Assembly (NCBI RefSeq): GCF_025755255.1
Contig: NZ_JALIEB010000003.1
Location: forward strand, 62,001 to 126,000
Length of the DNA stretch: 64,000 nucleotides
Source of the DNA: Roseobacter sinensis
GTDB lineage: Bacteria > Pseudomonadota > Alphaproteobacteria > Rhodobacterales > Rhodobacteraceae
Reading direction: 5' to 3'
The first letter of the stretch is position 1; the number at the start of each line of letters is the position of its first letter. The position numbers were made by a program, and so were the translations under genes. The notes under the pieces were generated by a model, which worked only from the letters and a program-made list of their open reading frames with translations, did not search any database and had not been told where the DNA came from. Of the stretch, positions 1 through 64,000 are shown piece after piece.

Positions 1-66
1 CTGCGCTGGCCTAGCCCCGCGTACGGCGCCCGGATCGCGCCCAACTGTGCGGCGTTTCACGCAAGT

Positions 67-81
67 TCATAATCGTTATGA
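67..81. promoter_or_regulatory. Perfect dyad, candidate operator upstream of the corrinoid activator gene
   Basis: The 15 bases TCATAATCGTTATGA form a perfect inverted repeat with 6-base arms and a 3-base centre. It lies about 115 bases before the ATG of the first gene, in the only AT-rich patch of the 1-194 leader. A dimeric repressor or activator site is an inference; I do not recognise the regulator. The rest of 1-194 shows no gene; the gene upstream is outside the window. Confidence 0.35.
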
Positions 82-194
82 CAAATTCAGAGGGGCAATG
101 CCGCGCCCGGCGTATTAAGTGACGCAGATCAGCATGTGCCGGGGCCAGCCCGCGCTAAGGTCCCGCGCAGGGACAGAACAGGTGTGACGAAAAG

Positions 195-2243
195 ATGAGT
201 AGCGATCCCCTCGTGGTTTTCACCCCCTCCGGCAAGCGCGGGCGGTTCCCGGTCGGCACCCCGATCCTGACCGCGGCCCGGCAGCTCGGTGTCGACCTCG
301 ATTCCGTCTGTGGTGGGCGCGGCATCTGTTCCAAGTGCCAGATCACGCCGAGCTATGGCGAGTTCTCGAAGCACGGCGTCACGGTCCGCGACGACGCGCT
401 GTCGGCCTGGAACAGTGTCGAGCAGCGCTATGACGACAAGCGCGGGCTGGCCAAGGGCCGCCGTCTGGGCTGTCAGGCCACGGTGCAGGGCGATGTGGTC
501 ATCGACGTCCCGCCTGAAAGCCAGGTGCACAAGCAGGTGGTGCGCAAGCGCGCCGAGGCGCGGGACATCGTGCTCGACCCCTCGACCAAGCTCTTCTACG
601 TCGAGGTTGAAGAGCCCGACATGCACGACCCTTCGGGCGATCTGGAACGGCTGCGCGCCGCTTTGGAGAGCCAGTGGGAGCTTCAGGATGTCACTGCCGA
701 TCTGCATATCCTTCAGACGATGCAGCCGATCCTGCGCAAGGGCGGTTGGAAGGTGACCGTCGCCGTGCATCTGGGCGATCAGGAGAACCGCCCGCGCATC
801 ATGAACATCTGGCCCGGGTACTACGAGGGCACGGTTTACGGGCTGGCCGTCGATCTCGGGTCGACCACCATCGCGGCGCATCTGTGTGATTTGCAGACCG
901 GTGAAGTGCTGGCCTCTTCCGGCGTCATGAACCCGCAGATCCGTTTTGGCGAAGACCTGATGAGCCGGGTCTCCTATTCCATGATGAACGCGAAAGGCGC
1001 CGAAGAGATGACCCGCGCGGTGCGCGAAGGCATGTGCGGGCTCTTCACCCAGATCGCAGCGGAGGCGGAGATCGACAAGGAGTTGATCGTCGATGCCGTC
1101 TTTGTCTGCAACCCGGTGATGCACCACCTGCTCTTGGGGATCGACCCGTTCGAGCTGGGCCAGGCGCCCTTCGCGCTGGCGACCAACAGCGCCCTGCGGC
1201 TGCGCGCCGACGATCTGGGCCTGAACATCCATCCCTCAGCCCGCATCTACCTGCTGCCGTGTATTGCGGGCCACGTGGGGGCCGATGCGGCCGCCGTTGC
1301 CCTCTCCGAGGCGCCGGACAAATCCGACGATCTGGTGCTCGTGGTAGATGTCGGCACCAATGCCGAGATCCTGCTGGGCAACCGCGAGAAGGTGCTCGCC
1401 TGCTCCTCGCCCACCGGCCCCGCCTTCGAGGGCGCGCAGATCAGCTCGGGCCAGCGCGCGGCCCCCGGCGCCATCGAGCGGGTCGAGATCGACCCCGTCA
1501 CCAAGGAGCCCCGGTTCCGGGTCATCGGCTCAGATCTGTGGTCGGACGAGGAAGGTTTCGAGGCGATGATCGGCACCACCGGCGTGACCGGCATCTGCGG
1601 GTCCGGCATCATCGAGATGGTGGCCGAGATGCGCATGCACGGCATCGTCGATGCACCCGGGCTGATCGGCTCACCGGAACAGACGGGCTCGGACCGCTGC
1701 TTTCTCGATGGCCGCACCTATTCCTACCTGCTGTACGACGGCACCGATGCGGGCGGGCCCAAGATCACCATCACCAACCGGGACATCCGGGAAATCCAGA
1801 TGGCGAAGGCAGCGCTCTATTCCGGCGCGCGTTTGCTGATGGACAAATTCGGCGTCGACAGCGTGGACCGCGTGGTGCTGGCGGGTGCGTTCGGCGCGCA
1901 TATCTCCACGAAACACGCGATGGTGCTGGGGATGATCCCCGATGCGCCGCTCGACAAGGTGACCTCAGCCGGCAACGCGGCGGGCACCGGCGCGCGCATC
2001 GCCCTGCTGAATACGGCTGCGCGCGCCGAGATCGAGGCGACGGTGCGTGCGATCCACAAGGTGGAAACCGCCATCGAGCCGCGCTTTCAGGAGCATTTCG
2101 TGAACGCCTCAGCGATCCCCAATGCGGTCGAGCCCTTCCCGATCCTCAAGTCCATCGTGAGCCTGCCCGAGGTGACCTTCAACACCGGCGGTTCGGGGGC
2201 AGAGGCGGCAGGTGGAGGCCGCCGCCGGAAGCGCCGCGCATGA
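195..2243 (+). CDS. Ferredoxin/ASKHA (DUF4445) protein, corrinoid reductive activator family
   Basis: This 682-residue protein belongs to the family that reductively reactivates corrinoid methyltransferase proteins (RACo/RamA-like) by ATP-dependent reduction of inactive Co(II) corrinoid. The N-terminus is a 2Fe-2S ferredoxin domain with C39, C45, C48 and a distal C93. A linker follows, then an ASKHA-type nucleotide-binding region beginning near residue 214 (LAVDLGSTT) and the DUF4445 core with glycine-rich motifs. The length is usual for the family. The ATG at 195 is followed directly by a plausible ferredoxin fold; its ribosome site is weak. The stop overlaps the next ATG (ATGA). An MttB-family methyltransferase lies at the other end of the window, a likely functional client class; partner corrinoid proteins would be outside the window. 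Family assignment is firm; the substrate is not known. Confidence 0.88.
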   Translation: MSSDPLVVFTPSGKRGRFPVGTPILTAARQLGVDLDSVCGGRGICSKCQITPSYGEFSKHGVTVRDDALSAWNSVEQRYDDKRGLAKGRRLGCQATVQGDVVIDVPPESQVHKQVVRKRAEARDIVLDPSTKLFYVEVEEPDMHDPSGDLERLRAALESQWELQDVTADLHILQTMQPILRKGGWKVTVAVHLGDQENRPRIMNIWPGYYEGTVYGLAVDLGSTTIAAHLCDLQTGEVLASSGVMNPQIRFGEDLMSRVSYSMMNAKGAEEMTRAVREGMCGLFTQIAAEAEIDKELIVDAVFVCNPVMHHLLLGIDPFELGQAPFALATNSALRLRADDLGLNIHPSARIYLLPCIAGHVGADAAAVALSEAPDKSDDLVLVVDVGTNAEILLGNREKVLACSSPTGPAFEGAQISSGQRAAPGAIERVEIDPVTKEPRFRVIGSDLWSDEEGFEAMIGTTGVTGICGSGIIEMVAEMRMHGIVDAPGLIGSPEQTGSDRCFLDGRTYSYLLYDGTDAGGPKITITNRDIREIQMAKAALYSGARLLMDKFGVDSVDRVVLAGAFGAHISTKHAMVLGMIPDAPLDKVTSAGNAAGTGARIALLNTAARAEIEATVRAIHKVETAIEPRFQEHFVNASAIPNAVEPFPILKSIVSLPEVTFNTGGSGAEAAGGGRRRKRRA

Positions 2244-3091
2244 CCCAGGACAACAGCGAACAGGCAGAGTTCTGGACAGGTGAGGCCGGTCCGAAATGGG
2301 TTGCACAGCAGGCGCTGCTCGATGCGCTGATGCAGCCCGTTCTGGACGGGGTTCTGGACCGGGCGGCCTTGCGGGCGGGCGACGCGGTGCTCGACATCGG
2401 CTGCGGCACGGGCGCCAGCAGCCTGCAGGCGGCGGACCGCGTGGGCGCGGATGGGCACGTGCTCGGGGCTGATATCTCACCGACCATGCTGGCGCTGGCC
2501 AAGAGCCGCGGCGCGGGCCGGTCCAATGTCTCCTTCCTGAAGGCTGACGTGGCGCAGCACGGTTTTGAGGCGGGTGGCTTCGATCACCTGATCTCGCGCT
2601 TCGGCGTGATGTTCTTTGCCGATCCCGAGGCGGCTTTCAGCAATATTCTGCATGGGCTGCGCCCGGCCGGGAGTGTGACCTTCGCCGTCTGGGGGCCCTT
2701 TCCGGACAACCCCTGGTTCAGCCTTGCGGTGCAGGCGGCGAAGGCCGTGCTCGGCGCGCCGCCGCCGGTTGATCCGGACGCGCCCGGGCCCTTTGCCTTC
2801 CGCGACGCCGAGCGCGTCAAAGGGATCCTCGCGCACGCCGGGTTCCATGACATCCGCATCGAGGCGACGGATGTGGCCCTGACGCCCCCCGGCACCCGGG
2901 CCGAAGTGGCGGCGATGGCGACAAGCATCGGGCCCGCTGCCCGCACGGTTGAATACTTTCAAGGCGACGCCGACGACAGCGCAGCGATCACGGCCCGGGT
3001 CGAGGCCGCACTGCAAGACTATGAAACGCCGGACGGCGTGCGCGTCCCGGCCCGGATCAACTATGTCCAGGCGTGTCGCCCTGCCGCGTGA
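2240..3091 (+). CDS. Class I SAM-dependent methyltransferase
   Basis: This 283-residue protein is a Rossmann-fold methyltransferase of the UbiE/Methyltransf_11 type. Motif I (VLDIGCGTGAS) lies at about residues 50-60, followed by an acidic motif II (ADIS) and the motif around the FDHLISRFGVMFF strand typical of small-molecule methylases. Its ATG overlaps the stop of the corrinoid activator gene by the ATGA arrangement, so the two are translationally coupled and probably belong to one operon. The substrate cannot be read from the sequence; a role in one-carbon or corrinoid-linked metabolism is only suggested by context. The open frame extends far upstream, but that part lies over the activator gene and is a shadow. 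Confidence 0.85.
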   Translation: MTQDNSEQAEFWTGEAGPKWVAQQALLDALMQPVLDGVLDRAALRAGDAVLDIGCGTGASSLQAADRVGADGHVLGADISPTMLALAKSRGAGRSNVSFLKADVAQHGFEAGGFDHLISRFGVMFFADPEAAFSNILHGLRPAGSVTFAVWGPFPDNPWFSLAVQAAKAVLGAPPPVDPDAPGPFAFRDAERVKGILAHAGFHDIRIEATDVALTPPGTRAEVAAMATSIGPAARTVEYFQGDADDSAAITARVEAALQDYETPDGVRVPARINYVQACRPAA

Positions 3092-3137
3092 TCGCCCTTG
3101 ACCCCGCGGAGTGAAAGACATACGCCGACATCAGCGG

Positions 3138-3211
3138 GCGGGTATGGTGAAAAGGTATCACGCGAGCTTCCCAAGCTTAAGTTACGGGTTCGATTCCCGT
3201 TACCCGCTCCA
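3138..3211 (+). tRNA. tRNA-Gly, anticodon CCC
   Basis: A full cloverleaf can be folded: acceptor stem GCGGGTA with TACCCGC, D arm GTGA/TCAC, anticodon loop TTCCCAA giving anticodon CCC, a 4-base variable loop, T arm ACGGG/CCCGT with loop TTCGATT, discriminator T and encoded CCA. The first anticodon-stem pair (C-A) is mismatched. The gene reads GGG codons. A short T-run follows immediately (3215-3219) and is the only visible termination signal. Confidence 0.93.
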
Positions 3212-3218
3212 GCCTTTT

Positions 3219-3662
3219 TCAGTCCAGCTCGAACGTCAGGCCAAAGGCGAGCACGCCGTCGGTCGATTGGCCGTCTGCCGGCAGAAGCTGCGCAAAGATA
3301 TTGCGATAGCGCGCCTGCAGGCCGATGAGCGGGATCACGTCGCCGATGGAATGGTCGAACCTGTCGCCCTCCCCGGGATAGACCGCGAGGCCCGCAAAGG
3401 CGCCGATCTCGAATTCCGTCGCCACTTCGATGTCATAGCCGATGGAGATCAGCGGCGAGACGTTGGAATAGCTGTTCTGGAAGACCCCGACCGAATAGTC
3501 GAAGGTCGGGCCTTCCCAGGTCAGGAACACACCCGGGTTGAATTCGCGAAAATCCTCTTCCGCATCGAAGTGTTCGGAGCCCAGCAGGATCGAGACGCGG
3601 TCGGGGCCGGCAAGCGCCGCGGTGGGCAAGGCTGCGGCAAGGATCAGGGCGGGCAGTTTCAT
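3219..3662 (-). CDS. Small secreted, probably outer-membrane beta-barrel protein
   Basis: This 147-residue protein starts with a clear Sec signal peptide (lysine, hydrophobic stretch, cleavage after ALA near residue 18). The mature part alternates polar and hydrophobic residues in strand-like segments with many glycines and aromatics, and ends FGLTFELD, close to the terminal strand pattern of small outer-membrane barrels. A GGAG ribosome site lies 7 bases before the ATG, supporting the start. It converges on tRNA-Gly, with its stop about 8 bases from the tRNA end. I do not recognise a named family; PagP- or lipid-A-deacylase-like barrels are possible but unproven. Confidence 0.6.
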   Translation of the reverse strand: MKLPALILAAALPTAALAGPDRVSILLGSEHFDAEEDFREFNPGVFLTWEGPTFDYSVGVFQNSYSNVSPLISIGYDIEVATEFEIGAFAGLAVYPGEGDRFDHSIGDVIPLIGLQARYRNIFAQLLPADGQSTDGVLAFGLTFELD

Positions 3663-3744
3663 CGCGTGTCTCCGGCAAAGGGTGTTAAATCAGGGGTTGA
3701 ATACCCTTCTACGCCTTTTTTGCCTGATGTGGGTTAAATCTGGC

Positions 3745-5364
3745 TTAGCCCGTGAGGATGTTGGAGAACGTGGCGCGCAGGTCACGCTTTAGCACCTTGC
3801 CGGTGGCGTTTCGCGGCAGTTCCTCCACGAAGACAACAGCATCGGGCACCTGCCAGGACGCGATCCGGCCGTCGAATATGCTCAGGACGGCCGCCGTGGC
3901 CGGCTGCTTGCCGTCTGCTGCCACGGCGACGAGAACGGGCCGTTCGCCCCATTTCCGGTGCGGTACGCCGATCACGGCCGCATCGGCGAGGCCTGGATGT
4001 GCGATCGCGATGTTCTCGAGCTCGACCGAGCTGATCCATTCGCCGCCCGATTTGATGATGTCCTTGGCGCGGTCGAGGATGGTCAGATAGCCATCCGGAT
4101 CGAGCGTCGCGATGTCGCCGGTGTTGAACCAGCCGTCCTGCAAGGTGTCCGCCTCGCTCATATGGAAATAGGCGTCGAGGATGAAGTGCCCCCGCACCAG
4201 AAGCTGGCCCTGCGTGCGCCCATCCTGGGGCAGCGGCGCGCCGTCGTCATCGACGATGCGCAGCTCGACCCCCCAGGGCGGACGGCCCTGGTTTTCGCGC
4301 AGGCGATGCAGCGCGTCGCGCTCGAGATCGAGGTGTTTGGCCAGCGGTTGATTGACGGTGCCGATGGGCGACATCTCGGTCATCCCCCAGGCATGCAGCG
4401 TCTCCACATCATAGCGGTCGCGAAACGTCGCGATCATCGACGGCGGACAGGCAGAGCCGCCCACAATGGTCCGCTTGAGCGACGAGAGCGTGCTGTTCGC
4501 CGCCTCGGCCGCCCCGAGAAGACCGAGCCAGATGGTCGGCACACCGAGGGCCACAGAGACGCGATACCGATCCACAAGCCCGACCAGCGAGGCGCCATCG
4601 AGGCCCGGGCCGGGCAAGACCATCCGCGCGCCCACCATGGCGCAGGCATAGGGCGTCCCCCAGGCATTGACGTGGAACATCGGCACCACCGGCAAGACCA
4701 CATCCATCGCCGAGAACCCGAGACTGTCCTTGAGATTGCAGGCAAGGCTGTGCAGGACCGTCGACCGGTGGGAATAGAGCACGCCCTTGGGGTGCCCGGT
4801 CGTGCCCGAGGTGTAGCAGAGGCTCGAGGCGGTGGCCTCGTCGAAGCTTGGCCAGGCAAAGCCGGCATCCCCCTCGGCGATCAGATCGTCATAGGCGATC
4901 ATCTCGGGCAGTGCCTCTGCCGCCTCTCCGACGACGGGGTCCAGCAGCACGATCAGCCGGACGGTTTTCAGCGCGTCTCGCAGCCCGGCGAGCAAGGGCG
5001 CGAAGGTGCTGTCGATGAACAGCACCTCATCTTCGGCGTGGTTGATGATGTAGATGAGCTGTTCGGGGAACAGCCGCGGGTTGATCGTGTGACAGACGAA
5101 CCCGCCGCCCGAGACGCCGAAGTAGATCTCCAGATGCCGGCGGTTGTTCCAGGCGATCGTGCCGCAGCGAGCCTGCGCGCCCAGGCCCCGGCGCGCCAGT
5201 GCGGAGGCAAGTCGCCTTGCATTGGCCTCCACCTGCCCCCATGTCGTGACCTCGCTGCCACCGCCAGTGTCGACGGACACGATCTCGGTGCTGCCGTGAT
5301 AGCGCGCGGCATGCGTGATCAGCCCCGAAATCAGAAGCGGGGCAGTCATCATCTGGCCAAGCAT
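3745..5364 (-). CDS. Long-chain/medium-chain acyl-CoA synthetase (AMP-forming)
   Basis: This 539-residue protein is a member of the ANL superfamily that activates a fatty acid to an acyl-AMP and then the CoA ester. The phosphate-binding motif TSGTTGHPKG lies near residue 185, the GWFNTGD hinge region near 415, and the IKSGGEWIS/lysine-rich C-terminal domain signature near 440. The ATG at 5364 is chosen over an in-frame ATG 34 codons upstream because it is preceded by an excellent GGAGGAGG ribosome site and begins MLGQMM, a start usual in this clade. It is divergent from the thioesterase at 5465, with about 100 bases between them. The exact chain length specificity is not readable. Confidence 0.88.
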   Translation of the reverse strand: MLGQMMTAPLLISGLITHAARYHGSTEIVSVDTGGGSEVTTWGQVEANARRLASALARRGLGAQARCGTIAWNNRRHLEIYFGVSGGGFVCHTINPRLFPEQLIYIINHAEDEVLFIDSTFAPLLAGLRDALKTVRLIVLLDPVVGEAAEALPEMIAYDDLIAEGDAGFAWPSFDEATASSLCYTSGTTGHPKGVLYSHRSTVLHSLACNLKDSLGFSAMDVVLPVVPMFHVNAWGTPYACAMVGARMVLPGPGLDGASLVGLVDRYRVSVALGVPTIWLGLLGAAEAANSTLSSLKRTIVGGSACPPSMIATFRDRYDVETLHAWGMTEMSPIGTVNQPLAKHLDLERDALHRLRENQGRPPWGVELRIVDDDGAPLPQDGRTQGQLLVRGHFILDAYFHMSEADTLQDGWFNTGDIATLDPDGYLTILDRAKDIIKSGGEWISSVELENIAIAHPGLADAAVIGVPHRKWGERPVLVAVAADGKQPATAAVLSIFDGRIASWQVPDAVVFVEELPRNATGKVLKRDLRATFSNILTG

Positions 5365-5464
5365 TCTCGCCTCCTCCAATTCGGTGCCGGCCGCTCCACC
5401 CTGCATGGGGCGCGCGTGGCTGGCAAGGCTTGGCAAAGCGGGTGGCACTTCGTATGGGAAGGGC

Positions 5465-5965
5465 ATGGACCTGCCCTATCACACCCCGCTGACGCCCGCG
5501 CTGCAGACACGGCTCGGCCTCGATCCGACGGCGCCGCTGGCCATGGCGGACCGGGTGCGGTTTTCCGAACTTGACGTGCTGAACCACGTCAACAACGCCG
5601 TCTACATGCAATGGTTCGAGCGGCTGCGCATCCGCTATACGCAGGACTGGGGGCTGTCACGCTACATGGGCGCGGGCCACGATCCCCGGATTGTCATCCG
5701 CTCGGGGCAGATCCACTACCGGCAGGAGATGCGGATGGATGAGGATTACATCGTCACCTGCGGGTGCACGGCGTTTCGGACCACGTCCTTCTCGCTGGCG
5801 CAGGCACTTTGGGCGGGCGGCACGCTGCGCGCCACCTTCGACTGCGTTCTGGTCCTGCTGACGGCGGACGGCGCGGCGCGCTACCCGATCCCGGAGGCGG
5901 TGCGCGCGCGGTTCATCGCGGTGGACGGCGCCCACGAGGAAACGGCCCGACCGGGGGTGGCCTGA
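5465..5965 (+). CDS. Acyl-CoA thioesterase, 4HBT hot-dog family
   Basis: This 166-residue protein has the hot-dog thioesterase signature ELDVLNHVNNAVYMQWFE, with candidate catalytic D37, H41 and asparagines 43-44, as in 4-hydroxybenzoyl-CoA thioesterase and YbgC-type enzymes. It hydrolyses acyl-CoA thioesters. The ATG at 5465 is selected because the hot-dog domain starts soon after; the longer upstream frame would overlap the divergent ligase gene. A GGGAAGGG stretch just before the ATG could serve as ribosome site. The last three codons and the stop lie inside a perfect inverted repeat shared with the convergent pgi gene, so both proteins end Gly-Val-Ala. Confidence 0.8.
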   Translation: MDLPYHTPLTPALQTRLGLDPTAPLAMADRVRFSELDVLNHVNNAVYMQWFERLRIRYTQDWGLSRYMGAGHDPRIVIRSGQIHYRQEMRMDEDYIVTCGCTAFRTTSFSLAQALWAGGTLRATFDCVLVLLTADGAARYPIPEAVRARFIAVDGAHEETARPGVA

Positions 5966-6029
5966 AGCCCACCCCACCTGCCAGCACGACGGGTGCAACT
6001 GACCGGTAGGGTGGGCTTCAGGCCACCCC
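5954..6029. repeat. Perfect inverted repeat across two convergent stop codons, REP-like hairpin pair
   Basis: Two 21-base arms (5954-5974 and 6009-6029) are exact reverse complements around a 34-base centre. Each arm contains its own short hairpin, GGTGGCC...GCCCACC. The left arm holds the thioesterase stop and the right arm the pgi stop. The left unit (5956-5982) is closely matched by the sequence at 42380-42407, including a trailing CACCTGCC, which points to a dispersed repeat family. It could act as a bidirectional terminator or RNA-stabilising element; there is no T-run. Confidence 0.8.
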
Positions 6030-7634
6030 TGCTCGCCCTCGATGCCGGCGAACGAAGCTCACAAGCTGCGCGGTCGAGGCATCCTTGTCCGCGGCATCCG
6101 AGCGGCCCTCCACAACCGGCTGCAAGGAGGTGGCAAGCTCCTTGCCCAGCTCCACGCCCCATTGGTCATAGGAGTTGATGCCCAGGATCACGCCCTCGAC
6201 AAACACCCGGTGTTCGTAGAGCGCGATGATCTGCCCTAGCGCAAACGGATCGAGCTTGGGATAGGCCAGCGTCGTCGAAGGGCGGTTCCCGGCGAATACG
6301 CGGTGGCGCGCCTGCCGCTCCAACTCGCTGCCTGTAAAACCCGCCGTCGCCATCTTCTCTCGCGCAGCGTCGATGTCGCGTCCGCGCATCAGCGCCTCGG
6401 ACTGGGCGAGGCAATTTGCGATCAGCAGGTTGTGGTGATGCGCGAGCTCGGGCTCGTGCCCTTCCGCGGCGATCATGAATTCGCAAGGCACGACGCGGGT
6501 GCCCTGATGGATGAGCTGGTAGAAGGCGTGCTGCCCATTGGTGCCGGCCGCCCCCCAGACGACCGGGCCGCTGGGCCGCGTCAGGGGTGTCCCATCCATC
6601 TCGACCCCCTTCCCGTTCGACTCCATCTCGAGCTGTTGCAAATAGTCCGGCAGCCGCGCCAGCCGCTGATCATACGGCAGCACGGCCCGGCTGGCATGAC
6701 CACAGACCTGCGCGTGCCAGATCCCGACCAGCGCCAGCAGCGCGGGCAGGTTCTCCGACCAGTCTGCGGCCTTGAAATGCTGATCCATCGCCTGCCCGCC
6801 CCGCAGGAAGGCATCGAAGGCCTTCGGCCCGATCGCGATCATCAGCGCAAGGCCGATCGGCCCCCACATGGAATAGCGCCCCCCGACCCAATCCTCGAAG
6901 CCAAAGACGCTTTCGGCCGGAATGCCGAAGGCCTTGGTCTTCTCTTCGGCGGTACTGAGTGCTGCGAATTGCGTCGCCGGGTCGCCGCCGTGGTCCTGCA
7001 TCCAGGCCTTTGCGGTGCGCGCGTTCGTCATCGTCTCGATGGTGGTGAAGGTCTTCGAGGCAACGATCACGAGGGTTGTCTTGGCATCCAGCCCGCGCAG
7101 CGTATCCGAGATGTGAGCCCCGTCCACGTTCGAGACGAAATGGCAGCGCGGACCGTCGTGATAGGGGGCAAGCGCCTCCACGGCCATGGCAGGCCCGAGA
7201 TCGGAACCGCCGATGCCGATATTCACCACATCGGTGATCTCGCTGCCGCGGATGTGGTTGGCATAGACGCGCATCCGCTCCAGCGTCGCAAGAACGCCGG
7301 GCATCACGTCGAAGCCATCGACGAAGACTGGCCCGCCATCGAGGTTGCGCAAGGCCGTGTGCAGCACCGCGCGGCCCTCGGTGTCGTTGATTGCAGCACC
7401 CGAGAACATGGCCGCGCGCTTGCCCTCCACATCCGCGGCCTCGAGCAGATCGATCAGCGCGGCCCGTGTCTCGGCGTCGATGTTGGTCTTCGAATAGTCA
7501 AAGAACATGTCGCCCGTCTGGGCCGAGAACGCCGGGGCACGGCCCGGATCGTCAAAAAGCGACAGGATCGGCCGCTCGGCCGTGTCCGCCTGGCGCGCCG
7601 CAAGCGCCTGCCAATGCTGTGTCAGGCGGCCCAA
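6018..7634 (-). CDS. pgi: Glucose-6-phosphate isomerase
   Basis: This 538-residue enzyme interconverts glucose 6-phosphate and fructose 6-phosphate in the cytoplasm. Family signatures visible are [11 protein letters not shown] (sugar phosphate binding), the [10 protein letters not shown] loop, the active-site glutamate in MESNGKGV, the histidine in [13 protein letters not shown] and the C-terminal lysine in [10 protein letters not shown]. The length is normal. The start codon is TTG at 7634, supported by a GGAGGA ribosome site with an 8-base spacer (7643-7648) lying inside the end of pgl; no nearby ATG fits. The gene is last in a zwf-pgl-pgi operon, overlapping pgl by 13 bases, and its stop lies in an inverted repeat with the neighbouring gene. 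Confidence 0.97.
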
Positions 7635-8293
7635 TGGACGATTCCTCCGGAGATGACGGCGGAAATGGGTGCGTCGGCGGGCGGCAGGGACTGCGCCTTT
7701 TCGAAGGCGGCCCGTTTGTCCTCGCCGAAGATCACCAGATGCTTGTCCATGGCGCCGTCAAGGGCCGCCGCGCTGAAGGTGATCCGGGGTTCCGGCTGAT
7801 CCGCCGGCGTCACGGCGCAGAGCAGCGGCGCGTCCCGGGCCATGGCGGCCTCGGTGCCCGGGGCGCCGGGAAAGAGCGAGGCGGTGTGCATATCTGCCCC
7901 CATGCCCAGCAGCAGCACCGAAATGGGCATCTTGTCCGCCAGTGCCTCGGAAAGCTGCGGCGCGGCCTCCGCGGCGCTCAGACCCTCGCGGTAGAAGGGG
8001 ATGAACTTCGCGGCGGCCGCATTCCCGGTGAGCATCCGCGCCTTCACCAGGCCCGCGTTCGAGCGGGGGTGATCCTCGGGCACCCAGCGCTCGTCGGTCA
8101 GCATCACATGCACGCGCGCCCAGTCGATCTCGACCGAGCTCATCGCATCGAAGATCGGCCCGGGCGTGGTGCCGCCCGGCACGGCAAAGCTCGCCACCTC
8201 GTGCTGCAACAGGCATTTGCGCAGGTCGCTGGTGATTGCATGGGCGACATTCATGATCGCCATGTCGCGGTCCGCATTCTCCTTGAAGATCAT
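7622..8293 (-). CDS. pgl: 6-phosphogluconolactonase
   Basis: This 223-residue protein belongs to the DevB/SOL family that hydrolyses 6-phosphogluconolactone to 6-phosphogluconate, preventing accumulation of the reactive lactone made by Zwf. Conserved features are the [14 protein letters not shown] phosphate-binding motif near residue 38, [16 protein letters not shown] (near 81) and [17 protein letters not shown] (near 132). The length suits the family. Its ATG overlaps the zwf stop (ATGA) and its 3' end overlaps the pgi start, giving a tightly coupled three-gene operon for the oxidative entry into Entner-Doudoroff and pentose phosphate routes. Confidence 0.96.
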
Positions 8294-9756
8294 GGGGTCA
8301 CCTCCCGCCAGTCCCGGTTGTCACGACGCATCAGCTGAGCCGCGGCATCCGGCCCCGCGCTGTGGCTGTCGTAAGGCTTGGGCACATCACCGCGGTTTGT
8401 CCACCCCTCGATGATCGGATCGGTCCAGGCCCAGGCGGCTTCGACCTCGTCGCCGCGCATGAAGAGGGTCTGGTTGCCCCGGATCACATCCATGATAAGC
8501 CGTTCATAGGCATCGACATTTTCAGCCCCATCCGGCCCCAGTGCATCCGCGAAAGTCATGTCGAGTGGCACGTCGATGAGCCGCATTCCGCCGGGTCCCG
8601 GCTCCTTGATGGTCACGCTGAGCTTGATGCCTTCATTCGGCTGCAGCCGGATCGACAGCACGTTGCGATGCCGCCCGGCCTCTTCGCCGAAGATCGAGTG
8701 CGGCGTGTCCTTGAAGACGATCGAAATCTCCGAGGAGCGCGCCACCATCCGCTTGCCGGTGCGCAGGTAGAACGGCGTGGCGGCCCACCGCCAGTTGGCG
8801 ATGTGGGTCTTGAGCGCGATGAAGCTCTCGGTCCTCGATTTGGGGTTTTCCACGGCCGTGCGGTAGTCCGGCAGGCTCTCGGGGTCGTCCGGGTCGGCGC
8901 TGTACTGGCCGCGCACGATGTGATGCGGCTGCACCGGCTCGAGTGCGCGGATCACCTTGAGCTTTTCATCGCGCACCGCATCAGGATCGAACCGTGCAGG
9001 CGGCTCCATCGCGATGAGGCAGAGAAGCTGCATCAGGTGGTTCTGCACCATGTCGCGCATGGCCCCCGACTTGTCGTAGTAGTCGCCACGCCCGCCCACG
9101 CCCACGGTTTCGGCCACGGTGATCTGGATGTGATCCACGAACTGGCTGTTCCAGAGCGGTTCGAACAACATGTTGCCGAAGCGCACGGCCATGAGGTTTT
9201 GCACCGTCTCCTTCCCGAGATAGTGATCGATCCGGTAGATCTGGCGCTCGTCGAAGAAGGCCGCGAGATCCTGGTTGAGCTGCCGCGCCGAAGCCAGATC
9301 GCGCCCGAACGGCTTTTCCACGACGATACGGCTGTCATCATCGGTCAGCCCGTGGGCGTTGAGCCGCTCAGCCAGATCGCCGAAGAGGCCCGGTGCGACC
9401 GAGAAGTAGAACGCCCGCACCACTTTGCGCCGCATGTGGCCGGCCAGGGCGCGCCAGCCGGTTTCGCCGCGCGCATCAATGGCGACGTAAGACAGCGTCT
9501 CCAGAAAGGCGCTCAGCTTGTCTTGGTCGACAGCCTTGCCGTCGCCGAATTCCGCGATGGCCTCTCCGATCATCTCGCGGTAGGCCGCATCGTCCATCTC
9601 GGCCCGCGCGGCGCCGATCACCCGCGCCTCCGGAGGCATCTGGCCCGCGCAGTAACGCCGGAACAGCCCCGGCAGAATCTTGCGGCGCGCCAGATCGCCC
9701 GTGCCGCCGAAAATCACGAGATCGAAGGGATCAACGGGTATAACGCGCGAAACCAT
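8290..9756 (-). CDS. zwf: Glucose-6-phosphate 1-dehydrogenase
   Basis: This 488-residue enzyme oxidises glucose 6-phosphate to 6-phosphogluconolactone with NAD(P). The coenzyme-binding motif FGGTGDLARRKILPGLF is at residues 16-32 and the substrate-binding active site RIDHYLGKE lies near residue 175. The ATG at 9756 is preferred to one 12 codons upstream because an AGGAAAGA ribosome site lies just before it and the family usually starts close to the dinucleotide-binding strand. It is the first gene of zwf-pgl-pgi; edd and eda are not in the window. The 173-base gap to the divergent radical SAM gene must hold its promoter. Confidence 0.96.
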   Translation of the reverse strand: MVSRVIPVDPFDLVIFGGTGDLARRKILPGLFRRYCAGQMPPEARVIGAARAEMDDAAYREMIGEAIAEFGDGKAVDQDKLSAFLETLSYVAIDARGETGWRALAGHMRRKVVRAFYFSVAPGLFGDLAERLNAHGLTDDDSRIVVEKPFGRDLASARQLNQDLAAFFDERQIYRIDHYLGKETVQNLMAVRFGNMLFEPLWNSQFVDHIQITVAETVGVGGRGDYYDKSGAMRDMVQNHLMQLLCLIAMEPPARFDPDAVRDEKLKVIRALEPVQPHHIVRGQYSADPDDPESLPDYRTAVENPKSRTESFIALKTHIANWRWAATPFYLRTGKRMVARSSEISIVFKDTPHSIFGEEAGRHRNVLSIRLQPNEGIKLSVTIKEPGPGGMRLIDVPLDMTFADALGPDGAENVDAYERLIMDVIRGNQTLFMRGDEVEAAWAWTDPIIEGWTNRGDVPKPYDSHSAGPDAAAQLMRRDNRDWREVTP

Positions 9757-9929
9757 AAGGGGTCTTTCCTGAGTGGGTGGCGCGTTGGCCACTGTTCATG
9801 TTAGCGCAAACATGCCGCGAATGAAACCTGATCACAAGAGCGTGCAGGTGGGTCAAAAGCTGTTTTCTTGCATTTACCTATCCCCTAGCACAAGGTCACG
9901 GCAACAGGCACGCAAGGACCACGACCCAA

Positions 9930-10877
9930 ATGAAAGATCTGGCACCGGCCAATGCAGGCAAGTTCATCGACCCCGAGGTGACCGCCGAAGGTGAACCGCG
10001 TGCGACCGTCGCCCTGACCGCGCCAAAGACGCTGTGGTTCAACACCGGCACGCTCTGCAACATCGCATGTCTGAACTGTTATATCGAGAGCAGCCCGTCG
10101 AACGACCGGCTGGTCTATATCACCGCGGATGAGGTGTCAGATTACCTCGACCAGATCGATGCGCGCGGCTGGCCGATCTCGGAGATTGCATTTACCGGCG
10201 GCGAGCCCTTCATGAACCCCGAGATGATCGAGATGGCGCGCCGGTCGCTGGCGCGCGGATATGAGGTTCTCATCCTGACAAATGCCATGCGCCCGATGAT
10301 GCGGCGCAAGATGCAGGAGGGTCTGAAAGAGTTGAATGCCGCCTTCCCCGGCAGGCTGACCCTCCGGGTTTCTGTCGATCACTACGAGGCGGACCTGCAC
10401 GATGCTGAGCGGGGCGCCGGCGTCTTCGAAAAGACCCTCCACGGCATGAGATGGCTACGGGACAACGGGCTGCGCATGGCCGTGGCGGGCCGCTCCATCA
10501 TGGCGCATGACGAGGCGGAAAGCCGGGCGGGCTATGCCGCGTTTTTTGTCGAGCACGGCTTTGACATCGATGCCGACGATCCGACGATGACGGTTCTCTT
10601 TCCGGAAATGGACGAGACGGTCGAGGTGCCTGAAATCACCACCGCCTGCTGGGGTGTCTTGAACAAATCCCCCGATGCGCTGATGTGCGCTTCCTCGCGG
10701 ATGGTGGTCAAACGCAAGGGCGCGGATCGGCCTGCTGTTCTGGCCTGCACACTGCTGCCCTACTCGCCGGAGTTCGAACTCGGCCACACGCTGGCCGACG
10801 CCGAAAAGGCGGTGGCATTGAACCATCCGCATTGCGCCAAGTTCTGTGTCCTCGGCGGGGCCAGCTGTTCAGCCTGA
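9930..10877 (+). CDS. Radical SAM protein of unknown function
   Basis: This 315-residue protein has the radical SAM cluster motif C43-x3-C47-x2-C50 in TGTLCNIACLNCY, followed by the SAM-binding FTGGEP motif around residue 90. The C-terminal third holds further cysteines (TTACWG, LMCASS, VLACTL and a terminal C-x3-C-x6-C cluster ending GGASCSA), suggesting one or more auxiliary iron-sulfur clusters as in SPASM-type enzymes. An AAGGA ribosome site precedes the ATG. It stands alone on the plus strand between zwf and usg, so context gives no substrate. Peptide modification is common for this architecture, but no precursor peptide is visible next to it. Confidence 0.85.
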   Translation: MKDLAPANAGKFIDPEVTAEGEPRATVALTAPKTLWFNTGTLCNIACLNCYIESSPSNDRLVYITADEVSDYLDQIDARGWPISEIAFTGGEPFMNPEMIEMARRSLARGYEVLILTNAMRPMMRRKMQEGLKELNAAFPGRLTLRVSVDHYEADLHDAERGAGVFEKTLHGMRWLRDNGLRMAVAGRSIMAHDEAESRAGYAAFFVEHGFDIDADDPTMTVLFPEMDETVEVPEITTACWGVLNKSPDALMCASSRMVVKRKGADRPAVLACTLLPYSPEFELGHTLADAEKAVALNHPHCAKFCVLGGASCSA

Positions 10878-10908
10878 TCAGCCGGGAGCCTCCGCTGTCG
10901 GACGCAGT

Positions 10909-11178
10909 TCAGTGCAAGGTAAATTCGCCAGTCACATTGCGCCACTCGCCCGGGCTGATCATCTTGCGGTGGGTGAAGCGCACCGAATGCAGCGGACCTT
11001 CGATTTCCGACTTCCAGAAGTCGACGAATTCAAAGAGCCGCGGATGGTCTGGCGCAATGTCGTATTCCTGCCAGATGAAGCTGTTCAGAACGTTCTGATA
11101 GTCGGGCATGCGGTAGAAGAATTCAGCCGTGGTCAGGCCGTATCCTTTCAGCATCAATTCGGTTTCGGATCGGTTCAT
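10909..11178 (-). CDS. usg: Usg family protein
   Basis: This 89-residue protein matches the Usg family, small cytoplasmic proteins first noted beside tryptophan genes in Caulobacter and conserved in alphaproteobacteria. Recognisable blocks are LKGYGLTTAEFFYRMPDYQNVLNSFIWQEYDIAPDHPRLFEF in composition (residues 9-51) and the C-terminal RFTHRKMISPGEWR. A GGAG ribosome site lies 8 bases before the ATG. No tryptophan genes are next to it here; it converges with the radical SAM gene and is divergent from gyrA. Its molecular function is not known. Confidence 0.88.
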   Translation of the reverse strand: MNRSETELMLKGYGLTTAEFFYRMPDYQNVLNSFIWQEYDIAPDHPRLFEFVDFWKSEIEGPLHSVRFTHRKMISPGEWRNVTGEFTLH

Positions 11179-11368
11179 GTGTGTCTCCGCAACTGGTTAA
11201 CGGGTCCAGAATGGCAGGATCAAATTACTTTTCAATAAAAACAGCCTGTTATCACTTGATGTGCCCGGCTGCCAGCCGGAGGAGACGTGAGGGATTGCAC
11301 CCTATGTGTCCCCTCTGATAGTGTTGATCCACAATATATAGACCCTGCGGAAAAATTGGGCAATTTAC

Positions 11369-14122
11369 GTGAGCGACACACCACAACCCCCTGAAAATGA
11401 TGATGAAATGATGCCGGAGCGCCCAGCCTACGATGGGCCGACTGTCAGCATCGAGCATGAGATGCGCACGTCTTATCTCGATTACGCGATGTCCGTCATC
11501 GTCAGCCGGGCGATCCCGGATCTGCGGGATGGCTTAAAACCTGTGCATCGCCGCATCCTTTTCGCCATGCATGAGACGGGCAACAGCCACGACAAGGCCT
11601 ATCGCAAGTCTGCGCGCCCGGTCGGCGACGTGATGGGTCAGTATCACCCACATGGCGATTCGGCGATCTACGATGCGCTGGTGCGCATGGCGCAGGATTT
11701 CTCCATGTCGCTGCCTCTGCTCGACGGCCAGGGCAATTTCGGGTCGATGGATGGGGATAACCCCGCGGCAATGCGCTACACCGAAGTGCGCATGGACAAG
11801 CCTGCCGCCTATCTCTTGAACGATATCGACAAAGACACCGTCGATTTTCAGGACAATTATGATGGCAAGCAGCAGGAGCCCACGGTGCTCCCTGCCCGCT
11901 TCCCGAACATGCTGGTCAATGGTGCCGGCGGTATTGCAGTCGGCATGGCCACAAACATCCCGCCGCACAACCTCGGCGAAGTGGTCGATGCGACGCTGGC
12001 GCTGATCGAAGACCCGGACCTGACCTCTGAACAGCTCATCGAGTATGTGCCCGGCCCCGATTTCCCGACAGGCGGGATCATGCTGGGTCGCTCCGGCGCG
12101 CGCAAAGCCTATCTGGAGGGGCGCGGCTCGGTCATCGTGCGGGCCAAGACGCGCTTGGAAGAGCTGCGCAAGGACCGCTGGGCGATCGTCGTGGATGAGA
12201 TCCCCTATCAGGTGAACAAATCCACGATGATCGAGAAGATCGCCGAGCAGGTGCGCGAGAAGAAGATCGACGGCATCGCCCATGTGCAGGACGAATCCGA
12301 CCGCAACGGGGTGCGCGTGGTGATCGAGCTCAAGCGCGATGCGGTCTCGGACGTGGTGCTGAACCAGCTTTACCGCTTCACACCGATGCAGACCTATTTC
12401 GGCTGCAACATGCTGGCACTGAACGGCGGCCGGCCCGAACAGCTGACCCTGCGCAAGTTCCTGACCTACTTCATCGATTTCCGCGAGGATGTGGTTGCGC
12501 GCCGCACGGCTTACCTGCTCCGGAAAGCGCGGGAGCGCAGCCATATTCTCTGTGGTCTGGCCGTCGCGGTCACCAATATCGATGAGGTGGTGGCCTCCAT
12601 CCGCGCGTCTGCCGACGCGGCGGAGGCCCGCGAAAAGCTGATGACGCGGCGCTGGCCCGCCGAACAGATCCTCGATTACATCGCCCTGATCGACGATCCG
12701 ACCCATACGGCCAATGACGACGGCACCTACAACCTCTCCGAGGCGCAGGCCCGCGCCATTCTCGAACTGCGACTGCAACGGCTCACGCAGATCGGCGTCA
12801 AAGAGGTGACCGACGAGCTCGAAGAGCTCGCGGGCAAGATCAAGGAGTACCTCGAGATCCTCGGCAGCCGCGAGCGGATCATGGGCATCATCGCCGACGA
12901 GCTGCGTGAGGTGCGCGAACTTTTCGCCGTGCCGCGTCGCACCGAGATCGTCGACTGGTCTGGCGATATGGACGACGAAGACCTGATCGCGCGCGAAGAT
13001 ATGGTCGTGACCGTCACCTCGGGCGGCTATATCAAACGCACGCCCCTGGCCGATTTCCGCAGCCAGCGCCGCGGCGGCAAGGGGCTCGCTGGCATGCAGA
13101 CAAAGGAAGAGGATGTGGTCACCACCCTCTTCGTCGCCAACACGCACACACAACTGCTCTTCTTCACCACGGACGGGATGGTCTACAAGCTCAAGACCTG
13201 GCGCCTGCCGCAGGGCGGGCGGACATCGAAGGGCAAGGCGATTGTGAACATCCTGCCGATCCCCTCGGGTGTCTCGGTGGCCGCGATCCTGCCGATCGAC
13301 CGGCCGGAGGAGGACTGGTCGGAGCTCCAGATCGTCTTCGCGACCTCCGCGGGCACCGTCCGGCGCAATGCGCTGAGCGATTTCACCAATGTGAAATCCA
13401 ATGGCAAGATCGCGATGAAGTTCGAGGACGAGCACGCCGAGACCACGCTGATCAACGCGCGCATCGCCTCACCGGATGACGACGTGATGCTGGTCACCGC
13501 CTCGGGCCGGGCGATCCGCTTCCCCTCGACGGACGTGCGGGTTTTCAACTCGCGCAGCTCGGTGGGCGTGCGCGGCGTGAAACTCAACGGCGACGACAAG
13601 GTTGTCTCCATGTCGATCATTCGGCATTTCGATGCCACGTCGGATGAACGCGCGGCCTATCTCAAGATGCGCCGCGCCATGGCGGGGATCGCAGATGATG
13701 CAGAGAGCAACGGCACGGATGAGGAAGAGACCGACGCGAACGCCACCATCAGCCCCGACCGCTATGCCGAGATGTCGGCGGCGGAAAACCTGATCCTGAC
13801 GCTGACGGCGGGTGGTTCGGGCAAGCTCAGCTCCAGCCACGATTACCCGGTGCGCGGCCGTGGCGGGATGGGCGTGCAGGCCATGGACAAGGCGATGCGC
13901 GGCGGTGCGCTTGTGGCCTCTTTCCCTGTCGAGATGGACGATCAGATCATGCTGGCGACCTCCAAGGGCCAGTCGATCCGCGTGCCGGTCGAGGGCATCT
14001 CCTTCCGCTCCCGGTCGGCAGGGGGCGTGAAGGTGTTCGACACCGGTCAGGGCGAAGAGGTCGTGAGCGTCGCCTGGATCGCGGATCAGGGCGAGGCCGC
14101 CGAAGAGGCGACGGAGGAATAG
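11369..14122 (+). CDS. gyrA: DNA gyrase subunit A
   Basis: This 917-residue subunit of DNA gyrase cleaves and rejoins DNA during negative supercoiling, working with GyrB. The catalytic tyrosine is Y137 in [10 protein letters not shown]. The quinolone-resistance region [12 protein letters not shown] carries Ser98 and Asp102, equivalents of the sensitive E. coli S83 and D87. The GyrA box QRRGGKG at residues 566-572 separates it from ParC. The C-terminal beta-pinwheel carries an acidic insert rich in D/E around residues 773-795 and an acidic tail. The start is GTG at 11369; the ribosome site is weak. The 190-base upstream gap holds a small CCGGCT/AGCCGG hairpin at 11265-11279 but no confident promoter. 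Confidence 0.97.
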
Positions 14123-14139
14123 ACGCCGATGCCTTGCCC

Positions 14140-14154
14140 CCCTTGCTTCAAGGG
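14140..14154 (+). terminator. Possible weak terminator after gyrA
   Basis: CCCTTG, a CTT loop and CAAGGG form a 6-base-pair hairpin 17 bases after the gyrA stop. There is no real T-run after it, so it may be only a stability element. Confidence 0.35.
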
Positions 14155-14212
14155 AGTGTTAAGCCCGGCGCGATAGACCCTGGTGGCGCAGAGTTCGCCA
14201 AGGGGTCTCCAC

Positions 14213-14746
14213 ATGCTGCACAGGGTTCTGGCGCCAGCCATTCTTCTTCTCGCCGCGACGGCCGCGGCTGCGACACAGTTTCAGAGCGGCGATTGGGCGG
14301 CAGCGAAGATGGGCAACCGCTGCTTCGTCTATACCGAACGGGCCGCGCCGGACACCTCGGGGACACTGATCTTCAGTTTCGATGTGAAGGGCTTCAACGC
14401 TGCCTTTCAATATGAATACACCCCCTGGCCCGGTGAGACGGACGCCCCATGGGATGAGGAGGATGCGGTCGTCCTCGAGGTTGATGGATCTGCACTCTGG
14501 CTTGGTGACGAGATGTTCACGGGCTACGGCGCCGGCGGCTACGTCGCGGAGATGACCGCCGGTTTCGTCCCCGAGATGCTGTTGAACACCATGAGTGCCG
14601 CGCAGTCGGTCACGGTCGCCCTTGATCGCGTTTTGCTTGGTGAAACATGGGTTTACGGGGTGTTCTCCATCTCGGGCTTTCGCGAGGCGCTGGCGCGGGC
14701 CGCCGAGTGGTGCAGCTTTGATCCCCGCAACCTGCCCCGCTCTTAA
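14213..14746 (+). CDS. Hypothetical exported protein
   Basis: This 177-residue protein has a Sec signal peptide (MLHRVLAPAILLLAATAAA, cleavage near residue 20). The mature protein opens FQSGDWAAAKMGNRCFVYTER and holds two cysteines (one early, one near the C-terminus) that could pair in the periplasm. The composition and the early GDW...C segment faintly recall the invasion-associated locus B family, but I cannot assign it. The ATG at 14213 has an AAGGGG ribosome site; an upstream in-frame ATG lacks one and would bury the signal sequence. It is followed by the DUF6614 gene on the same strand. Confidence 0.6.
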   Translation: MLHRVLAPAILLLAATAAAATQFQSGDWAAAKMGNRCFVYTERAAPDTSGTLIFSFDVKGFNAAFQYEYTPWPGETDAPWDEEDAVVLEVDGSALWLGDEMFTGYGAGGYVAEMTAGFVPEMLLNTMSAAQSVTVALDRVLLGETWVYGVFSISGFREALARAAEWCSFDPRNLPRS

Positions 14747-14802
14747 CGGGACCGCAAGCATTTCAGCGCAGAGTGAGCCGGTGTGACGCAAGAGGTGCTT
14801 TC

Positions 14803-15153
14803 ATGAATGTTTACTGCTGCATGATCACGTTGAAAGACGATGCCAAAGCGCTGCTCTTTGCCAAGGCGCTGGATGACTGGATGGGCTATCTGAACAGTCA
14901 GGGTGTCATCGGCGGGTGGCGACTGATGCGGCGCAAGCTCAATCTCGCGGCCGATTGCTACCGCGATTTCCTGCTGGAGATCGAGGTGGATGGCCTCGCG
15001 CAGCTGGACGACGCCTTCCGCCTGACCGGCGCGCATGACGATGATGTCGCGCAGATGCACCGCGCCGTGAACGATCTGATCGCCTCGGCCGATTTTGCGC
15101 TCTACCGCCCCTACCCCGATATGGAGCGCGCCGAGCGTATGGCGCTGCTCTGA
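14803..15153 (+). CDS. DUF6614 family protein
   Basis: This 116-residue protein looks like the DUF6614 family seen in Rhodobacteraceae: an opening MNVYCCMITLKDDAKAL, a central GWRLMRRKLNLA block and a C-terminal YRPYPDMERAERMALL. The predicted fold is a small alpha/beta ferredoxin-like domain with no signal peptide or metal-binding cluster. An AGAGGTG ribosome site precedes the ATG at 14803; ten extra codons upstream are possible but unsupported. Its function is unknown. It converges with the carboxypeptidase gene, leaving 3 bases between the stops. Confidence 0.72.
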   Translation: MNVYCCMITLKDDAKALLFAKALDDWMGYLNSQGVIGGWRLMRRKLNLAADCYRDFLLEIEVDGLAQLDDAFRLTGAHDDDVAQMHRAVNDLIASADFALYRPYPDMERAERMALL

Positions 15154-15156
15154 CGG

Positions 15157-16632
15157 CTACAGGTCGTAGATGTCGGAAAATTTCTGCTTCAGATAGGCCA
15201 GCAGCGGCGCTTCCGAGGGGGCGGCACCGCAGGCCCGCGCAATGACTTCGCGCGGCGCATAGAGCCCCCCGTGCCTTTGCACGTTCTCCCGCAGCCAGGC
15301 GGTGGCCCCGGATGCGTCCCCACGGGACAGCTGATCATCAAGGTCGGGAACCGCGGCGCGCATGGCCTCGTGCAGGCAGCCTGCATAGACATTGCCGAGA
15401 CTGTAGGTCGGGAAATAGCCGAACAGCCCCACAGACCAGTGCACATCCTGCAGCATGCCGTTCGAGGGTTTGTCGACCGCAAAGCCGAAATCTGCGGCAA
15501 AGCGGTCGTTCCACGCGGCCTCCAGATCGGCCACGCCGAGATCGCCAGCCATCAGCGCGCGCTCCAGATCGAAGCGCATCAGCACATGCAGGTTGTACTG
15601 AAGCTCGTCCGCCTCGGTGCGGATGTAGCCATCGGCAACGCGGTTGACGCTGGCATAGAAGGTCTCTTCATCGCCAATGCCGAAGTCGCCGAAGGCGTCC
15701 CGCATCTGGCCGAACAGCCAGCCCGTGAAGGCGCGGCTGCGCCCGATCTGGTTTTCGTAGATGCGGCTCTGACTTTCGTGCACCCCCATGGACACGCCCG
15801 CGCCCAGCGGGGTCAGCAGATAGGCGCGGTCGATGTTCTGCTCATATGTGGCGTGTCCAACCTCGTGAATGGTCGAATAGAAGCAGTTGAAGGGATCTTC
15901 GGGATTGGTGCGCGTCGTGATCCGCACGTCGAGCCCGGATCCGGAGCTGAAGGGGTGCACCGCCTTGTCGACCCGCCCATGGGTCATGTCGTAGCCGAAG
16001 ACCTCCGCCAGTGTGCGCGACAGCGCCATCTGTGCCGCCTCGTCGAAGCGGCCGGTCAAGGCCGGGGGCGCCGGCGCCTCGCGGACCGCGGCGCGCAGCT
16101 CAGCAAGCGCCGGCCGCAGCGCGCCGAACATCGCGGCCAGCTCATCGCCCGTGGTCCCGGGCTCGTAGTCGTCCAGAAGTGCGTCGTAGAGCGGCCCGCC
16201 CTCCGACAGCGCCTGCGCCTCTTCCCGGCGCAGCGCGATGATCTCCTTGAGGATCGGCGTAAAGGAGGCGACATCCTCGTTGGCACGCGCCTCGGCCCAG
16301 ATGCCCTGTGCCTCTGAGGTCACCCGCGCGATGCGCGTGGCCAGCGCGGCGGGCACCTTGCTGTTGCGCGCGTGGCTGCGGCGGATGTGACGCAGCTGTG
16401 CCTGGGCCGTCGCGTCGAGCTCTGCATCTTCGAGTGCCGCAAGCCACTCACCCACCTGCGGATCGATCCGCCGGGCATGCAGAACACCGGCGATTGCGGC
16501 ACATTCCTCGCCGCGTTGCGGCCCCGCACCACGCGGCATCATGGTCTCCTGGTCCCAATCGAGCCGCCCGGCGATCTGGGCCAGCGCTTCGGTCTCGCGG
16601 GTGAAGGCCATCAAGGCGTCATAAGCGGTCAT
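15157..16632 (-). CDS. M32 family metallocarboxypeptidase
   Basis: This 491-residue cytosolic enzyme removes C-terminal amino acids from peptides using a metal ion. The zinc motif HEVGH is at residues 256-260 within STIHEVGHATYEQ; further M32 signatures are VRITTR (substrate binding), VSMGVHESQSRIYENQIGRS and the C-terminal GYFPTYSLGNVYAGC. The length is usual for thermostable carboxypeptidase 1 (Taq type). The ATG at 16632 overlaps the ctaA stop (ATGA), so it ends a trmJ-ctaA-carboxypeptidase run. A long open frame upstream of the ATG is a shadow of ctaA. Confidence 0.93.
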   Translation of the reverse strand: MTAYDALMAFTRETEALAQIAGRLDWDQETMMPRGAGPQRGEECAAIAGVLHARRIDPQVGEWLAALEDAELDATAQAQLRHIRRSHARNSKVPAALATRIARVTSEAQGIWAEARANEDVASFTPILKEIIALRREEAQALSEGGPLYDALLDDYEPGTTGDELAAMFGALRPALAELRAAVREAPAPPALTGRFDEAAQMALSRTLAEVFGYDMTHGRVDKAVHPFSSGSGLDVRITTRTNPEDPFNCFYSTIHEVGHATYEQNIDRAYLLTPLGAGVSMGVHESQSRIYENQIGRSRAFTGWLFGQMRDAFGDFGIGDEETFYASVNRVADGYIRTEADELQYNLHVLMRFDLERALMAGDLGVADLEAAWNDRFAADFGFAVDKPSNGMLQDVHWSVGLFGYFPTYSLGNVYAGCLHEAMRAAVPDLDDQLSRGDASGATAWLRENVQRHGGLYAPREVIARACGAAPSEAPLLAYLKQKFSDIYDL

Positions 16633-17783
16633 GCGGAAGATCCTCGCAACGATGTGGCCAGCGGGTAGCCGCTGAGGAAACGGGCGCGCAGGATCAGGAC
16701 CCAGAGGATCACGGCCATCAGCTGGTGGACCAGCGCGATATGTACCGGCGCGCCGTAGAGCACCGTTCCGATGCCGATCACGATCTGCAAGGCGACGGCG
16801 GCCAGCACTGCGTTGAAGGCAAAGCGGGTTGCGGCATGCGCGGACTTGCGCCCGCGCAACCAGACGATGATCGCAAAGAGGGCCAGCAGGTAGCCCGTGA
16901 CCCGGTGGATGAACTGCACCAGCCCCGGGCTTTCGAAGAAGTTGCGCCACATCGGCTCGAACACGAAGGCGCTGGCGGGAAACAGCTGCCCCCCCATCAG
17001 CGGCCAGTCCGTGTAGCTGCGGCCGGCGTCGATGCCGGCGACCAGCGCCCCGATCAGGATCTGCAGGAACGCGAAGTGCAACAGACCGGTGGACATGCCC
17101 CACTGCTTTGCCTCCTTCGCCCGTCGCGCCTGCATCAGATCGCGCGCGGACCGGCCCAGTTGCAGCACGTACCAGGTGATGAACCCGAGGATCACGAAGG
17201 CAAGCCCCAGATGCGTGGCGAGCCGATAGCTCGCCACGTCCACCATGCCCTCGCCTTGTGTGACCCCCGAGGCCACCATCCACCAGCCGATGGCCCCCTG
17301 CGCGCCGCCGAGCGCGCCGAGCCACAAAAGCTTGGGCGTCCAGCCCGGTGGGATCTGACGGCGGATCGCAAACCAGCCAAAGCCGAGCGCCCACACGAGG
17401 CCGATCACGCGTCCCAACTGCCGATGACCCCATTCCCACCAGTAGATCACCTTGAAGTCCTCAAGCTCCATCCACTGGTTCTGGATCTGGAACTCGTCGA
17501 TGGCGCGGTATTTGGCGAACTCGCTTTCCCACTCCGCAGCGCTCATCGGGGGCAGCGCACCCGTGATCGGGCGCCACTCGGTGATGCTGAGCCCGCTGTC
17601 GGTGAGGCGCGTGAGCCCGCCCACCGCGATCATCAGGAAGACGAGCGCAAAGAGGATCATCAGCCAGATGCGGATCGCGCCGCGCGCGCCCGCGTGGCCC
17701 TGATCAATACCGCCTGGCTGTGCGGCTGGCCGCGTGGTCGTGGCCTCGCCAACCTCCTCGAAGAGCTTGCGCTTGCTGCTCAT
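16629..17783 (-). CDS. ctaA: Heme A synthase (COX15/CtaA type 2)
   Basis: This 384-residue membrane protein converts heme O to heme A for cytochrome aa3 oxidase. It shows about eight transmembrane segments in two four-helix halves with the conserved histidines in WEWGHRQLGR, RLATHLGLAF, QFIHRVTGYL and ALVHQLMAV. The extended first loop GLTRLTDSGLSITEWRPI is diagnostic of the family, and the cysteine pair of type 1 enzymes is absent, as in alphaproteobacterial/mitochondrial type 2. An AAGGA ribosome site precedes the ATG. It follows trmJ by 57 bases and overlaps the carboxypeptidase gene. Confidence 0.96.
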   Translation of the reverse strand: MSSKRKLFEEVGEATTTRPAAQPGGIDQGHAGARGAIRIWLMILFALVFLMIAVGGLTRLTDSGLSITEWRPITGALPPMSAAEWESEFAKYRAIDEFQIQNQWMELEDFKVIYWWEWGHRQLGRVIGLVWALGFGWFAIRRQIPPGWTPKLLWLGALGGAQGAIGWWMVASGVTQGEGMVDVASYRLATHLGLAFVILGFITWYVLQLGRSARDLMQARRAKEAKQWGMSTGLLHFAFLQILIGALVAGIDAGRSYTDWPLMGGQLFPASAFVFEPMWRNFFESPGLVQFIHRVTGYLLALFAIIVWLRGRKSAHAATRFAFNAVLAAVALQIVIGIGTVLYGAPVHIALVHQLMAVILWVLILRARFLSGYPLATSLRGSSA

Positions 17784-17840
17784 GCGATTGTCCTTGCTTT
17801 GATCTCGCGCTGCATACCTAAGACCAACGCACGGCGGCGT

Positions 17841-18605
17841 CTAGCGCGTCTCGTCGTCGCGCGTTTTCCACCGCATCAGCTGGCGCAACATGCCGTGCAG
17901 CATCTGCACATCCGCGCGGGTGAGCGGCATGCGGCTCCACATGTTCCGCAGGTTGGTCCGCATCGACTGCGCCTTGTGGTCCGGGAAGAAGAACCCGGCC
18001 TCCTCCATGCGGTCCTGATAATGGTTGGCCAGATGCTCGATCTCGACGGCGTCGGCCCAGACGGTCCCCGCCATCTCGACGGTCTCGTGGGTGATCTCTG
18101 CCGTTGCGCGCATCCACTCATAGGCCACAAGCAGGACGCATTGCGCGAGGTTCAGGGATGGAAACGTCGGATTGACGGGAACCGAGATGATGGCATTGGC
18201 CCGCGCGATATCCTCGTTTTCCAGCCCCGCGCGTTCCGGGCCGAAGAGCACCGCAACCCGCTGGCCGTCGGCGATTTTCGCGGCGGCCTGTCGCATCGCC
18301 TCTTCGGGGCTCACGACCGGCTTGGTAAGATCCCGCGACCGGGCGGTGGTCGCATAGACAAAGGTGCAGTCGTTGATGGCACCCGCCAGATCATCCGTCA
18401 GGCGCGCCTCGTCCAGCAGCCGCCCGGCCCCGCTGGCCATCGCCACTGCGTTCTGGTTCGGCCAGCCGTCCCGCGGGGCGACGATCCGCATCCGGTCCAA
18501 CCCGAAATTCCACATCGCGCGCGCCGCAGCCCCGATGTTTTCACCCATCTGCGGGCGTACCAGGACAAAGGCGGGAGTGGTTGGCAGCTCGATGGGATCG
18601 CTCAT
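17841..18605 (-). CDS. trmJ: tRNA/rRNA methyltransferase, TrmJ-like SPOUT enzyme
   Basis: This 254-residue protein is a SPOUT-fold 2'-O-methyltransferase of the TrmH group 1 family, whose best-known member methylates position 32 of tRNA. Motifs seen are FVLVRPQMGENIGAAARAM in the N-terminal strand-helix, LFGPERAGLENEDI, and the knot-forming ISVPVNPTFPSLNLAQ near residues 140-155. A C-terminal extension of about 80 residues fits the TrmJ type. An AGAGG ribosome site supports the ATG. It is divergent from the ThiE-like gene and probably heads the operon with ctaA. Exact target position is inferred from the family. Confidence 0.88.
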   Translation of the reverse strand: MSDPIELPTTPAFVLVRPQMGENIGAAARAMWNFGLDRMRIVAPRDGWPNQNAVAMASGAGRLLDEARLTDDLAGAINDCTFVYATTARSRDLTKPVVSPEEAMRQAAAKIADGQRVAVLFGPERAGLENEDIARANAIISVPVNPTFPSLNLAQCVLLVAYEWMRATAEITHETVEMAGTVWADAVEIEHLANHYQDRMEEAGFFFPDHKAQSMRTNLRNMWSRMPLTRADVQMLHGMLRQLMRWKTRDDETR

Positions 18606-18736
18606 GGTGGCCTCTTACGGTCGAACCGCGGCGCCCGCAAGCCGCAGCAGCCAGCGGGAGCAACCTGCTGCATAGAAGTTTTCATTCCCAATGAGTTCCG
18701 CTACATGCTCGGAAAAAGACTTCGAGAGGACAGCTC

Positions 18737-19357
18737 ATGGACACGCCCGAGCGCCCCCAGCTTTATCTGATCACGCCGCCGGAGATCGAATTGAGCAGCT
18801 TTCCCGATCGGCTGGCATCGGTGCTCGATGCGCAGCCCGTCGCTTGCGTGCGGCTGGATCTGGCGACACGCGACGAAGATCGGATCGCGCGGGCCGCCGA
18901 TGGGCTGCGCGAGGTGACCCATGCGCGCGATATCGCCCTGGTGCTGACCGATCACACGCTGATGTCCGAGCGGTTGGGCCTCGATGGCGTGCACCTGACC
19001 GATGCTGCGCGGTCGGTGCGCGCAACGCGCAAGGCCCTGGGCCCCGACGCCATCGTGGGCAGCTTCTGTGGGGCCTCCCGGCACGATGGTATGACGGCGG
19101 GTGAGGCCGGTGCCGATTATGTCAGCTTCGGCCCGGTGCGCGCCTCGAATCTCGACGATGGCAGCTTTGCCGAGTCCGCGCTCTTTCAGTGGTGGTCCGA
19201 GATGATCGAAGTACCCGTGGTTGCGGAAGGCGGGCTCGATGCGGCAACCGTCGCTCAGTTGGCCCCCTTCACGGATTTCTTCGGGATTGGCGGTGAGATC
19301 TGGGACAGTGACGATCCGGTGGGGGCACTTGCCGCCCTGACAGCGGCACTGGGCTGA
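18737..19357 (+). CDS. Thiamine phosphate synthase-like protein (ThiE/TenI family)
   Basis: This 206-residue protein has the TIM-barrel layout of ThiE: LYLITPP opening, VLTDHTLMSERLGLDGVHL mid-region, GADYVSFGPVR and VVAEGGLD near the end. Canonical ThiE reads HLGQxD and GPxFPTxTK at these places; here they are HLTDAA and GPVRASNLDDGS, and the final phosphate loop is altered to FFGIGGEI. It may therefore be a divergent paralogue rather than the main thiamine phosphate synthase. A GAGAGGACAG ribosome site precedes the ATG. No other thi genes and no TPP riboswitch are visible nearby. Confidence 0.75.
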   Translation: MDTPERPQLYLITPPEIELSSFPDRLASVLDAQPVACVRLDLATRDEDRIARAADGLREVTHARDIALVLTDHTLMSERLGLDGVHLTDAARSVRATRKALGPDAIVGSFCGASRHDGMTAGEAGADYVSFGPVRASNLDDGSFAESALFQWWSEMIEVPVVAEGGLDAATVAQLAPFTDFFGIGGEIWDSDDPVGALAALTAALG

Positions 19358-19360
19358 GCC

Positions 19361-20506
19361 TCAGAGAAACACCCGCTCGACGAACCAGAAGGCACCCACG
19401 GCAGCGATCACGCAGGACGCGGGAACCGCGATGCGCCCCCGGTACCAGGCCTTGCGGCTGAACCAGCCGACCAGCAGGAAGGCGATGGCGATGACCGTCA
19501 GCTGGCCGATCTCGACCCCGATATTGAAACCGATCAGCGCCGGAATGAACTGGCCTTCGGGCAGGCCGAACTCACCCAGCACCGAGGCGAACCCCAGCCC
19601 ATGGAGCAGGCCAAACCCGAAGATGACGGCCGGGCGCCAGGGATTGAGGCCCGAGGTAAAGACGTTCTCGACCGCGACATAGACAATCGAGGCGGCAATC
19701 AGCGGCTCAACGATGCTGCCCGGGATGTTCACCCATCCCAGCGCACCCAGCGCCAGCGTGACGGTATGCGCGAGTGTAAACGCGCTGACCTGCCAGATCA
19801 GCGGCGCCAGCCGTGTGCTGAGGAAGAAGAGGCCCAGGACGAACAGGATATGGTCCAGCCCCTTGGGCAGGATGTGGTCAAAACCCACCGGTATGTAGGC
19901 GCCGAAGGTCTGCCAGCCACTGGCCGCAGCGCCGCCTGCGAGGGGGATCGCCGGGCTGCGCTCGCCACCACTCAGAAAGCCGGTGTAGGGCGCCTCGACC
20001 CCTTGCTGGCGGAGTACCAGCGCGCCGGCACCCGTGGGCCAGGTCAGCGTGATCTCGGCTGCGCCTTCGGGCAGCGCCGCGGTCAGGCGCAGCGTCGAGA
20101 TCCGCGGCAGATCAGCGCCGAGATCAGCGGGGATGTCGAGCCCGCTTTGCTCCAGAACCAGCGCGTCGCCCGCGCTCAGCAGCGGCAGGGCGTTCCACCC
20201 GGTGATGAGCTGCGGCACCCGGGCGGCCAGCTGCTCGGGCGCGCGTGCGCGCAAATCCGTGTACGCGGGCCCCGCATCATCGTCGTTTGTGTTTTCCACC
20301 GCATCGAGGTCGACACCCGACAGAAACGCCTCGAGATTGATGCGCAGATCGAGCGTCACCACGCCGCCATCTGTCACGGCCAGATCTGCAATGGTCGGCT
20401 CCAGCTCATGGGCATGCCCCCGGCCCCCGGCGATCCAGAGGCAGGCGGTTGACAAAGCCGCCAGAAACAACAGCTTCCGAAAGAGGGTCGAAAAGGGAGA
20501 GGTCAT
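19361..20506 (-). CDS. HupE/UreJ family membrane protein
   Basis: This 381-residue protein has a signal peptide, an extracytoplasmic domain of about 190 residues and a C-terminal HupE/UreJ_2 membrane domain with about six helices. The hallmark GFDHILPKGLDHILFVLGLFFL, with paired histidines, begins near residue 210, and FTLAHTVTLAL and NIGVEIGQL follow. Members of this group are linked to nickel, cobalt or other metal uptake, though many are uncharacterised. The ATG overlaps the ATG of the divergent DUF4198 gene within a single CATG, and its own ribosome site is poor. No hydrogenase or urease genes are in the window. Confidence 0.82.
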   Translation of the reverse strand: MTSPFSTLFRKLLFLAALSTACLWIAGGRGHAHELEPTIADLAVTDGGVVTLDLRINLEAFLSGVDLDAVENTNDDDAGPAYTDLRARAPEQLAARVPQLITGWNALPLLSAGDALVLEQSGLDIPADLGADLPRISTLRLTAALPEGAAEITLTWPTGAGALVLRQQGVEAPYTGFLSGGERSPAIPLAGGAAASGWQTFGAYIPVGFDHILPKGLDHILFVLGLFFLSTRLAPLIWQVSAFTLAHTVTLALGALGWVNIPGSIVEPLIAASIVYVAVENVFTSGLNPWRPAVIFGFGLLHGLGFASVLGEFGLPEGQFIPALIGFNIGVEIGQLTVIAIAFLLVGWFSRKAWYRGRIAVPASCVIAAVGAFWFVERVFL

Positions 20507-21317
20507 GCGGGTCTCACGAAATGCGGTGTTTGCGCTCTTGCTAGCGGCTCAGCCCGGGTTTGGCCATGAGTTTTGGATCGACCCCGAGGACTATACGGTC
20601 GCGCCAGGGGCGGCGCTGACGGCACATCTGCGCAACGGCGAGGACTTCAAGGGCATCACCCTCGCGTGGTTCGAAAACCGCTTCACCCGGTTCGAGCTGG
20701 TGCTGGGGGACAGCGTCATTCCCGTGCAGGGGCGTGCGGGTGACACCCCGGCCCTCGCCACCACTGCGCCGGAAGCGGAGGGTCTGTTGGTTGTCCTGCA
20801 TGAAACCGCGCCCTCGCAGCTGACCTACAAGGAGTGGCCGAAGTTTCTGAAGTTCGCGGCGCACAAGGATTTCCCCAACGCAGCCGCCGATCATGAAGCC
20901 GCCGGTTGGCCCAAGGAGGGCTTCCGCGAGAGTTATACGCGCCACGCAAAATCGCTGATCGCCATCGGCAGCGGCGCGGGCGAAGACCGGGCCTTTGGTC
21001 TGGCGACAGAATTCGTGGCGCTGAGCAACCCGTACGAGCCTGCGTTTGACGGCGAGATGCGGGTCCGTGTGCTCTATGACGGCGCGCCGCGCGCGGATGC
21101 ACAGGTCGAAGTCTTCGAGCGCGCGCCCGAAGGCGCGGTGACGGTCAGCCTGACGCGCACTGACAGCGAGGGCGAGGCCAGCGTGCCGGTCAAGCCCGGC
21201 CACAGCTACCTCTTCGATGCCGTGGTCCTGCGCCCCAGCCCCGAGGCGGGCATGGAAGACCGCGCGCCGGTCTGGGAGACGCTTTGGGCTGCGCTGACCT
21301 TCTCGGTCCCCGAGTGA
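20505..21317 (+). CDS. DUF4198 domain periplasmic protein
   Basis: This 270-residue protein starts with a signal peptide (MRVSRNAVFALLLAAQPGFG) and matches the DUF4198 pattern: HEFWIDPEDYTVAPG just after cleavage, and a C-terminal immunoglobulin-like segment with GEASVPVKPGHSYLFDAVVLR. Relatives include NikK-type accessory proteins of nickel/cobalt transport. The N-terminal His of the mature form (HEFW) is a possible metal ligand. The ATG at 20505 has a strong AGGGAGAGG ribosome site. Its start codon is interlocked with that of the divergent HupE/UreJ-like gene, which argues for joint function. The extended upstream frame is a shadow. Confidence 0.78.
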   Translation: MRVSRNAVFALLLAAQPGFGHEFWIDPEDYTVAPGAALTAHLRNGEDFKGITLAWFENRFTRFELVLGDSVIPVQGRAGDTPALATTAPEAEGLLVVLHETAPSQLTYKEWPKFLKFAAHKDFPNAAADHEAAGWPKEGFRESYTRHAKSLIAIGSGAGEDRAFGLATEFVALSNPYEPAFDGEMRVRVLYDGAPRADAQVEVFERAPEGAVTVSLTRTDSEGEASVPVKPGHSYLFDAVVLRPSPEAGMEDRAPVWETLWAALTFSVPE

Positions 21318-21359
21318 GACGCCCTTGAACACGGGCGCGTTCCCGGCCACAAGACCTGC

Positions 21360-22253
21360 ATGACGGCAACACCTGACATCTTATGCATCGGATCGGTTCT
21401 CTGGGACGTGATCGGCCGCTCCGCCAGCGTGATGCGGCAAGGCTCGGACGTGCCCGGGCGGATCACGCGCATTCCCGGCGGGGTCGCCATGAATATCGCA
21501 ATGACGCTGGTGCGCTTCGGGTTCACGCCTGCCTTGCTCACATCGGTCGGGCGCGACGCGGAAGGCGACGAACTGGTCGCCGCCTGTGCCGCGCGCGGCA
21601 TGATCACCGACACGATCTATCGCTCGGACGATCTGCCCACCGATGTCTACATGGCGGTCGAGGGGGCCAACGGGCTGATCGCTGCCATCGCTGATGCGCA
21701 TTCGCTTGAGGCCGCCGGGGCCAAGATCCTTGGCCCGCTCTCCGACGGGCGTCTGGCGTCGGCCGAGACACCCTATGATGGGCTCGTGGCACTTGATGGT
21801 AACCTCACGCTCGATCTGCTGAGCGAGATTGCCCACAGCCCGCTCTTTGCCAGCGCCGATCTGCGTGTGGCCCCGGCGTCGCCCGGCAAGGCCGAGCGGC
21901 TGATCCCGTTTCTGACCGAAGGCCGCGGCACGCTCTATGTGAACCTCGAAGAGGCCGGCCTGCTCTGCAAGCGCAGCTTTCGCGAGTCGCGTGAAGCGGC
22001 CGAAGGCCTGCTGAACCGGGGCGCGAAGCGGGTGGTGGTGACCGACGGCGGCTCGGATGCGACCGACGGCCGCCAGGACGGTCTTCTGACCCAAACGCCG
22101 CCGCAAGTGCTGGTGACCCGTGTGACGGGCGCCGGCGACACCTTCATGGCCGCGCATATCGCCGCGGGGGCCGATGGCGCAACACCCGAAGACGCGCTCA
22201 ACCGTGCCTTGCAGGCCGCCGCCACTTACGTTTCCGGAGAGACCGCCCTATGA
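21360..22253 (+). CDS. psuK: PfkB family kinase, probable pseudouridine kinase
   Basis: This 297-residue protein is a ribokinase/PfkB-family sugar kinase. It has the GGVAMNIAMTLVRFG motif near residue 40 and the anion-hole/catalytic TGAGDTFMAAH near residue 260. Its stop overlaps the start of psuG (ATGA), the standard psuK-psuG pairing, so pseudouridine is the likely substrate: the kinase makes pseudouridine 5'-phosphate. This lets RNA breakdown products be returned to uracil and ribose 5-phosphate. The specificity rests on context; the ribosome site is weak. Confidence 0.85.
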   Translation: MTATPDILCIGSVLWDVIGRSASVMRQGSDVPGRITRIPGGVAMNIAMTLVRFGFTPALLTSVGRDAEGDELVAACAARGMITDTIYRSDDLPTDVYMAVEGANGLIAAIADAHSLEAAGAKILGPLSDGRLASAETPYDGLVALDGNLTLDLLSEIAHSPLFASADLRVAPASPGKAERLIPFLTEGRGTLYVNLEEAGLLCKRSFRESREAAEGLLNRGAKRVVVTDGGSDATDGRQDGLLTQTPPQVLVTRVTGAGDTFMAAHIAAGADGATPEDALNRALQAAATYVSGETAL

Positions 22254-23182
22254 CCGCCCTGCCCCTTCAGCGTTCGGCCGAGGTTGCGGCCGCCGTGGCG
22301 ACCTCCAGACCGGTGGTCGCGCTCGAAAGCACCATCATCACCCATGGGATGCCCTTTCCGCAGAACCTCGAGGTTGCGCGGCATGTGGAAGATGACATTC
22401 GCGGTGGTGGCGCCACACCGGCGACCATCGCGGTGATCGACGGGACGTTGCACATCGGTCTCGATGATGTGCAGCTGGAGCGGCTCGCGCAGGCGAAATC
22501 GGTGGCCAAGCTGTCGCGGGCGGATCTCGCGGCCTGCATGGCCACGGGTGGCACCGGTGCAACCACCGTGGCCGCCACCATGATCGCCGCGCATCTGGCG
22601 GGCATCGAGATCTTCGCGACCGGCGGGATCGGCGGCGTGCACCGCGGCGCCGAGAACAGCTTTGACGTCTCCGCCGACCTCATGGAACTTGCGCAGACCC
22701 CGGTGACGGTGGTGGCCGCTGGCGCGAAGGCGATCCTTGACGTGGACAAGACGCTGGAGGTGCTGGAGACCCAAGGCGTGCCGGTCATCGCCGTCGGTCA
22801 GGACAGCTTTCCCGCCTTCTGGAGCGCGCAGTCCCCTCTTGCGGCCCCTTTGCGCATGGACACGGCGGCCGAGATCGCGCGGGCGCACCACATGCGCGGG
22901 CAGCTGCACCTGCCCGGCGGCCAACTCGTGGCCCACCCGATCCCGGCGGCGGAGGAGATCCCCGCAGACGATCTTGCGCCGATCATCGCACAGGCCCAGG
23001 CGGACGCGGATCGCCATGGCATAAAGGGCAAGGCGGTGACGCCCTACCTGCTGCAGCGGATCTTCGAGCTGACAGATGGCCGGTCGCTGACGGCAAATAT
23101 CGCCCTGGTGCGCAACAATGCGCGATTTGCAGCCGAGATTGCATCGGAATTGGCCAAGATATCCCGCGGCGCGGGAAGTTGA
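22250..23182 (+). CDS. psuG: Pseudouridine-5'-phosphate glycosidase
   Basis: This 310-residue enzyme cleaves the C-C glycosidic bond of pseudouridine 5'-phosphate to uracil and ribose 5-phosphate. Signature blocks are VVALESTIITHGMPFPQNLE near residue 22, the ATGGTGATTVAATM loop near 98, FATGGIGGVHRGAE near 124 and VGQDSFPAFW near 180. The length is usual for the family. It is translationally coupled to psuK through ATGA. No dedicated transporter or regulator is adjacent. Confidence 0.95.
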   Translation: MTALPLQRSAEVAAAVATSRPVVALESTIITHGMPFPQNLEVARHVEDDIRGGGATPATIAVIDGTLHIGLDDVQLERLAQAKSVAKLSRADLAACMATGGTGATTVAATMIAAHLAGIEIFATGGIGGVHRGAENSFDVSADLMELAQTPVTVVAAGAKAILDVDKTLEVLETQGVPVIAVGQDSFPAFWSAQSPLAAPLRMDTAAEIARAHHMRGQLHLPGGQLVAHPIPAAEEIPADDLAPIIAQAQADADRHGIKGKAVTPYLLQRIFELTDGRSLTANIALVRNNARFAAEIASELAKISRGAGS

Positions 23183-23259
23183 GCCTGCCCCCGCCGCAAA
23201 TCCATTGTGCCACCCGCCCAATGCACATAACTACGGGGGGCGTCAGTTAGAGAAGCGTT

Positions 23260-23976
23260 ATGAATACCCCGTTTGACCCCGAACCGCCCGCGGCCCGCCG
23301 CAGTCTGATTTCCTGGTTACGCGCCTCTTTCCTGACCGGCCTTGTGGTTATCGCACCGGTGGGCCTGACCATCTGGCTGATCTGGTCCGTGGTGGGCTGG
23401 ATCGACGGGTTTGTGCTCCCGCTCGTGCCGGGCCCCTACCAGCCGGATCGCCTGTTGCAGGATTGGCTTGGGCTCGATCCCGCGACGCAGGTCAACATCC
23501 GCGGCATCGGGGTGGTCATCTTTCTCGTCTTCACGGTGGTCGTCGGCTGGATGGCCAAGGGGATCATCGGTCGGTCGCTGATCCGCTATGGCGAAAGCCT
23601 GGTCGAACGCACGCCGGTCGTGCGCACGATCTATTCCGGCATCAAGCAGATCTCGGAGACGGTCTTCGCGCAATCGGAACGCTCCTTCGAAAAGGCCTGC
23701 CTGATCGAGTATCCTCGCCGCGGCATCTGGGCCATCGGCTTCATCTCGACCACCACGAAAGGCGAGATCGCAGCACGCGGCAACAGCGGTGCCCCGATGG
23801 TCAGCGTCTTCGTCCCGACAACGCCTAACCCGACCTCCGGCTTTCTGCTGTTCTTCCCCGCCGATGACGTGATCGAGCTCGACATGACCGTAGAGGATGC
23901 CGCCAAGCTCGTGATCTCCGCCGGGCTGGTTTATCCCAATGGCAAGGACCCGACGCAGCCGCCGCAGGTCCGATAA
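23260..23976 (+). CDS. DUF502 family membrane protein
   Basis: This 238-residue protein belongs to the DUF502 family of inner-membrane proteins. There are two transmembrane helices, around residues 22-46 (FLTGLVVIAPVGLTIWLIW) and 84-104 (GVVIFLVFTVVVGWMAKG). Diagnostic blocks are the ERTPVVRTIYSGIKQISETVF segment and VFVPTTPNPTSGFLLFFP. An AGAGAAG ribosome site precedes the ATG. The function is unknown; plant relatives act at endomembranes, and no equivalent role is known in bacteria. It converges with the patatin gene with one base between stops. Confidence 0.88.
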   Translation: MNTPFDPEPPAARRSLISWLRASFLTGLVVIAPVGLTIWLIWSVVGWIDGFVLPLVPGPYQPDRLLQDWLGLDPATQVNIRGIGVVIFLVFTVVVGWMAKGIIGRSLIRYGESLVERTPVVRTIYSGIKQISETVFAQSERSFEKACLIEYPRRGIWAIGFISTTTKGEIAARGNSGAPMVSVFVPTTPNPTSGFLLFFPADDVIELDMTVEDAAKLVISAGLVYPNGKDPTQPPQVR

Positions 23977-23977
23977 C

Positions 23978-25015
23978 CTATTGGAACATGTCCACCAGAT
24001 CGACCGAACTGCGTTTGTTCAGGTCGTTCTTGTGATGCGTGAGGAAGGTATCGGCCGCGCGCTGCCCTGCCTCCTTGAGGCGTGAGAGGGTAAAGGGCGT
24101 GGGCACAAGTTTGGTCGCCACCGAAAGCTCGTTCATCAGCGCGTCATCGGCCACCATATGGATCAGCACGCGGCTCTTCTGCTCGGTCGAGAGTGTCCCG
24201 CGATCCAGCAGCCGCTGCACGAATTCGATGGCGCGGAGCTCACGCAGCAGCGAGGAATTGAAGCTGATCTCGTTGATCCGGTTCTGGATCGCCTGGGCCG
24301 TGCGCGGCAGCTCGGTCCGCTCCAGCGGGTTGATATTGATGATCAGGATGTCATCGGGCAGCGAGGGGTTGAAGAGCGGAAAGAGCGCCGGGTTGCCGGT
24401 ATAGCCGCCGTCCCAGAAGGCCTCGGTGAGACCGGTCTCGGCATCCTCCACCTCGACCGCCTGGAAGATGGTTGGCAGACAGGCTGAGGCGAGAATCGCC
24501 TCGGTGCTGATCTCGCTATCCTTGAACACGCGCACCTTGCCGTTGCGCACCCGTGTTGCACAGATGAAGAGGCACGGCCCCTTGCCGTTCTCTTCATGCA
24601 CCGCCTCGAAGTCGAACTGTTCCACGATGTCGCGCAGCGGATTGCGATAGAGAGGGCCGTAGGCATAGGGCGAAACGGCGCGCGACCAGGCATCCGCCGC
24701 TATCACGGGCCAGGAGTATTCCAGCGCCTGACTGAAATCGCCCAGCGAAAACGGCAGCATCCAGGCCGGGATCTGCAGATCCGGCCGTGCGCCCACCTCC
24801 CGCCAAAGCCAGTCCAGCCGGTCGCGCGCGCCCTGCCGGCCCCCTTCGATCATGCCAGCCTTGAGCGCGGCCCCATTCAGCGTGCCCGCCGAGGTGCCCG
24901 AGATCGCCGCGATATGGATATCCTCCTCACAGAGGATCCGGTCGAGCACGCCCCAGGTGAAGGCGCCATGTGCGCCGCCGCCCTGCAAGGCCAGATTGAT
25001 CCGTTTGACCGCCAT
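23978..25015 (-). CDS. Patatin-like phospholipase
   Basis: This 345-residue protein is a patatin-family lipid acyl hydrolase. The oxyanion-hole glycine run LQGGGAHGAFTWG is at residues 10-22, the nucleophile elbow GTSAG has Ser42, and the catalytic aspartate is in WDGGYTGNP near residue 203, completing the Ser-Asp dyad. No signal peptide is seen, so it is likely cytoplasmic or delivered by another route. It lies downstream of the 3-hydroxybutyrate dehydrogenase gene on the same strand, 60 bases away. A role in membrane lipid or storage-polymer turnover is possible but not shown. Confidence 0.88.
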   Translation of the reverse strand: MAVKRINLALQGGGAHGAFTWGVLDRILCEEDIHIAAISGTSAGTLNGAALKAGMIEGGRQGARDRLDWLWREVGARPDLQIPAWMLPFSLGDFSQALEYSWPVIAADAWSRAVSPYAYGPLYRNPLRDIVEQFDFEAVHEENGKGPCLFICATRVRNGKVRVFKDSEISTEAILASACLPTIFQAVEVEDAETGLTEAFWDGGYTGNPALFPLFNPSLPDDILIININPLERTELPRTAQAIQNRINEISFNSSLLRELRAIEFVQRLLDRGTLSTEQKSRVLIHMVADDALMNELSVATKLVPTPFTLSRLKEAGQRAADTFLTHHKNDLNKRSSVDLVDMFQ

Positions 25016-25075
25016 CGCACCTCTCCTGTCCAGTTTCTTCTGGCCAAAAATATCCCCGCCGGAGGCAAGACACCG

Positions 25076-25861
25076 TCAAAGAGCCGTCCAGCCACCATCG
25101 ACGCTGATCGTTGTGCCGGTGATCTGTGCCGCCGCGTCCGAGCATAGGAACGTCGCCGTCCCACCCATCTGCTCGACCGTTGCGAACTCCTTGGAGGGCT
25201 GGCGTGTCAGCATCACGTTCTCAATCACCTCTTCGCGGCTCATGTCGTATTCCTTCATCGTATCGGGGATCTGCTTTTCGACGATGGGTGTGAGCACATA
25301 GCCCGGGCAGATGGCGTTGGCGGTGATCGGCTCCTTCGCCGTCTCCAGTGCGGTGGTCTTGGTGAGCCCGACGATACCGTGCTTGGCCGCGATATAGGCG
25401 GATTTGTAGGGCGAGGCGGTCAACCCATGGGCGGAGGCGATGTTCACGACGCGCCCCCATCCAGCGCTGCGCATCATCGGCAGGGCGGCCGCGGTGGTGT
25501 GAAAGGCGGAGCTGAGGTTGATTGCGATGATCGCATCCCATTTCTCGACCGGAAATTCGGGGATCGCGGCCACATGCTGGATGCCCGCATTGTTCACCAG
25601 GATGTCACAGCGCCCCGCCGTCTCGATCAGCTGGCGGCACTGATCCCCGTTCGACATATCGGCCTGGATGTAGCGCGCGGCGGTGCCTGTCGTCTCCGAG
25701 ATCTCGCGCGCCAGCGCGTGGTCTTCATCGGCGTCGGTGAAGGAGTTCAGCACGACATCGGCGCCCGCCTTGGCCAGCTCCCACGCGATGCCGAGGCCAA
25801 TGCCCGAATTCGACCCGGTGATGACGGCGGTCTTGCCCGCCAGCGAAATCTCGAATGCCAT
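25076..25861 (-). CDS. bdhA: 3-hydroxybutyrate dehydrogenase
   Basis: This 261-residue short-chain dehydrogenase matches D-3-hydroxybutyrate dehydrogenase, which oxidises 3-hydroxybutyrate from polyhydroxybutyrate breakdown to acetoacetate. The NAD site TGSNSGIG is at residues 15-22; the catalytic set is S143, Y156 and K160 in IASAHG...YIAAK. The central NNAGIQHVAAIPEFP and CPGYVLTPIVEKQI blocks are characteristic. The ATG at 25861 is chosen because the Rossmann strand begins right after it and a GGGAAGGG ribosome site precedes; the longer frame runs into the regulatory inverted repeat. See the repeat at 25893-25915 for possible control. Confidence 0.9.
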   Translation of the reverse strand: MAFEISLAGKTAVITGSNSGIGLGIAWELAKAGADVVLNSFTDADEDHALAREISETTGTAARYIQADMSNGDQCRQLIETAGRCDILVNNAGIQHVAAIPEFPVEKWDAIIAINLSSAFHTTAAALPMMRSAGWGRVVNIASAHGLTASPYKSAYIAAKHGIVGLTKTTALETAKEPITANAICPGYVLTPIVEKQIPDTMKEYDMSREEVIENVMLTRQPSKEFATVEQMGGTATFLCSDAAAQITGTTISVDGGWTAL

Positions 25862-25892
25862 GTGAAGACCCTTCCCAGTGACGCAAATTGCT

Positions 25893-25915
25893 GCATTGCA
25901 CGCATCATGCAATGC
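25893..25915. promoter_or_regulatory. Inverted repeat upstream of bdhA, PhaR-like candidate operator
   Basis: GCATTGCA and TGCAATGC (25893-25900, 25908-25915) are perfect reverse complements with a 7-base spacer, and the symmetry extends outward with one mismatch to flanking GC. The TGC/GCA-rich composition resembles sites described for the polyhydroxyalkanoate regulator PhaR in related bacteria. It lies 31-54 bases before the bdhA start. Regulation by PhaR is an inference. Confidence 0.45.
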
Positions 25916-26010
25916 TGCGTCTGCAAAGGAAACGCCTTTCACCCCGTCGGTTGAGATTGCGCCGAAAGCGCACAACCCAGTGCTGAAATGCGCGGAGAGT
26001 TGCTTTGACC

Positions 26011-26039
26011 AAAAAAAACGCCTGCACGAGGCAGGCGTT
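26011..26039 (-). terminator. Intrinsic terminator of the candidate small RNA
   Basis: A perfect 9-base-pair stem AACGCCTGC / GCAGGCGTT with a 5-base loop is followed on the minus strand by a run of eight Ts (26018-26011). It also insulates bdhA from upstream minus-strand transcription. Confidence 0.85.
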
Positions 26040-26086
26040 AAGTTATTGAGGCAGGTTTCATACAGGCAAGAAACCTATCGAGCAGT
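26011..26086 (-). ncRNA. Candidate small RNA, about 76 nt, with own promoter and terminator
   Basis: On the minus strand a promoter-like pair lies at 26121-26116 (TTGGCC) and 26098-26093 (TATAAC) with an exact 17-base spacer, predicting a start near 26086. Downstream come a hairpin with perfect 7-base arms AGGTTTC/GAAACCT (26076-26070 and 26059-26053) and a 9-base-pair GC-rich stem (26039-26017) followed by eight T residues, a textbook intrinsic terminator. No open reading frame of note fits inside. The terminator cannot serve bdhA, which starts downstream of it. I do not recognise an Rfam family. The hfq gene is in the same window. Confidence 0.55.
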
Positions 26087-26115
26087 GACTTTGTTATAAG
26101 CAATCTCGCGCCTGA

Positions 26116-26121
26116 GGCCAA
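26116..26121 (-). promoter_or_regulatory. Promoter -35 element of the candidate small RNA
   Basis: TTGGCC on the minus strand is 17 bases from TATAAC (26098-26093). The pair resembles a housekeeping sigma-70 promoter (four and five consensus bases). It points away from the solute-binding protein gene. Confidence 0.45.
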
Positions 26122-26130
26122 GCTAAAAGT

Positions 26131-26159
26131 TTGATAAGACGTAAATACCTCAGTAGTCT
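26131..26159 (+). promoter_or_regulatory. Possible promoter of the solute-binding protein gene
   Basis: TTGATA (26131-26136) and TAGTCT (26154-26159) are spaced by 17 bases on the plus strand and would start transcription about 35 bases before the ATG at 26201. The -35 box is good and the -10 box weak. Confidence 0.35.
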
Positions 26160-26200
26160 GAGCCCCAAGAAAACAAGGGCAGCAGGAGATTGTCTCCGAA

Positions 26201-28018
26201 ATGGGTAATGTTTTTTTCCGCCCGCTTTCGCGGTTTGCAGCGGTCGCAGCAGCGATTCTCTGGTGGCAGCCGGTGCTGGCAGAGCCGTCGCATGGGATAT
26301 CTATGTATGGCACCCCGGCTCTCCCACCTGATTTTGTGTCTCTGCCCTACGCCAACCCCGATGCGCCCAAGGGCGGCAGCATCGCTTTGGGCAACTCCGG
26401 CGGTTTCGACAGCCTCAACCCGTTCATCCGCAAGGGCACCGTGCCCTGGCAGTTGCGGTTTTTGACCCATGAGAGCCTGATGGGCCGCTCCTGGGACGAG
26501 CCCTTCACGCTCTACGGGCTGCTGGCCGAATCGGTCGAGGTGCCGGACGACCGGTCCTGGGTGGAATTCACGCTGCGGGAAGAGGCGCGGTTTTCCGACG
26601 GCACCCCGGTGACCGTCGACGATGTGATCTTCAGCTACGAGCTGCTCGGCACCGAAGGTCACCCGCGTTATCTCGGCCTCGCCCAGCAGATCGAGAGCAT
26701 CACCCAGACCGGGCCGCGCAGCCTGCGGATCGCCTTCAACACCGACAATCGCGAGCTTGCGCTGCTGGCAGGGATGCGCCCGATCCTCAGCCGCGCACAA
26801 TGGGAAGGTCGCGATTTCACGAATGCCGAGCTGGCGGATGTGCCCTTGGGCACCGGGCCTTATGTGGTCAGCGATTATGAGGCAGGGCGCTTCGTGCAGC
26901 TCTCCCGCAACCCGGATTACTGGGGTGCGGATCTGCCCTTTCGCCGCGGCACCTTCAACTTCGACGAGATAAGGCTCGATTTCTATGGGGACACTTCGGT
27001 GCTGTTCGAGGCGTTCAAGGGCGGGCAGCTCTCGGCCTTGCGCGAATTCAACGCCGAAAAGTGGCAGACGCAGTATGACTTTCCCGCCGTTGAACGCGGT
27101 GAGGTGGTCAAATCCGAACTGCCGCATGAACAGCCCTCCGGCATCACCGGCTTTGTGATGAACACCCGCAAGCCGCCCTTTGACGACTGGCGCTTACGCG
27201 AGGCGATGATCCAGGCGTTCAACTTCGAATACATCAACGACACGCTCACGGGGGGCGCACAGCCGCGCATCACCTCCTATTTTTCCAATTCCAGACTGGC
27301 CATGCATCCGGGCCCGGCCGATGCGGCGGTCACGGCGCTTCTTGAGCCTTACGCCGAGGACCTGCCGCCGGGAACGCTCGAGGGGTATGAGCTGCCCGTC
27401 ACCGACGGCTCGCTGCGCAATCGCAGGGGCATCCGCGCGGCTCTGAAGCTGTTGGACGAGGCCGGCTGGCACCCCGAGGACGGGGTGATGCGCAACGCCT
27501 CCGGTGCGCCGCTTCAATTCACGGTGCTCCTGGAGCAGAGCAACACCGAAGCACTGGCGATCGCCGATCTCTACCTCGGCGCCCTGAAGAGGCTGGGCGT
27601 CGATGCGCGCGTCGAGACCACCGACAGCGCGCAATTCACCGAGCGTGAGACGGCCTTCGATTTCGACATGACCTATATGCGGCGCGCCGTCTCCCTCTCT
27701 CCGGGCAATGAGCAGCGGTTCTACTGGGGCTCGGAAGCGGCCGAGCAACCCGGCTCGCGCAACCTGATGGGCGTGGCCTCACCCGCCGTCGATGGGATGA
27801 TCGACGCGATGCTCTCCGCCCGCAGTGAAGAGGAGTTCAACACCGCCGTGCGCGCGCTCGACCGGGTGCTGACCGCCGGGCGCTATGTGATCCCCTTCTG
27901 GCAATACACCGATGGGCGGATCGCACATATCCGCGAGATGAAGTATCCCGACTACCTGCCGATCTATGGCGACGGGCCGGAGTATATGCCTCAGGTCTGG
28001 TGGTACGAGCCCTCCTGA
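26201..28018 (+). CDS. Extracellular solute-binding protein family 5 (YejA-like peptide binding)
   Basis: This 605-residue periplasmic protein has a signal peptide ending near residue 27 (AAAILWWQPVLA) and the SBP_bac_5 fold used by dipeptide/oligopeptide ABC importers. Visible blocks include GTPALPPDFVSLPYANPDAPKGG in composition near the N-terminus, the YGLLAESVEVPDD segment, LREEARFSDGTPVTVDDVIFSYELL near 125-150, and LGTGPYVV near 220. The length and opening match the YejA subfamily. No permease or ATPase genes are adjacent, so the transporter subunits must be elsewhere or shared. It converges with the XRE-cupin regulator gene. Confidence 0.88.
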   Translation: MGNVFFRPLSRFAAVAAAILWWQPVLAEPSHGISMYGTPALPPDFVSLPYANPDAPKGGSIALGNSGGFDSLNPFIRKGTVPWQLRFLTHESLMGRSWDEPFTLYGLLAESVEVPDDRSWVEFTLREEARFSDGTPVTVDDVIFSYELLGTEGHPRYLGLAQQIESITQTGPRSLRIAFNTDNRELALLAGMRPILSRAQWEGRDFTNAELADVPLGTGPYVVSDYEAGRFVQLSRNPDYWGADLPFRRGTFNFDEIRLDFYGDTSVLFEAFKGGQLSALREFNAEKWQTQYDFPAVERGEVVKSELPHEQPSGITGFVMNTRKPPFDDWRLREAMIQAFNFEYINDTLTGGAQPRITSYFSNSRLAMHPGPADAAVTALLEPYAEDLPPGTLEGYELPVTDGSLRNRRGIRAALKLLDEAGWHPEDGVMRNASGAPLQFTVLLEQSNTEALAIADLYLGALKRLGVDARVETTDSAQFTERETAFDFDMTYMRRAVSLSPGNEQRFYWGSEAAEQPGSRNLMGVASPAVDGMIDAMLSARSEEEFNTAVRALDRVLTAGRYVIPFWQYTDGRIAHIREMKYPDYLPIYGDGPEYMPQVWWYEPS

Positions 28019-28024
28019 GCGGCG

Positions 28025-28648
28025 TCAGACCAGCGACGTCACCCAGAGGATATTGGCGTCTTCCTCGCTGACGGAGACGACGTTGTGGCCCATGGTCGCA
28101 TCATAATAGGCGCTGTCGCCCCGGCGCATCTCAACGGGTTCGTAGAACTCCGTATAGAGCCGGATTACGCCGGTGAGCACATAGAGGAACTCCTCGCCGT
28201 CGTGCCGGACCCAGCCGTCGAATTCTTCCATCTTCCGCGCACGCACCCGTGCGCGATACGGCAGCATCTGTTTCTTGGTCAGCGTCTCGGCCAGCAACTC
28301 GTGCTCATAGGTCACGGTGGCCTGCGCCGTGCCCTGGCCCGACTTGGTCACCACCATGCGCCCGTTCACCTGCCCCGCGCGCGGCGGCGTGAAAAGCTGC
28401 GGGATCGAGATCTCGAGGCCCACCGCGAGCTTCTTCAGCGCGTCATAGGTCGGCGACATCTGCCCGTTCTCGATCTTGCTCAGCGTCGAGCGTGCAAGAC
28501 CCGCCTGACTTGCCGCCTGCTCCAGCGTCCAGTCGCGCGCCTTGCGCAGCTCGCGGACGCGCTGGCCGAGATCGACGGGCGCGCCCTCTTCCGAGGTTCC
28601 GCTTTCTCTGGCGATCTTGATCAGGGTTTTCGGGTCAGCGCTGGTCAT
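28025..28648 (-). CDS. XRE-cupin transcriptional regulator
   Basis: This 207-residue protein has an N-terminal helix-turn-helix (residues about 28-80; GQRVRELRKARDWTLEQAASQAGLARSTLSKIENG) and a C-terminal cupin domain (residues about 130-200; EEFLYVLTGVIRLYTEF and YYDATMGHNVVSV), the layout of PuuR/SutR-type regulators that sense small metabolites. The ATG at 28648 is selected because the upstream frame runs into the divergent ligase gene. The 64-base gap to that gene is the likely shared control region, so regulation of the ligase operon is a reasonable inference. Confidence 0.88.
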   Translation of the reverse strand: MTSADPKTLIKIARESGTSEEGAPVDLGQRVRELRKARDWTLEQAASQAGLARSTLSKIENGQMSPTYDALKKLAVGLEISIPQLFTPPRAGQVNGRMVVTKSGQGTAQATVTYEHELLAETLTKKQMLPYRARVRARKMEEFDGWVRHDGEEFLYVLTGVIRLYTEFYEPVEMRRGDSAYYDATMGHNVVSVSEEDANILWVTSLV

Positions 28649-28712
28649 GGCAAAGCTATAGGGCCAAGTGCCCGCGCTTGCAACGCGCAGGGGCGCAGGA
28701 TAGCACCCGACC

Positions 28713-30227
28713 ATGATCTCCGTCTTCGATGAGGGGGCGCCTCCACCCTGCCCCACCCCCTTCAACCTGGCCGATTATGTTCTGGCGGCCGGACGGCGCC
28801 GACCGGAGCGGGACGCGCTGCTTGTGGTGGGCCCGGATAACACCGAACGGTGGTCGTTCGCCGCCTTGGAACGTGCGGTTCTCGGCACCGCCTCGGGGCT
28901 TTTGTCTCTGGGCCTGCGCCCCGGCGACCGGGTCTTGATGCGGCTCGGAAATACCGTCGATTTCCCGCTTGCCTATCTGGGCGCGCTCGCGGTGGGGCTG
29001 GTGCCGGTGCCGACCTCCGCCGCGCTGACCGAGCCCGAGACGCAGCAGATCCTTACCCAGATTGCGCCGTCTGCGGTGTTGCGTGATCCGGCGGTGGCCT
29101 CTGCGGCGCATGACCTGACCGTCGATCTCGACAGGCTGCGCGGGTTCCGCGACCTGCCGCCCGCCGATTACCAGCAGGGCGATCCCGAGCAGCTGGCCTA
29201 TGTCGTCTTCACCTCCGGCACCTCCGGTCGCCCGCGCGCGGTGGCCCATGCGCACCGGGCGATCTGGGCACGGCGGATGATGTTCGACGGCTGGTACGGC
29301 CTTCAGCCCGACGACCGTCTGTTGCATGCCGGCGCTTTCAATTGGACCTACACGCTCGGCACCGGGCTGATGGACCCTTGGACCGTGGGCGCGGCGGCGC
29401 TGATCCCCGCGCAGGGCACGGCCCCCGACGCGCTGCCCGATCTTCTGGCGCGCCACAAGGCCACCCTCTTTGCGGCCTCGCCCGGCGTTTACCGGCAGGT
29501 CCTGAAGGCAGAGCGCTGGCCATCGCTGCCCACCCTGCGGCATGGGCTGAGCGCGGGCGAGACGCTCTCGGATGCGCTTGCGGCACGCTGGCGCGCTGCC
29601 ACGGGGACCGAAATCTATGAGGCATTCGGCATGTCGGAATGCTCGACTTTCATCTCGGGCGCGCCCGGGCAGAGCCAACCCGCCGGCACGCTCGGCCGCC
29701 CGCAGCAGGGCCGCCGCATCGCCCTGCTCGGCCCCGATGGGCCCGTCCCGATCGGCGTGGAAGGGACGATTGCCGTGCATCGGTCCGATCCGGGCCTCAT
29801 GCTGGGCTACCTCGGTGCCGCGGCCGAGACGGCCGCTCGGATGCAGGGAGAGTGGTTCCTCACCGGCGATCACGCCACCATGACGGCGGAGGGAGACATC
29901 GCCTACCTCGGCCGGACCGACGACATGATGAACGCAGGCGGCGTCCGTGTCTCGCCCATCGAGGTCGAAGCGGTGCTCGCGCAGGCGCCCGGCATCGCTA
30001 GCGTCGCCGTGACCGATGTGCAGCTGAAAGCGGATGTGCGGGTGATCACGGCCTTCTACACCGCTGCCGCTGCACTGGACGAAGCGGAGCTGCGCTCATA
30101 TGTCAGGGAGAGGCTGGCGCACTACAAGCAACCGCGCCTCTATATTCATGTGCCCGAGCTGCCCTTGGGCGCCAACGGAAAAATTCGGCGGCGCGCGCTG
30201 CAAGCAAGCTTCGAAGGACAGCTATGA
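28713..30227 (+). CDS. AMP-dependent acyl-CoA ligase, benzoate-CoA ligase-like
   Basis: This 504-residue ANL enzyme activates an organic acid to its CoA ester. The phosphate loop VFTSGTSGRPRAVAHAH lies near residues 165-185, YEAFGMSECSTF near 305, GEWFLTGDHATM near 380, LGRTDDMMNAGGVRVSPIEVE near 405 and the catalytic lysine region GANGKIRRRALQ at the C-terminus. The layout resembles benzoate- or acetate/short-chain acyl-CoA ligases rather than long-chain ones. The start is an ATG with weak ribosome site at 28713. Its stop overlaps the next gene (ATGA). The substrate is uncertain; an aromatic or branched acid is plausible given the neighbouring isomerase-like gene. Confidence 0.82.
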   Translation: MISVFDEGAPPPCPTPFNLADYVLAAGRRRPERDALLVVGPDNTERWSFAALERAVLGTASGLLSLGLRPGDRVLMRLGNTVDFPLAYLGALAVGLVPVPTSAALTEPETQQILTQIAPSAVLRDPAVASAAHDLTVDLDRLRGFRDLPPADYQQGDPEQLAYVVFTSGTSGRPRAVAHAHRAIWARRMMFDGWYGLQPDDRLLHAGAFNWTYTLGTGLMDPWTVGAAALIPAQGTAPDALPDLLARHKATLFAASPGVYRQVLKAERWPSLPTLRHGLSAGETLSDALAARWRAATGTEIYEAFGMSECSTFISGAPGQSQPAGTLGRPQQGRRIALLGPDGPVPIGVEGTIAVHRSDPGLMLGYLGAAAETAARMQGEWFLTGDHATMTAEGDIAYLGRTDDMMNAGGVRVSPIEVEAVLAQAPGIASVAVTDVQLKADVRVITAFYTAAAALDEAELRSYVRERLAHYKQPRLYIHVPELPLGANGKIRRRALQASFEGQL

Positions 30228-30883
30228 CCACTCCGATCAAACTCGACATCATGTCCGACCCGATCTGCCCCTGGTGCTATATCGGCAAGACCCATCTGGA
30301 CAAGGCGCTGGCCGATCACCCCGAACATCCGTTCCAGATCGAATGGCATCCGTTCCAGCTGAACCCCGAGATGCCGGCCGAGGGCATGGACCGGCGCGCC
30401 TATCTCGAGGGCAAGTTCGGCGGCAAGGAAGGGGCTGTGCGTGCCTATGCGCCGGTTGTGGAGCACGCGGAAGCGGCAGGTCTCACGATCGATTTCGAAG
30501 GGATGCAGCGCACACCCAACACGCTGGATGCGCATCGGCTCATTCACTGGGCCGGTATCGAGAACCGGCAGACGGCGGCTGTCGAGGCGCTCTTCCAGGC
30601 CTATTTCGTCGAGGCGCGCGACATCGGCGATCACGATGTTCTGGCTGACATCGCCGACGGCATCGGCATGGATGCCGCTGTCGTCCGCAAGCTCTTGCAG
30701 TCAGACGCCGATGCCGCGGACATTCGCGCCCGCGACGCGCATTCCCGCGAGATGGGCGTGACCTCTGTTCCCACCTTCATCGTGGCGGGGCAGCACGCCG
30801 TTCCCGGCGCGCAACCGCCCGAACTTTGGGCAAAAGTGATCCAGGAGTTGACCATGGATGGGCCTGGAGCCGCGCACGCGTGA
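30224..30883 (+). CDS. DsbA family oxidoreductase (FrnE / HCCA isomerase-like)
   Basis: This 219-residue protein has the thioredoxin-fold motif C15-PW-C18 in SDPICPWCYIGK and a large helical insert, the FrnE/2-hydroxychromene-2-carboxylate isomerase branch of the DSBA-like superfamily. The conserved VTSVPTFIVAGQHAVPGAQPPE lies near the C-terminus with its cis-proline. No signal peptide is present, so it acts in the cytoplasm. It is coupled to the upstream CoA ligase (ATGA). A redox role or a glutathione-linked isomerase role cannot be separated from sequence alone; the intact CxxC favours the redox type. Confidence 0.85.
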   Translation: MTTPIKLDIMSDPICPWCYIGKTHLDKALADHPEHPFQIEWHPFQLNPEMPAEGMDRRAYLEGKFGGKEGAVRAYAPVVEHAEAAGLTIDFEGMQRTPNTLDAHRLIHWAGIENRQTAAVEALFQAYFVEARDIGDHDVLADIADGIGMDAAVVRKLLQSDADAADIRARDAHSREMGVTSVPTFIVAGQHAVPGAQPPELWAKVIQELTMDGPGAAHA

Positions 30884-30981
30884 ATGTGTGAATTTGTGAG
30901 ATTGTCTGCCCTACAACTGTGGGTTACACCAACCGCACCGTAGCCGTCCGGACCGGCGCTGCGGGGTGGGGAGTGTTTGAC

Positions 30982-32202
30982 GTGTCACAGTCGGCATCGC
31001 AGCCCGTCATGGGACGGGTCGAGTTCATCGCTTTGATGGCAATGATGTTTGCCACGATCGCGTTTTCGATTGATGCCATGCTGCCCGCGCTGCCCGATAT
31101 CGCCCGCGAGCTGACGCCCGAGGAGCCGACGCGCGCCCCTCTGATCATGACCGCTTTCGTGCTCGGCATGGGGCTCGGCACCTTCTTCGCCGGCCCTTTG
31201 TCGGATGCTCTGGGACGCCGGAGCGTCATGCTCTGCGGGGCGACACTCTACATCGCCGCCTCGGCGGTTGCCTGGGCAAGCTCCTCCTTTGAGGTGGTGC
31301 TGGCCGCGCGGATCGTGCAGGGCATCGGGGCCGCGGGCCCCCGCGTGGTCTCTATCGCGGTGATCCGCGACCTCTATGCGGGCCGCGAAATGGCCAAGAT
31401 CGTCTCCATCGTCATGATGATCTTCACCCTGGTGCCCGGTTTTGCCCCCACGCTGGGCTATCTGATCATGTTGGAATACGGCTGGCGGGGGATCTTCGCA
31501 GCCTTCATCGTTTTCTCGGTCATCACGGTTCTGTGGTTGGGTCTGCGCCTGCCCGAAACCCTGGCACCCGAGAACCGCAGGCCGTTGCGGCCACGGCTGA
31601 TGATCAGCGCGGTCGGCGAGATGTTTGCCCATCCGATCGTGCGCCTGTCGATCATCGTCCAGACCCTCTGCATGTCGATCCTGTTCACCGTTCTGATGAT
31701 GATCCAGCCGGTCTATGAGCATATCTACGACAAGCAGGACACCTTCCACTTCTGGTTTGGCGGCATTGCGCTTGTCTCGGCCATTGCGAGCTTTCTGAAC
31801 GCGATGCTGGTTGTGCGTCTGGGCATGCGGCGGCTGATCACCATGGCGCTGGCGGTGCAGATCGTGCTGTCGCTCACCGTGATCCTGCACGAAGGCGCCC
31901 AGGGTATGACCGCCTTTGCCATTTTCGCGCTGTGGCAGGCCTATGTCTTCTTCCAGGCGGGCCTGACCATCGGCAACCTCAACGCCATCGCGATGGAGCC
32001 CATGGGCCATATCGCGGGCATGGCCGCGAGCGTGATTGGTGCCGTCTCGACCGTGCTGGCCGCGGCGATTGCCTCGCCCATCGGCCTGTTGTTTGACGGC
32101 ACGATCCGCCCGCTGGTCGGTGCCGTCTTCGTGCTGGCGTTTCTCGCCTTCATTGTGATGCGCTACATGGGCCGGGTGGAGGCGCGTTTGCCCGCAGAGT
32201 GA
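30982..32202 (+). CDS. MFS transporter, Bcr/CflA-like drug efflux family
   Basis: This 406-residue membrane protein has about twelve predicted helices and the family motifs SIDAMLPALPDIARELTP in the first loop, the motif-A sequence GPLSDALGRRSVMLCG near residue 70 and RIVQGIGAAGPRVVSIAVIRDLYAG near 110. Relatives export drugs, sulfonamides or dipeptides by proton antiport. The GTG at 30982 is preferred (GGGAG 10 bases before); a longer frame from a GTG at 30919 would add 21 residues without a ribosome site. It follows the DsbA-like gene by about 100 bases and may share the operon. Confidence 0.82.
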   Translation: MSQSASQPVMGRVEFIALMAMMFATIAFSIDAMLPALPDIARELTPEEPTRAPLIMTAFVLGMGLGTFFAGPLSDALGRRSVMLCGATLYIAASAVAWASSSFEVVLAARIVQGIGAAGPRVVSIAVIRDLYAGREMAKIVSIVMMIFTLVPGFAPTLGYLIMLEYGWRGIFAAFIVFSVITVLWLGLRLPETLAPENRRPLRPRLMISAVGEMFAHPIVRLSIIVQTLCMSILFTVLMMIQPVYEHIYDKQDTFHFWFGGIALVSAIASFLNAMLVVRLGMRRLITMALAVQIVLSLTVILHEGAQGMTAFAIFALWQAYVFFQAGLTIGNLNAIAMEPMGHIAGMAASVIGAVSTVLAAAIASPIGLLFDGTIRPLVGAVFVLAFLAFIVMRYMGRVEARLPAE

Positions 32203-32341
32203 GGGACGCCGCCTTGACGCCTCCTTAGATAATCGCCGTGACCCTTCAGGCGCGGGCGATTGGGACAGCGAAAGAGATCGAGCCCCACAGCGGACAGCCC
32301 GAGAGCGGCGTCCTGAAATATCTGAAACGCTCCCGCCCAAG

Positions 32342-32416
32342 ATCGTAGGCCTGCCCCGACCCTCGGTTGGGGGTGAAGCCCCCTCCCGCGGGGAGGGTCG
32401 GGGGCTGGCCTGCGAT
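32342..32416. repeat. Nested inverted repeat between MFS gene and mfd
   Basis: Outer arms at 32342-32364 and 32393-32416 match as reverse complements with two mismatches and one indel (core CCCCGACCCTC / GAGGGTCGGGG). Inside is a second hairpin, GGGGG-TGAAG-CCCCC (32369-32383). The convergent genes end at 32202 and 32468. It resembles a REP or small palindromic element and could terminate transcription from both sides. The rest of the 265-base gap shows nothing else. Confidence 0.7.
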
Positions 32417-32467
32417 GCCGGCTCAGAACAGTGGGCGGCAATGTCGTTCAGATTTTCAGGAGACCGC

Positions 32468-35400
32468 CTAACCTGCCTTGGCGCGCCGTGACTTCTTCTG
32501 GGCCACGACCTTCTCGGCCAGGTCGCGTGCGATGGCGAATGCGCCTTTTATCTTGTCCGCGTCCGCCTTCCAGTCGCGGCGCACGACGATCTTGTTGTCC
32601 TTCACCTTGGCCAGCCCGCGCTGGTCCTGGATGAACGCAACCAACCCTTCGGGCGAGGCGAATTTATCGTTGTGGAACTGGATCGTGGCGCCCTTGGGCC
32701 CGCCATCGAGCTTGGCGATCCCGGCCTTCTTGCACATGGCCTTGATCCGCACGACCAGCATCAGCGTGTTCACCTCCTTCGGCAGCTTGCCGAAGCGGTC
32801 GATGAGCTCGGCGGCAAAGCCTTCCAGCTCCACCTTGGTGCTAAGGCTGCTGAGGCGACGGTACAGCCCCAGCCGCACGTCCAGATCGGGCACGTAGTCG
32901 TCCGGGATCAGCACCGGGACACCCAGATTGATCTGTGGGGCCCATTGCTCGTCCGCATCCGAGAGCCCCTCCATCTCGCCCGCGCGGATCTTGGCGATCG
33001 CCTCTTCCAGCATCGACTGGTACAGCTCAAACCCCACATCGCGCATCTGGCCCGACTGCTCTTCGCCCAAGAGATTGCCTGCTCCGCGAATGTCCAGATC
33101 CTGACTTGCCAGCGTGAAACCCGCCCCCAGCGTGTCGAGGCTGGAGAGCACGCGCAGGCGTTTTTCGGCTGTCTGGGTGAGCTTGGCGCGCGGTTTGGTT
33201 GTCAGATAGGCATAGGCGCGGGTCTTCGAGCGCCCGACGCGGCCCCGGATCTGGTAAAGCTGTGCAAGGCCGAACATATCCGCGCGATGCACCACCATGG
33301 TGTTGGCCGTGGGAATATCGAGGCCCGATTCCACGATGGTTGTGGCCAGCAGCACATCGTATTTGCCGTCGTAGAAGGCGTTCATCCGGTCGTCGAGCTG
33401 GCCCGCTGCCATCTGGCCATGCGCCACCACGTAGGTGAGCTCCGGCAACTGTTCCTTCAGGAACTCCTCAATCTCCGGCAGGTCCGAAATGCGCGGCACC
33501 ACATAGAACGACTGCCCACCGCGATAATGCTCGCGCAGCAGGGCTTCGCGCAGGGTGACCGCATCGAACTCGCTCACATAGGTGCGGATCGCCAGGCGGT
33601 CGACCGGCGGTGTGCCGATGATGCTGAGATCGCGCACGCCCGTGAGGCTCAGTTGCAGGGTCCGCGGGATCGGCGTCGCGGTCAGCGTCAGCACATGGAT
33701 GTCGCTGCGCAGCTGTTTCAGCCGCTCCTTGTGCGTCACACCGAAATGCTGCTCTTCGTCGATCACCAGCAACCCGAGGTTCTGGAACCGGATGCCCTTG
33801 GCCAGCAGCGCATGGGTCCCGATGACGATGTCCACCGTGCCGCGGCTCAGCCCGTCGCGGGTGGCATTGGCCTCCTTGGTCGAGACGAAACGGCTGAGCT
33901 GGTGGACATTGACCGGAAAGCCACGGAAGCGCTCGGCAAAGCTCTTGTAATGCTGCCGTGCGAGCAGCGTCGTAGGGGCGATCACGGCCACCTGTACGCC
34001 GGACATGGCCGCGACGAAAGCCGCGCGCATGGCCACTTCGGTCTTGCCAAAGCCCACATCGCCGCACACCAGCCGGTCCATCGGGGTGCCGGAGGTCAGA
34101 TCGGCAATGACCTCTTCGATGGCGCGCAGCTGATCGTCCGTCTCCTCGTACGGGAAACGCGCGGCGAAGGCATCCCACATGCCCGGCGGCGGTTCGAGCA
34201 CCGGCGCCTTGCGCAAGGCGCGCTCGGCGGCCACGCGAATGAGCTTGTCGGCGATCTCGCGGATGCGCTCCTTCAGCCGTGCCTTCTTGGCCTGCCAGGC
34301 CCCGCCGCCCAAGCGGTCCAGCAACCCCTCTTCATGACCGTATTTCGACAGAAGCTCGATGTTCTCGACTGGCAGGTAGAGCTTCGAGCCTTCGGCATAC
34401 TCCAGCAGAAGACATTCATGCGCGGCCCCGGCGGCGGTGATGACCTCAAGCCCTGCGTAACGCCCGATGCCGTGATCCACATGCACGATCAGATCGCCGG
34501 GGCTGAGCGACTGGGCCTCGGTCAGGAAATTCTCGGCCCGGCGCTTGCGTTTGGGGCTGCGGATGAGCCGGTCTCCCAGAACGTCTTGCTCGGACACGAC
34601 AGTGATCCGAGCATCTCCCGCCTTATGGCCCCAAGGCCCCTCAAACCCATGCTCAAGCGCCCAGACCGCCAGGTGAAGGCCACGCTTTCCGATCCGCGTG
34701 GCGTTCGGAACCGGGATCGCCTCGGCGAGCCCTTCGTCTTCGATCAACCCCGTCAGGCGGTCGCGCGCGCCTTCCGAGTAACTCGCAATGACAACCGGAC
34801 CTGCCTCAAGCTTTGCCTTAACATGTGTTGCCAAGGCACCAAAAAGGCTCAGAGATTCCTGCTGGCGTTCGGGTGCAAAGTTGCGCCCGAGCCGCGCGCC
34901 CGCATCCGTCACGCCAAGGCCGGTCGGCTGTGGCAGGACCGCCAGTTGCAGCACGCGGCGTCCGGCGGTCGCGGCGTGCCAGGCAGCGTCATCGAGATAG
35001 AGCGCCTCGGGCCGACAGGGCTTGTAGACGCTGTCCATCTTGGACCGGTTCGCCATCGCCAGGCGACGGGTCTCATATTGGTCGGCAACGCTCTCCCACC
35101 GAGCGAGACGCGCGGGTGTCACCTGATCGTCGAGCGTGATCACCGCGCCCGGCAGATAGTCGAACAGCGTCTCCAGCGCCTCATGGAAGAACGGCAGCCA
35201 GTGCTCGGCCCCCTGATGCTTCCGCCCCGCGCTTACCGCCTCATAGAGAGGGTCGTCGGTGCCGGCTGCGCCGAACTCGATCCGGTAGGTCTGGCGAAAG
35301 CGGCGAATAGCTGGCTCGTCTAGAATGACCTCCGAGACCGGGGCGAGATCCACCTGGTCGAGCGTTTCGGTGGTCCGCTGGGTGGCCGCGTCGAAGCGGC

Positions 35401-35956
35401 GGGCGCCGTCCAGCACATCGCCGAAGAAATCGAGCCGCACAGGCCCCAGATCGCCGGGCGGGAAGATGTCGATGATGCCGCCGCGGATCGCATAATCGCC
35501 CGGCTCCGTCACGGTGGGGCTTTGAACAAACCCCATGCGAACCAGGAAGTTACGCAGCGCTGCCTCGTCGATGCGATCGCCCACGCGCGCGGAGAACGCG
35601 GCCTCGGCCAGGGTCGCGCGGGCCGGCAGGCGCTGTGTTGCGGCATTGAGTGTCGTCAGCAGGATGAACTTCGGCGGCATGCCATGCACCAGCCCGGCAA
35701 GCGTGGCCATGCGCTGCGCCGAGATATCGGCGTTGGGCGAGACGCGGTCATAGGGCAGGCAATCCCAGCCCGGGAAGGTGATCACCGGCATATCCGGCGC
35801 AAAGAACCGCAGGGCCGCGCGCATCGCGGCGAGCCGCTTGTCATCCCGCGCGACATGCAGGATCGGCGCATCCTGCGACTCAAGCTCCTGCAACAGGACG
35901 CGAGCGTCGTAACCCTCGGGAACGCCGGAAACGGTGATATGGGATGGATCGGCCAT
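32468..35956 (-). CDS. mfd: Transcription-repair coupling factor
   Basis: This 1162-residue SF2 translocase releases RNA polymerase stalled at DNA damage and recruits UvrA. Order of domains: UvrB-like damage-recognition region (residues about 1-330, GWDCLPYDRVSPN), RNA polymerase-interacting CarD-like domain (SLSPGDLIVHVDHGIGRY, about 490), helicase with Walker A GDVGFGKTE near 632 and DEEQ near 735, GRVGRS motif VI near 910, and the C-terminal UvrA-masking D7 domain. The ATG at 35956 is chosen over a TTG four codons upstream. The length is normal. It is the only repair gene in the window. Confidence 0.96.
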   Translation of the reverse strand: MADPSHITVSGVPEGYDARVLLQELESQDAPILHVARDDKRLAAMRAALRFFAPDMPVITFPGWDCLPYDRVSPNADISAQRMATLAGLVHGMPPKFILLTTLNAATQRLPARATLAEAAFSARVGDRIDEAALRNFLVRMGFVQSPTVTEPGDYAIRGGIIDIFPPGDLGPVRLDFFGDVLDGARRFDAATQRTTETLDQVDLAPVSEVILDEPAIRRFRQTYRIEFGAAGTDDPLYEAVSAGRKHQGAEHWLPFFHEALETLFDYLPGAVITLDDQVTPARLARWESVADQYETRRLAMANRSKMDSVYKPCRPEALYLDDAAWHAATAGRRVLQLAVLPQPTGLGVTDAGARLGRNFAPERQQESLSLFGALATHVKAKLEAGPVVIASYSEGARDRLTGLIEDEGLAEAIPVPNATRIGKRGLHLAVWALEHGFEGPWGHKAGDARITVVSEQDVLGDRLIRSPKRKRRAENFLTEAQSLSPGDLIVHVDHGIGRYAGLEVITAAGAAHECLLLEYAEGSKLYLPVENIELLSKYGHEEGLLDRLGGGAWQAKKARLKERIREIADKLIRVAAERALRKAPVLEPPPGMWDAFAARFPYEETDDQLRAIEEVIADLTSGTPMDRLVCGDVGFGKTEVAMRAAFVAAMSGVQVAVIAPTTLLARQHYKSFAERFRGFPVNVHQLSRFVSTKEANATRDGLSRGTVDIVIGTHALLAKGIRFQNLGLLVIDEEQHFGVTHKERLKQLRSDIHVLTLTATPIPRTLQLSLTGVRDLSIIGTPPVDRLAIRTYVSEFDAVTLREALLREHYRGGQSFYVVPRISDLPEIEEFLKEQLPELTYVVAHGQMAAGQLDDRMNAFYDGKYDVLLATTIVESGLDIPTANTMVVHRADMFGLAQLYQIRGRVGRSKTRAYAYLTTKPRAKLTQTAEKRLRVLSSLDTLGAGFTLASQDLDIRGAGNLLGEEQSGQMRDVGFELYQSMLEEAIAKIRAGEMEGLSDADEQWAPQINLGVPVLIPDDYVPDLDVRLGLYRRLSSLSTKVELEGFAAELIDRFGKLPKEVNTLMLVVRIKAMCKKAGIAKLDGGPKGATIQFHNDKFASPEGLVAFIQDQRGLAKVKDNKIVVRRDWKADADKIKGAFAIARDLAEKVVAQKKSRRAKAG

Positions 35957-35989
35957 GGGCTGTTTCAATTGGGGTTTGAGCGCGGGCTG

Positions 35990-36517
35990 TCAACCGGCCA
36001 GCGGCCCGATCGTGAAGTTTTGGTACATGCCCCAGAGCGCTGTGATGAAAATAGAGATCATGCCGGTGATCTGGACGTAGAGGCGGTGACGGCTCAGGCG
36101 GCGGTGCAGCGTCTCGCCGGTCGCCGCCTCTTCGTGGATCAGCCGGGCCGTGGACAGCGACAGAAGCCCCACGATCGACATCGGCAACCCCAGAAGGAAC
36201 AGCGCCTGGGCGATCTCGATGGCATAGAAAAACCCCAGCACACAAAGCGCAGTCAGCACGAAGCAGCCAATGCCCAGCAACCACAGCCCCGAGACATGTG
36301 CGATGTACAGCATCCGGTTGATGTTGATCCGCACCATGTCCTCCAGGTCCTGCTCGGCCTGCCCGCCGTGGCGCCGGGCGCGCAGCACCATGTCGTAAGG
36401 CACACCCAAAATCCAATGGCTGGCGGTCGACCACAGCACCGCAAGTGCGATCCAGAACCACAGGTTCGAAAACGACCGCATGTCGATCAACTCAAAGACG
36501 CTCTGGTAAAAATCCAA
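35990..36517 (-). CDS. Conserved membrane protein (annotated in roseobacters as SufBCD-complex component)
   Basis: This 175-residue protein has four predicted transmembrane helices (about 18-36, 72-95, 98-120 and 150-168) with a conserved opening MDFYQSVFELIDMRSFSNLWFWI and a central GVPYDMVLRARRHGG loop. In databases close relatives carry the label component of SufBCD complex, but no suf genes are present here and I see no iron-sulfur motif, so the label should not be taken as function. The start appears to be TTG at 36517; an ATG 12 codons in is an alternative that would lose conserved residues. It sits directly upstream of mfd on the same strand, 33 bases away. Confidence 0.7.
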   Translation of the reverse strand: MDFYQSVFELIDMRSFSNLWFWIALAVLWSTASHWILGVPYDMVLRARRHGGQAEQDLEDMVRININRMLYIAHVSGLWLLGIGCFVLTALCVLGFFYAIEIAQALFLLGLPMSIVGLLSLSTARLIHEEAATGETLHRRLSRHRLYVQITGMISIFITALWGMYQNFTIGPLAG

Positions 36518-36637
36518 GGAGATCTGCTTTTGTTGCTTGTTTTGATCCTCTTAGCGAGGCTGCGCCGCAATTCCTACCCTTGGCTTGGTTAAAAATTGAT
36601 GGCACTGATGAGCTGTCACAGAAACTGGACAGATCCC

Positions 36638-37642
36638 ATGCGCCCCACCCAAAGCCCGTTTCCGGCCACTCGTCTGCGCCGCACGCGCCAGAGCCCGGCG
36701 ATCCGGGCGCTGACCCGGCAGACCACCCTGAGCGTGGATGATTTCATCTGGCCGGTGTTCGTGCGCGCCGGCGAGGGCATCGAAGAGCCGATCCCCTCGA
36801 TGCCCGGTGTCTTCCGCCGGTCGGTCGACAAGATCGTGGAGGCCGCCCGCGAGGCGGCAGATCTGGGCATCCCGGCCATCTGCATCTTTCCCTATACCGG
36901 TATCGAGGAGCGGACGGAGGATTGCGCAGGCGCCTGGGATCCCGAAAACCATGCCAACCGCGCCATCCGTGCGATCAAGGCAGCGGTGCCCGAGATCGCG
37001 GTGATGACCGATGTGGCGCTCGACACCTACAACATCAACGGGCATGACGGGTTTGTCGAGAACGGCGAGATCGTGAACGACCGCACGGTCGAGGCGCTCG
37101 TCAAGATGACGCTGGCGCAGGCCGATGCCGGCGCGGATATCATCGGGCCGTCCGACATGATGGACGGCCGCGTGGGCGCGATGCGCGCCGCACTCGAGGC
37201 GGCCGGCCATCAGAACGTGATGATCCTCAGCTATGCCGCCAAATATGCCTCGGCCTTCTACGGGCCCTTCCGCGATGCGGTGGGCGCTTCGGGGGCGCTG
37301 ACCGGGGACAAGAAGACCTACCAGATGGACCCGGGCAACTCCGACGAGGCGTTGCGGCTGATCGAGCGTGACCTCAGCGAGGGCGCGGATATGGTCATGG
37401 TCAAGCCCGGGCTGGCTTATCTCGACATCTGCCGCCGGGTGAAAGACAGCTTCGGCGCGCCGACCTATGCCTATCAGGTTTCGGGTGAGTTCAGCATGAT
37501 CCAGGCCGCCGCGGAACACGGCTGGATCGATGGCGAGAAGGTCATGATGGAGAGCCTGATGGCCTTCAAACGGGCAGGCTGTGACGGCATTCTGACCTAC
37601 TTCGCACCCGCGGCCGCACGGGTCTTGAATGGATCGCGGTAA
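36638..37642 (+). CDS. hemB: Delta-aminolevulinic acid dehydratase (porphobilinogen synthase)
   Basis: This 334-residue enzyme condenses two 5-aminolevulinate molecules to porphobilinogen in tetrapyrrole synthesis. The Schiff-base lysines are K202 (SYAAKYASAFYGPF) and K256 (VMVKPGL). The metal region D125-D137 reads DVALDTYNINGHDG, with aspartates where zinc enzymes have cysteines, which marks the zinc-independent, Mg-type group known from alphaproteobacteria. The ATG at 36638 gives the usual length; an upstream ATG adds 14 unlikely residues. A small CGCGG/CCGCG hairpin covers the stop codon. Confidence 0.96.
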   Translation: MRPTQSPFPATRLRRTRQSPAIRALTRQTTLSVDDFIWPVFVRAGEGIEEPIPSMPGVFRRSVDKIVEAAREAADLGIPAICIFPYTGIEERTEDCAGAWDPENHANRAIRAIKAAVPEIAVMTDVALDTYNINGHDGFVENGEIVNDRTVEALVKMTLAQADAGADIIGPSDMMDGRVGAMRAALEAAGHQNVMILSYAAKYASAFYGPFRDAVGASGALTGDKKTYQMDPGNSDEALRLIERDLSEGADMVMVKPGLAYLDICRRVKDSFGAPTYAYQVSGEFSMIQAAAEHGWIDGEKVMMESLMAFKRAGCDGILTYFAPAAARVLNGSR

Positions 37643-37749
37643 GCCGCGCAGCGGTCCAGCTTTTGGATGACAGCGGGCCCGGATCGGCCTATGCTTGCGC
37701 TCAAGTCGGGCAAACCGGCACATGAGCAACAAAATTACAGGCGGATGAC

Positions 37750-38316
37750 ATGAAAAACTCCAGACTTTCTCGCAGGGGCTTCACCCTCGGCGCACTTGCA
37801 GGCGTGTCGGTGACCGCGGCCTGCGGCAACGGCATCGGATCACGCGGAGCGGCCAGCATCGATGCCCGAGTGGATGCGACGCTGGAAGAGATGTACCGGC
37901 GCTATCCCAACACCGTGAACCTCGGCGAGAAGTCGAGCGGTATTCTGGTGATGCCGTTGATCACCGAAGCCGGTTTCGGTTTTGGCGGCGCTTACGGACG
38001 CGGAGCGCTGCGGGTCAACGACGTGACGGTGGATTACTACTCGAGCACGCAGCTTTCAGGCGGGTTGCAGATCGGCGCGCAGCAGTACACCCATGTGCTG
38101 TTCTTCCTGACCGACGAGGCGCTGACGAACTTCCGGCGCTCCCCCGGGTGGGCGGTCGGCGGCGATGTGGAATACGTGATCTCCGACCAGGGCGACGGCG
38201 TCAAAGCCGACACCACGACCGCTTTGTCACCGGTTCAGGCAGCGGTGTTCGGACGCGCGGGCCTGCTGATCGGGGCAACGCTGCAAGGCACGAAGTACAA
38301 CCGCATCATCCCATAG
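37750..38316 (+). CDS. SYLF/YSC84 domain lipid-binding protein, probable lipoprotein
   Basis: This 188-residue protein carries a twin-arginine-like start (RLSRRGFTLGALAGVS) and a cysteine at residue 25 in VTAACGNG that could be a lipobox, so it may be a lipoprotein or periplasmic. The remainder fits the SYLF (YSC84/Ysc84_actin-binding) domain: SSGILVMPLITEAGFGFGGAYGRGALRV and DYYSSTQLSGGLQIGAQQYTHVLFFLT. Such domains bind phosphoinositides in eukaryotes; bacterial roles are unclear. It is followed by a hairpin terminator. Confidence 0.82.
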   Translation: MKNSRLSRRGFTLGALAGVSVTAACGNGIGSRGAASIDARVDATLEEMYRRYPNTVNLGEKSSGILVMPLITEAGFGFGGAYGRGALRVNDVTVDYYSSTQLSGGLQIGAQQYTHVLFFLTDEALTNFRRSPGWAVGGDVEYVISDQGDGVKADTTTALSPVQAAVFGRAGLLIGATLQGTKYNRIIP

Positions 38317-38325
38317 CCGGGCAGC

Positions 38326-38351
38326 AAGGCCCCGCTCGACCGCGGGGCTTT
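38326..38351 (+). terminator. Terminator of the SYLF gene
   Basis: A 10-base-pair stem (AAGGCCCCGC / GCGGGGCTTT, one G-T pair) with a 6-base loop lies 10 bases after the stop. Only three Ts follow within the stem end. Confidence 0.6.
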
Positions 38352-38385
38352 GCAATTTGCAGAACAGACTTTGCAAATCTTGTTT

Positions 38386-39255
38386 TCAGAGCATTTGCAA
38401 ACGTTTGAAGAGGCTGGAGGTGTCCCAGCGGCCACCACCCATTTTTTGCACGTCCTTGTAGAACTGATCCACCAGCGCCGTGACCGGCAGGCTGGCACCG
38501 GTCTCATCGGCGGTTGACAGGCAGATCCCCAGATCCTTCCGCATCCAGTCGGTGGCAAAGCCGTGATCGAAGTGATCGTCAAGCATCGTCTCATAGCGAT
38601 TGCTCATCTGCCAGCTGCCCGCGGCTCCCTGGCTGATGACCTCAACCACAGCGCGGCCATCGAGGCCCGCCTTCTCCGCAAAATGCAGCGCTTCGCTGAG
38701 ACCCTGAACCAACCCGGCGATGGCGATCTGATTGCACATCTTCGTCATCTGGCCGGCCCCGCTCTCGCCGATCCGCCGACAGATCTTGGAATAGACCTCC
38801 ATGATCGGCAGCGCGCGCTCGTAAGCGCCGTCGTCGCCGCCGCACATGATCGAGAGTGCTGCATTCTCGGCCCCCGCCTGCCCGCCCGAGATCGGTGCAT
38901 CGACAAAGCTGACCTGGCTGTCGTTGGCCGCGGCATAGAGCTCGCGGGTCACCTTCGCGGACACCGTGGTGTGATCGACGAAGACCGCGCCGGACTCCAT
39001 CCCGGCAAAGGCGCCATCGGGACCAAGACAGACCGAGCGGAGGTCATCGTCGTTGCCGACGCAAGCCATCACGAAATCGGCACCGGCTGCGGCCTCGCGT
39101 GGTGTAGGGGCCATGGCACCGCCGTGTGTGCTGACCCAATCCTCGGCTTTCGACATCGTCCGGTTGTAGACCGTCACCGCGTGGCCTGCCTTCTGAAGAT
39201 GTCCGGCCATCGGGCCGCCCATGACCCCCAACCCCAAAAATGCCAGCTTGGCCAT
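38386..39255 (-). CDS. NAD(P)-dependent beta-hydroxyacid dehydrogenase family
   Basis: This 289-residue protein belongs to the 3-hydroxyisobutyrate/tartronate semialdehyde reductase family. The Rossmann motif LAFLGLGVMGGPMAGHL is at residues 4-20, the substrate-binding DAPISGGQAGAENAALSIMCGG near 120, and the catalytic lysine in GSGAGQMTKMCNQ near 170. A GGAGGAG ribosome site immediately precedes the ATG at 39255; an upstream TTG/ATG frame of 14 codons is discounted. The exact substrate is not set by the sequence. It is divergent from the penicillin acylase-type gene with 102 bases between. Confidence 0.86.
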   Translation of the reverse strand: MAKLAFLGLGVMGGPMAGHLQKAGHAVTVYNRTMSKAEDWVSTHGGAMAPTPREAAAGADFVMACVGNDDDLRSVCLGPDGAFAGMESGAVFVDHTTVSAKVTRELYAAANDSQVSFVDAPISGGQAGAENAALSIMCGGDDGAYERALPIMEVYSKICRRIGESGAGQMTKMCNQIAIAGLVQGLSEALHFAEKAGLDGRAVVEVISQGAAGSWQMSNRYETMLDDHFDHGFATDWMRKDLGICLSTADETGASLPVTALVDQFYKDVQKMGGGRWDTSSLFKRLQML

Positions 39256-39357
39256 CTGATACTCCTCCACTTTTCCGTGTTGCTTTACGTTGGTCACCTA
39301 CCTAACAGTCAGGGCGCAAGGGTCAACAAAGCAGCGCGGCACAAGCGAGAGGCAGGT

Positions 39358-41823
39358 ATGGCGTTGGTCTTCAAATGGTTGATGCGGATCACGACCGCGG
39401 CGGTGGCGCTCGTCGTGTTGTGTGTGTGCATGGTCTATTACCTCGCCTCGCGCTCTCTGCCCGATTATGACAAGACGCTCGAGCTGCCGTATCTGACCGC
39501 TGAGGTCGAGATCGTGCGCGACAATGCCAATGTCCCGCATATCTTCGGGCAAACCGACCAGGATGTCTTCTATGCGCTGGGGTATGCCCATGCGCAGGAC
39601 AGGCTGTGGCAGATGACGATGCTGCGCCGGACCGCACAGGGCCGGCTGTCGGAGGTTTTCGGCACGGCGACTGTCGACATCGACAAGCTGATCCGCCGGC
39701 TGGACATCTACACCCGTGCAGTCGCGTCGGTCGAGGCGCAGGACGAGCAGACGATGCTCATCCTGCGCGCCTACGCAACAGGCGTGAACGCGCGGCTGGA
39801 CGAGATCAATGACAGCGCCCTGGGCCGGGGCGCGCCCGAGATGTTCCTCTTCAATGCGCCGGTCTCGGCCTGGCGACCCGCGGATTCGCTCGCCATCATC
39901 AAGCTGATGGGGCTGCAACTGGCCGGGCATCTGGACGAGGAGGTGTTGCGCGCACGCATGTCGCTGGCGCTCTCCGATGCGCAGCGGCTCTCGGACATTC
40001 TGCCCGACGCGCCCGGCAGCGGCATTGCCGCGCTGCCGGAATATGCCGAGCTGGTGCAGGGTGTGACCCGCTTTGCCGAGAACACAATGCCGCCTCAGCA
40101 CCCGCTCTCGCCCTTCAAGCGGCGCATGTTTGCAGGCGCGTCCAACGCCTGGGCCGCGGCGCCCTCGCGCTCGGCCTCAGGTGGCACCTTGCTCGCGAAC
40201 GATCCGCATCTGGAGTTCACGGCGCCGGCGATCTGGTATCTGGCGCGGCTGGAGCTGCAGTCGGGCGGCGTGATCGGTGGCACGATCCCCGGCATGCCGC
40301 TGGTGCTGAGCGGGCGCAGCGAAAACCTCGGATGGGGCCTGACCTATGCCTATATGGACGACCAGGACGCCTATATCGAAGAGTTGAACCCGGACAATCC
40401 GGAAGAGTATCGCACACCCGACGGCTTCAAGCCCTTCGAGACCCGCGGCTCGATCATCAACATCAAGGACGCGGCCCCGATCACGATCACCCTGCGCTGG
40501 ACCGAAAACGGACCCGTCCTGCCCGGCACGCATTACAATCTCGGCACCATCACGCCGCCGGGCCATGTGGCCTCGCTGGCCTGGACCGTGCTCAGCCGCA
40601 ACGACACCTCGATGGGTGCTGCACTGCGGCTGATGCGGGCCAAATCGGTCCGCGAGGCGATCGCGGCGGGGGAAGGCTATCTGGCGCCTGCGATGAACCT
40701 CATGCTGGTCGACCGCGAAGAGATTGCGATGAAGATGATCGGCGCGATGCCCCGGCGCGATGCACGGCATCAGAGCCAGGGCCGCCTGCCGAGCCCGGGC
40801 TGGATCGAGGCGAACCGCTGGCAGGGCCGCCTGCCCTACGCCTCGAACCCCGAGTTCGTAGCGCCCAACGGCGGCATCCTCGGCAACACCAACAACAAGA
40901 CGGTCGATCGGCCGTTCCCCAACCATGTCTCCTTCGATTGGGGCGATACGCAGCGGGTTCAGCGCTGGCAGGGCCTGATGCAGGCGCGCGAGGTGCACAC
41001 GCGCGACAGTTTCATCGAAGCACAGCTCGACACGGTCAGCTTCACCGCGCGCTCGCTCTTGCCGCTCATTGGTGCCGAGCTGTGGTTCACCGGCGAGGCC
41101 GCCCCCGATGGCACGCCGCTGCGCCAGCGCCAGCGCGCGCTCACGCTGCTGGCCGGCTGGTCGGGCGAGATGAACGAGCACATGCCCGAGCCGCTGATCT
41201 ATGCCGCCTGGCTGCGCAGCCTGCAGGAGAGGATGATCCGCGACGAGCTTGGCCCGCTGGCGAGCGAGATGACCCATGTGGAGCCGCTCTTCATCGAGCG
41301 GGCGTTCCGCGACATCGACGGGGCCGCCGTGTGGTGCGATGTGGTGCAGTCGGCGCCGGTGGAGACCTGCGCCGACATGGCGCGGCTGGCGCTCGATGAT
41401 GCGCTGGTCTGGATCGAGGAGACCTGGGGGCCGGCGCTGGAGACCCTGCGCTGGGGCGATGCGCATCAGGCCACCCACGATCATGCGGTGCTGGGTCAAG
41501 TGCCGATCCTGCGGTTCTTCGTGAATATCCGTCAATCCACCAACGGTGGTGACAACACGCTGCAACGCGGATTGACGAAGGGCCGCGGACCCGACCCCTT
41601 CCACAACACGCATGGGGCGGCCTATCGTGGTGTCTATGATTTCGCGGATCCCGACAGTTCGGTCTTCGTGACCTCGACGGGTCAGTCGGGGCACTTCCTG
41701 TCGCGGCACTACGACGACTTGGCGCAGTTGTGGCGGCGCGGCGAGTACATCCCGATGTCGCTCGATGAAGGGCTCGCGCGGGCTGCGGCTGTGGGGGTGA
41801 CGATCCTGCGCCCCCGCCCCTGA
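39358..41823 (+). CDS. Penicillin acylase family protein (Ntn hydrolase)
   Basis: This 821-residue protein is an N-terminal nucleophile hydrolase of the penicillin/AHL acylase family. An N-terminal helix (residues 9-30) anchors or exports it. The proenzyme would be cut before Ser262 in [13 protein letters not shown], which becomes the catalytic serine of the beta chain; NDPHLEF and the [27 protein letters not shown] block follow. The small subunit is residues about 31-261. Members cleave amide bonds in beta-lactams or acyl-homoserine lactones, so quorum quenching is possible but untested. The ATG at 39358 follows an AGAGGCAGG ribosome site; the long upstream frame is a shadow. Confidence 0.9.
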
Positions 41824-41827
41824 CCCG

Positions 41828-42391
41828 ATGGCGCGCGTCCTGTTGTTTCATAAGCCCTTCGGGGTGCTGTCGCAGTTCACCGACAAGGGCACCGCAGGAT
41901 CGCCGCGCCCGACGCTCTCGCAGTTCATCGAGGTGCCCGGCGTCTACCCGGCCGGGCGGCTCGACAAGGACAGCGAGGGGCTGCTGGTGCTGACCGACGA
42001 TGGCCGCGTGCAGGCGCGGATCGCCAACCCCAGGCACAAGATGGCCAAGACCTATCTGGTGCAGGTGGAGGGCGTGCCGGATGCCACCGCGCTGGACCGG
42101 CTGCGCCGAGGCGTCACGCTGAAGGACGGCCCGACGCGGCCCGCCGAGGTGACGGCTATTGATGCGCCCGACCCGCTCTGGCCGCGCGATCCCCCGGTCC
42201 GGTTTCGCAAGACGGTCCCCGACGCCTGGCTGCGTGTCACCATTCGCGAGGGGCGCAACCGGCAGGTTCGCCGCATGACGGCGCATGTCGGGCTGCCCTG
42301 TCTGCGGCTGATCCGGGTGCAGGTGGGGCCGTGGGCGCTAAACCGGCTGGCCCCGGGTGCTTGGCGGTATGCGACGGACGGTGGCCCATAG
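41828..42391 (+). CDS. rluE: rRNA large subunit pseudouridine synthase E
   Basis: This 187-residue protein is a RsuA/RluE-type pseudouridine synthase without an S4 domain. The catalytic aspartate is in [17 protein letters not shown] near residue 45, followed by KTYLVQVEG and the C-terminal [24 protein letters not shown]. The short length and [14 protein letters not shown] opening fit RluE, which modifies a uridine in 23S rRNA. It begins 4 bases after the penicillin acylase-type gene, so they are probably co-transcribed. Its stop codon TAG lies inside the hairpin repeat at 42380-42398. Confidence 0.9.
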
Positions 42392-42407
42392 GCCCACCGC
42401 ACCTGCC
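42380..42407. repeat. Second copy of the stop-codon hairpin repeat
   Basis: GGTGGCCCATAGGCCCACC (42380-42398), followed by GCACCTGCC, aligns with 5956-5982 in its two arms and trailing motif while the loop differs. It contains the rluE stop and lies between convergent rluE and hflX. It is a hairpin able to end transcription from both sides. Confidence 0.65.
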
Positions 42408-42420
42408 GATCAATCCACGC

Positions 42421-43719
42421 TCACAACCGTTCGAACTGGGCCTCTTGCTGGGCAGTCCAGCGAACCGTGAGGTCAAACCCGCTGTCGGTCTGCCGCTCGG
42501 CTTCGACAAGCTCGTGATCGAAGAGCCAGGCGCGCTTGCGGCCCTCGGCGAAGTCGAGATGCAGGTGGTGTTCGTGCTTCACGCCCTGCAGCTCCGCCGT
42601 GATCGCGGCCAGCAGCGCTTCGGTGCCCGCCCCGGTCAGCGCCGAGATGGCAAAGACACGCTCGTCGCGATCGGCCCGCGCCTGCATGGCGTCGCGCGCT
42701 TCCGGCTCAAGCAGGTCAAGTTTGTTCCAGACTTCGAAGCTCGGCCGGTCTTCGCGCACGCCGAGCGAGGCCATGATCTCGCGCACGTCTTGGGCCTGCG
42801 CTTCGGTCTCGGGGTGCGAGATATCGCGCACGTGGCAGATGACATCCGCCGCCAGCACCTCTTCGAGGGTTGCGCGGAAGGCCGCCACCAGCTCGGTCGG
42901 CAGCTCGGAGATGAAGCCCACGGTGTCGGACAGGATCACCTCCGGCCCATCCGGCAGTTGCACCCGCCGCATCGTCGGATCGAGCGTGGCAAAGAGCATG
43001 TCCTTCGCCATCACATCTGCGCCCGTGAGGCGATTGAACAGCGTGGATTTGCCGGCGTTGGTGTAACCCACCAGCGCCACGATGGGGTATGGCACCTTGG
43101 CGCGCGCCGCACGGTGCAGCGCCCGGGTCTTGACCACCTTGTCGAGCTGGCGCCGGAGCCGCACGAGCTGTTCGTCGATGGCGCGCCGGTCCGCCTCGAT
43201 CTGGGTCTCCCCCGGACCACCGACGAAGCCCAGACCGCCCCGCTGGCGTTCGAGGTGGGTCCAGGCGCGGACCAGTCGCGTGCGCTGATAGCTGAGGGCT
43301 GCCATCTCCACCTGCAACACGCCTTCGCGGGTGGCGGCGCGGTCGCTGAAGATCTCGAGAATCAGCCCGGTGCGGTCCAGCAGCTTCACGCCCCAGGCCT
43401 TTTCCAGATTGCGCTGCTGTACCGGGCTGACCGGGCCATCGACGAGCACAAGCTCGATCTCACGCTCTTCCAGAGCATCATGAATTTCATCAATCTTGCC
43501 GGTGCCGAAGAGCATGCCGGCGCGCACCGTCTTGAGTGGCACGATTTCGCCACCCAGCACCTCAAGCTCGGGCAGCGCCCGCGCAAGGGCCACCGCTTCG
43601 GCCAACCCATGCTCGGCCGGACGGCGATCCGGATCGGATTTGATATCGGGGTGAAGAACCCAGGCGCGAGTCACCCGGCTCGCTTCGCTGTTGTCGACTT
43701 GGAACGGCGGCTTGCTCAA
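42421..43719 (-). CDS. hflX: GTPase HflX
   Basis: This 432-residue protein is the ribosome-binding GTPase HflX that splits stalled 70S ribosomes. The N-terminal domain (residues 1-190) has the HflX pattern with [10 protein letters not shown] and [12 protein letters not shown]. The coiled linker [19 protein letters not shown] follows. The G domain starts with P-loop [12 protein letters not shown] near residue 208 and has DTVGFI near 261 and NKLD near 332. The start is TTG in TTGA, overlapping the hfq stop, so hfq and hflX are coupled as in many proteobacteria. It converges with rluE. Confidence 0.95.
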
Positions 43720-43955
43720 GAAGCGTCTTCGCCCTCATAGAGGCTGATCGGCTGGCTCGGCATGATCGTCGAAATCGCGTGCTTGTAAACGAGCTGGGAC
43801 TGGCCATCCCGGCGCAAAAGCACGCAAAAATTGTCGAACCAGGTGATGACACCTTGCAGCTTGACACCGTTGATCAGGAAGATTGTCACAGGAACTTTTG
43901 TCTTGCGAACATGATTCAGGAACGCGTCCTGAAGGTTCTGTCTGTCCGACGCCAT
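43716..43955 (-). CDS. hfq: RNA chaperone Hfq
   Basis: This 79-residue hexameric Sm-like protein promotes small RNA-mRNA pairing. Sm1 covers about residues 10-45 and Sm2 contains the diagnostic Y57-K-H-A-I-S motif. The short acidic tail (GEDAS) is typical of alphaproteobacterial Hfq. The ATG at 43955 gives the family length; upstream in-frame codons are not conserved in Hfq. An AAAAAAGGCGAG stretch precedes it. It is separated from trkH by a terminator and coupled to hflX. Confidence 0.97.
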
Positions 43956-44015
43956 TTTAGCACTCGCCTTTTTTCTTGCCGGAGCCCGCAGATCGAGCCC
44001 GCCCCTCGTCGGGTA

Positions 44016-44044
44016 ATTATGAAGTGACCGTTCAGGAGATTCCA
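44016..44044 (-). promoter_or_regulatory. Possible promoter of hfq-hflX
   Basis: On the minus strand TGGAAT (44044-44039) and CATAAT (44021-44016) are 17 bases apart, between the trkH terminator and the hfq ATG. The -10 box is good, the -35 poor. Confidence 0.3.
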
Positions 44045-44048
44045 CCCC

Positions 44049-44070
44049 AAAAAACAGTCCGTTACGGACC
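44049..44070 (-). terminator. Intrinsic terminator after trkA-trkH
   Basis: On the minus strand GGTCCG-TAA-CGGACT forms a short stem, followed by six Ts. It lies 17 bases after the trkH stop and separates that operon from hfq-hflX. Confidence 0.7.
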
Positions 44071-44086
44071 TAATAATTGAGACCGT

Positions 44087-45640
44087 TCAGCTGCGCCACA
44101 AATCGGGTGTCAAAAGCGCGATAATGGCAAGGGTTTCAAGACGGCCAAGCACCATGGCTGCGCAAAAAACGGCCTTGGCGGCGCTGCCCAGTTCGGTCAG
44201 CATGATCGGCGTGTCTGCGGCCATGGTGATCAGCGGACCGGTCGTCGAAAGCCCCGCGATGCTGAGCACGAGCGCATTCTCGAAGGAGACGCCCAGCAGG
44301 GCCAGAAGCATCGTCAGCACGGCCAGGGTCAGCGCAAAGAGCATGAAGAAGATCCAGGCAATGAAGGCGCCGTTTCGCTGCAACCGCCGGGCATCCGTGC
44401 CCGCCCCGCTGACCGAGGAGGGATGCACCAGCCGCTCCATCTCGCGCAACCCGTTGAGGTAAAGCGCAAAAACCCGCAGCAGCTTGACGCCGCCTGCCGT
44501 GGTCGCCACGCCGCCGCCGATCAGCGCGAGCCCCATGAGGATCAGGCCCGGCGTCTCAAGCCCGGACCAGGCCCGGGTCTGCACCCAGTACTCGCTTGCG
44601 AACCCGGTGGTCGTCAGAAACGACATGACCGTGAAGATCGAGCCCCAGAACGCCCGCGCGGCCTGCCCGAGATCATCCTCCGCCGCCACATCGAAAGCGC
44701 CGAGCCAGTGCCGCGCAAAGAGGATGAGCGGCACGCCAATGATCAGCACCAGGCCGAGCCGGAACTCGGGGTCGGTGCGCAACCCGCCTTGCGTGGCCGT
44801 GATCGTGTCGGAGGAAAAGGTCAGGCGCGACAGGGCAAAGAACATGAAGAGCAGCGCAAGCGCTTCGCCGGTGATGCCGGATCCGCTGAACTCCATGCCG
44901 CCGACGGGCGAGATGCCGGATGTCGACATCACGGCCATGGCATGGCAGAGCGCCACGAGCGACGCATCGCCGCTGATCATCAGCAGCACCCACAGCAGCA
45001 GCGTCAGGCCGATGTAGATCGGCATGAGCGCCGAGGATACCCGCAAAAGCCGGGTGCGCGGATCGGCCCGGCCGATGAGGCTGGAGAGCGCCTCCCGCTG
45101 GCCCGGCTCGGCCTGGGCGGTGACCTCGAAGCCGCCCAGATTGAGCGGCGCAAGGATGGCCGAGGCCGCGATCCACATGACGGCCCCTCCCATCCACCCG
45201 ACCTGAGCGCGCCAGAGGTGCAAGGTGGTGTCCAGCCGCTCCGGATCGACGAAGAGGGTTGCGCCGGTGGTTGTGACCGCGCTGACCATCTCCATATAGG
45301 CATTCATGAAGGTCGTGGTGCCCAGGCCCTCGAAGAACGGTACGGCGAGAAAGGCGGGCAAGAAGACGAAGGTCGAGAACAGCGACAGCAGGGTGCCGAG
45401 CGCGCCGTGCTTCGGCCGCCGCCCGGCCATCGCGATGGCGATCATCGCAAAGAGCGTGAGCCCCAGAATGCCGCTGTAGAAGAACATCCGCGCGGTGTCG
45501 ATGTTGCGCACCACGCCCCCGTGCAGGGCCGGCACCAGCATCGCCACCGAGGCGAGGCCGAAGATCAGCAGAAACAGCGGCAGATCCAGCAGCTGTTCCC
45601 AGGCGCTGCGCGGCTTGGCGATCTCGTGGGCGCGTGCCAT
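44087..45640 (-). CDS. trkH: Potassium uptake protein TrkH
   Basis: This 517-residue membrane subunit conducts potassium. It shows the four repeated membrane-pore-membrane units with filter-like loops SAVTTTGATLF, AVMSTSGISPVGG, SFLTTTGFASEY and AGLSTTGPLITM. It follows trkA by 3 bases and depends on the TrkA ring for gating. The ATG lies with its ribosome site inside trkA's 3' end. A terminator follows the stop. The length and topology (about ten helices plus pores) agree with the family. Confidence 0.93.
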   Translation of the reverse strand: MARAHEIAKPRSAWEQLLDLPLFLLIFGLASVAMLVPALHGGVVRNIDTARMFFYSGILGLTLFAMIAIAMAGRRPKHGALGTLLSLFSTFVFLPAFLAVPFFEGLGTTTFMNAYMEMVSAVTTTGATLFVDPERLDTTLHLWRAQVGWMGGAVMWIAASAILAPLNLGGFEVTAQAEPGQREALSSLIGRADPRTRLLRVSSALMPIYIGLTLLLWVLLMISGDASLVALCHAMAVMSTSGISPVGGMEFSGSGITGEALALLFMFFALSRLTFSSDTITATQGGLRTDPEFRLGLVLIIGVPLILFARHWLGAFDVAAEDDLGQAARAFWGSIFTVMSFLTTTGFASEYWVQTRAWSGLETPGLILMGLALIGGGVATTAGGVKLLRVFALYLNGLREMERLVHPSSVSGAGTDARRLQRNGAFIAWIFFMLFALTLAVLTMLLALLGVSFENALVLSIAGLSTTGPLITMAADTPIMLTELGSAAKAVFCAAMVLGRLETLAIIALLTPDLWRS

Positions 45641-45643
45641 GCG

Positions 45644-47020
45644 TCAGAAGAAGTCGATGGAGACCTGCATCAGCCGCTCCACCTCCGGCACATCTTCGGC
45701 AAGCGCGAACATGGCCACGACATCGCCTTCGTCGATCCGCGTCGTCCCCAGCGGCCGGATCACCTTGTCGCCCTTGCGCACGGCCCCAACAAGAACGCCT
45801 TCGGGGAAGTCGATCTCGTTGATGCGCTTGCCCGCGAGCGGCGAGGTCGACATCACCTCGGCCTCGATCACCTCGGCCTCGGCATCGCCGATCGAATAGA
45901 CCGCCCGGACCCGCCCGTGCCGGATATGCCGCAGGATCGAGCTCACGGTGGTGGCGCGCGGGTTGATGTAGGCGTCGATGCCCAGCGGGCTCATCAGCGG
46001 CACCAGCGTCGGGTCGTTGATCAAGGCGATGGTATAGGGGCACCCTTCCGCCTTGGCGCGGACACAGGCCAGCAAGTTGGTCTTGTCGTCATCGGTGATC
46101 GCCAGCATGGCGTCGGCGCGGCTGATCCCGGCCTCGGCCAGAAGGCCCGCGTCAAGCCCATCGCCATTGAGCACGATGGTCCGTTCCAGTGCCTCCGCCG
46201 CCTTCTCGGCGCAGATGCGATTCTTCTCGATCACCTTGGCGCGGACACGCTTGGCGCGCGCCTCCAGCGTCTGAGCCACAGCGAGACCGACATTGCCGCC
46301 GCCAACCAGCACGACACGCTCCTGCTTGGCCACTTTCTTGCCGAAGATCTCCAGCGTGCGCGGGATGTCGTCCACATGTGTGAAGACGTAGCAGTCGTCC
46401 CCCACAAAGAGCTGATCCTTGGCCTCGGGCGCAAAGAGCGTGCCCTCGCGCCGCACCCCCACAACCGTGGCGCGCAGGGTCGAGAAGAGGTCGGTCAGCT
46501 GACGCAGCGGCGTGTTCACGACCGGGCATTCCTCTTCGATGGTGATGCCCATCAGATGCGCCTGCCCGTTCATGAAAATCTCGGTATCGAAGGCGGCGGG
46601 CGCCGAGAGCCGTTGCAGGGCCGCAGTGGCCACCTCCTTCTCCGGGCTGATCACCACGTCGATCGGCATGTGGTCGCGCCGGTAGAGATCGGAATAGATG
46701 GCATTGAGGTAAGACTGGCTGCGCAGCCGGGCGATCTTGCGGTTGATGCCAAAGACCGAATGGGCCACCTGGCAGGTGACCATGTTCACCTCGTCTGAAT
46801 AGGTGGCGGCGATCACCATCTCGGCGTCCCGGGCGCCTGCCCGCTCCAGCACGTCCGGATAGCTTGCGAAACCGGCGATCCCCTGCACGTCCAGCGTATC
46901 GGTGGCGCGGCGCACAAGATCGGGGTTGTTGTCGACGACCGTGACATCGTTGCGCTCGCCCGACAGATGGCGGGCGATTTGCCAGCCGACCTGTCCCGCG
47001 CCACAGATAATCACTTTCAT
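45644..47020 (-). CDS. trkA: Trk system potassium uptake protein TrkA
   Basis: This 458-residue cytoplasmic regulator of TrkH has two tandem units of TrkA-N (RCK/Rossmann) plus TrkA-C. The first NAD site is KVIICGAGQVGWQIARHL at residues 2-19; the second is RVVLVGGGNVGLAVAQTLE near residue 234. It gates potassium flow in response to nucleotide. An AGAGG ribosome site precedes the ATG. In relatives it normally follows ntrX directly; here two plus-strand genes separate it from ntrX. Confidence 0.96.
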   Translation of the reverse strand: MKVIICGAGQVGWQIARHLSGERNDVTVVDNNPDLVRRATDTLDVQGIAGFASYPDVLERAGARDAEMVIAATYSDEVNMVTCQVAHSVFGINRKIARLRSQSYLNAIYSDLYRRDHMPIDVVISPEKEVATAALQRLSAPAAFDTEIFMNGQAHLMGITIEEECPVVNTPLRQLTDLFSTLRATVVGVRREGTLFAPEAKDQLFVGDDCYVFTHVDDIPRTLEIFGKKVAKQERVVLVGGGNVGLAVAQTLEARAKRVRAKVIEKNRICAEKAAEALERTIVLNGDGLDAGLLAEAGISRADAMLAITDDDKTNLLACVRAKAEGCPYTIALINDPTLVPLMSPLGIDAYINPRATTVSSILRHIRHGRVRAVYSIGDAEAEVIEAEVMSTSPLAGKRINEIDFPEGVLVGAVRKGDKVIRPLGTTRIDEGDVVAMFALAEDVPEVERLMQVSIDFF

Positions 47021-47124
47021 GCCTCTGAGGTCCTTCGAGCCATTTCGCGACCTTCTGAATGGCAGATGGCCCCAGAGCGGTCAATTCAATTGTCCTTCGC
47101 CGCAATTGGCGTCAGGATGGCGGC

Positions 47125-47607
47125 ATGTTGGGTCTGCGTTCTCTGGTCGGTCTCTCTGTTCTGCTTGCGCTGCTCGCGTCCTGTGCGCCGCTGTCGATCT
47201 ATCACCGCGATGGGGCGCCGGTGTCGCGCATGCAGTCCGATCTGTTGTCCTGCCAGATCTCGGCGCTCGAGGATGTGCCCGTCTCCAACCAGATCCGGCA
47301 GGAGCCGCCCGTCTACATCCCGGCGCGGCGCTACTGCAACTCGGACGGGCGCTGTTACACCCGGGGCGGCTACTTCGAGGAGGGGCGCATCTATACCGTC
47401 GATGTGAACGCGGACCTGCGCAGGAAGGCCGAAGGCCAGTGCATGGCCGATCAGGGGTACCGGCCGGTGACGCTGCCGAATTGCCCCAATAGCGTCTTCC
47501 GGGCAGCGCCCAAGGCCAGCACCCAGGTCTTGCCGCGCCTGAACCCGCGCAGCTGCGCCATCCGCTACCAGGACGGCACCTGGCAAATTGTGACCCAAGG
47601 CGGCTGA
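47125..47607 (+). CDS. Small hypothetical lipoprotein
   Basis: This 160-residue protein has a lipoprotein signal with lipobox LLASC and acceptor C20. The mature part holds six cysteines (SCQI, RRYCNSDGRCYTR, QCMADQ, PNCPNS, RSCAIR), suggesting disulfides in the periplasm. An AGGATGG ribosome site precedes the ATG at 47125; a longer frame from 47059 would lose the signal peptide. I do not recognise a family. It is divergent from trkA and, with the next gene, forms a plus-strand island within an otherwise minus-strand regulatory block. Confidence 0.7.
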   Translation: MLGLRSLVGLSVLLALLASCAPLSIYHRDGAPVSRMQSDLLSCQISALEDVPVSNQIRQEPPVYIPARRYCNSDGRCYTRGGYFEEGRIYTVDVNADLRRKAEGQCMADQGYRPVTLPNCPNSVFRAAPKASTQVLPRLNPRSCAIRYQDGTWQIVTQGG

Positions 47608-47764
47608 AGTACTCCGCCTGAGACCTGAACCACCTTTCGCTGCCTGAGTTCCATGAAATCAACGCAACCGGTGATGTATCCTGTCTCGGGTCAAAGGCGA
47701 AAGGCTCCAGCCGCGTCGCATTTGGGCTGGAAGTCCGCCGCTGCGCTTTCTACAGCTTGGCGCC

Positions 47765-48790
47765 ATGGACATGTCACATCTCCCCCGCGCCGATCTGCAA
47801 GCCGTCAAACGGGTGGTGCAGGCGCAGTATGCGGCGCTGGCCGACGCGGGGCCGGAGACGGTCGCGCAGATCCTGGCGCAGCGGATGGCGCCCGCCTGCC
47901 GCTGGTACGGCATGCACCCCTTTCACGAACAGACCGGCCCGGAGGCGATTGCACGCGCCTTCTGGACGCCTCTCTTGCGTGCGTTCCACCGGGTCCAGCG
48001 CCGAGAGGATATCTTCTTTGCGGGGCTCAACGAGATCGACGGGTTTCAGGGCAGCTGGACCTGTTCCATGGGGCACCTCATGGGGCTCTTCGACGCGGCA
48101 TTCCTGACGATCCCGCCGACCCGCAAGATGGGTTTTCTGCGCTATGCGGAGTTCAACAGGGTTGAAGACGGCAAGATCACCGAGAGCGCGCTCTTTGTGG
48201 ACCTTCTGCATCTGATGCTGCAAGCCGGGGTGAACCCGCTGCGGGCCGAGCAGACCGGGCAGCATCTGGTCCAGCCCGGGCCGATGACGCACGACGGCCT
48301 GCTGCACGACCCGCAAGACCCGGCCGAGAGCGCGCGGACACTGGCGCGCATCAACCACATGATCGGGTCGATCACGCACGCGAATGCCAGCGCCAACCCG
48401 CTGCCGCCCGCGCAGGAATTGGCGCAGGACTGGGACGACGACATGATCTGGTGGGGCCCGGCCGGGATCGGGGCGAGCTACACCATCGCGCGTTACATCG
48501 AGCAGCACCAGGGGCCGTTTCGGCGTGGGCTCTCCGGGCGCGCCTTCAACGGCCATCTCTGCCGCATGGCCGAGGGGTGCTATGGCGGGTTCTTCGGGTG
48601 GCCGAACCTCACCCTCACGAACACCGGCGGCTTTATGGGCGTGCCCGAAAACGCGGCACGCGCGGACATGCGCGTGGTCGATATCTACCGCCGGTCCGGC
48701 GACAAGCTGGCCGAGAACTGGGTCTTCATCGACATGCTGCATTTTCTCAAGATGCAGGGCGTCGACGTGCTGGCCGAGATCGCGCGCTAG
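47765..48790 (+). CDS. Tandem SnoaL/NTF2-like domain protein
   Basis: This 341-residue protein is built of two SnoaL-like domains (about residues 20-165 and 205-335). Matching elements recur: FVDLLHLMLQAGVNPL ends the first and FIDMLHFLKMQGVDVL the second, each after an RYAEF/RVVDI strand and a GHLMG / GHLCRM segment. SnoaL-like folds act as small-molecule cyclases, hydratases or isomerases; no catalytic residues can be assigned here. No signal peptide is present. It converges on ntrX with one base between the stops. The 157-base upstream gap shows no further gene. Confidence 0.75.
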   Translation: MDMSHLPRADLQAVKRVVQAQYAALADAGPETVAQILAQRMAPACRWYGMHPFHEQTGPEAIARAFWTPLLRAFHRVQRREDIFFAGLNEIDGFQGSWTCSMGHLMGLFDAAFLTIPPTRKMGFLRYAEFNRVEDGKITESALFVDLLHLMLQAGVNPLRAEQTGQHLVQPGPMTHDGLLHDPQDPAESARTLARINHMIGSITHANASANPLPPAQELAQDWDDDMIWWGPAGIGASYTIARYIEQHQGPFRRGLSGRAFNGHLCRMAEGCYGGFFGWPNLTLTNTGGFMGVPENAARADMRVVDIYRRSGDKLAENWVFIDMLHFLKMQGVDVLAEIAR

Positions 48791-48791
48791 C

Positions 48792-50207
48792 TCACTCGGC
48801 CGCGTCGGTTTCGACCTCATCCACATGGGCCACGCGCGCCCCGGACTTGGCCGAGGTCACGACCCCAAGCGACTTCAGCTTGCGGTGCAGCGCCGAGCGC
48901 TCCATGCCGACGAAGGTCGCGGTGCGCGAGATGTTTCCTCCGAAGCGGTTGATCTGGGTTAGCAGATACTCGCGCTCGAAGGCTTCGCGCGCCTCGCGCA
49001 GCGCCAGCGTCGCCAGCGCGCCGGACAGAACGACGCGGTTTTCGTCGCCGCTGCTGTCCTCCGGGCCGGGCAACTCGCGGGCTTCGATCGGCCCCGTTTC
49101 GTCGCCGAGGATCAGCACCCGCTCGATCAGATTCTTCAGCTGGCGCACGTTGCCCGGCCAGACCATCGTCTGCATCAGCGCCTCGGCATCGCCGCTCAGG
49201 CTGCGCAGCGGCAGGCCCTGGCTTGCATTCATCTCGGCGATGAAATGCTCGGCCAGCGCCGGAATGTCCTCGCGCCGCTCTTCCAGCGAGGGCACCGCAA
49301 TCGGCACCACATTGAGCCGGTGATAGAGCTCCTCGCGGAAGGTGCCTGCGAGGATCGCCTGCTGCAGATCGCGGTTGGTCGAGGAAATCACCCGCAGATC
49401 CACGCGCACCTTGTCGTTGCCACCCACCCGCTGGAACTGCTGGTCCACCAGCACCCGCAGGATCTTCGACTGGGTGCCGACGGGCATATCGGCCACCTCG
49501 TCGAAGTAGATCACGCCGCCATGCGCTTCTTCGAGCAGGCCGGGCTCGACCCCGCGCTCGGGCGTCTCGCGGCCAAAGAGCACCTCCTCCATGCGCTCGG
49601 GCGCCACACCGGCGCAATTGACGGTCACGAAAGGGGCCGAGGCGCGGTTCGAGTTGGCATGGATGTAGCGCGCGGCCACTTCCTTGCCGCAGCCGGCAGG
49701 CCCCGTCAGCATCACGCGCCCGTTCGACTTGGTGACCTTGTCGAGCTGCCCCACCAGGGCGCGGAAGGCCGCCGAGCTGCCGATCATCTCCGATTTCGTC
49801 ACGTCCCGGCGCCGCAGGCTCTGGTTCTCGCGGCGCAGGCGCGAGGTCTCCATGGCGCGCCGGATCACCACCAGCAGCTGGTCGATGTTGAACGGCTTCT
49901 CGATGAAGTCATAGGCCCCCTGCTTGATCGCAGCGACGGCGATCTCGATATTGCCGTGGCCCGAGATGATCACCACCGGCACATCCGGATTGTCGCGTTT
50001 GACGGCTTTCAGAATGTCGATCCCGTCCATACGGCTGTCCTTCAGCCAGATATCCAGAACGATCAAGGCGGGCGCCTCGGCATTTATGGCCGCCATTGCG
50101 TCATCCGAGTTGCCGGCCAGCCGCGTGGCAAAGCCTTCGTCCTGCAGGATATCCGAGATCAACTCGCGGATGTCGCGTTCGTCATCGACAATGAGAATAT
50201 CGCTCAT
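48792..50207 (-). CDS. ntrX: Nitrogen/redox response regulator NtrX
   Basis: This 471-residue response regulator has a receiver domain (phosphoacceptor D52, acidic D8/D9), an AAA+ domain with Walker A GPAGCGKE near residue 167 and Walker B-like VIYFDEV, and a Fis-type helix-turn-helix ending (RFGGNISRTATFVGMERSALHRKL). The GAFTGA loop that contacts sigma-54 is absent; the sequence there reads FGRETPERGVEP. It likely controls housekeeping-sigma promoters and pairs with NtrY, 3 bases upstream. NtrYX is tied to nitrogen, redox and envelope control in alphaproteobacteria. Confidence 0.95.
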   Translation of the reverse strand: MSDILIVDDERDIRELISDILQDEGFATRLAGNSDDAMAAINAEAPALIVLDIWLKDSRMDGIDILKAVKRDNPDVPVVIISGHGNIEIAVAAIKQGAYDFIEKPFNIDQLLVVIRRAMETSRLRRENQSLRRRDVTKSEMIGSSAAFRALVGQLDKVTKSNGRVMLTGPAGCGKEVAARYIHANSNRASAPFVTVNCAGVAPERMEEVLFGRETPERGVEPGLLEEAHGGVIYFDEVADMPVGTQSKILRVLVDQQFQRVGGNDKVRVDLRVISSTNRDLQQAILAGTFREELYHRLNVVPIAVPSLEERREDIPALAEHFIAEMNASQGLPLRSLSGDAEALMQTMVWPGNVRQLKNLIERVLILGDETGPIEARELPGPEDSSGDENRVVLSGALATLALREAREAFEREYLLTQINRFGGNISRTATFVGMERSALHRKLKSLGVVTSAKSGARVAHVDEVETDAAE

Positions 50208-50210
50208 GGG

Positions 50211-52457
50211 TCAAAGTCCTTCCTGGTGGGGAGATGGGGTCGCGGTGCCAGCCATGATGGGCAGTTTGATCACTGCCATGGCGCCGAAATGGGTCTGGCC
50301 GTTGAAACGGGGGGCATCTTCCAAAGACAGGCTGCCGCCGTGCTCTTCGATGATCTTCTTCACGATCGGCAAGCCGAGGCCGGTGCCTTCGCTGCGGGTC
50401 GTCACATAGGGTTCAAACAGGCGCGCACGGTCTTCGGGAAAGCCAATACCATTGTCGGCTACGGTGATGACAGCTTCGCCCTCATCGGTCGTCAAGGTGA
50501 CCTCGATGCGCGGAGCGTGGCCCTCAGGCACCCCATTTTTCGACAGTGTTTCAATGGCTTCTCCTGCGTTCTTGATCAAGTTTGTCAGCGCCTGGCTGAT
50601 CATGGTTGCGTCAAGATCCGCTGTGATCGGCGCCTCGGGCACGGCAATGTCGATGGTGACATCGGGCTGGCCGGTTTGCTGCAGTAAGACCGCATCGCGC
50701 ACCAGCACACTCAGGTCGATCGGCTTGCGCTCGGGCTCGGGCATGCGTGCAAACTTGGAGAACTCATCCACGATCCGCCGCAGATCACTCGTCTGGCGGA
50801 CGATCACATCTGTCATCTGGTCGAGCGCCTCACTGTCCTCGCCCACCCGCGGCGAGAATTTCCGCTTGATCCGCTCGGCCGAGAGCTGGATCGGCGTGAG
50901 CGGGTTCTTGATCTCATGCGCGATGCGGCGGGCCACGTCGCCCCAGGCCGCCATCCGCTGCGCGCTGACCAGATCGGTGACGTCATCGAAGGCGACCACG
51001 TAGCCTTCCAGCGTGCCATCCTGCGACCGCCGCGTGGCCATGCGGACAAGCAGATTTTCCTGCCGCCGCTGACGCGAGACCTTCACCTCCCCCTGGGCCA
51101 CCTCGTTGCGGGATTTCACGATGGTCTGGAACAGCGGGCCGAACTCGGGGATGACGACCTCCAGCGCGAGGAATTCCTGCCCGCCCTGCCAGTCTAGCAG
51201 ACGCTCTGCCGCGGGGTTCACGAAGGTCACCCGTCCGCGCGGGTCGAGCCCGACGACCCCCGAGGTGACCGAGCTCAGCACCGAATCGAACAGGCGCCGG
51301 CGCCGTTCGATCTGTTCGGTGTTTTCGACGAGTGTCTCCCGCTGGGCTTTCAGCTGGCGGGTCATCTGGTTGAAATAGCGGCCCAGCATCGCGATTTCGT
51401 CATCGCCCTCTTCCTCGCGCACCTGCACGTCGAGGTCGCCTGCCCCGACCTGTTGCGCCGCGCCTGTGAGACGGCCGACCGGACCGGACAGCCGTTCGGC
51501 AAACCACAGCCCCAACCAGATCGCGGCCAGGATCAGGATCAGCGCGAAGGCGAGGTAGAGCAGAACGAAGTCGAAGAGCAGGCGCCCGCGCTCGCTCTCC
51601 AACTGTTGATAGAGCCGCACCGTCTCCTTGGTTTCGTCGAGCAGCGAAAGGATTTCGCCGTCGACGTCCCGGCTGATGTAGAGGAACCGGTCGACGAAGG
51701 CCGAGAGCCGCACGAGTGCACGAAACTCATTGTTGTCCCAGTCCTCGATGACCACGACGTCCATCTCGTCGGCTTGGCGCATCTCGGCCTCGGAGGGCGG
51801 CTCGAAGTCGAAGAGGTAGGAGCGGTCGCCGCGCGCGCGGATCTCGCGGGTGCCGTCGATCAGGTAGGCTTCGCGCAAACCGCGCTGGATCTGCCGCTGG
51901 CGCTCGCCCAGCAGTTCACTGTCGGAGACAGTCGCGCCGGACCGGCGCGCCTCGTCGAGACTACGTGCAAGGGCGATGGCATCCTCCGCCAGATCGAGCC
52001 GCTGTTCCGCCTCGTAGGCCTCGGCCGCGGCGAGCGAACTGCCGACCACCTGCCGCACCCGATCAGAAAACCAGCCTTCCAGGCCCACGTTCACCGTCAG
52101 GCCGGCAAAGACCGCGACCGTTACGGTGGGAATCAGCGCCAGCAAGGCAAAAACGCCGGTGAGCCTGAGGTGCAGACGCGAGCCGGCCGACTTGGCCCGC
52201 CGTGCGGCGATCAGCCGCCCGACCTGCGCCAGGACCAGCGCCGCAACCACCAGGATATAGACCAGATCGGCCATGAGGATGAGGCGCAGGCCGAGGGTCG
52301 TGCCCGCCTGTGCCAGCGGGCCGAGGACGAGATAGGTCGAAAGCGCCAGTACCGGGCCGAGCGCCACCAGGCCCAAGGTTGCAAAGTTGCGCACCCGCCG
52401 GATGCGGAGCAACCGCCCGAGCCGAAGCCCTAGTGACCTTTCTACACGGGGGTTCAC
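50211..52457 (-). CDS. ntrY: Sensor histidine kinase NtrY
   Basis: This 748-residue membrane kinase has about three N-terminal helices, a large periplasmic loop, another helix near residue 300, a HAMP segment, a PAS domain (VTSGVVGLDPRGRVTFVNPAAERLL), HisKA with His near residue 512 (RRIAHEIKNPLTPIQ) and HATPase_c (ADNGIGFPEDRARLFEPYVTTRSEGTGLGLPIVKKI). It phosphorylates NtrX. The start is GTG at 52457 after a GAGGG ribosome site. ntrC ends 101 bases upstream, leaving room for a promoter of ntrYX. Confidence 0.95.
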   Translation of the reverse strand: MNPRVERSLGLRLGRLLRIRRVRNFATLGLVALGPVLALSTYLVLGPLAQAGTTLGLRLILMADLVYILVVAALVLAQVGRLIAARRAKSAGSRLHLRLTGVFALLALIPTVTVAVFAGLTVNVGLEGWFSDRVRQVVGSSLAAAEAYEAEQRLDLAEDAIALARSLDEARRSGATVSDSELLGERQRQIQRGLREAYLIDGTREIRARGDRSYLFDFEPPSEAEMRQADEMDVVVIEDWDNNEFRALVRLSAFVDRFLYISRDVDGEILSLLDETKETVRLYQQLESERGRLLFDFVLLYLAFALILILAAIWLGLWFAERLSGPVGRLTGAAQQVGAGDLDVQVREEEGDDEIAMLGRYFNQMTRQLKAQRETLVENTEQIERRRRLFDSVLSSVTSGVVGLDPRGRVTFVNPAAERLLDWQGGQEFLALEVVIPEFGPLFQTIVKSRNEVAQGEVKVSRQRRQENLLVRMATRRSQDGTLEGYVVAFDDVTDLVSAQRMAAWGDVARRIAHEIKNPLTPIQLSAERIKRKFSPRVGEDSEALDQMTDVIVRQTSDLRRIVDEFSKFARMPEPERKPIDLSVLVRDAVLLQQTGQPDVTIDIAVPEAPITADLDATMISQALTNLIKNAGEAIETLSKNGVPEGHAPRIEVTLTTDEGEAVITVADNGIGFPEDRARLFEPYVTTRSEGTGLGLPIVKKIIEEHGGSLSLEDAPRFNGQTHFGAMAVIKLPIMAGTATPSPHQEGL

Positions 52458-52558
52458 CCGATGCCCTCACTCATGATGTGGCGCATGGAGCGCCGTACCG
52501 CCTTATCTTGTGGTCCTGATCGGAGTGTCCCCCAATGGCCACGCGTTGTGTGGCGGTT

Positions 52559-53923
52559 TTACATCAATTTGCGGCGGCGTGTCACCTCTATATCGAGGTC
52601 GGTGATCTTCTTTCTGAGCGTATTGCGGTTGATCCCGAGCAAATCCGCGCATTTCGCCTGGTTGCCGCCGGTGGCCTCCAGTGAAATCTCGATAAGCGGC
52701 GCCTCGACCTCGCGCAGGATCCGGGCATAGAGCCCGGCGGGCGGCAGCATGTTCCCGTGCAGGTCGAAGTAGCGGCGCAGATGCCGCTCGACCGAGGCGC
52801 CGAGCTTCTCGGTATTGCCCGCTGCCCGCATCGGCTCCAGATCGGGCTGGGCGCCCAGCACCTGCTCGACCTCGCTTGCAGTGATCTCGGCGGCGCGGCT
52901 GGTCAGGCCCAGACGGCGGATGGCGTTTTCAAGCTGCCGGACGTTGCCGGGCCAGGAATAGTTGCGGAAAATGTCGCTGGCCTCGCGCGAGAGCTGCCGC
53001 GGCGCGGCGCCGGCGGCTTCTGCCTTGGCCAGGAAGTGCGCCGCGAGGATCGGAATGTCATCCACCCGCTCACGCAGGGCCGGCACGCTCAAGGTCGCCC
53101 CGCTCAGCCGATAGTAGAGATCCTTGCGCATCTGACCCGCTTCCATATCGGCGTTGAGGTCGGTCTGGCTGGTCGCGAGGAACCGCGGCGCATATTCGCC
53201 GGGCGTATCCATCATATGCACGAGGCGGGCTTGCAGCTCCGCCGGCAGATCGGAAACCTCCTCGACCAGCAGCGTGCCGCCTTTCACCCGCGCGAGCAGA
53301 CGGGCAGGCCCTTCCAGATCCTGCAGATCTTCAGAGGAGGCGGTGACAAACGGCAGATTCCGGCGGTCGGAAAAATCGTGAATCGCCCGCGCGATCAGGG
53401 ATTTGCCCGTGCCCGACTCGCCCCAGATCAGCACCGGGAGGTCGGTGTTCATGACCCGCGCCACGACGCGGTAGAGCGCCTGCATGACGGCCGTGCGCCC
53501 GACCAGAGGCAGGTCGTCGGGCCGCGCCTCGGCGTCATCGGCCACCCGGCGGTTCTGCGGGCGGGTCTCCAGCGCCCGGGCCGTCCGTTTCATCAGGTCC
53601 GGCAGGTCGAAGGGTTTCGGAAGGTAGTCATAGGCCTCGGCCTCGGCGGCCTTGATCGCGGTCATGATCGTGTTCTGCGCCGAGATCACGATCACCGGCA
53701 GGCCGGGCCGATCCTCGGCGATCTTGGGCAGCATCTCGAGCCCGTTGCCGTCCGGCATCATCACGTCGGAGATCACCACATCGCCCTTTCCTTCCGCCAC
53801 CCAGCGCATCAGCGTGGTCAGGCTCGAGGTGGCGTGGACCTTGCACCCGGCGCGGGTCAGCGCCTGGGTCAAAACCGTGCGGATCGTTCTGTCGTCATCG
53901 GCAACGAGTATTGTGCCATCCAT
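52559..53923 (-). CDS. ntrC: Nitrogen regulation protein NR(I), NtrC
   Basis: This 454-residue response regulator has phosphoacceptor D53, an AAA+ domain with Walker A GESGTGKS (168-175) and a Fis-type DNA-binding end ([22 protein letters not shown]). The GAFTGA sigma-54 interaction motif is missing: the L1 region runs directly from [24 protein letters not shown] into Walker B with several residues deleted. Rhodobacter capsulatus NtrC is known to lack it and to work with sigma-70, so the same is inferred here. It follows ntrB by 16 bases. Confidence 0.95.
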
Positions 53924-53939
53924 CTGTCAGCTCTCCTCT

Positions 53940-55013
53940 TTATGCCTGCTGCGCCGATTTCGGCGCGCGCGGCAGTGAAATGCGAAACACGGTGCGTCCG
54001 GGGACGGAGGTCACCGAAATCCAACCGCTGTGATCCGAGATGATCTTGCTCACCAGGGCGAGGCCAAGGCCGGTGCCGTTCTCGCGACCCGAGACGAAAG
54101 GGTCGAAGACGTCGCCCTTGATCGCCTCGGGCAGGCCCGGGCCATCGTCGATGATCTCGATCTGCAAGGGCAGCGACTGGCCGGTGCCATCGGCGCGGCG
54201 CAACCGGAACGAATGCTCGTAATAGCTGTGCAGCCGGATCGTGCCCTTGGTCTTGCCCGCCGCTTCGGCTGCGTTCTTCAGCAGGTTCAGCACCACCTGC
54301 AACAGCTGATCGGGATCGCCCTGGGCGAGCGGCAGCGAGGGGTCGTAGTCCTCGACGATCTTCATATGCGCACCGAAGCCCAGCAGCGCGGAGCGGCGCG
54401 CCCGGTCGAGCACATCATGCACGTTGACGGCCTGAAAGTCCGGCGACGAGAGGTTGCCGAACTGCTCGACCTGCCCCAGCAGCTTCACGATCCGGCGGCT
54501 CTCTTCGACGATAAGATCCGTCAATTCAAGGTCTTCCGTCTTGAGGTTCATGCTGAGAAGCTGGGCAGCGCCGGTGATCCCGGCGAGCGGGTTCTTGATC
54601 TCATGGGCGAGCATTTCGGCCATGCCAATCGCCGATTTCGCGGCCGACTTCACCGAATGGTTCTGCGTCATCCGTCCGGCCAGTTCGCGCGGCGAGATCA
54701 TCAGGATCATATGTCCGGGATGCCCCATGAGTGGGGCGACCTGCAGGTCGGACTGCATCGGGGCCCGCTCGCCGCTGCCCACGTCCACGTCATTGACGAA
54801 GAGCGGCGTGCTGGTGCTGCGCGCGCGGTCGAAGGCGGCTTCGAGCGGGTCGTTCACGGCGATCTGATCCCAGACCGGCATGTTGCGCACGGTCTTGGCC
54901 GAGACATTGAGGAACCCTTCCGCGGCGGAGTTGATATCGACGATCCTGTCATCGGGTCCGATGATCAGCGTCGGCACCGGCAGGCTGGACCAGATGGCGC
55001 GGTCCGAGGTCAT
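53940..55013 (-). CDS. ntrB: Nitrogen regulation sensor kinase NtrB
   Basis: This 357-residue cytoplasmic kinase/phosphatase has an N-terminal PAS domain (LPVPTLIIGPDDRIVDINSAAEG), HisKA with H137 in MLAHEIKNPLAGITGAAQLL, and HATPase_c with EIIDDGPGLPEAI and NGTGLGLALVSKI. It controls NtrC according to nitrogen status, usually through PII. There are no membrane helices. Its ATG overlaps the dusB stop (ATGA), giving dusB-ntrB-ntrC as one operon. Confidence 0.95.
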   Translation of the reverse strand: MTSDRAIWSSLPVPTLIIGPDDRIVDINSAAEGFLNVSAKTVRNMPVWDQIAVNDPLEAAFDRARSTSTPLFVNDVDVGSGERAPMQSDLQVAPLMGHPGHMILMISPRELAGRMTQNHSVKSAAKSAIGMAEMLAHEIKNPLAGITGAAQLLSMNLKTEDLELTDLIVEESRRIVKLLGQVEQFGNLSSPDFQAVNVHDVLDRARRSALLGFGAHMKIVEDYDPSLPLAQGDPDQLLQVVLNLLKNAAEAAGKTKGTIRLHSYYEHSFRLRRADGTGQSLPLQIEIIDDGPGLPEAIKGDVFDPFVSGRENGTGLGLALVSKIISDHSGWISVTSVPGRTVFRISLPRAPKSAQQA

Positions 55014-55993
55014 GCCGGCACCGGATCATCGGCGCAGCAGGCGTCCCGGATCAGCCTCAGGGTGGTCTCGACATCCGCCGCTGTGAGCACCGCCCGCCGC
55101 AGCCCATCTGGCGTTGCGCAGCTGTCCATGTACCACCCCAGATGTTTCCGCGCCACGCGCAGACCGAGCGTGCGCCCGTAAAACCGGATCATGGCATCGT
55201 AGTGGCCTGCGACCATATCCGCGAAACCGCCGCCCGTGGGAACTGTGGGGGCGGGTGTGCCGAACAGCCGGTGCGCGATCTCCGCCAAGATCCAAGGGCG
55301 CCCCCGCGCGCCCCGGCCGACCATGACGCCATCGGCGCCCGACAACGTCAGTGCCCGCCGAGCGGTGGGGCCATCGACGATGTCGCCGTTGGCGATGACG
55401 GGTATTGCGACGGCCTCCTTGACCTCGCGGATTGCGGCCCAATCCGCCGCCCCCTTGTAGAACTGGCAGCGCGTCCGCCCGTGAATGGTGATCAACTGAA
55501 CGCCCGCGGCCTCGGCGCGCCGGGCGATCTCGGGGGCGTTGCGCATCTCGTCGTCCCAGCCGAGGCGCGTCTTCAGCGTCACCGGGATACTGACCGCACG
55601 CACCACCGCCTCGATCAGCGTCAGCGCGTGATCGGGCGTGCGCATCAGTGCCGAGCCGGAGTAGCCTTGTGTGACCTTCTTCGCAGGGCAGCCCATGTTG
55701 ATATCGATCACATGGGCGCCCTGCCCTTCGACCATGCGTGCGGCCTCCGCCATGGGTGCGGCTTCGCGGCCCGCAAGCTGTACGGCCGTGCCGACATCCC
55801 CGAGGCCCAGCTCGGCTTTTTCGCGGCTGCCCGGGCGCGCATTCAGCATATCGTGGCTCGCCACCATCTCCGAGACCACCAGCCCCGCCCCGAACGACGC
55901 AACCAAGGAGCGAAACGGCAGATCGGTGATTCCGGCCATGGGAGCCAGCAGCACCGGCGGGGTCAAATCGAACGGAAAGGCAATGGGCGTCAA
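55010..55993 (-). CDS. dusB: tRNA-dihydrouridine synthase DusB (NifR3)
   Basis: This 327-residue flavoenzyme reduces uridines of the tRNA D-loop. The FMN barrel starts PVLLAPMAGITDLPFRSL; the catalytic cysteine is C102 in NMGCPAKKV; QLITIHGRTRCQFYKG and VIANGDI follow, with VMVGRGARGRPWIL near 225. It is the historical nifR3 gene that heads the ntr operon in Rhodobacter and Azospirillum. It is divergent from ispD across 181 bases that must contain both promoters. Confidence 0.95.
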   Translation of the reverse strand: MTPIAFPFDLTPPVLLAPMAGITDLPFRSLVASFGAGLVVSEMVASHDMLNARPGSREKAELGLGDVGTAVQLAGREAAPMAEAARMVEGQGAHVIDINMGCPAKKVTQGYSGSALMRTPDHALTLIEAVVRAVSIPVTLKTRLGWDDEMRNAPEIARRAEAAGVQLITIHGRTRCQFYKGAADWAAIREVKEAVAIPVIANGDIVDGPTARRALTLSGADGVMVGRGARGRPWILAEIAHRLFGTPAPTVPTGGGFADMVAGHYDAMIRFYGRTLGLRVARKHLGWYMDSCATPDGLRRAVLTAADVETTLRLIRDACCADDPVPA

Positions 55994-56174
55994 ATGCTTA
56001 ATCCTTAGGCACTGCTAAAGCCTCTATCAATTGAGTGGTATTCCCTCAATATTCCAAGGGCCTCAGCGTCCGAGGCGGAGAAGTGAATGCACATTTTTTA
56101 GGCATATTGCCGGGTTGATTGCCTCCGCTCCCGCAAACCCATAGATAGCATAATATGAGTAGGGGTCGGGCCAG

Positions 56175-56840
56175 ATGAAGATTTCAGCCGTTGTCGTTGC
56201 TGCGGGCCGAGGGCTGCGTGCGGGTGGCGATCAGCCTAAGCAATGGCAACCTCTGGCGGGCCGCACCAGCACCTTTTTCGCTTTGCGCGCCTTCGCCCGT
56301 CACCCCGACATCGGACCGGTCGTGCTGGTGCTGCACCCCGATGATCTGGAGGCAGATCTCGCGCCCGAGATGCCCGCGGTCGAGGTCGTCGCAGGTGGGG
56401 CGACGCGCAGCGCCTCGGTGCGCGCCGGCCTGGAGGCACTGGAGGGCCGCGCGGATCTGGTGCTCATCCATGACGCGGCGCGACCCTGCGTATCGCGCGC
56501 CGTGATCGACGGCGTGATCGCCGCCTTGCAGAGCGCGCCTGCGGCCACACCGGCGCTCCCGGTGGTCGACGCGCTCTGGCGGGGGGAGGACGGGCAGGTC
56601 GCAGGTTCGGTCACCCGCGACGGGCTGTACCGCGCGCAGACCCCGCAGGGCTTTCATCTTCCGGATATCCTGCGCGCCCATCGGGCCCATCCCGAGGGGG
56701 CTGCCGACGACGTCGAACTGGCGCGCCGCGTCGGCTTGAGGGTCGCGATCACGCCGGGCAGCGAAGACAATCTGAAAATCACCCTGCCGGACGACCTTGC
56801 CCGCGCAGACCGCATACTGAGGGACCGTGATGGATATTAG
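56175..56840 (+). CDS. ispD: 2-C-methyl-D-erythritol 4-phosphate cytidylyltransferase
   Basis: This 221-residue enzyme makes CDP-methylerythritol, the third step of the non-mevalonate isoprenoid route. The nucleotide-binding [24 protein letters not shown] is at residues 6-29 (with K22), followed by [11 protein letters not shown] near 97 and RAQTPQGFH near 155. In many alphaproteobacteria ispD and ispF are fused; here they are separate but overlapping by 11 bases. It begins the plus-strand ispD-ispF-pgpA-pncC operon. Upstream 56009-56174 is AT-rich with no gene. Confidence 0.94.
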
Positions 56841-57309
56841 GCTGGGCAATGGATTCGATGTGCACGCATTTGGCCCGGGTGACCACGTGGTGCTCTGCGG
56901 CGTGAAGATCCCGCATGAGAAGGGTCTGGTGGGCCATTCGGATGCGGATGTGGCGCTGCACACGATCACCGACGCGATCTTGGGCGCGCTCGCGCAAGGC
57001 GACATCGGCCAGCATTTCCCGCCAAGCGATCCGCAGTGGAAGGGGGCGGCAAGCGACATCTTCCTGCGCCATGCCGTCGATCTGGCGCAGACCATGGGGT
57101 TCGAGATGTCGAACGTCGACTGCACGATCATCTGCGAAGATCCCAGGATCGGACCGCATGCGATGCGGATGCGGCAGGAAGTGGGGCGGATCACCGGCCT
57201 CGCGGTCGAGCGGGTCTCGGTCAAGGCAACGACGTCGGAGCGGCTGGGGTTCACGGGCCGCGGCGAGGGCATCGCCTGCCTCGCCACCGCTGCACTGATG
57301 AAACGATGA
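56830..57309 (+). CDS. ispF: 2-C-methyl-D-erythritol 2,4-cyclodiphosphate synthase
   Basis: This 159-residue trimeric enzyme cyclises CDP-ME 2-phosphate. Metal ligands are D10 and H12 in NGFDVHAFG and H44 in [15 protein letters not shown]; further family blocks are [12 protein letters not shown] and the C-terminal [23 protein letters not shown] at 56830 is used, though a GTG one codon earlier is also possible. It overlaps ispD in a different frame and pgpA by ATGA. The missing middle step enzyme IspE is not in the window. Confidence 0.95.
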
Positions 57310-57803
57310 CGCGGGTGGCGCGACTCATCGGAACGGTTCTGGGCGTCGGCTATATCCGCCCGGCACCGGGCACCTGGGGGTCCATGGTCGCCCTGCCCTG
57401 GGCCTGGTTGCTGCATGTTCTGGGCGGCTTTCCCCTCCTGTTGCTCGCGACCCTTGCGGCGTTCCTCAAAGGGTGGTGGGCCACCGGAGTGATGATCCGC
57501 GACAGCGACGATCACGACCCTTCGGAGATCGTGGTTGATGAAGTCGTTGGACAGTGGATCGCGCTTCTGCCGCTGTCGTATCCCGCCTGGTCTATGGGGA
57601 TCGACATCCTCGCACTCTGGCCCGGCTGGATCGCCGCCTTCGTGCTGTTCCGGCTTTTCGATATCGTCAAACCCGGCCCCGTTGGCTGGGCCGACCGGCG
57701 CGGCGATGCCCTTGGCGTCATGCTGGACGACGTGATCGCGGGTCTGCTTGCCGCCCTCGGTGTGCTGCTGCTCGCGGCGCTCTACCACGGGGTGCTGATG
57801 TGA
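57306..57803 (+). CDS. pgpA: Phosphatidylglycerophosphatase A
   Basis: This 165-residue inner-membrane enzyme dephosphorylates phosphatidylglycerophosphate to phosphatidylglycerol. Signatures are [19 protein letters not shown] near the start, [14 protein letters not shown] near 70, and [32 protein letters not shown] near 115-145. About four hydrophobic segments are seen. Its ATG overlaps the ispF stop and its stop overlaps the pncC GTG, so translation is coupled along the operon. The long upstream open frame is a shadow of ispF. Confidence 0.93.
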
Positions 57804-58264
57804 CCCTCGCGGCCGAGATCGTCGCGCGTGCCACCGCCTCCGGCAAGACCGTCACGGCGGCCGAAAGCTGCACCGGCGGGATGATCACCGCAGCGCTCAC
57901 CGATATCGCCGGTTCCTCCAACATGTTCGAGCGCGGTTTCGTGACCTATTCGAACGTGGCCAAGACCGAGATGCTGGGCGTGAAACCGGCGACACTTGCG
58001 GCGCATGGCGCGGTCTCGGAAGAGGTGGCGGCGGAAATGGCGCTGGGGGCCCTTGCGCGCGCCGGTGCCGATGTGGCGGTTGCCGTGACGGGCATCGCCG
58101 GGCCCGGAGGCTCCGAGTACAAGCCCGAGGGCCGGGTCTGCTTCGGTTTGGCCGCGGGCGAGCGGGTGATCACCGAAACGATTGATTTCGGTGCGCTCGG
58201 CCGCGCCAAGGTGCGGGCCGCCGCGCGCGATCATGCGTTGGGCCTGCTGAGCGGCCACCTCTGA
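57800..58264 (+). CDS. pncC: CinA-like C-terminal domain protein, nicotinamide-nucleotide amidase
   Basis: This 154-residue protein is the stand-alone CinA C-terminal domain, which deamidates NMN to NaMN in NAD recycling. The signature [21 protein letters not shown] (catalytic serine at residue 23) and [23 protein letters not shown] are both present. The start is GTG in GTGA overlapping the pgpA stop. The N-terminal MoeA-like domain of full CinA is absent, as is common in proteobacteria. It converges with the RatA-like gene. Confidence 0.9.
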
Positions 58265-58271
58265 GCGGCCG

Positions 58272-58733
58272 TCACCCCTCGGCCTGCGGTTGCCCGTAAA
58301 GCTCTTCCGCGCGGCTCTCGAAGGCGCGCACGATGCGCAGCATCGCATCGTTGAAGACCACGCCGATCAGCCGCTGCAGGATCATGTTGCGAAAGGCGAA
58401 ATCGACGAAGAAGCTGACCTCGCAGCCCCCGTCCACATCGCGGAAAGCCCAGTTTGACTTCATGTAGCGAAACGGGCCGTCGAGATATTCTGTGTCGATC
58501 TTCTTGTCCGCGGGCATCAGCACAACCCGGCTGGTGAAGCGCTCGCGGAAGACCTTGAAGCTGATGATGAGGTCGGCCTCCATCACCTCGCTCTCGCCGT
58601 GCGGTGTCACCGATTTGACGCGCGCGGCCGAGCACCAGGGCAGAAACTGCGGATAGCTGCCCACGTCCGCCACAAGGTCATACATTTGTTGAGCGCTGTA
58701 GGGCAGCGTGCGAGTTTCGGCGTGGGTCGGCAT
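58272..58733 (-). CDS. COQ10/RatA-type START-domain protein
   Basis: This 153-residue protein belongs to the polyketide cyclase/START family that includes mitochondrial Coq10 and E. coli RatA. The opening TRTLPYSAQQMYDLVADVGSYPQFLPWCSAARV and closing FAFRNMILQRLIGVVFNDAMLRIVRAFESRA are diagnostic. Members bind ubiquinone and assist respiration; the toxin label of RatA is not established here and no RatB partner is adjacent. The ATG fits the usual length. It sits between pncC and hpt, facing away from hpt. Confidence 0.88.
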   Translation of the reverse strand: MPTHAETRTLPYSAQQMYDLVADVGSYPQFLPWCSAARVKSVTPHGESEVMEADLIISFKVFRERFTSRVVLMPADKKIDTEYLDGPFRYMKSNWAFRDVDGGCEVSFFVDFAFRNMILQRLIGVVFNDAMLRIVRAFESRAEELYGQPQAEG

Positions 58734-58802
58734 TGAATTGTCAGATCGTGAAGGTTAGCCATCCATGTGCTGTGTCCTCAATCCAAGATCAAGGTCTAAC
58801 CC

Positions 58803-59351
58803 ATGTCCGAGCGTCCTTATGTCATAGATGAGTTAATCTCGGCTAAATCGATCGCGGCACGGATCGAGGCGCTGTGCCGCGAAATCCAGGCCGAGTTCAG
58901 CGAGACCGACAAGCTGGTGGTTGTCGGGCTGCTGCGCGGCAGCTTCGTCTTCATCGCCGATCTGGTGCGCGAGCTCGATCTGCCCATCGAGGTCGATTTC
59001 CTCGAAGCCTCCAGCTATGGCGACGGCATGGAGAGCACACGCGAGGTGCGCATCCTGAAGGATCTGCGCGGCGCCGTAGAAGGGCGCGACGTGCTGGTCG
59101 TCGAAGACATCGTCGACACCGGGCACACGCTGAATCACGTGATGCAGCTGCTCAAAAGCCGCCGCCCCGCCCACCTGAAATCCATCGCGCTGCTCGACAA
59201 GCCGAGCCGCCGCGAGGTGGACTTCAAGGCGGATTGGACAGGCTTCGAAATCCCCGACGAATTTGTCGTGGGCTACGGTATCGACTTTGCGCAACGCAAC
59301 CGCAACCTGCCGTTCATCGGCAAGGTTCGGTTCACGGAAGGGGCAGCCTGA
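58803..59351 (+). CDS. hpt: Hypoxanthine phosphoribosyltransferase
   Basis: This 182-residue enzyme salvages hypoxanthine and guanine with PRPP. The PRPP-binding motif [14 protein letters not shown] covers residues 97-110 (E101, D102), [19 protein letters not shown] lies near 40-58, and the purine-binding end [22 protein letters not shown] near 155. An AAGG ribosome site precedes the ATG. It is divergent from the RatA-like gene and convergent with the small 59-residue gene. Confidence 0.94.
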
Positions 59352-59361
59352 GGGCAGGCGA

Positions 59362-59541
59362 TCAGCTTTTCGCGCGGGCCTGTGCGGCCACGCGCGGACG
59401 GCTCGCACCATCCTGTGCGTCGCGCGCCATGATCGCAAAAATCGCGTCGTCAATATGGTGGGAAGCGACGTCATAGCGCTGGCGGTCCAGTGCTGAGTTG
59501 ATATCGCGCAGGGCCAGAATTGCCCAATGGATGTCGGTCAT
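59362..59541 (-). CDS. Hypothetical 59-residue protein
   Basis: The frame encodes MTDIHWAILALRDINSALD followed by a charged helical segment (RYDVASHHIDDAIFAIMARDA) and a basic tail. It reads as a small two-helix cytoplasmic protein with no recognised family. The ATG at 59541 has an AAGGCAG sequence in front; a longer frame to 59634 begins with a different, poorly supported stretch. It lies between hpt and lipA and points the same way as lipA. Confidence 0.5.
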   Translation of the reverse strand: MTDIHWAILALRDINSALDRQRYDVASHHIDDAIFAIMARDAQDGASRPRVAAQARAKS

Positions 59542-59654
59542 CTTTTCTGCCTTACAAAGAGTGGAAATCTCGGGGCCGAAGTACCGAACTATCATTATAA
59601 ATGTCACGGGAATGACGCGCGCAATTTCCCCCAATTACGCAACGTCACGTTGTA

Positions 59655-60614
59655 TCAGGCGATCCCGAGCTTCCGGTTGCGGGCCGCGCGCAACCGCGCG
59701 AAGTCGTCACCCGCATGATAGGAGGACCGCGTGAGCGGGGTCGCGGACACCATCAGGAAGCCTTTTCCGAAGGCCGCCTTCTCATAGGCGGCAAACTCAT
59801 CGGGGTGCACGAATCGATCAACGCGGTGATGCTTCGGGGTCGGCTGGAGATATTGCCCGATGGTCAGAAAGTCGATGTCGGCGGCGCGCATGTCGTCCAT
59901 CACCTGCATCACCGCCTGCTTGTCTTCGCCCAAGCCCACCATGATCCCGGATTTCGTGAACATGGCCGGGTCAAGCTCTTTCACCCGCTGCAGGAGCCGC
60001 AGCGAATGGAAATAGCGCGCGCCCGGGCGCACCTCGGGGTAGAGCCCGGGCACCGTTTCGAGGTTGTGGTTGAAGACGTCAGGCCGCGCCGCGACGACGA
60101 CCTCCAGCGCTTCGGGCCCGCATTTGATGAAATCCGGCGTGAGAATCTCAATCGTGGTTTCCGGGCTGCGGTGGCGGATGGCGCGGATGGTCTGCGCGAA
60201 ATGATCCGCCCCGCCGTCCTCCACATCGTCGCGGTCCACGGAGGTGATCACCACGTGATTGAGCCCCAGTTTCTCGACCGCATGGGCCACGCGCCCCGGC
60301 TCGAAGGCATCGAGTGCCTCGGGCGGCTTGCCGGTCGCGATGTTGCAGAAGGTGCAGGCCCGGGTGCAGACCTCGCCCATGATCATCATCGTGGCGTGGC
60401 CCTGGCTCCAGCATTCTCCCACGTTGGGGCAGCCCGCTTCTTCGCAGACGGTGACAAGCTTGTTCTCACGCATGATGCGGGCGGTTTCCGCATAGCCCTT
60501 GCCGCCGGGCGCCTTGACGCGAATCCAGTCGGGCTTCTTCGGCTGCGGATTGTTCGGGCGGCGCGCCTTTTCCGGGTGGCGCTGTGCAGGTATCTTCAGA
60601 TCGCGCGGGGCCAT
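59655..60614 (-). CDS. lipA: Lipoyl synthase
   Basis: This 319-residue radical SAM enzyme inserts two sulfurs into octanoyl groups of 2-oxoacid dehydrogenases and GcvH. The auxiliary 4Fe-4S cluster is C57, C62 and C68 ([12 protein letters not shown]); the SAM cluster is C83, C87 and C90 (CTRACTFC); the terminal serine motif [11 protein letters not shown] is present. An AAGGA ribosome site precedes the ATG. No lipB is nearby. The 195-base region upstream holds the neighbouring terminator and is the likely promoter site. Confidence 0.97.
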
Positions 60615-60748
60615 GGAGCATGTTCCTTCACAGGGCGGGGCCGAAACGGCCCAACGGTTCCCTCATATCTAGTCGATGTGATACCTCAGGTTCAACCGGG
60701 CGGCCCGTCGCAGGCTGCATGGCAGACCCCGCAGCGATGACATGGCAA

Positions 60749-60779
60749 AACGGGGCGCACCGATCCGGTGCGCCCCGTT
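60749..60779 (-). terminator. Intrinsic terminator of the DUF6456 gene
   Basis: A perfect 13-base-pair stem (AACGGGGCGCACC / GGTGCGCCCCGTT) with a 5-base loop lies 30 bases after the minus-strand stop at 60810 and is followed by four Ts in that direction. Confidence 0.85.
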
Positions 60780-60809
60780 CGAGGTCTCGATTGCCTGCCT
60801 GTTTATGCC

Positions 60810-61988
60810 TCAGCCGATCAGCGGCCCGCCCGGGCCTACCGTCTCGTCATAGTGCCGCTTGAGCCGCATCAGCGCGATTCGCAGCACGATCTTGCCCGAC
60901 CGCGCGGACCAGCCGAGCTTTTTCTCTGCTGTCTCCAGCCCTTCCAGATAGCAGCAGCAGCGCAGCGCCACATCCGACAGGCCAGGCCCCAGATCGGACA
61001 GCGCATCGGCGACACGCCGGCGTGCGGTGGACGGGCCGTCGCCGACGCCGCTGTCCGGCACGAAGTCGCCCCGTCCGCCGGAGGTCAGGAACCGGTCCCA
61101 GTTCTGTGTGACACGCGGGCCCATCTGCGCGAGTTCGAAGTCCTCGCGCAGACGCTCCCCGACCGTGACCAGTGCATCGGTCAGGAACGGCTCCCCGTTC
61201 TTGTCGCGCCGCCGGGCCAGCGCGGTCAGGGGGCTTTCTGCGAGATTGTAGCGCATCCGCCGCGGGCGGCCGCTGTCGGTGTCGGGCAGTGTCTTTTCGC
61301 CCCAGATGCGATGTTGCCCGGCGAAATCCGCCTGAACATCGGAGAACCCGCCCGGTGTGGTTGCGCCCTCTTCGTCCAGCATCGACTCGAGGGCCGCGCG
61401 GCCGGCGGGGGTGATCGTGTAACGCGTGATCTTCCCGGTGGTCTGAGCCGTGATCCAATCCTTGAGGGCCATGGCTTCAGCGATCTGGCGCGTCACAACG
61501 CCGGTGCGCGTGGCCTGCCCGCCTGCGCCGTCGCGCACGATCACCGCCTTTTCCATCTCGGCCGCAACGGCGAGCACCGCACCGGTCTCGCACAGCCGGC
61601 GCAGGACGCGGGCGCCCTCCGCCATCAGGGTGGCTTCGCTGGGCGGCTGGTCTTCGGCCGGCGTCGGGGCCGTGATACGGTCTTGGAAGCTCATGCGCGA
61701 TTGATCCTTCTGGTTGGCATGTCCTGCCTCCGAACGAGGAACGAAATGAGCGGCCCCCAGGCTCTTGAGTGCCGCATCCACAAGCGGATCGTCCCGCCGC
61801 GTCTCGACCCGGCGGATCTGCCGCAAGATCGTCGAGGCGTGGCAGCCCGCCGCCCGCGCCAGAGCCCGGATCGGCAAACCCGCTTCGGTATGGGCGAGGT
61901 ACATCTGCGCCGCTGCCGGCACCCAATCCGGAAGACCGGCATCGGCGCCACTCAGGGCGGAAGAAGACATTCGCTCCAGCTCTTTCAT
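60810..61988 (-). CDS. DUF6456 domain protein with helix-turn-helix
   Basis: This 392-residue protein matches the DUF6456 family of alphaproteobacteria. The N-terminus (about residues 20-65) is helix-turn-helix-like: WVPAAAQMYLAHTEAGLPIRALARAAGCHASTILRQIRRVE. A winged-helix-like region follows (ARVLRRLCETGAVLAV...ITRYTITPAGRAALESML), and the C-terminal DUF6456 block contains SPLTALARRRDKNGEPFLTDALVTVGERLREDFELAQMGPRVTQNWDRF in composition. A DNA-binding regulatory role is inferred. The start is uncertain: ATG at 61988 is used, with ATG 61970 (GGAG nearby) and GTG 62042 as alternatives. It ends at a strong terminator. Confidence 0.78.
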   Translation of the reverse strand: MKELERMSSSALSGADAGLPDWVPAAAQMYLAHTEAGLPIRALARAAGCHASTILRQIRRVETRRDDPLVDAALKSLGAAHFVPRSEAGHANQKDQSRMSFQDRITAPTPAEDQPPSEATLMAEGARVLRRLCETGAVLAVAAEMEKAVIVRDGAGGQATRTGVVTRQIAEAMALKDWITAQTTGKITRYTITPAGRAALESMLDEEGATTPGGFSDVQADFAGQHRIWGEKTLPDTDSGRPRRMRYNLAESPLTALARRRDKNGEPFLTDALVTVGERLREDFELAQMGPRVTQNWDRFLTSGGRGDFVPDSGVGDGPSTARRRVADALSDLGPGLSDVALRCCCYLEGLETAEKKLGWSARSGKIVLRIALMRLKRHYDETVGPGGPLIG

Positions 61989-62042
61989 CGGGTGAGATCC
62001 AGCATCGTGACGTACCTTGGTTGTATTGATTTTCACCTGCAC

Positions 62043-62364
62043 AACCTAAAGATGAATTGGTTACCCGTTCGTTAACAGTTTCTGATTTAAGGATTATTCT
62101 TGCTAAATTCTAAACAGTATTTACACCGCCGAACGGCGGAGTACGGCGCTGCGCAACAGCTGCTCCGCAACGATCCGGCCAGGTCCGGTCGGAGCGGTCT
62201 TCCAGGTATGCCGCACGAGAAACCGGCTGACTTCGGACTCTTAACAACTCCCTAACCGACCCGCGCGCGGGACCCCGCCCCGGCGCAACGCCGGACGTGA
62301 CCGTGTAGTATTGCGGCAGCTGGGCACAAAAGCTCACGGGGAAAACGGTACAAAGGAATAGACA
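62043..62364. other. Intergenic region of the DUF6456/DUF6477 pair, palindrome-rich
   Basis: This 322-base gap between divergent genes holds no reading frame I can support. It has an AT-rich left part and three short palindromes on the right: CCGCCGAACGGCGG (62126-62139), CCCGCGCGCGGG (62260-62271) and CCGGCG-CAA-CGCCGG (62280-62294). A TTAA-N7-CTAA at 62241-62255 is one base from the TTAA-N7-TTAA binding site of the cell-cycle regulator CtrA. Confidence 0.4.
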
Positions 62365-62655
62365 ATGCAAGATCTGATCTCGATGCTGCACGCAGTCCGT
62401 CGGCCACCGCTTCTGATGCGCGCCGCGCGGATCGGCGCGGAGGACTACAGGCGGTCCGTGCACCTGCCGCGTCTTCTGGGTTATGGCGTGCTGCCGCGCC
62501 ACGGTGCGGCCCTGTTCAAGCTGATGGAGATCGAATCCGATCTGAATGGCCAGCGCCTCAGTGGCGATACCAGCTACAGCCTCATCCGACACGTCGATGT
62601 TCTGATTGCGATGTTGGGCGAGGCCCGCGTGCTCAAGGCGTCACAAGCGGCCTGA
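62365..62655 (+). CDS. DUF6477 family protein
   Basis: This 96-residue basic protein fits the DUF6477 family found in Rhodobacteraceae. Its blocks are MLHAVRRPPLLMRAARIGAEDYRR, LPRLLGYGVLPRHGAALFKLMEIE and SYSLIRHVDVLIAMLGEARVL, read as several helices without membrane segments or known motifs. The function is unknown. A possible CtrA site lies about 110 bases upstream. It converges on the MttB-type gene with 5 bases between stops. Confidence 0.75.
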   Translation: MQDLISMLHAVRRPPLLMRAARIGAEDYRRSVHLPRLLGYGVLPRHGAALFKLMEIESDLNGQRLSGDTSYSLIRHVDVLIAMLGEARVLKASQAA

Positions 62656-62660
62656 ACGGC

Positions 62661-64000
62661 TCACATGAAGCTGTCGGGCATCTCCGCTTTCTTCCGCGCA
62701 ATGAAATCGGACAGGGCCTCGTTGATCGCAGGGTCGAGCGGCGGCTGCTGATAGTCGCCCAGCAGTTTTTCGACACGCAAACTGGCAAGAGTTTGTGTGT
62801 CGCGCGCGCCCTCGTCTTCCCATGTTTCAAAGGGTTTGTAGTCGAGCAGATCGGACTTCCAGAAGGCCGATTTGAAGTTCTGCTGCGTATGGGCGCATCC
62901 CAGATAGTGACCCCCTGGCCCCACCTCTCGGATGGCGTCCATGGCTTGCGCGTCATCGTCCATCGGCACACCGCGGGCCAGATGATGCAGGGTGCCGAGC
63001 TGGTCCGCATCCATCACGAATTTCTCGAAGGACGAGACCAGCCCCCCTTCGAGCCAACCGCAGGCGTGCAGCATGAAGTTCACGCCTGCCAGCAGCCCCA
63101 TGTTGAGGCTGTTTGAGGTTTCATAGGCCGCCTGGGCATCGGGCAGTTTCGAGCCGCAGAATGACCCTGCGGAGCGGTATGGCAGCCCCATGCGCCGGGC
63201 GAGCTGTCCTGCGCCATAGGTGATATGCGCGGCCTCCGGTGTCCCGAAGGTGGGCGCACCCGAGTTCATGTCGATCGACGTTACGAAGGCGCCAAAAATC
63301 ACCGGTGCTCCGGCCCGGATGAGCTGGCTATAGGCGATGCCCGCCAGCACCTCGGCCAGTACCTGCGTCAGCGTGCCAGCAACCGACACCGGCGCCATGG
63401 CCCCACCCACGATGAAGGGCGAGATGATGCAGGCCTGGTTGTTCTTGGCATAGACCTCAAGCGCGCCCATCATCACATCGTCGAAGGTCATCGGCGAGTT
63501 GATGTTGATCAGCGAGGTCATCACCGTGTTCTGCTGCACGAAGTCCTTGCCGAAGAGGACCTCGCACATCTCCACCGAATCCTGTGCGCGGCTCGGCTCG
63601 GTCACGGAGCCCATGAACGGCTTGTCACTCAGCGTCATATGGGCGTGCAGCATGTCCAGGTGCCGCTTGTTCACCGGCAGGTCCGTGGGCTCGCAGACCG
63701 TGCCGCCCGAGTGGTGCAGCCACTTCGACATATAGCCGAGCTTCACGAACGTGCGGAAATCCTCCATCGTGGCGTAGCGGCGCCCGCCCACCGCATCGCG
63801 GACGAACGGCGGGCCATAGACCGGGGCGAGCACGAGAGTCCTGCCGCCCACCACCACGTTGCGCGCGGGGTTCCGGGCGTGCTGGGTGTAGCTTGCCGGC
63901 GCCGTTGCGCAAAGCTGCCGCGCGAGGCCGCGCGGGATGCGCACCCGCTCACCATCGACCTCCGCCCCCGCTGCGCGCCAGCGCTCAAGAGCCGCCGGGT
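62661..64000 (-). CDS. MttB-family trimethylamine methyltransferase, non-pyrrolysine (partial)
   Basis: The window holds the last 446 codons of a COG5598/MttB-family methyltransferase; the 5' end lies beyond 64000, since the frame stays open to the edge (residues LERWRAAGAEVDGERVRIP). Family members move a methyl group from a quaternary or tertiary amine to a cognate corrinoid protein. Visible blocks are GGTVCEPTDLPV, FIVGGAMAPVSVAGTLTQ, FGAFVTSIDMNSGAPTFGTPE, GLPYRSAGSFCGSKLPDAQ and GPGGHYLGCAHTQQNF. No in-frame TAG interrupts it, so it is not pyrrolysine-dependent; relatives such as MtgB act on glycine betaine. The substrate here is unknown. It pairs logically with the corrinoid activator at the left edge. 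Confidence 0.88.
   Translation of the reverse strand, partial: PAALERWRAAGAEVDGERVRIPRGLARQLCATAPASYTQHARNPARNVVVGGRTLVLAPVYGPPFVRDAVGGRRYATMEDFRTFVKLGYMSKWLHHSGGTVCEPTDLPVNKRHLDMLHAHMTLSDKPFMGSVTEPSRAQDSVEMCEVLFGKDFVQQNTVMTSLININSPMTFDDVMMGALEVYAKNNQACIISPFIVGGAMAPVSVAGTLTQVLAEVLAGIAYSQLIRAGAPVIFGAFVTSIDMNSGAPTFGTPEAAHITYGAGQLARRMGLPYRSAGSFCGSKLPDAQAAYETSNSLNMGLLAGVNFMLHACGWLEGGLVSSFEKFVMDADQLGTLHHLARGVPMDDDAQAMDAIREVGPGGHYLGCAHTQQNFKSAFWKSDLLDYKPFETWEDEGARDTQTLASLRVEKLLGDYQQPPLDPAINEALSDFIARKKAEMPDSFM

Follow-up and report, generated by a model that had tools for sequence, protein, structure and literature searches.

The window analysed here, a 64,000-nucleotide stretch of the Roseobacter sinensis genome, carries a small RNA gene (26011..26087, minus strand) that is very likely an orthologue of stsR, likened to it by partner, family, size and promoter type and not by the letters of the StsR sequence. 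StsR is reported to be a 72-nt, Hfq-associated, RpoHI/RpoHII-dependent sRNA of R. sphaeroides that binds UpsM, an RNA from the long mraZ (dcw) leader, and restrains cell-division genes in stationary phase (PMC8307010, PMC11354728, PMC8625941). Formerly called RSs0827, it is described as responding to iron limitation and to the late phase of singlet-oxygen stress with induction (PMC8307010, PMC3413700, PMC3688512). The evidence computed here consists of the gene anatomy, conservation across the family, covariation in the terminator, a near-perfect site in the organism's own mraZ leader and the conservation of that site. The RNA is very probably of a known kind and well conserved, and it now has a named predicted partner.

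All elements of the gene lie on the minus strand. The -35 element TTGGCC (26121-26116), read directly from the sequence, is separated by exactly 17 nt from the -10 element TATAAC (26098..26093). Promoter spacing, conservation from CACTG onward and the terminator delimit the RNA, whose 5' end we place at 26085-26087 and whose 3' end presumably falls within the run of eight Ts at 26011..26018, two of which belong to the terminator stem. The core of the RNA runs from CTGCTCGATAGGTTTC to GCCTGTATGAAACCTGCC. Hairpin 1 (26053..26076), assigned from the predicted fold and the conservation of its arms, has a 7-bp stem AGGUUUC/GAAACCU, corresponding in DNA to AGGTTTC (26076-26070) and GAAACCT (26059-26053), with the loop UUGCCUGUAU. 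The terminator stem-loop (26017..26039), also found by a terminator scan, has the arms AACGCCTGC and GCAGGCGTT in a perfect 9-bp stem with the loop CUCGU (CTCGT in DNA). The two promoter elements, the 7-bp hairpin and the terminator had been described in the first-pass annotation and were confirmed in place. Counted to seven Ts, and on sequence only, the RNA is ~76 nt long; its size is closer to 76 than to 110 nt, the remainder of 26011..26121 being promoter. Judged in the same way, from sequence alone, it shares with StsR the character of an orphan sRNA of ~72 nt with its own promoter and intrinsic terminator.

Promoter and terminator patterns by themselves prove little, because the scan counts do not exceed those in shuffled sequence. 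Between 24500 and 28000, a consensus promoter scan found 0 sites (0.8 in shuffles) and a terminator scan found three, two of them the same site (2.2 +/- 1.8 in shuffles). The folding energy of the RNA is lower than that of shuffles (z = -3.6), with one of 200 shuffles equally good.

Conservation is far beyond chance and, as judged from the alignments and unlike the consensus scans, settles the existence of the RNA. We searched 295 family genomes from 294 genera with a 126-base BLAST query that includes the promoter, and 289 of these Rhodobacteraceae genomes matched with an E value of 2e-14 or lower. Six genomes (G033, G133, G147, G155, G166 and G236), which are 71-92% complete, gave no credible BLAST match (E 0.035-0.8). 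R. sphaeroides apparently lies outside this set, since the best RpoE identity found there was 78%. A second BLAST match to the query was recorded for most family genomes, and these second matches may be the complementary mraZ-leader site discussed below. The GTDB collection contains at least 118 contigs with an exact match to a 33-base core pattern; the contigs listed include Ruegeria, Sulfitobacter, Paracoccus, Rhodovulum and Roseovarius, all Rhodobacteraceae, along with Neomegalonema and a few records whose titles say no more than Alphaproteobacteria.

When a covariance model built from 30 sequences was run under strict filters against 385 genomes drawn from the class, matches at E 1.1e-20 or better were found in five, all of the same family, and 342 rows of this draw had no match. 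Eighteen matches at E 2.7e-4 to 9.6e-3 among these genomes were considered as homologues outside the family and taken as chance. Run on 30 family genomes, the model matched 29, each of them once at E 0.001 or better. These 29 model-found RNAs are the fairest set for judging invariance: 27 of them share an identical 40-nt core, and both arms of hairpin 1 are identical in 28. The conserved 5' end of the RNA reads CTGCTCGA. A larger alignment, A2, comprises 65 sequences hand-picked from 117 distinct ones and has 35 invariant columns, a count that is partly built in because the core was fixed in the searches that supplied most of the rows.

The terminator lies outside the search patterns that fixed the core, and 7 of its 9 stem pairs show changes on both sides in the alignment. 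For the structure, 50 cells changed on both sides; shuffles gave 12.5, and sliding the structure gave no more than 15. Compensatory change had been anticipated in both hairpins, and this expectation is borne out for the terminator and not for hairpin 1, whose arms are nearly constant. We suggest that hairpin 1 hardly varies because its loop and 3' arm double as the pairing strand. Family-wide conservation and terminator covariation together uphold the earlier proposal of a stand-alone non-coding RNA of ~76 nt with its own promoter and intrinsic terminator.

Because the published partner of StsR is the mraZ-leader-derived UpsM, we chose the organism's own mraZ leader for a pairing test. The long UpsM leader has been reported as exclusive to Rhodobacteraceae (PMC5089854), and the R. 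sinensis genome has an UpsM-type long mraZ leader (L150, 1205-1460) on contig G000:C77, which is not the contig of the sRNA. This leader carries GCAGGTTCATACAGGCA ~230 nt before the first MraZ-domain match, and the segment is predicted to form 17 base pairs, with one bulged A, with RNA nt 20-37, the target-pairing region (26051..26068, minus strand). In short-window scoring, with tiles stepped by 4 nt and the leader by 2, the leader reached -30.2 kcal/mol, compared with -22.5 +/- 2.7 for 170 equally long tiles of the window. Two of those tiles reached the leader's score, so the case is not built on energy alone. Long RNAduplex scoring of the leader at full length did not discriminate: 9 of 300 shuffles did as well, as did 20 of 342 tiles. 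The pattern GGTTN{0,1}CATACAGGC matches the 4.9-Mb genome twice, once in the sRNA gene and once in the mraZ leader; the reversed control pattern matches nowhere. A third genomic match of CATACAGGCA (L295) sits inside a reading frame. In the predicted leader fold the pairing site has only four weak pairs and is followed by a terminator-like hairpin of ~14 bp with a short T run. The leader gave no Rfam match above gathering score.

The site is also conserved in other members of the family. A search of 61 family genomes yielded MraZ in 52, and we compared the 30 best-scored loci, one per genome, pairing each leader with its own genome's RNA (29 model-found RNAs, and the window-type RNA for G033, which is 74% complete). 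Of the 30 leaders, 29 contain a complementary site, with uninterrupted complementarity over 11-19 bases; it lies 419-505 nt before the scored MraZ domain in 28 of these and 213 nt before it in G046. The longest complementary run averages 16.1 in leaders, against 10.8 for downstream and 10.1 for antisense controls, and runs of at least 13 contiguous pairs occur in 26, 4 and 2 of 30, respectively. The reported pairing of StsR with UpsM and the dcw 5' leader has, in this predicted complement, a computed counterpart. The one leader in which pairing with its own RNA revealed no clear site is that of G029. Its degenerate site scores -16.9 with its own RNA and -21.4 with the window-type RNA, and we claim no compensatory pair there because its own RNA pairs worse. 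The same genome has the most divergent copy of the RNA (L263), and it is possible that RNA and leader site are drifting together in this lineage.

The exact form of the site varies. The 13-mer GGTTCATACAGGC is present in 32 of the 295 family genomes, and 20 of the 30 leader loci have GGTTTCATACAGGC in its place. Among 30 loci with GGTTCATACAGGC, 14 lie 199-270 nt before a MraZ-like motif (control, 0 of 117) and 16 lie elsewhere; this count used a looser motif, and a stricter one, which missed the R. sinensis genome itself, gave 9 of 30. In other genomes, GGTTCATACAGGC alone does not mark only mraZ. The 16 loci away from the motif (within L155-L183) are either chance occurrences or further targets.

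Sequence upstream of the RNA is conserved as well. The box CAAACTTTTAGCTTGG (26118..26133, minus strand), which ends in CTTGG, the five bases that hold the -35 element, was recognized by its conservation in the family. Among 168 distinct promoter sequences, CTTGG occurs in 147, TATAA in 135 and CAAACTTTT in 133. In its own genome CAAACTTTTAGCTTGG has one exact match, none at one or two mismatches and two at three mismatches, and it may be a regulator site. By eye, we noticed a partial palindrome, CAAnCTnnnAGnTTG, within it. In a few lineages (the L260 and L251 promoters) the CAAACTTTTAG box has decayed, with CTTGG still present at -35. RpoHI/RpoHII promoters are described as having a TTG triplet at -35 and a C/T that starts the -10 element (PMC3441632). 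The sRNA promoter agrees with this description in both respects, taking the start site we propose. Transcription probably needs RpoHI/RpoHII, to judge from these elements, which are also compatible with sigma-70.

The neighbouring genes bear on several other explanations of the locus. Downstream on the same strand is bdhA (25076..25861), which encodes 3-hydroxybutyrate dehydrogenase (TIGR01963, 358.1 bits against a cut-off of 307.05), and divergent from the RNA is a gene for a family-5 extracellular solute-binding protein (SBP_bac_5; 26201..28018, plus strand; PF00496, E 1.2e-65). A gene for a patatin-like phospholipase lies just beyond bdhA (23978-25015, minus strand). Among the 118 sRNA loci in all, the solute-binding protein gene is adjacent and divergent in 103 of 109 with room, and bdhA lies downstream in 82 of 103 with room. 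This retained gene order would suit an RNA that mainly silences one of its neighbours, as the first-pass annotation had supposed for the peptide-binding gene. A common order can equally reflect a shared intergenic region, and the best predicted pairing is at background level for both neighbours, at -23.4 kcal/mol for the 5' region of the divergent peptide-binding gene and -21.7 kcal/mol for the start region of bdhA (-22.5 +/- 2.7 in 170 window tiles), so that the supposition finds no backing and we regard neighbour silencing as very unlikely. The position of the RNA on the bdhA strand, 150 nt upstream, raises the prospect that its hairpins are instead a leader or attenuator of bdhA and not a separate RNA. 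To this we give hardly any credence: the intrinsic terminator closes the transcript ahead of bdhA, sequence conservation reaches no further than the T run in 30 aligned loci, and the RNA is present at 21 of the 103 loci with room where no bdhA was found close downstream. A reading frame of 7 codons, ATGAAACCTGCCTCAATAACTTAA, begins in the conserved core and might be taken for a tiny peptide, a reading whose probability is close to nil and which we rejected, as codons beyond the core vary in frame among relatives (TCATGA, TCAACAACT and others), the start lies within a hairpin, and no ribosome-binding site was seen.

A further alternative is that the RNA is a different, undescribed Rhodobacteraceae sRNA that shares the UpsM/dcw site with StsR. 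The comparison with StsR is by description, and one reported feature of StsR was not recovered as conserved. An rpoE site starting 10 nt after the start codon is reported in R. sphaeroides (PMC8307010); with the window RNA used throughout 30 genomes, we found no conserved rpoE pairing (-23.4 +/- 2.7, compared with -22.3 +/- 3.3 in controls). Against a separate sRNA, the size, the orphan gene with its own terminator, the RpoH-like promoter, the Rhodobacteraceae range and the UpsM partner all fit StsR, and each of the 29 matching genomes has a single model match. We consider a different sRNA to be unlikely, and retain the assignment to StsR.

If the RNA is StsR, its action can be proposed by analogy. 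An RpoH-type-fitting promoter would yield an RNA of ~72-76 nt, ended by its intrinsic terminator. The loop and 3' arm of hairpin 1 (UGCCUGUAUGAAACCUGC) would pair with the site in the long dcw (mraZ) 5' leader, and the same strand would pair with an UpsM-type RNA, the presumed shortened product of that leader. Because the loop and 3' arm form the pairing strand, hairpin 1 would have to open upon leader binding. As in R. sphaeroides, pairing might then remodel the leader and expose it to RNase E, lowering dcw expression and slowing growth in stationary phase. RpoHI/RpoHII control, Hfq binding (reported for StsR in PMC8307010), RNase E cleavage and an effect on division are features that the R. 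sphaeroides papers suggest for this RNA.

Control of cell division by one sRNA acting on another, as described for R. sphaeroides, appears to be a built-in feature of most Rhodobacteraceae sampled, among them marine roseobacters and paracocci, and the RNA and its target site have been retained together. More speculatively, StsR could be a near-universal core regulator of the family that is conserved beyond what pairing with UpsM needs. The 5' end CTGCTCGA and the box CAAACTTTTAG, which occurs once in the genome, might then indicate that one or more additional conserved RNA partners exist, as well as a dedicated regulator that binds DNA, and hairpin 1 might be a switch that opens for the leader, locking both of its strands. 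We put this extended proposal forward tentatively, as a possibility somewhat short of even.

At gathering score, the only Rfam 15 match in the window is a tRNA gene (3138-3208, plus strand), and no match was obtained in six related sRNA loci. Since the seven sources tested gave no such match for the RNA, it may go unannotated in many genomes, and the alignment from the present analysis could seed an RNA family. The alphaproteobacterial sRNA BjrC1505 (RF02356) has a weak, gapped similarity to the window RNA and was rejected, as it scores 29.6 bits against a gathering score of 50 and the match runs through the promoter region. RyhB and mmgR (suhB), also below gathering score, gave weaker matches than BjrC1505 and were likewise set aside. 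The closest described RNAs include StsR and UpsM (RSs0682), the sRNA from the dcw-cluster 5' leader. UpsM differs in being the target, encoded on another contig, where the long mraZ leader has a strong terminator-like hairpin. An 84-nt RNA of Paracoccus denitrificans, 'intergenic 134', was reportedly confirmed by RT-PCR and also reported in Rhizobiales (PMC5107571). It is similar in size and in its Rhodobacteraceae distribution, and is possibly the same gene, a lead taken from its description and not its sequence. Copies of the window RNA do occur on large Paracoccus replicons: in four records (pantotrophus, versutus twice and ferrooxidans), the sRNA gene is on replicons of 1.46-2.24 Mb that are filed as plasmids.
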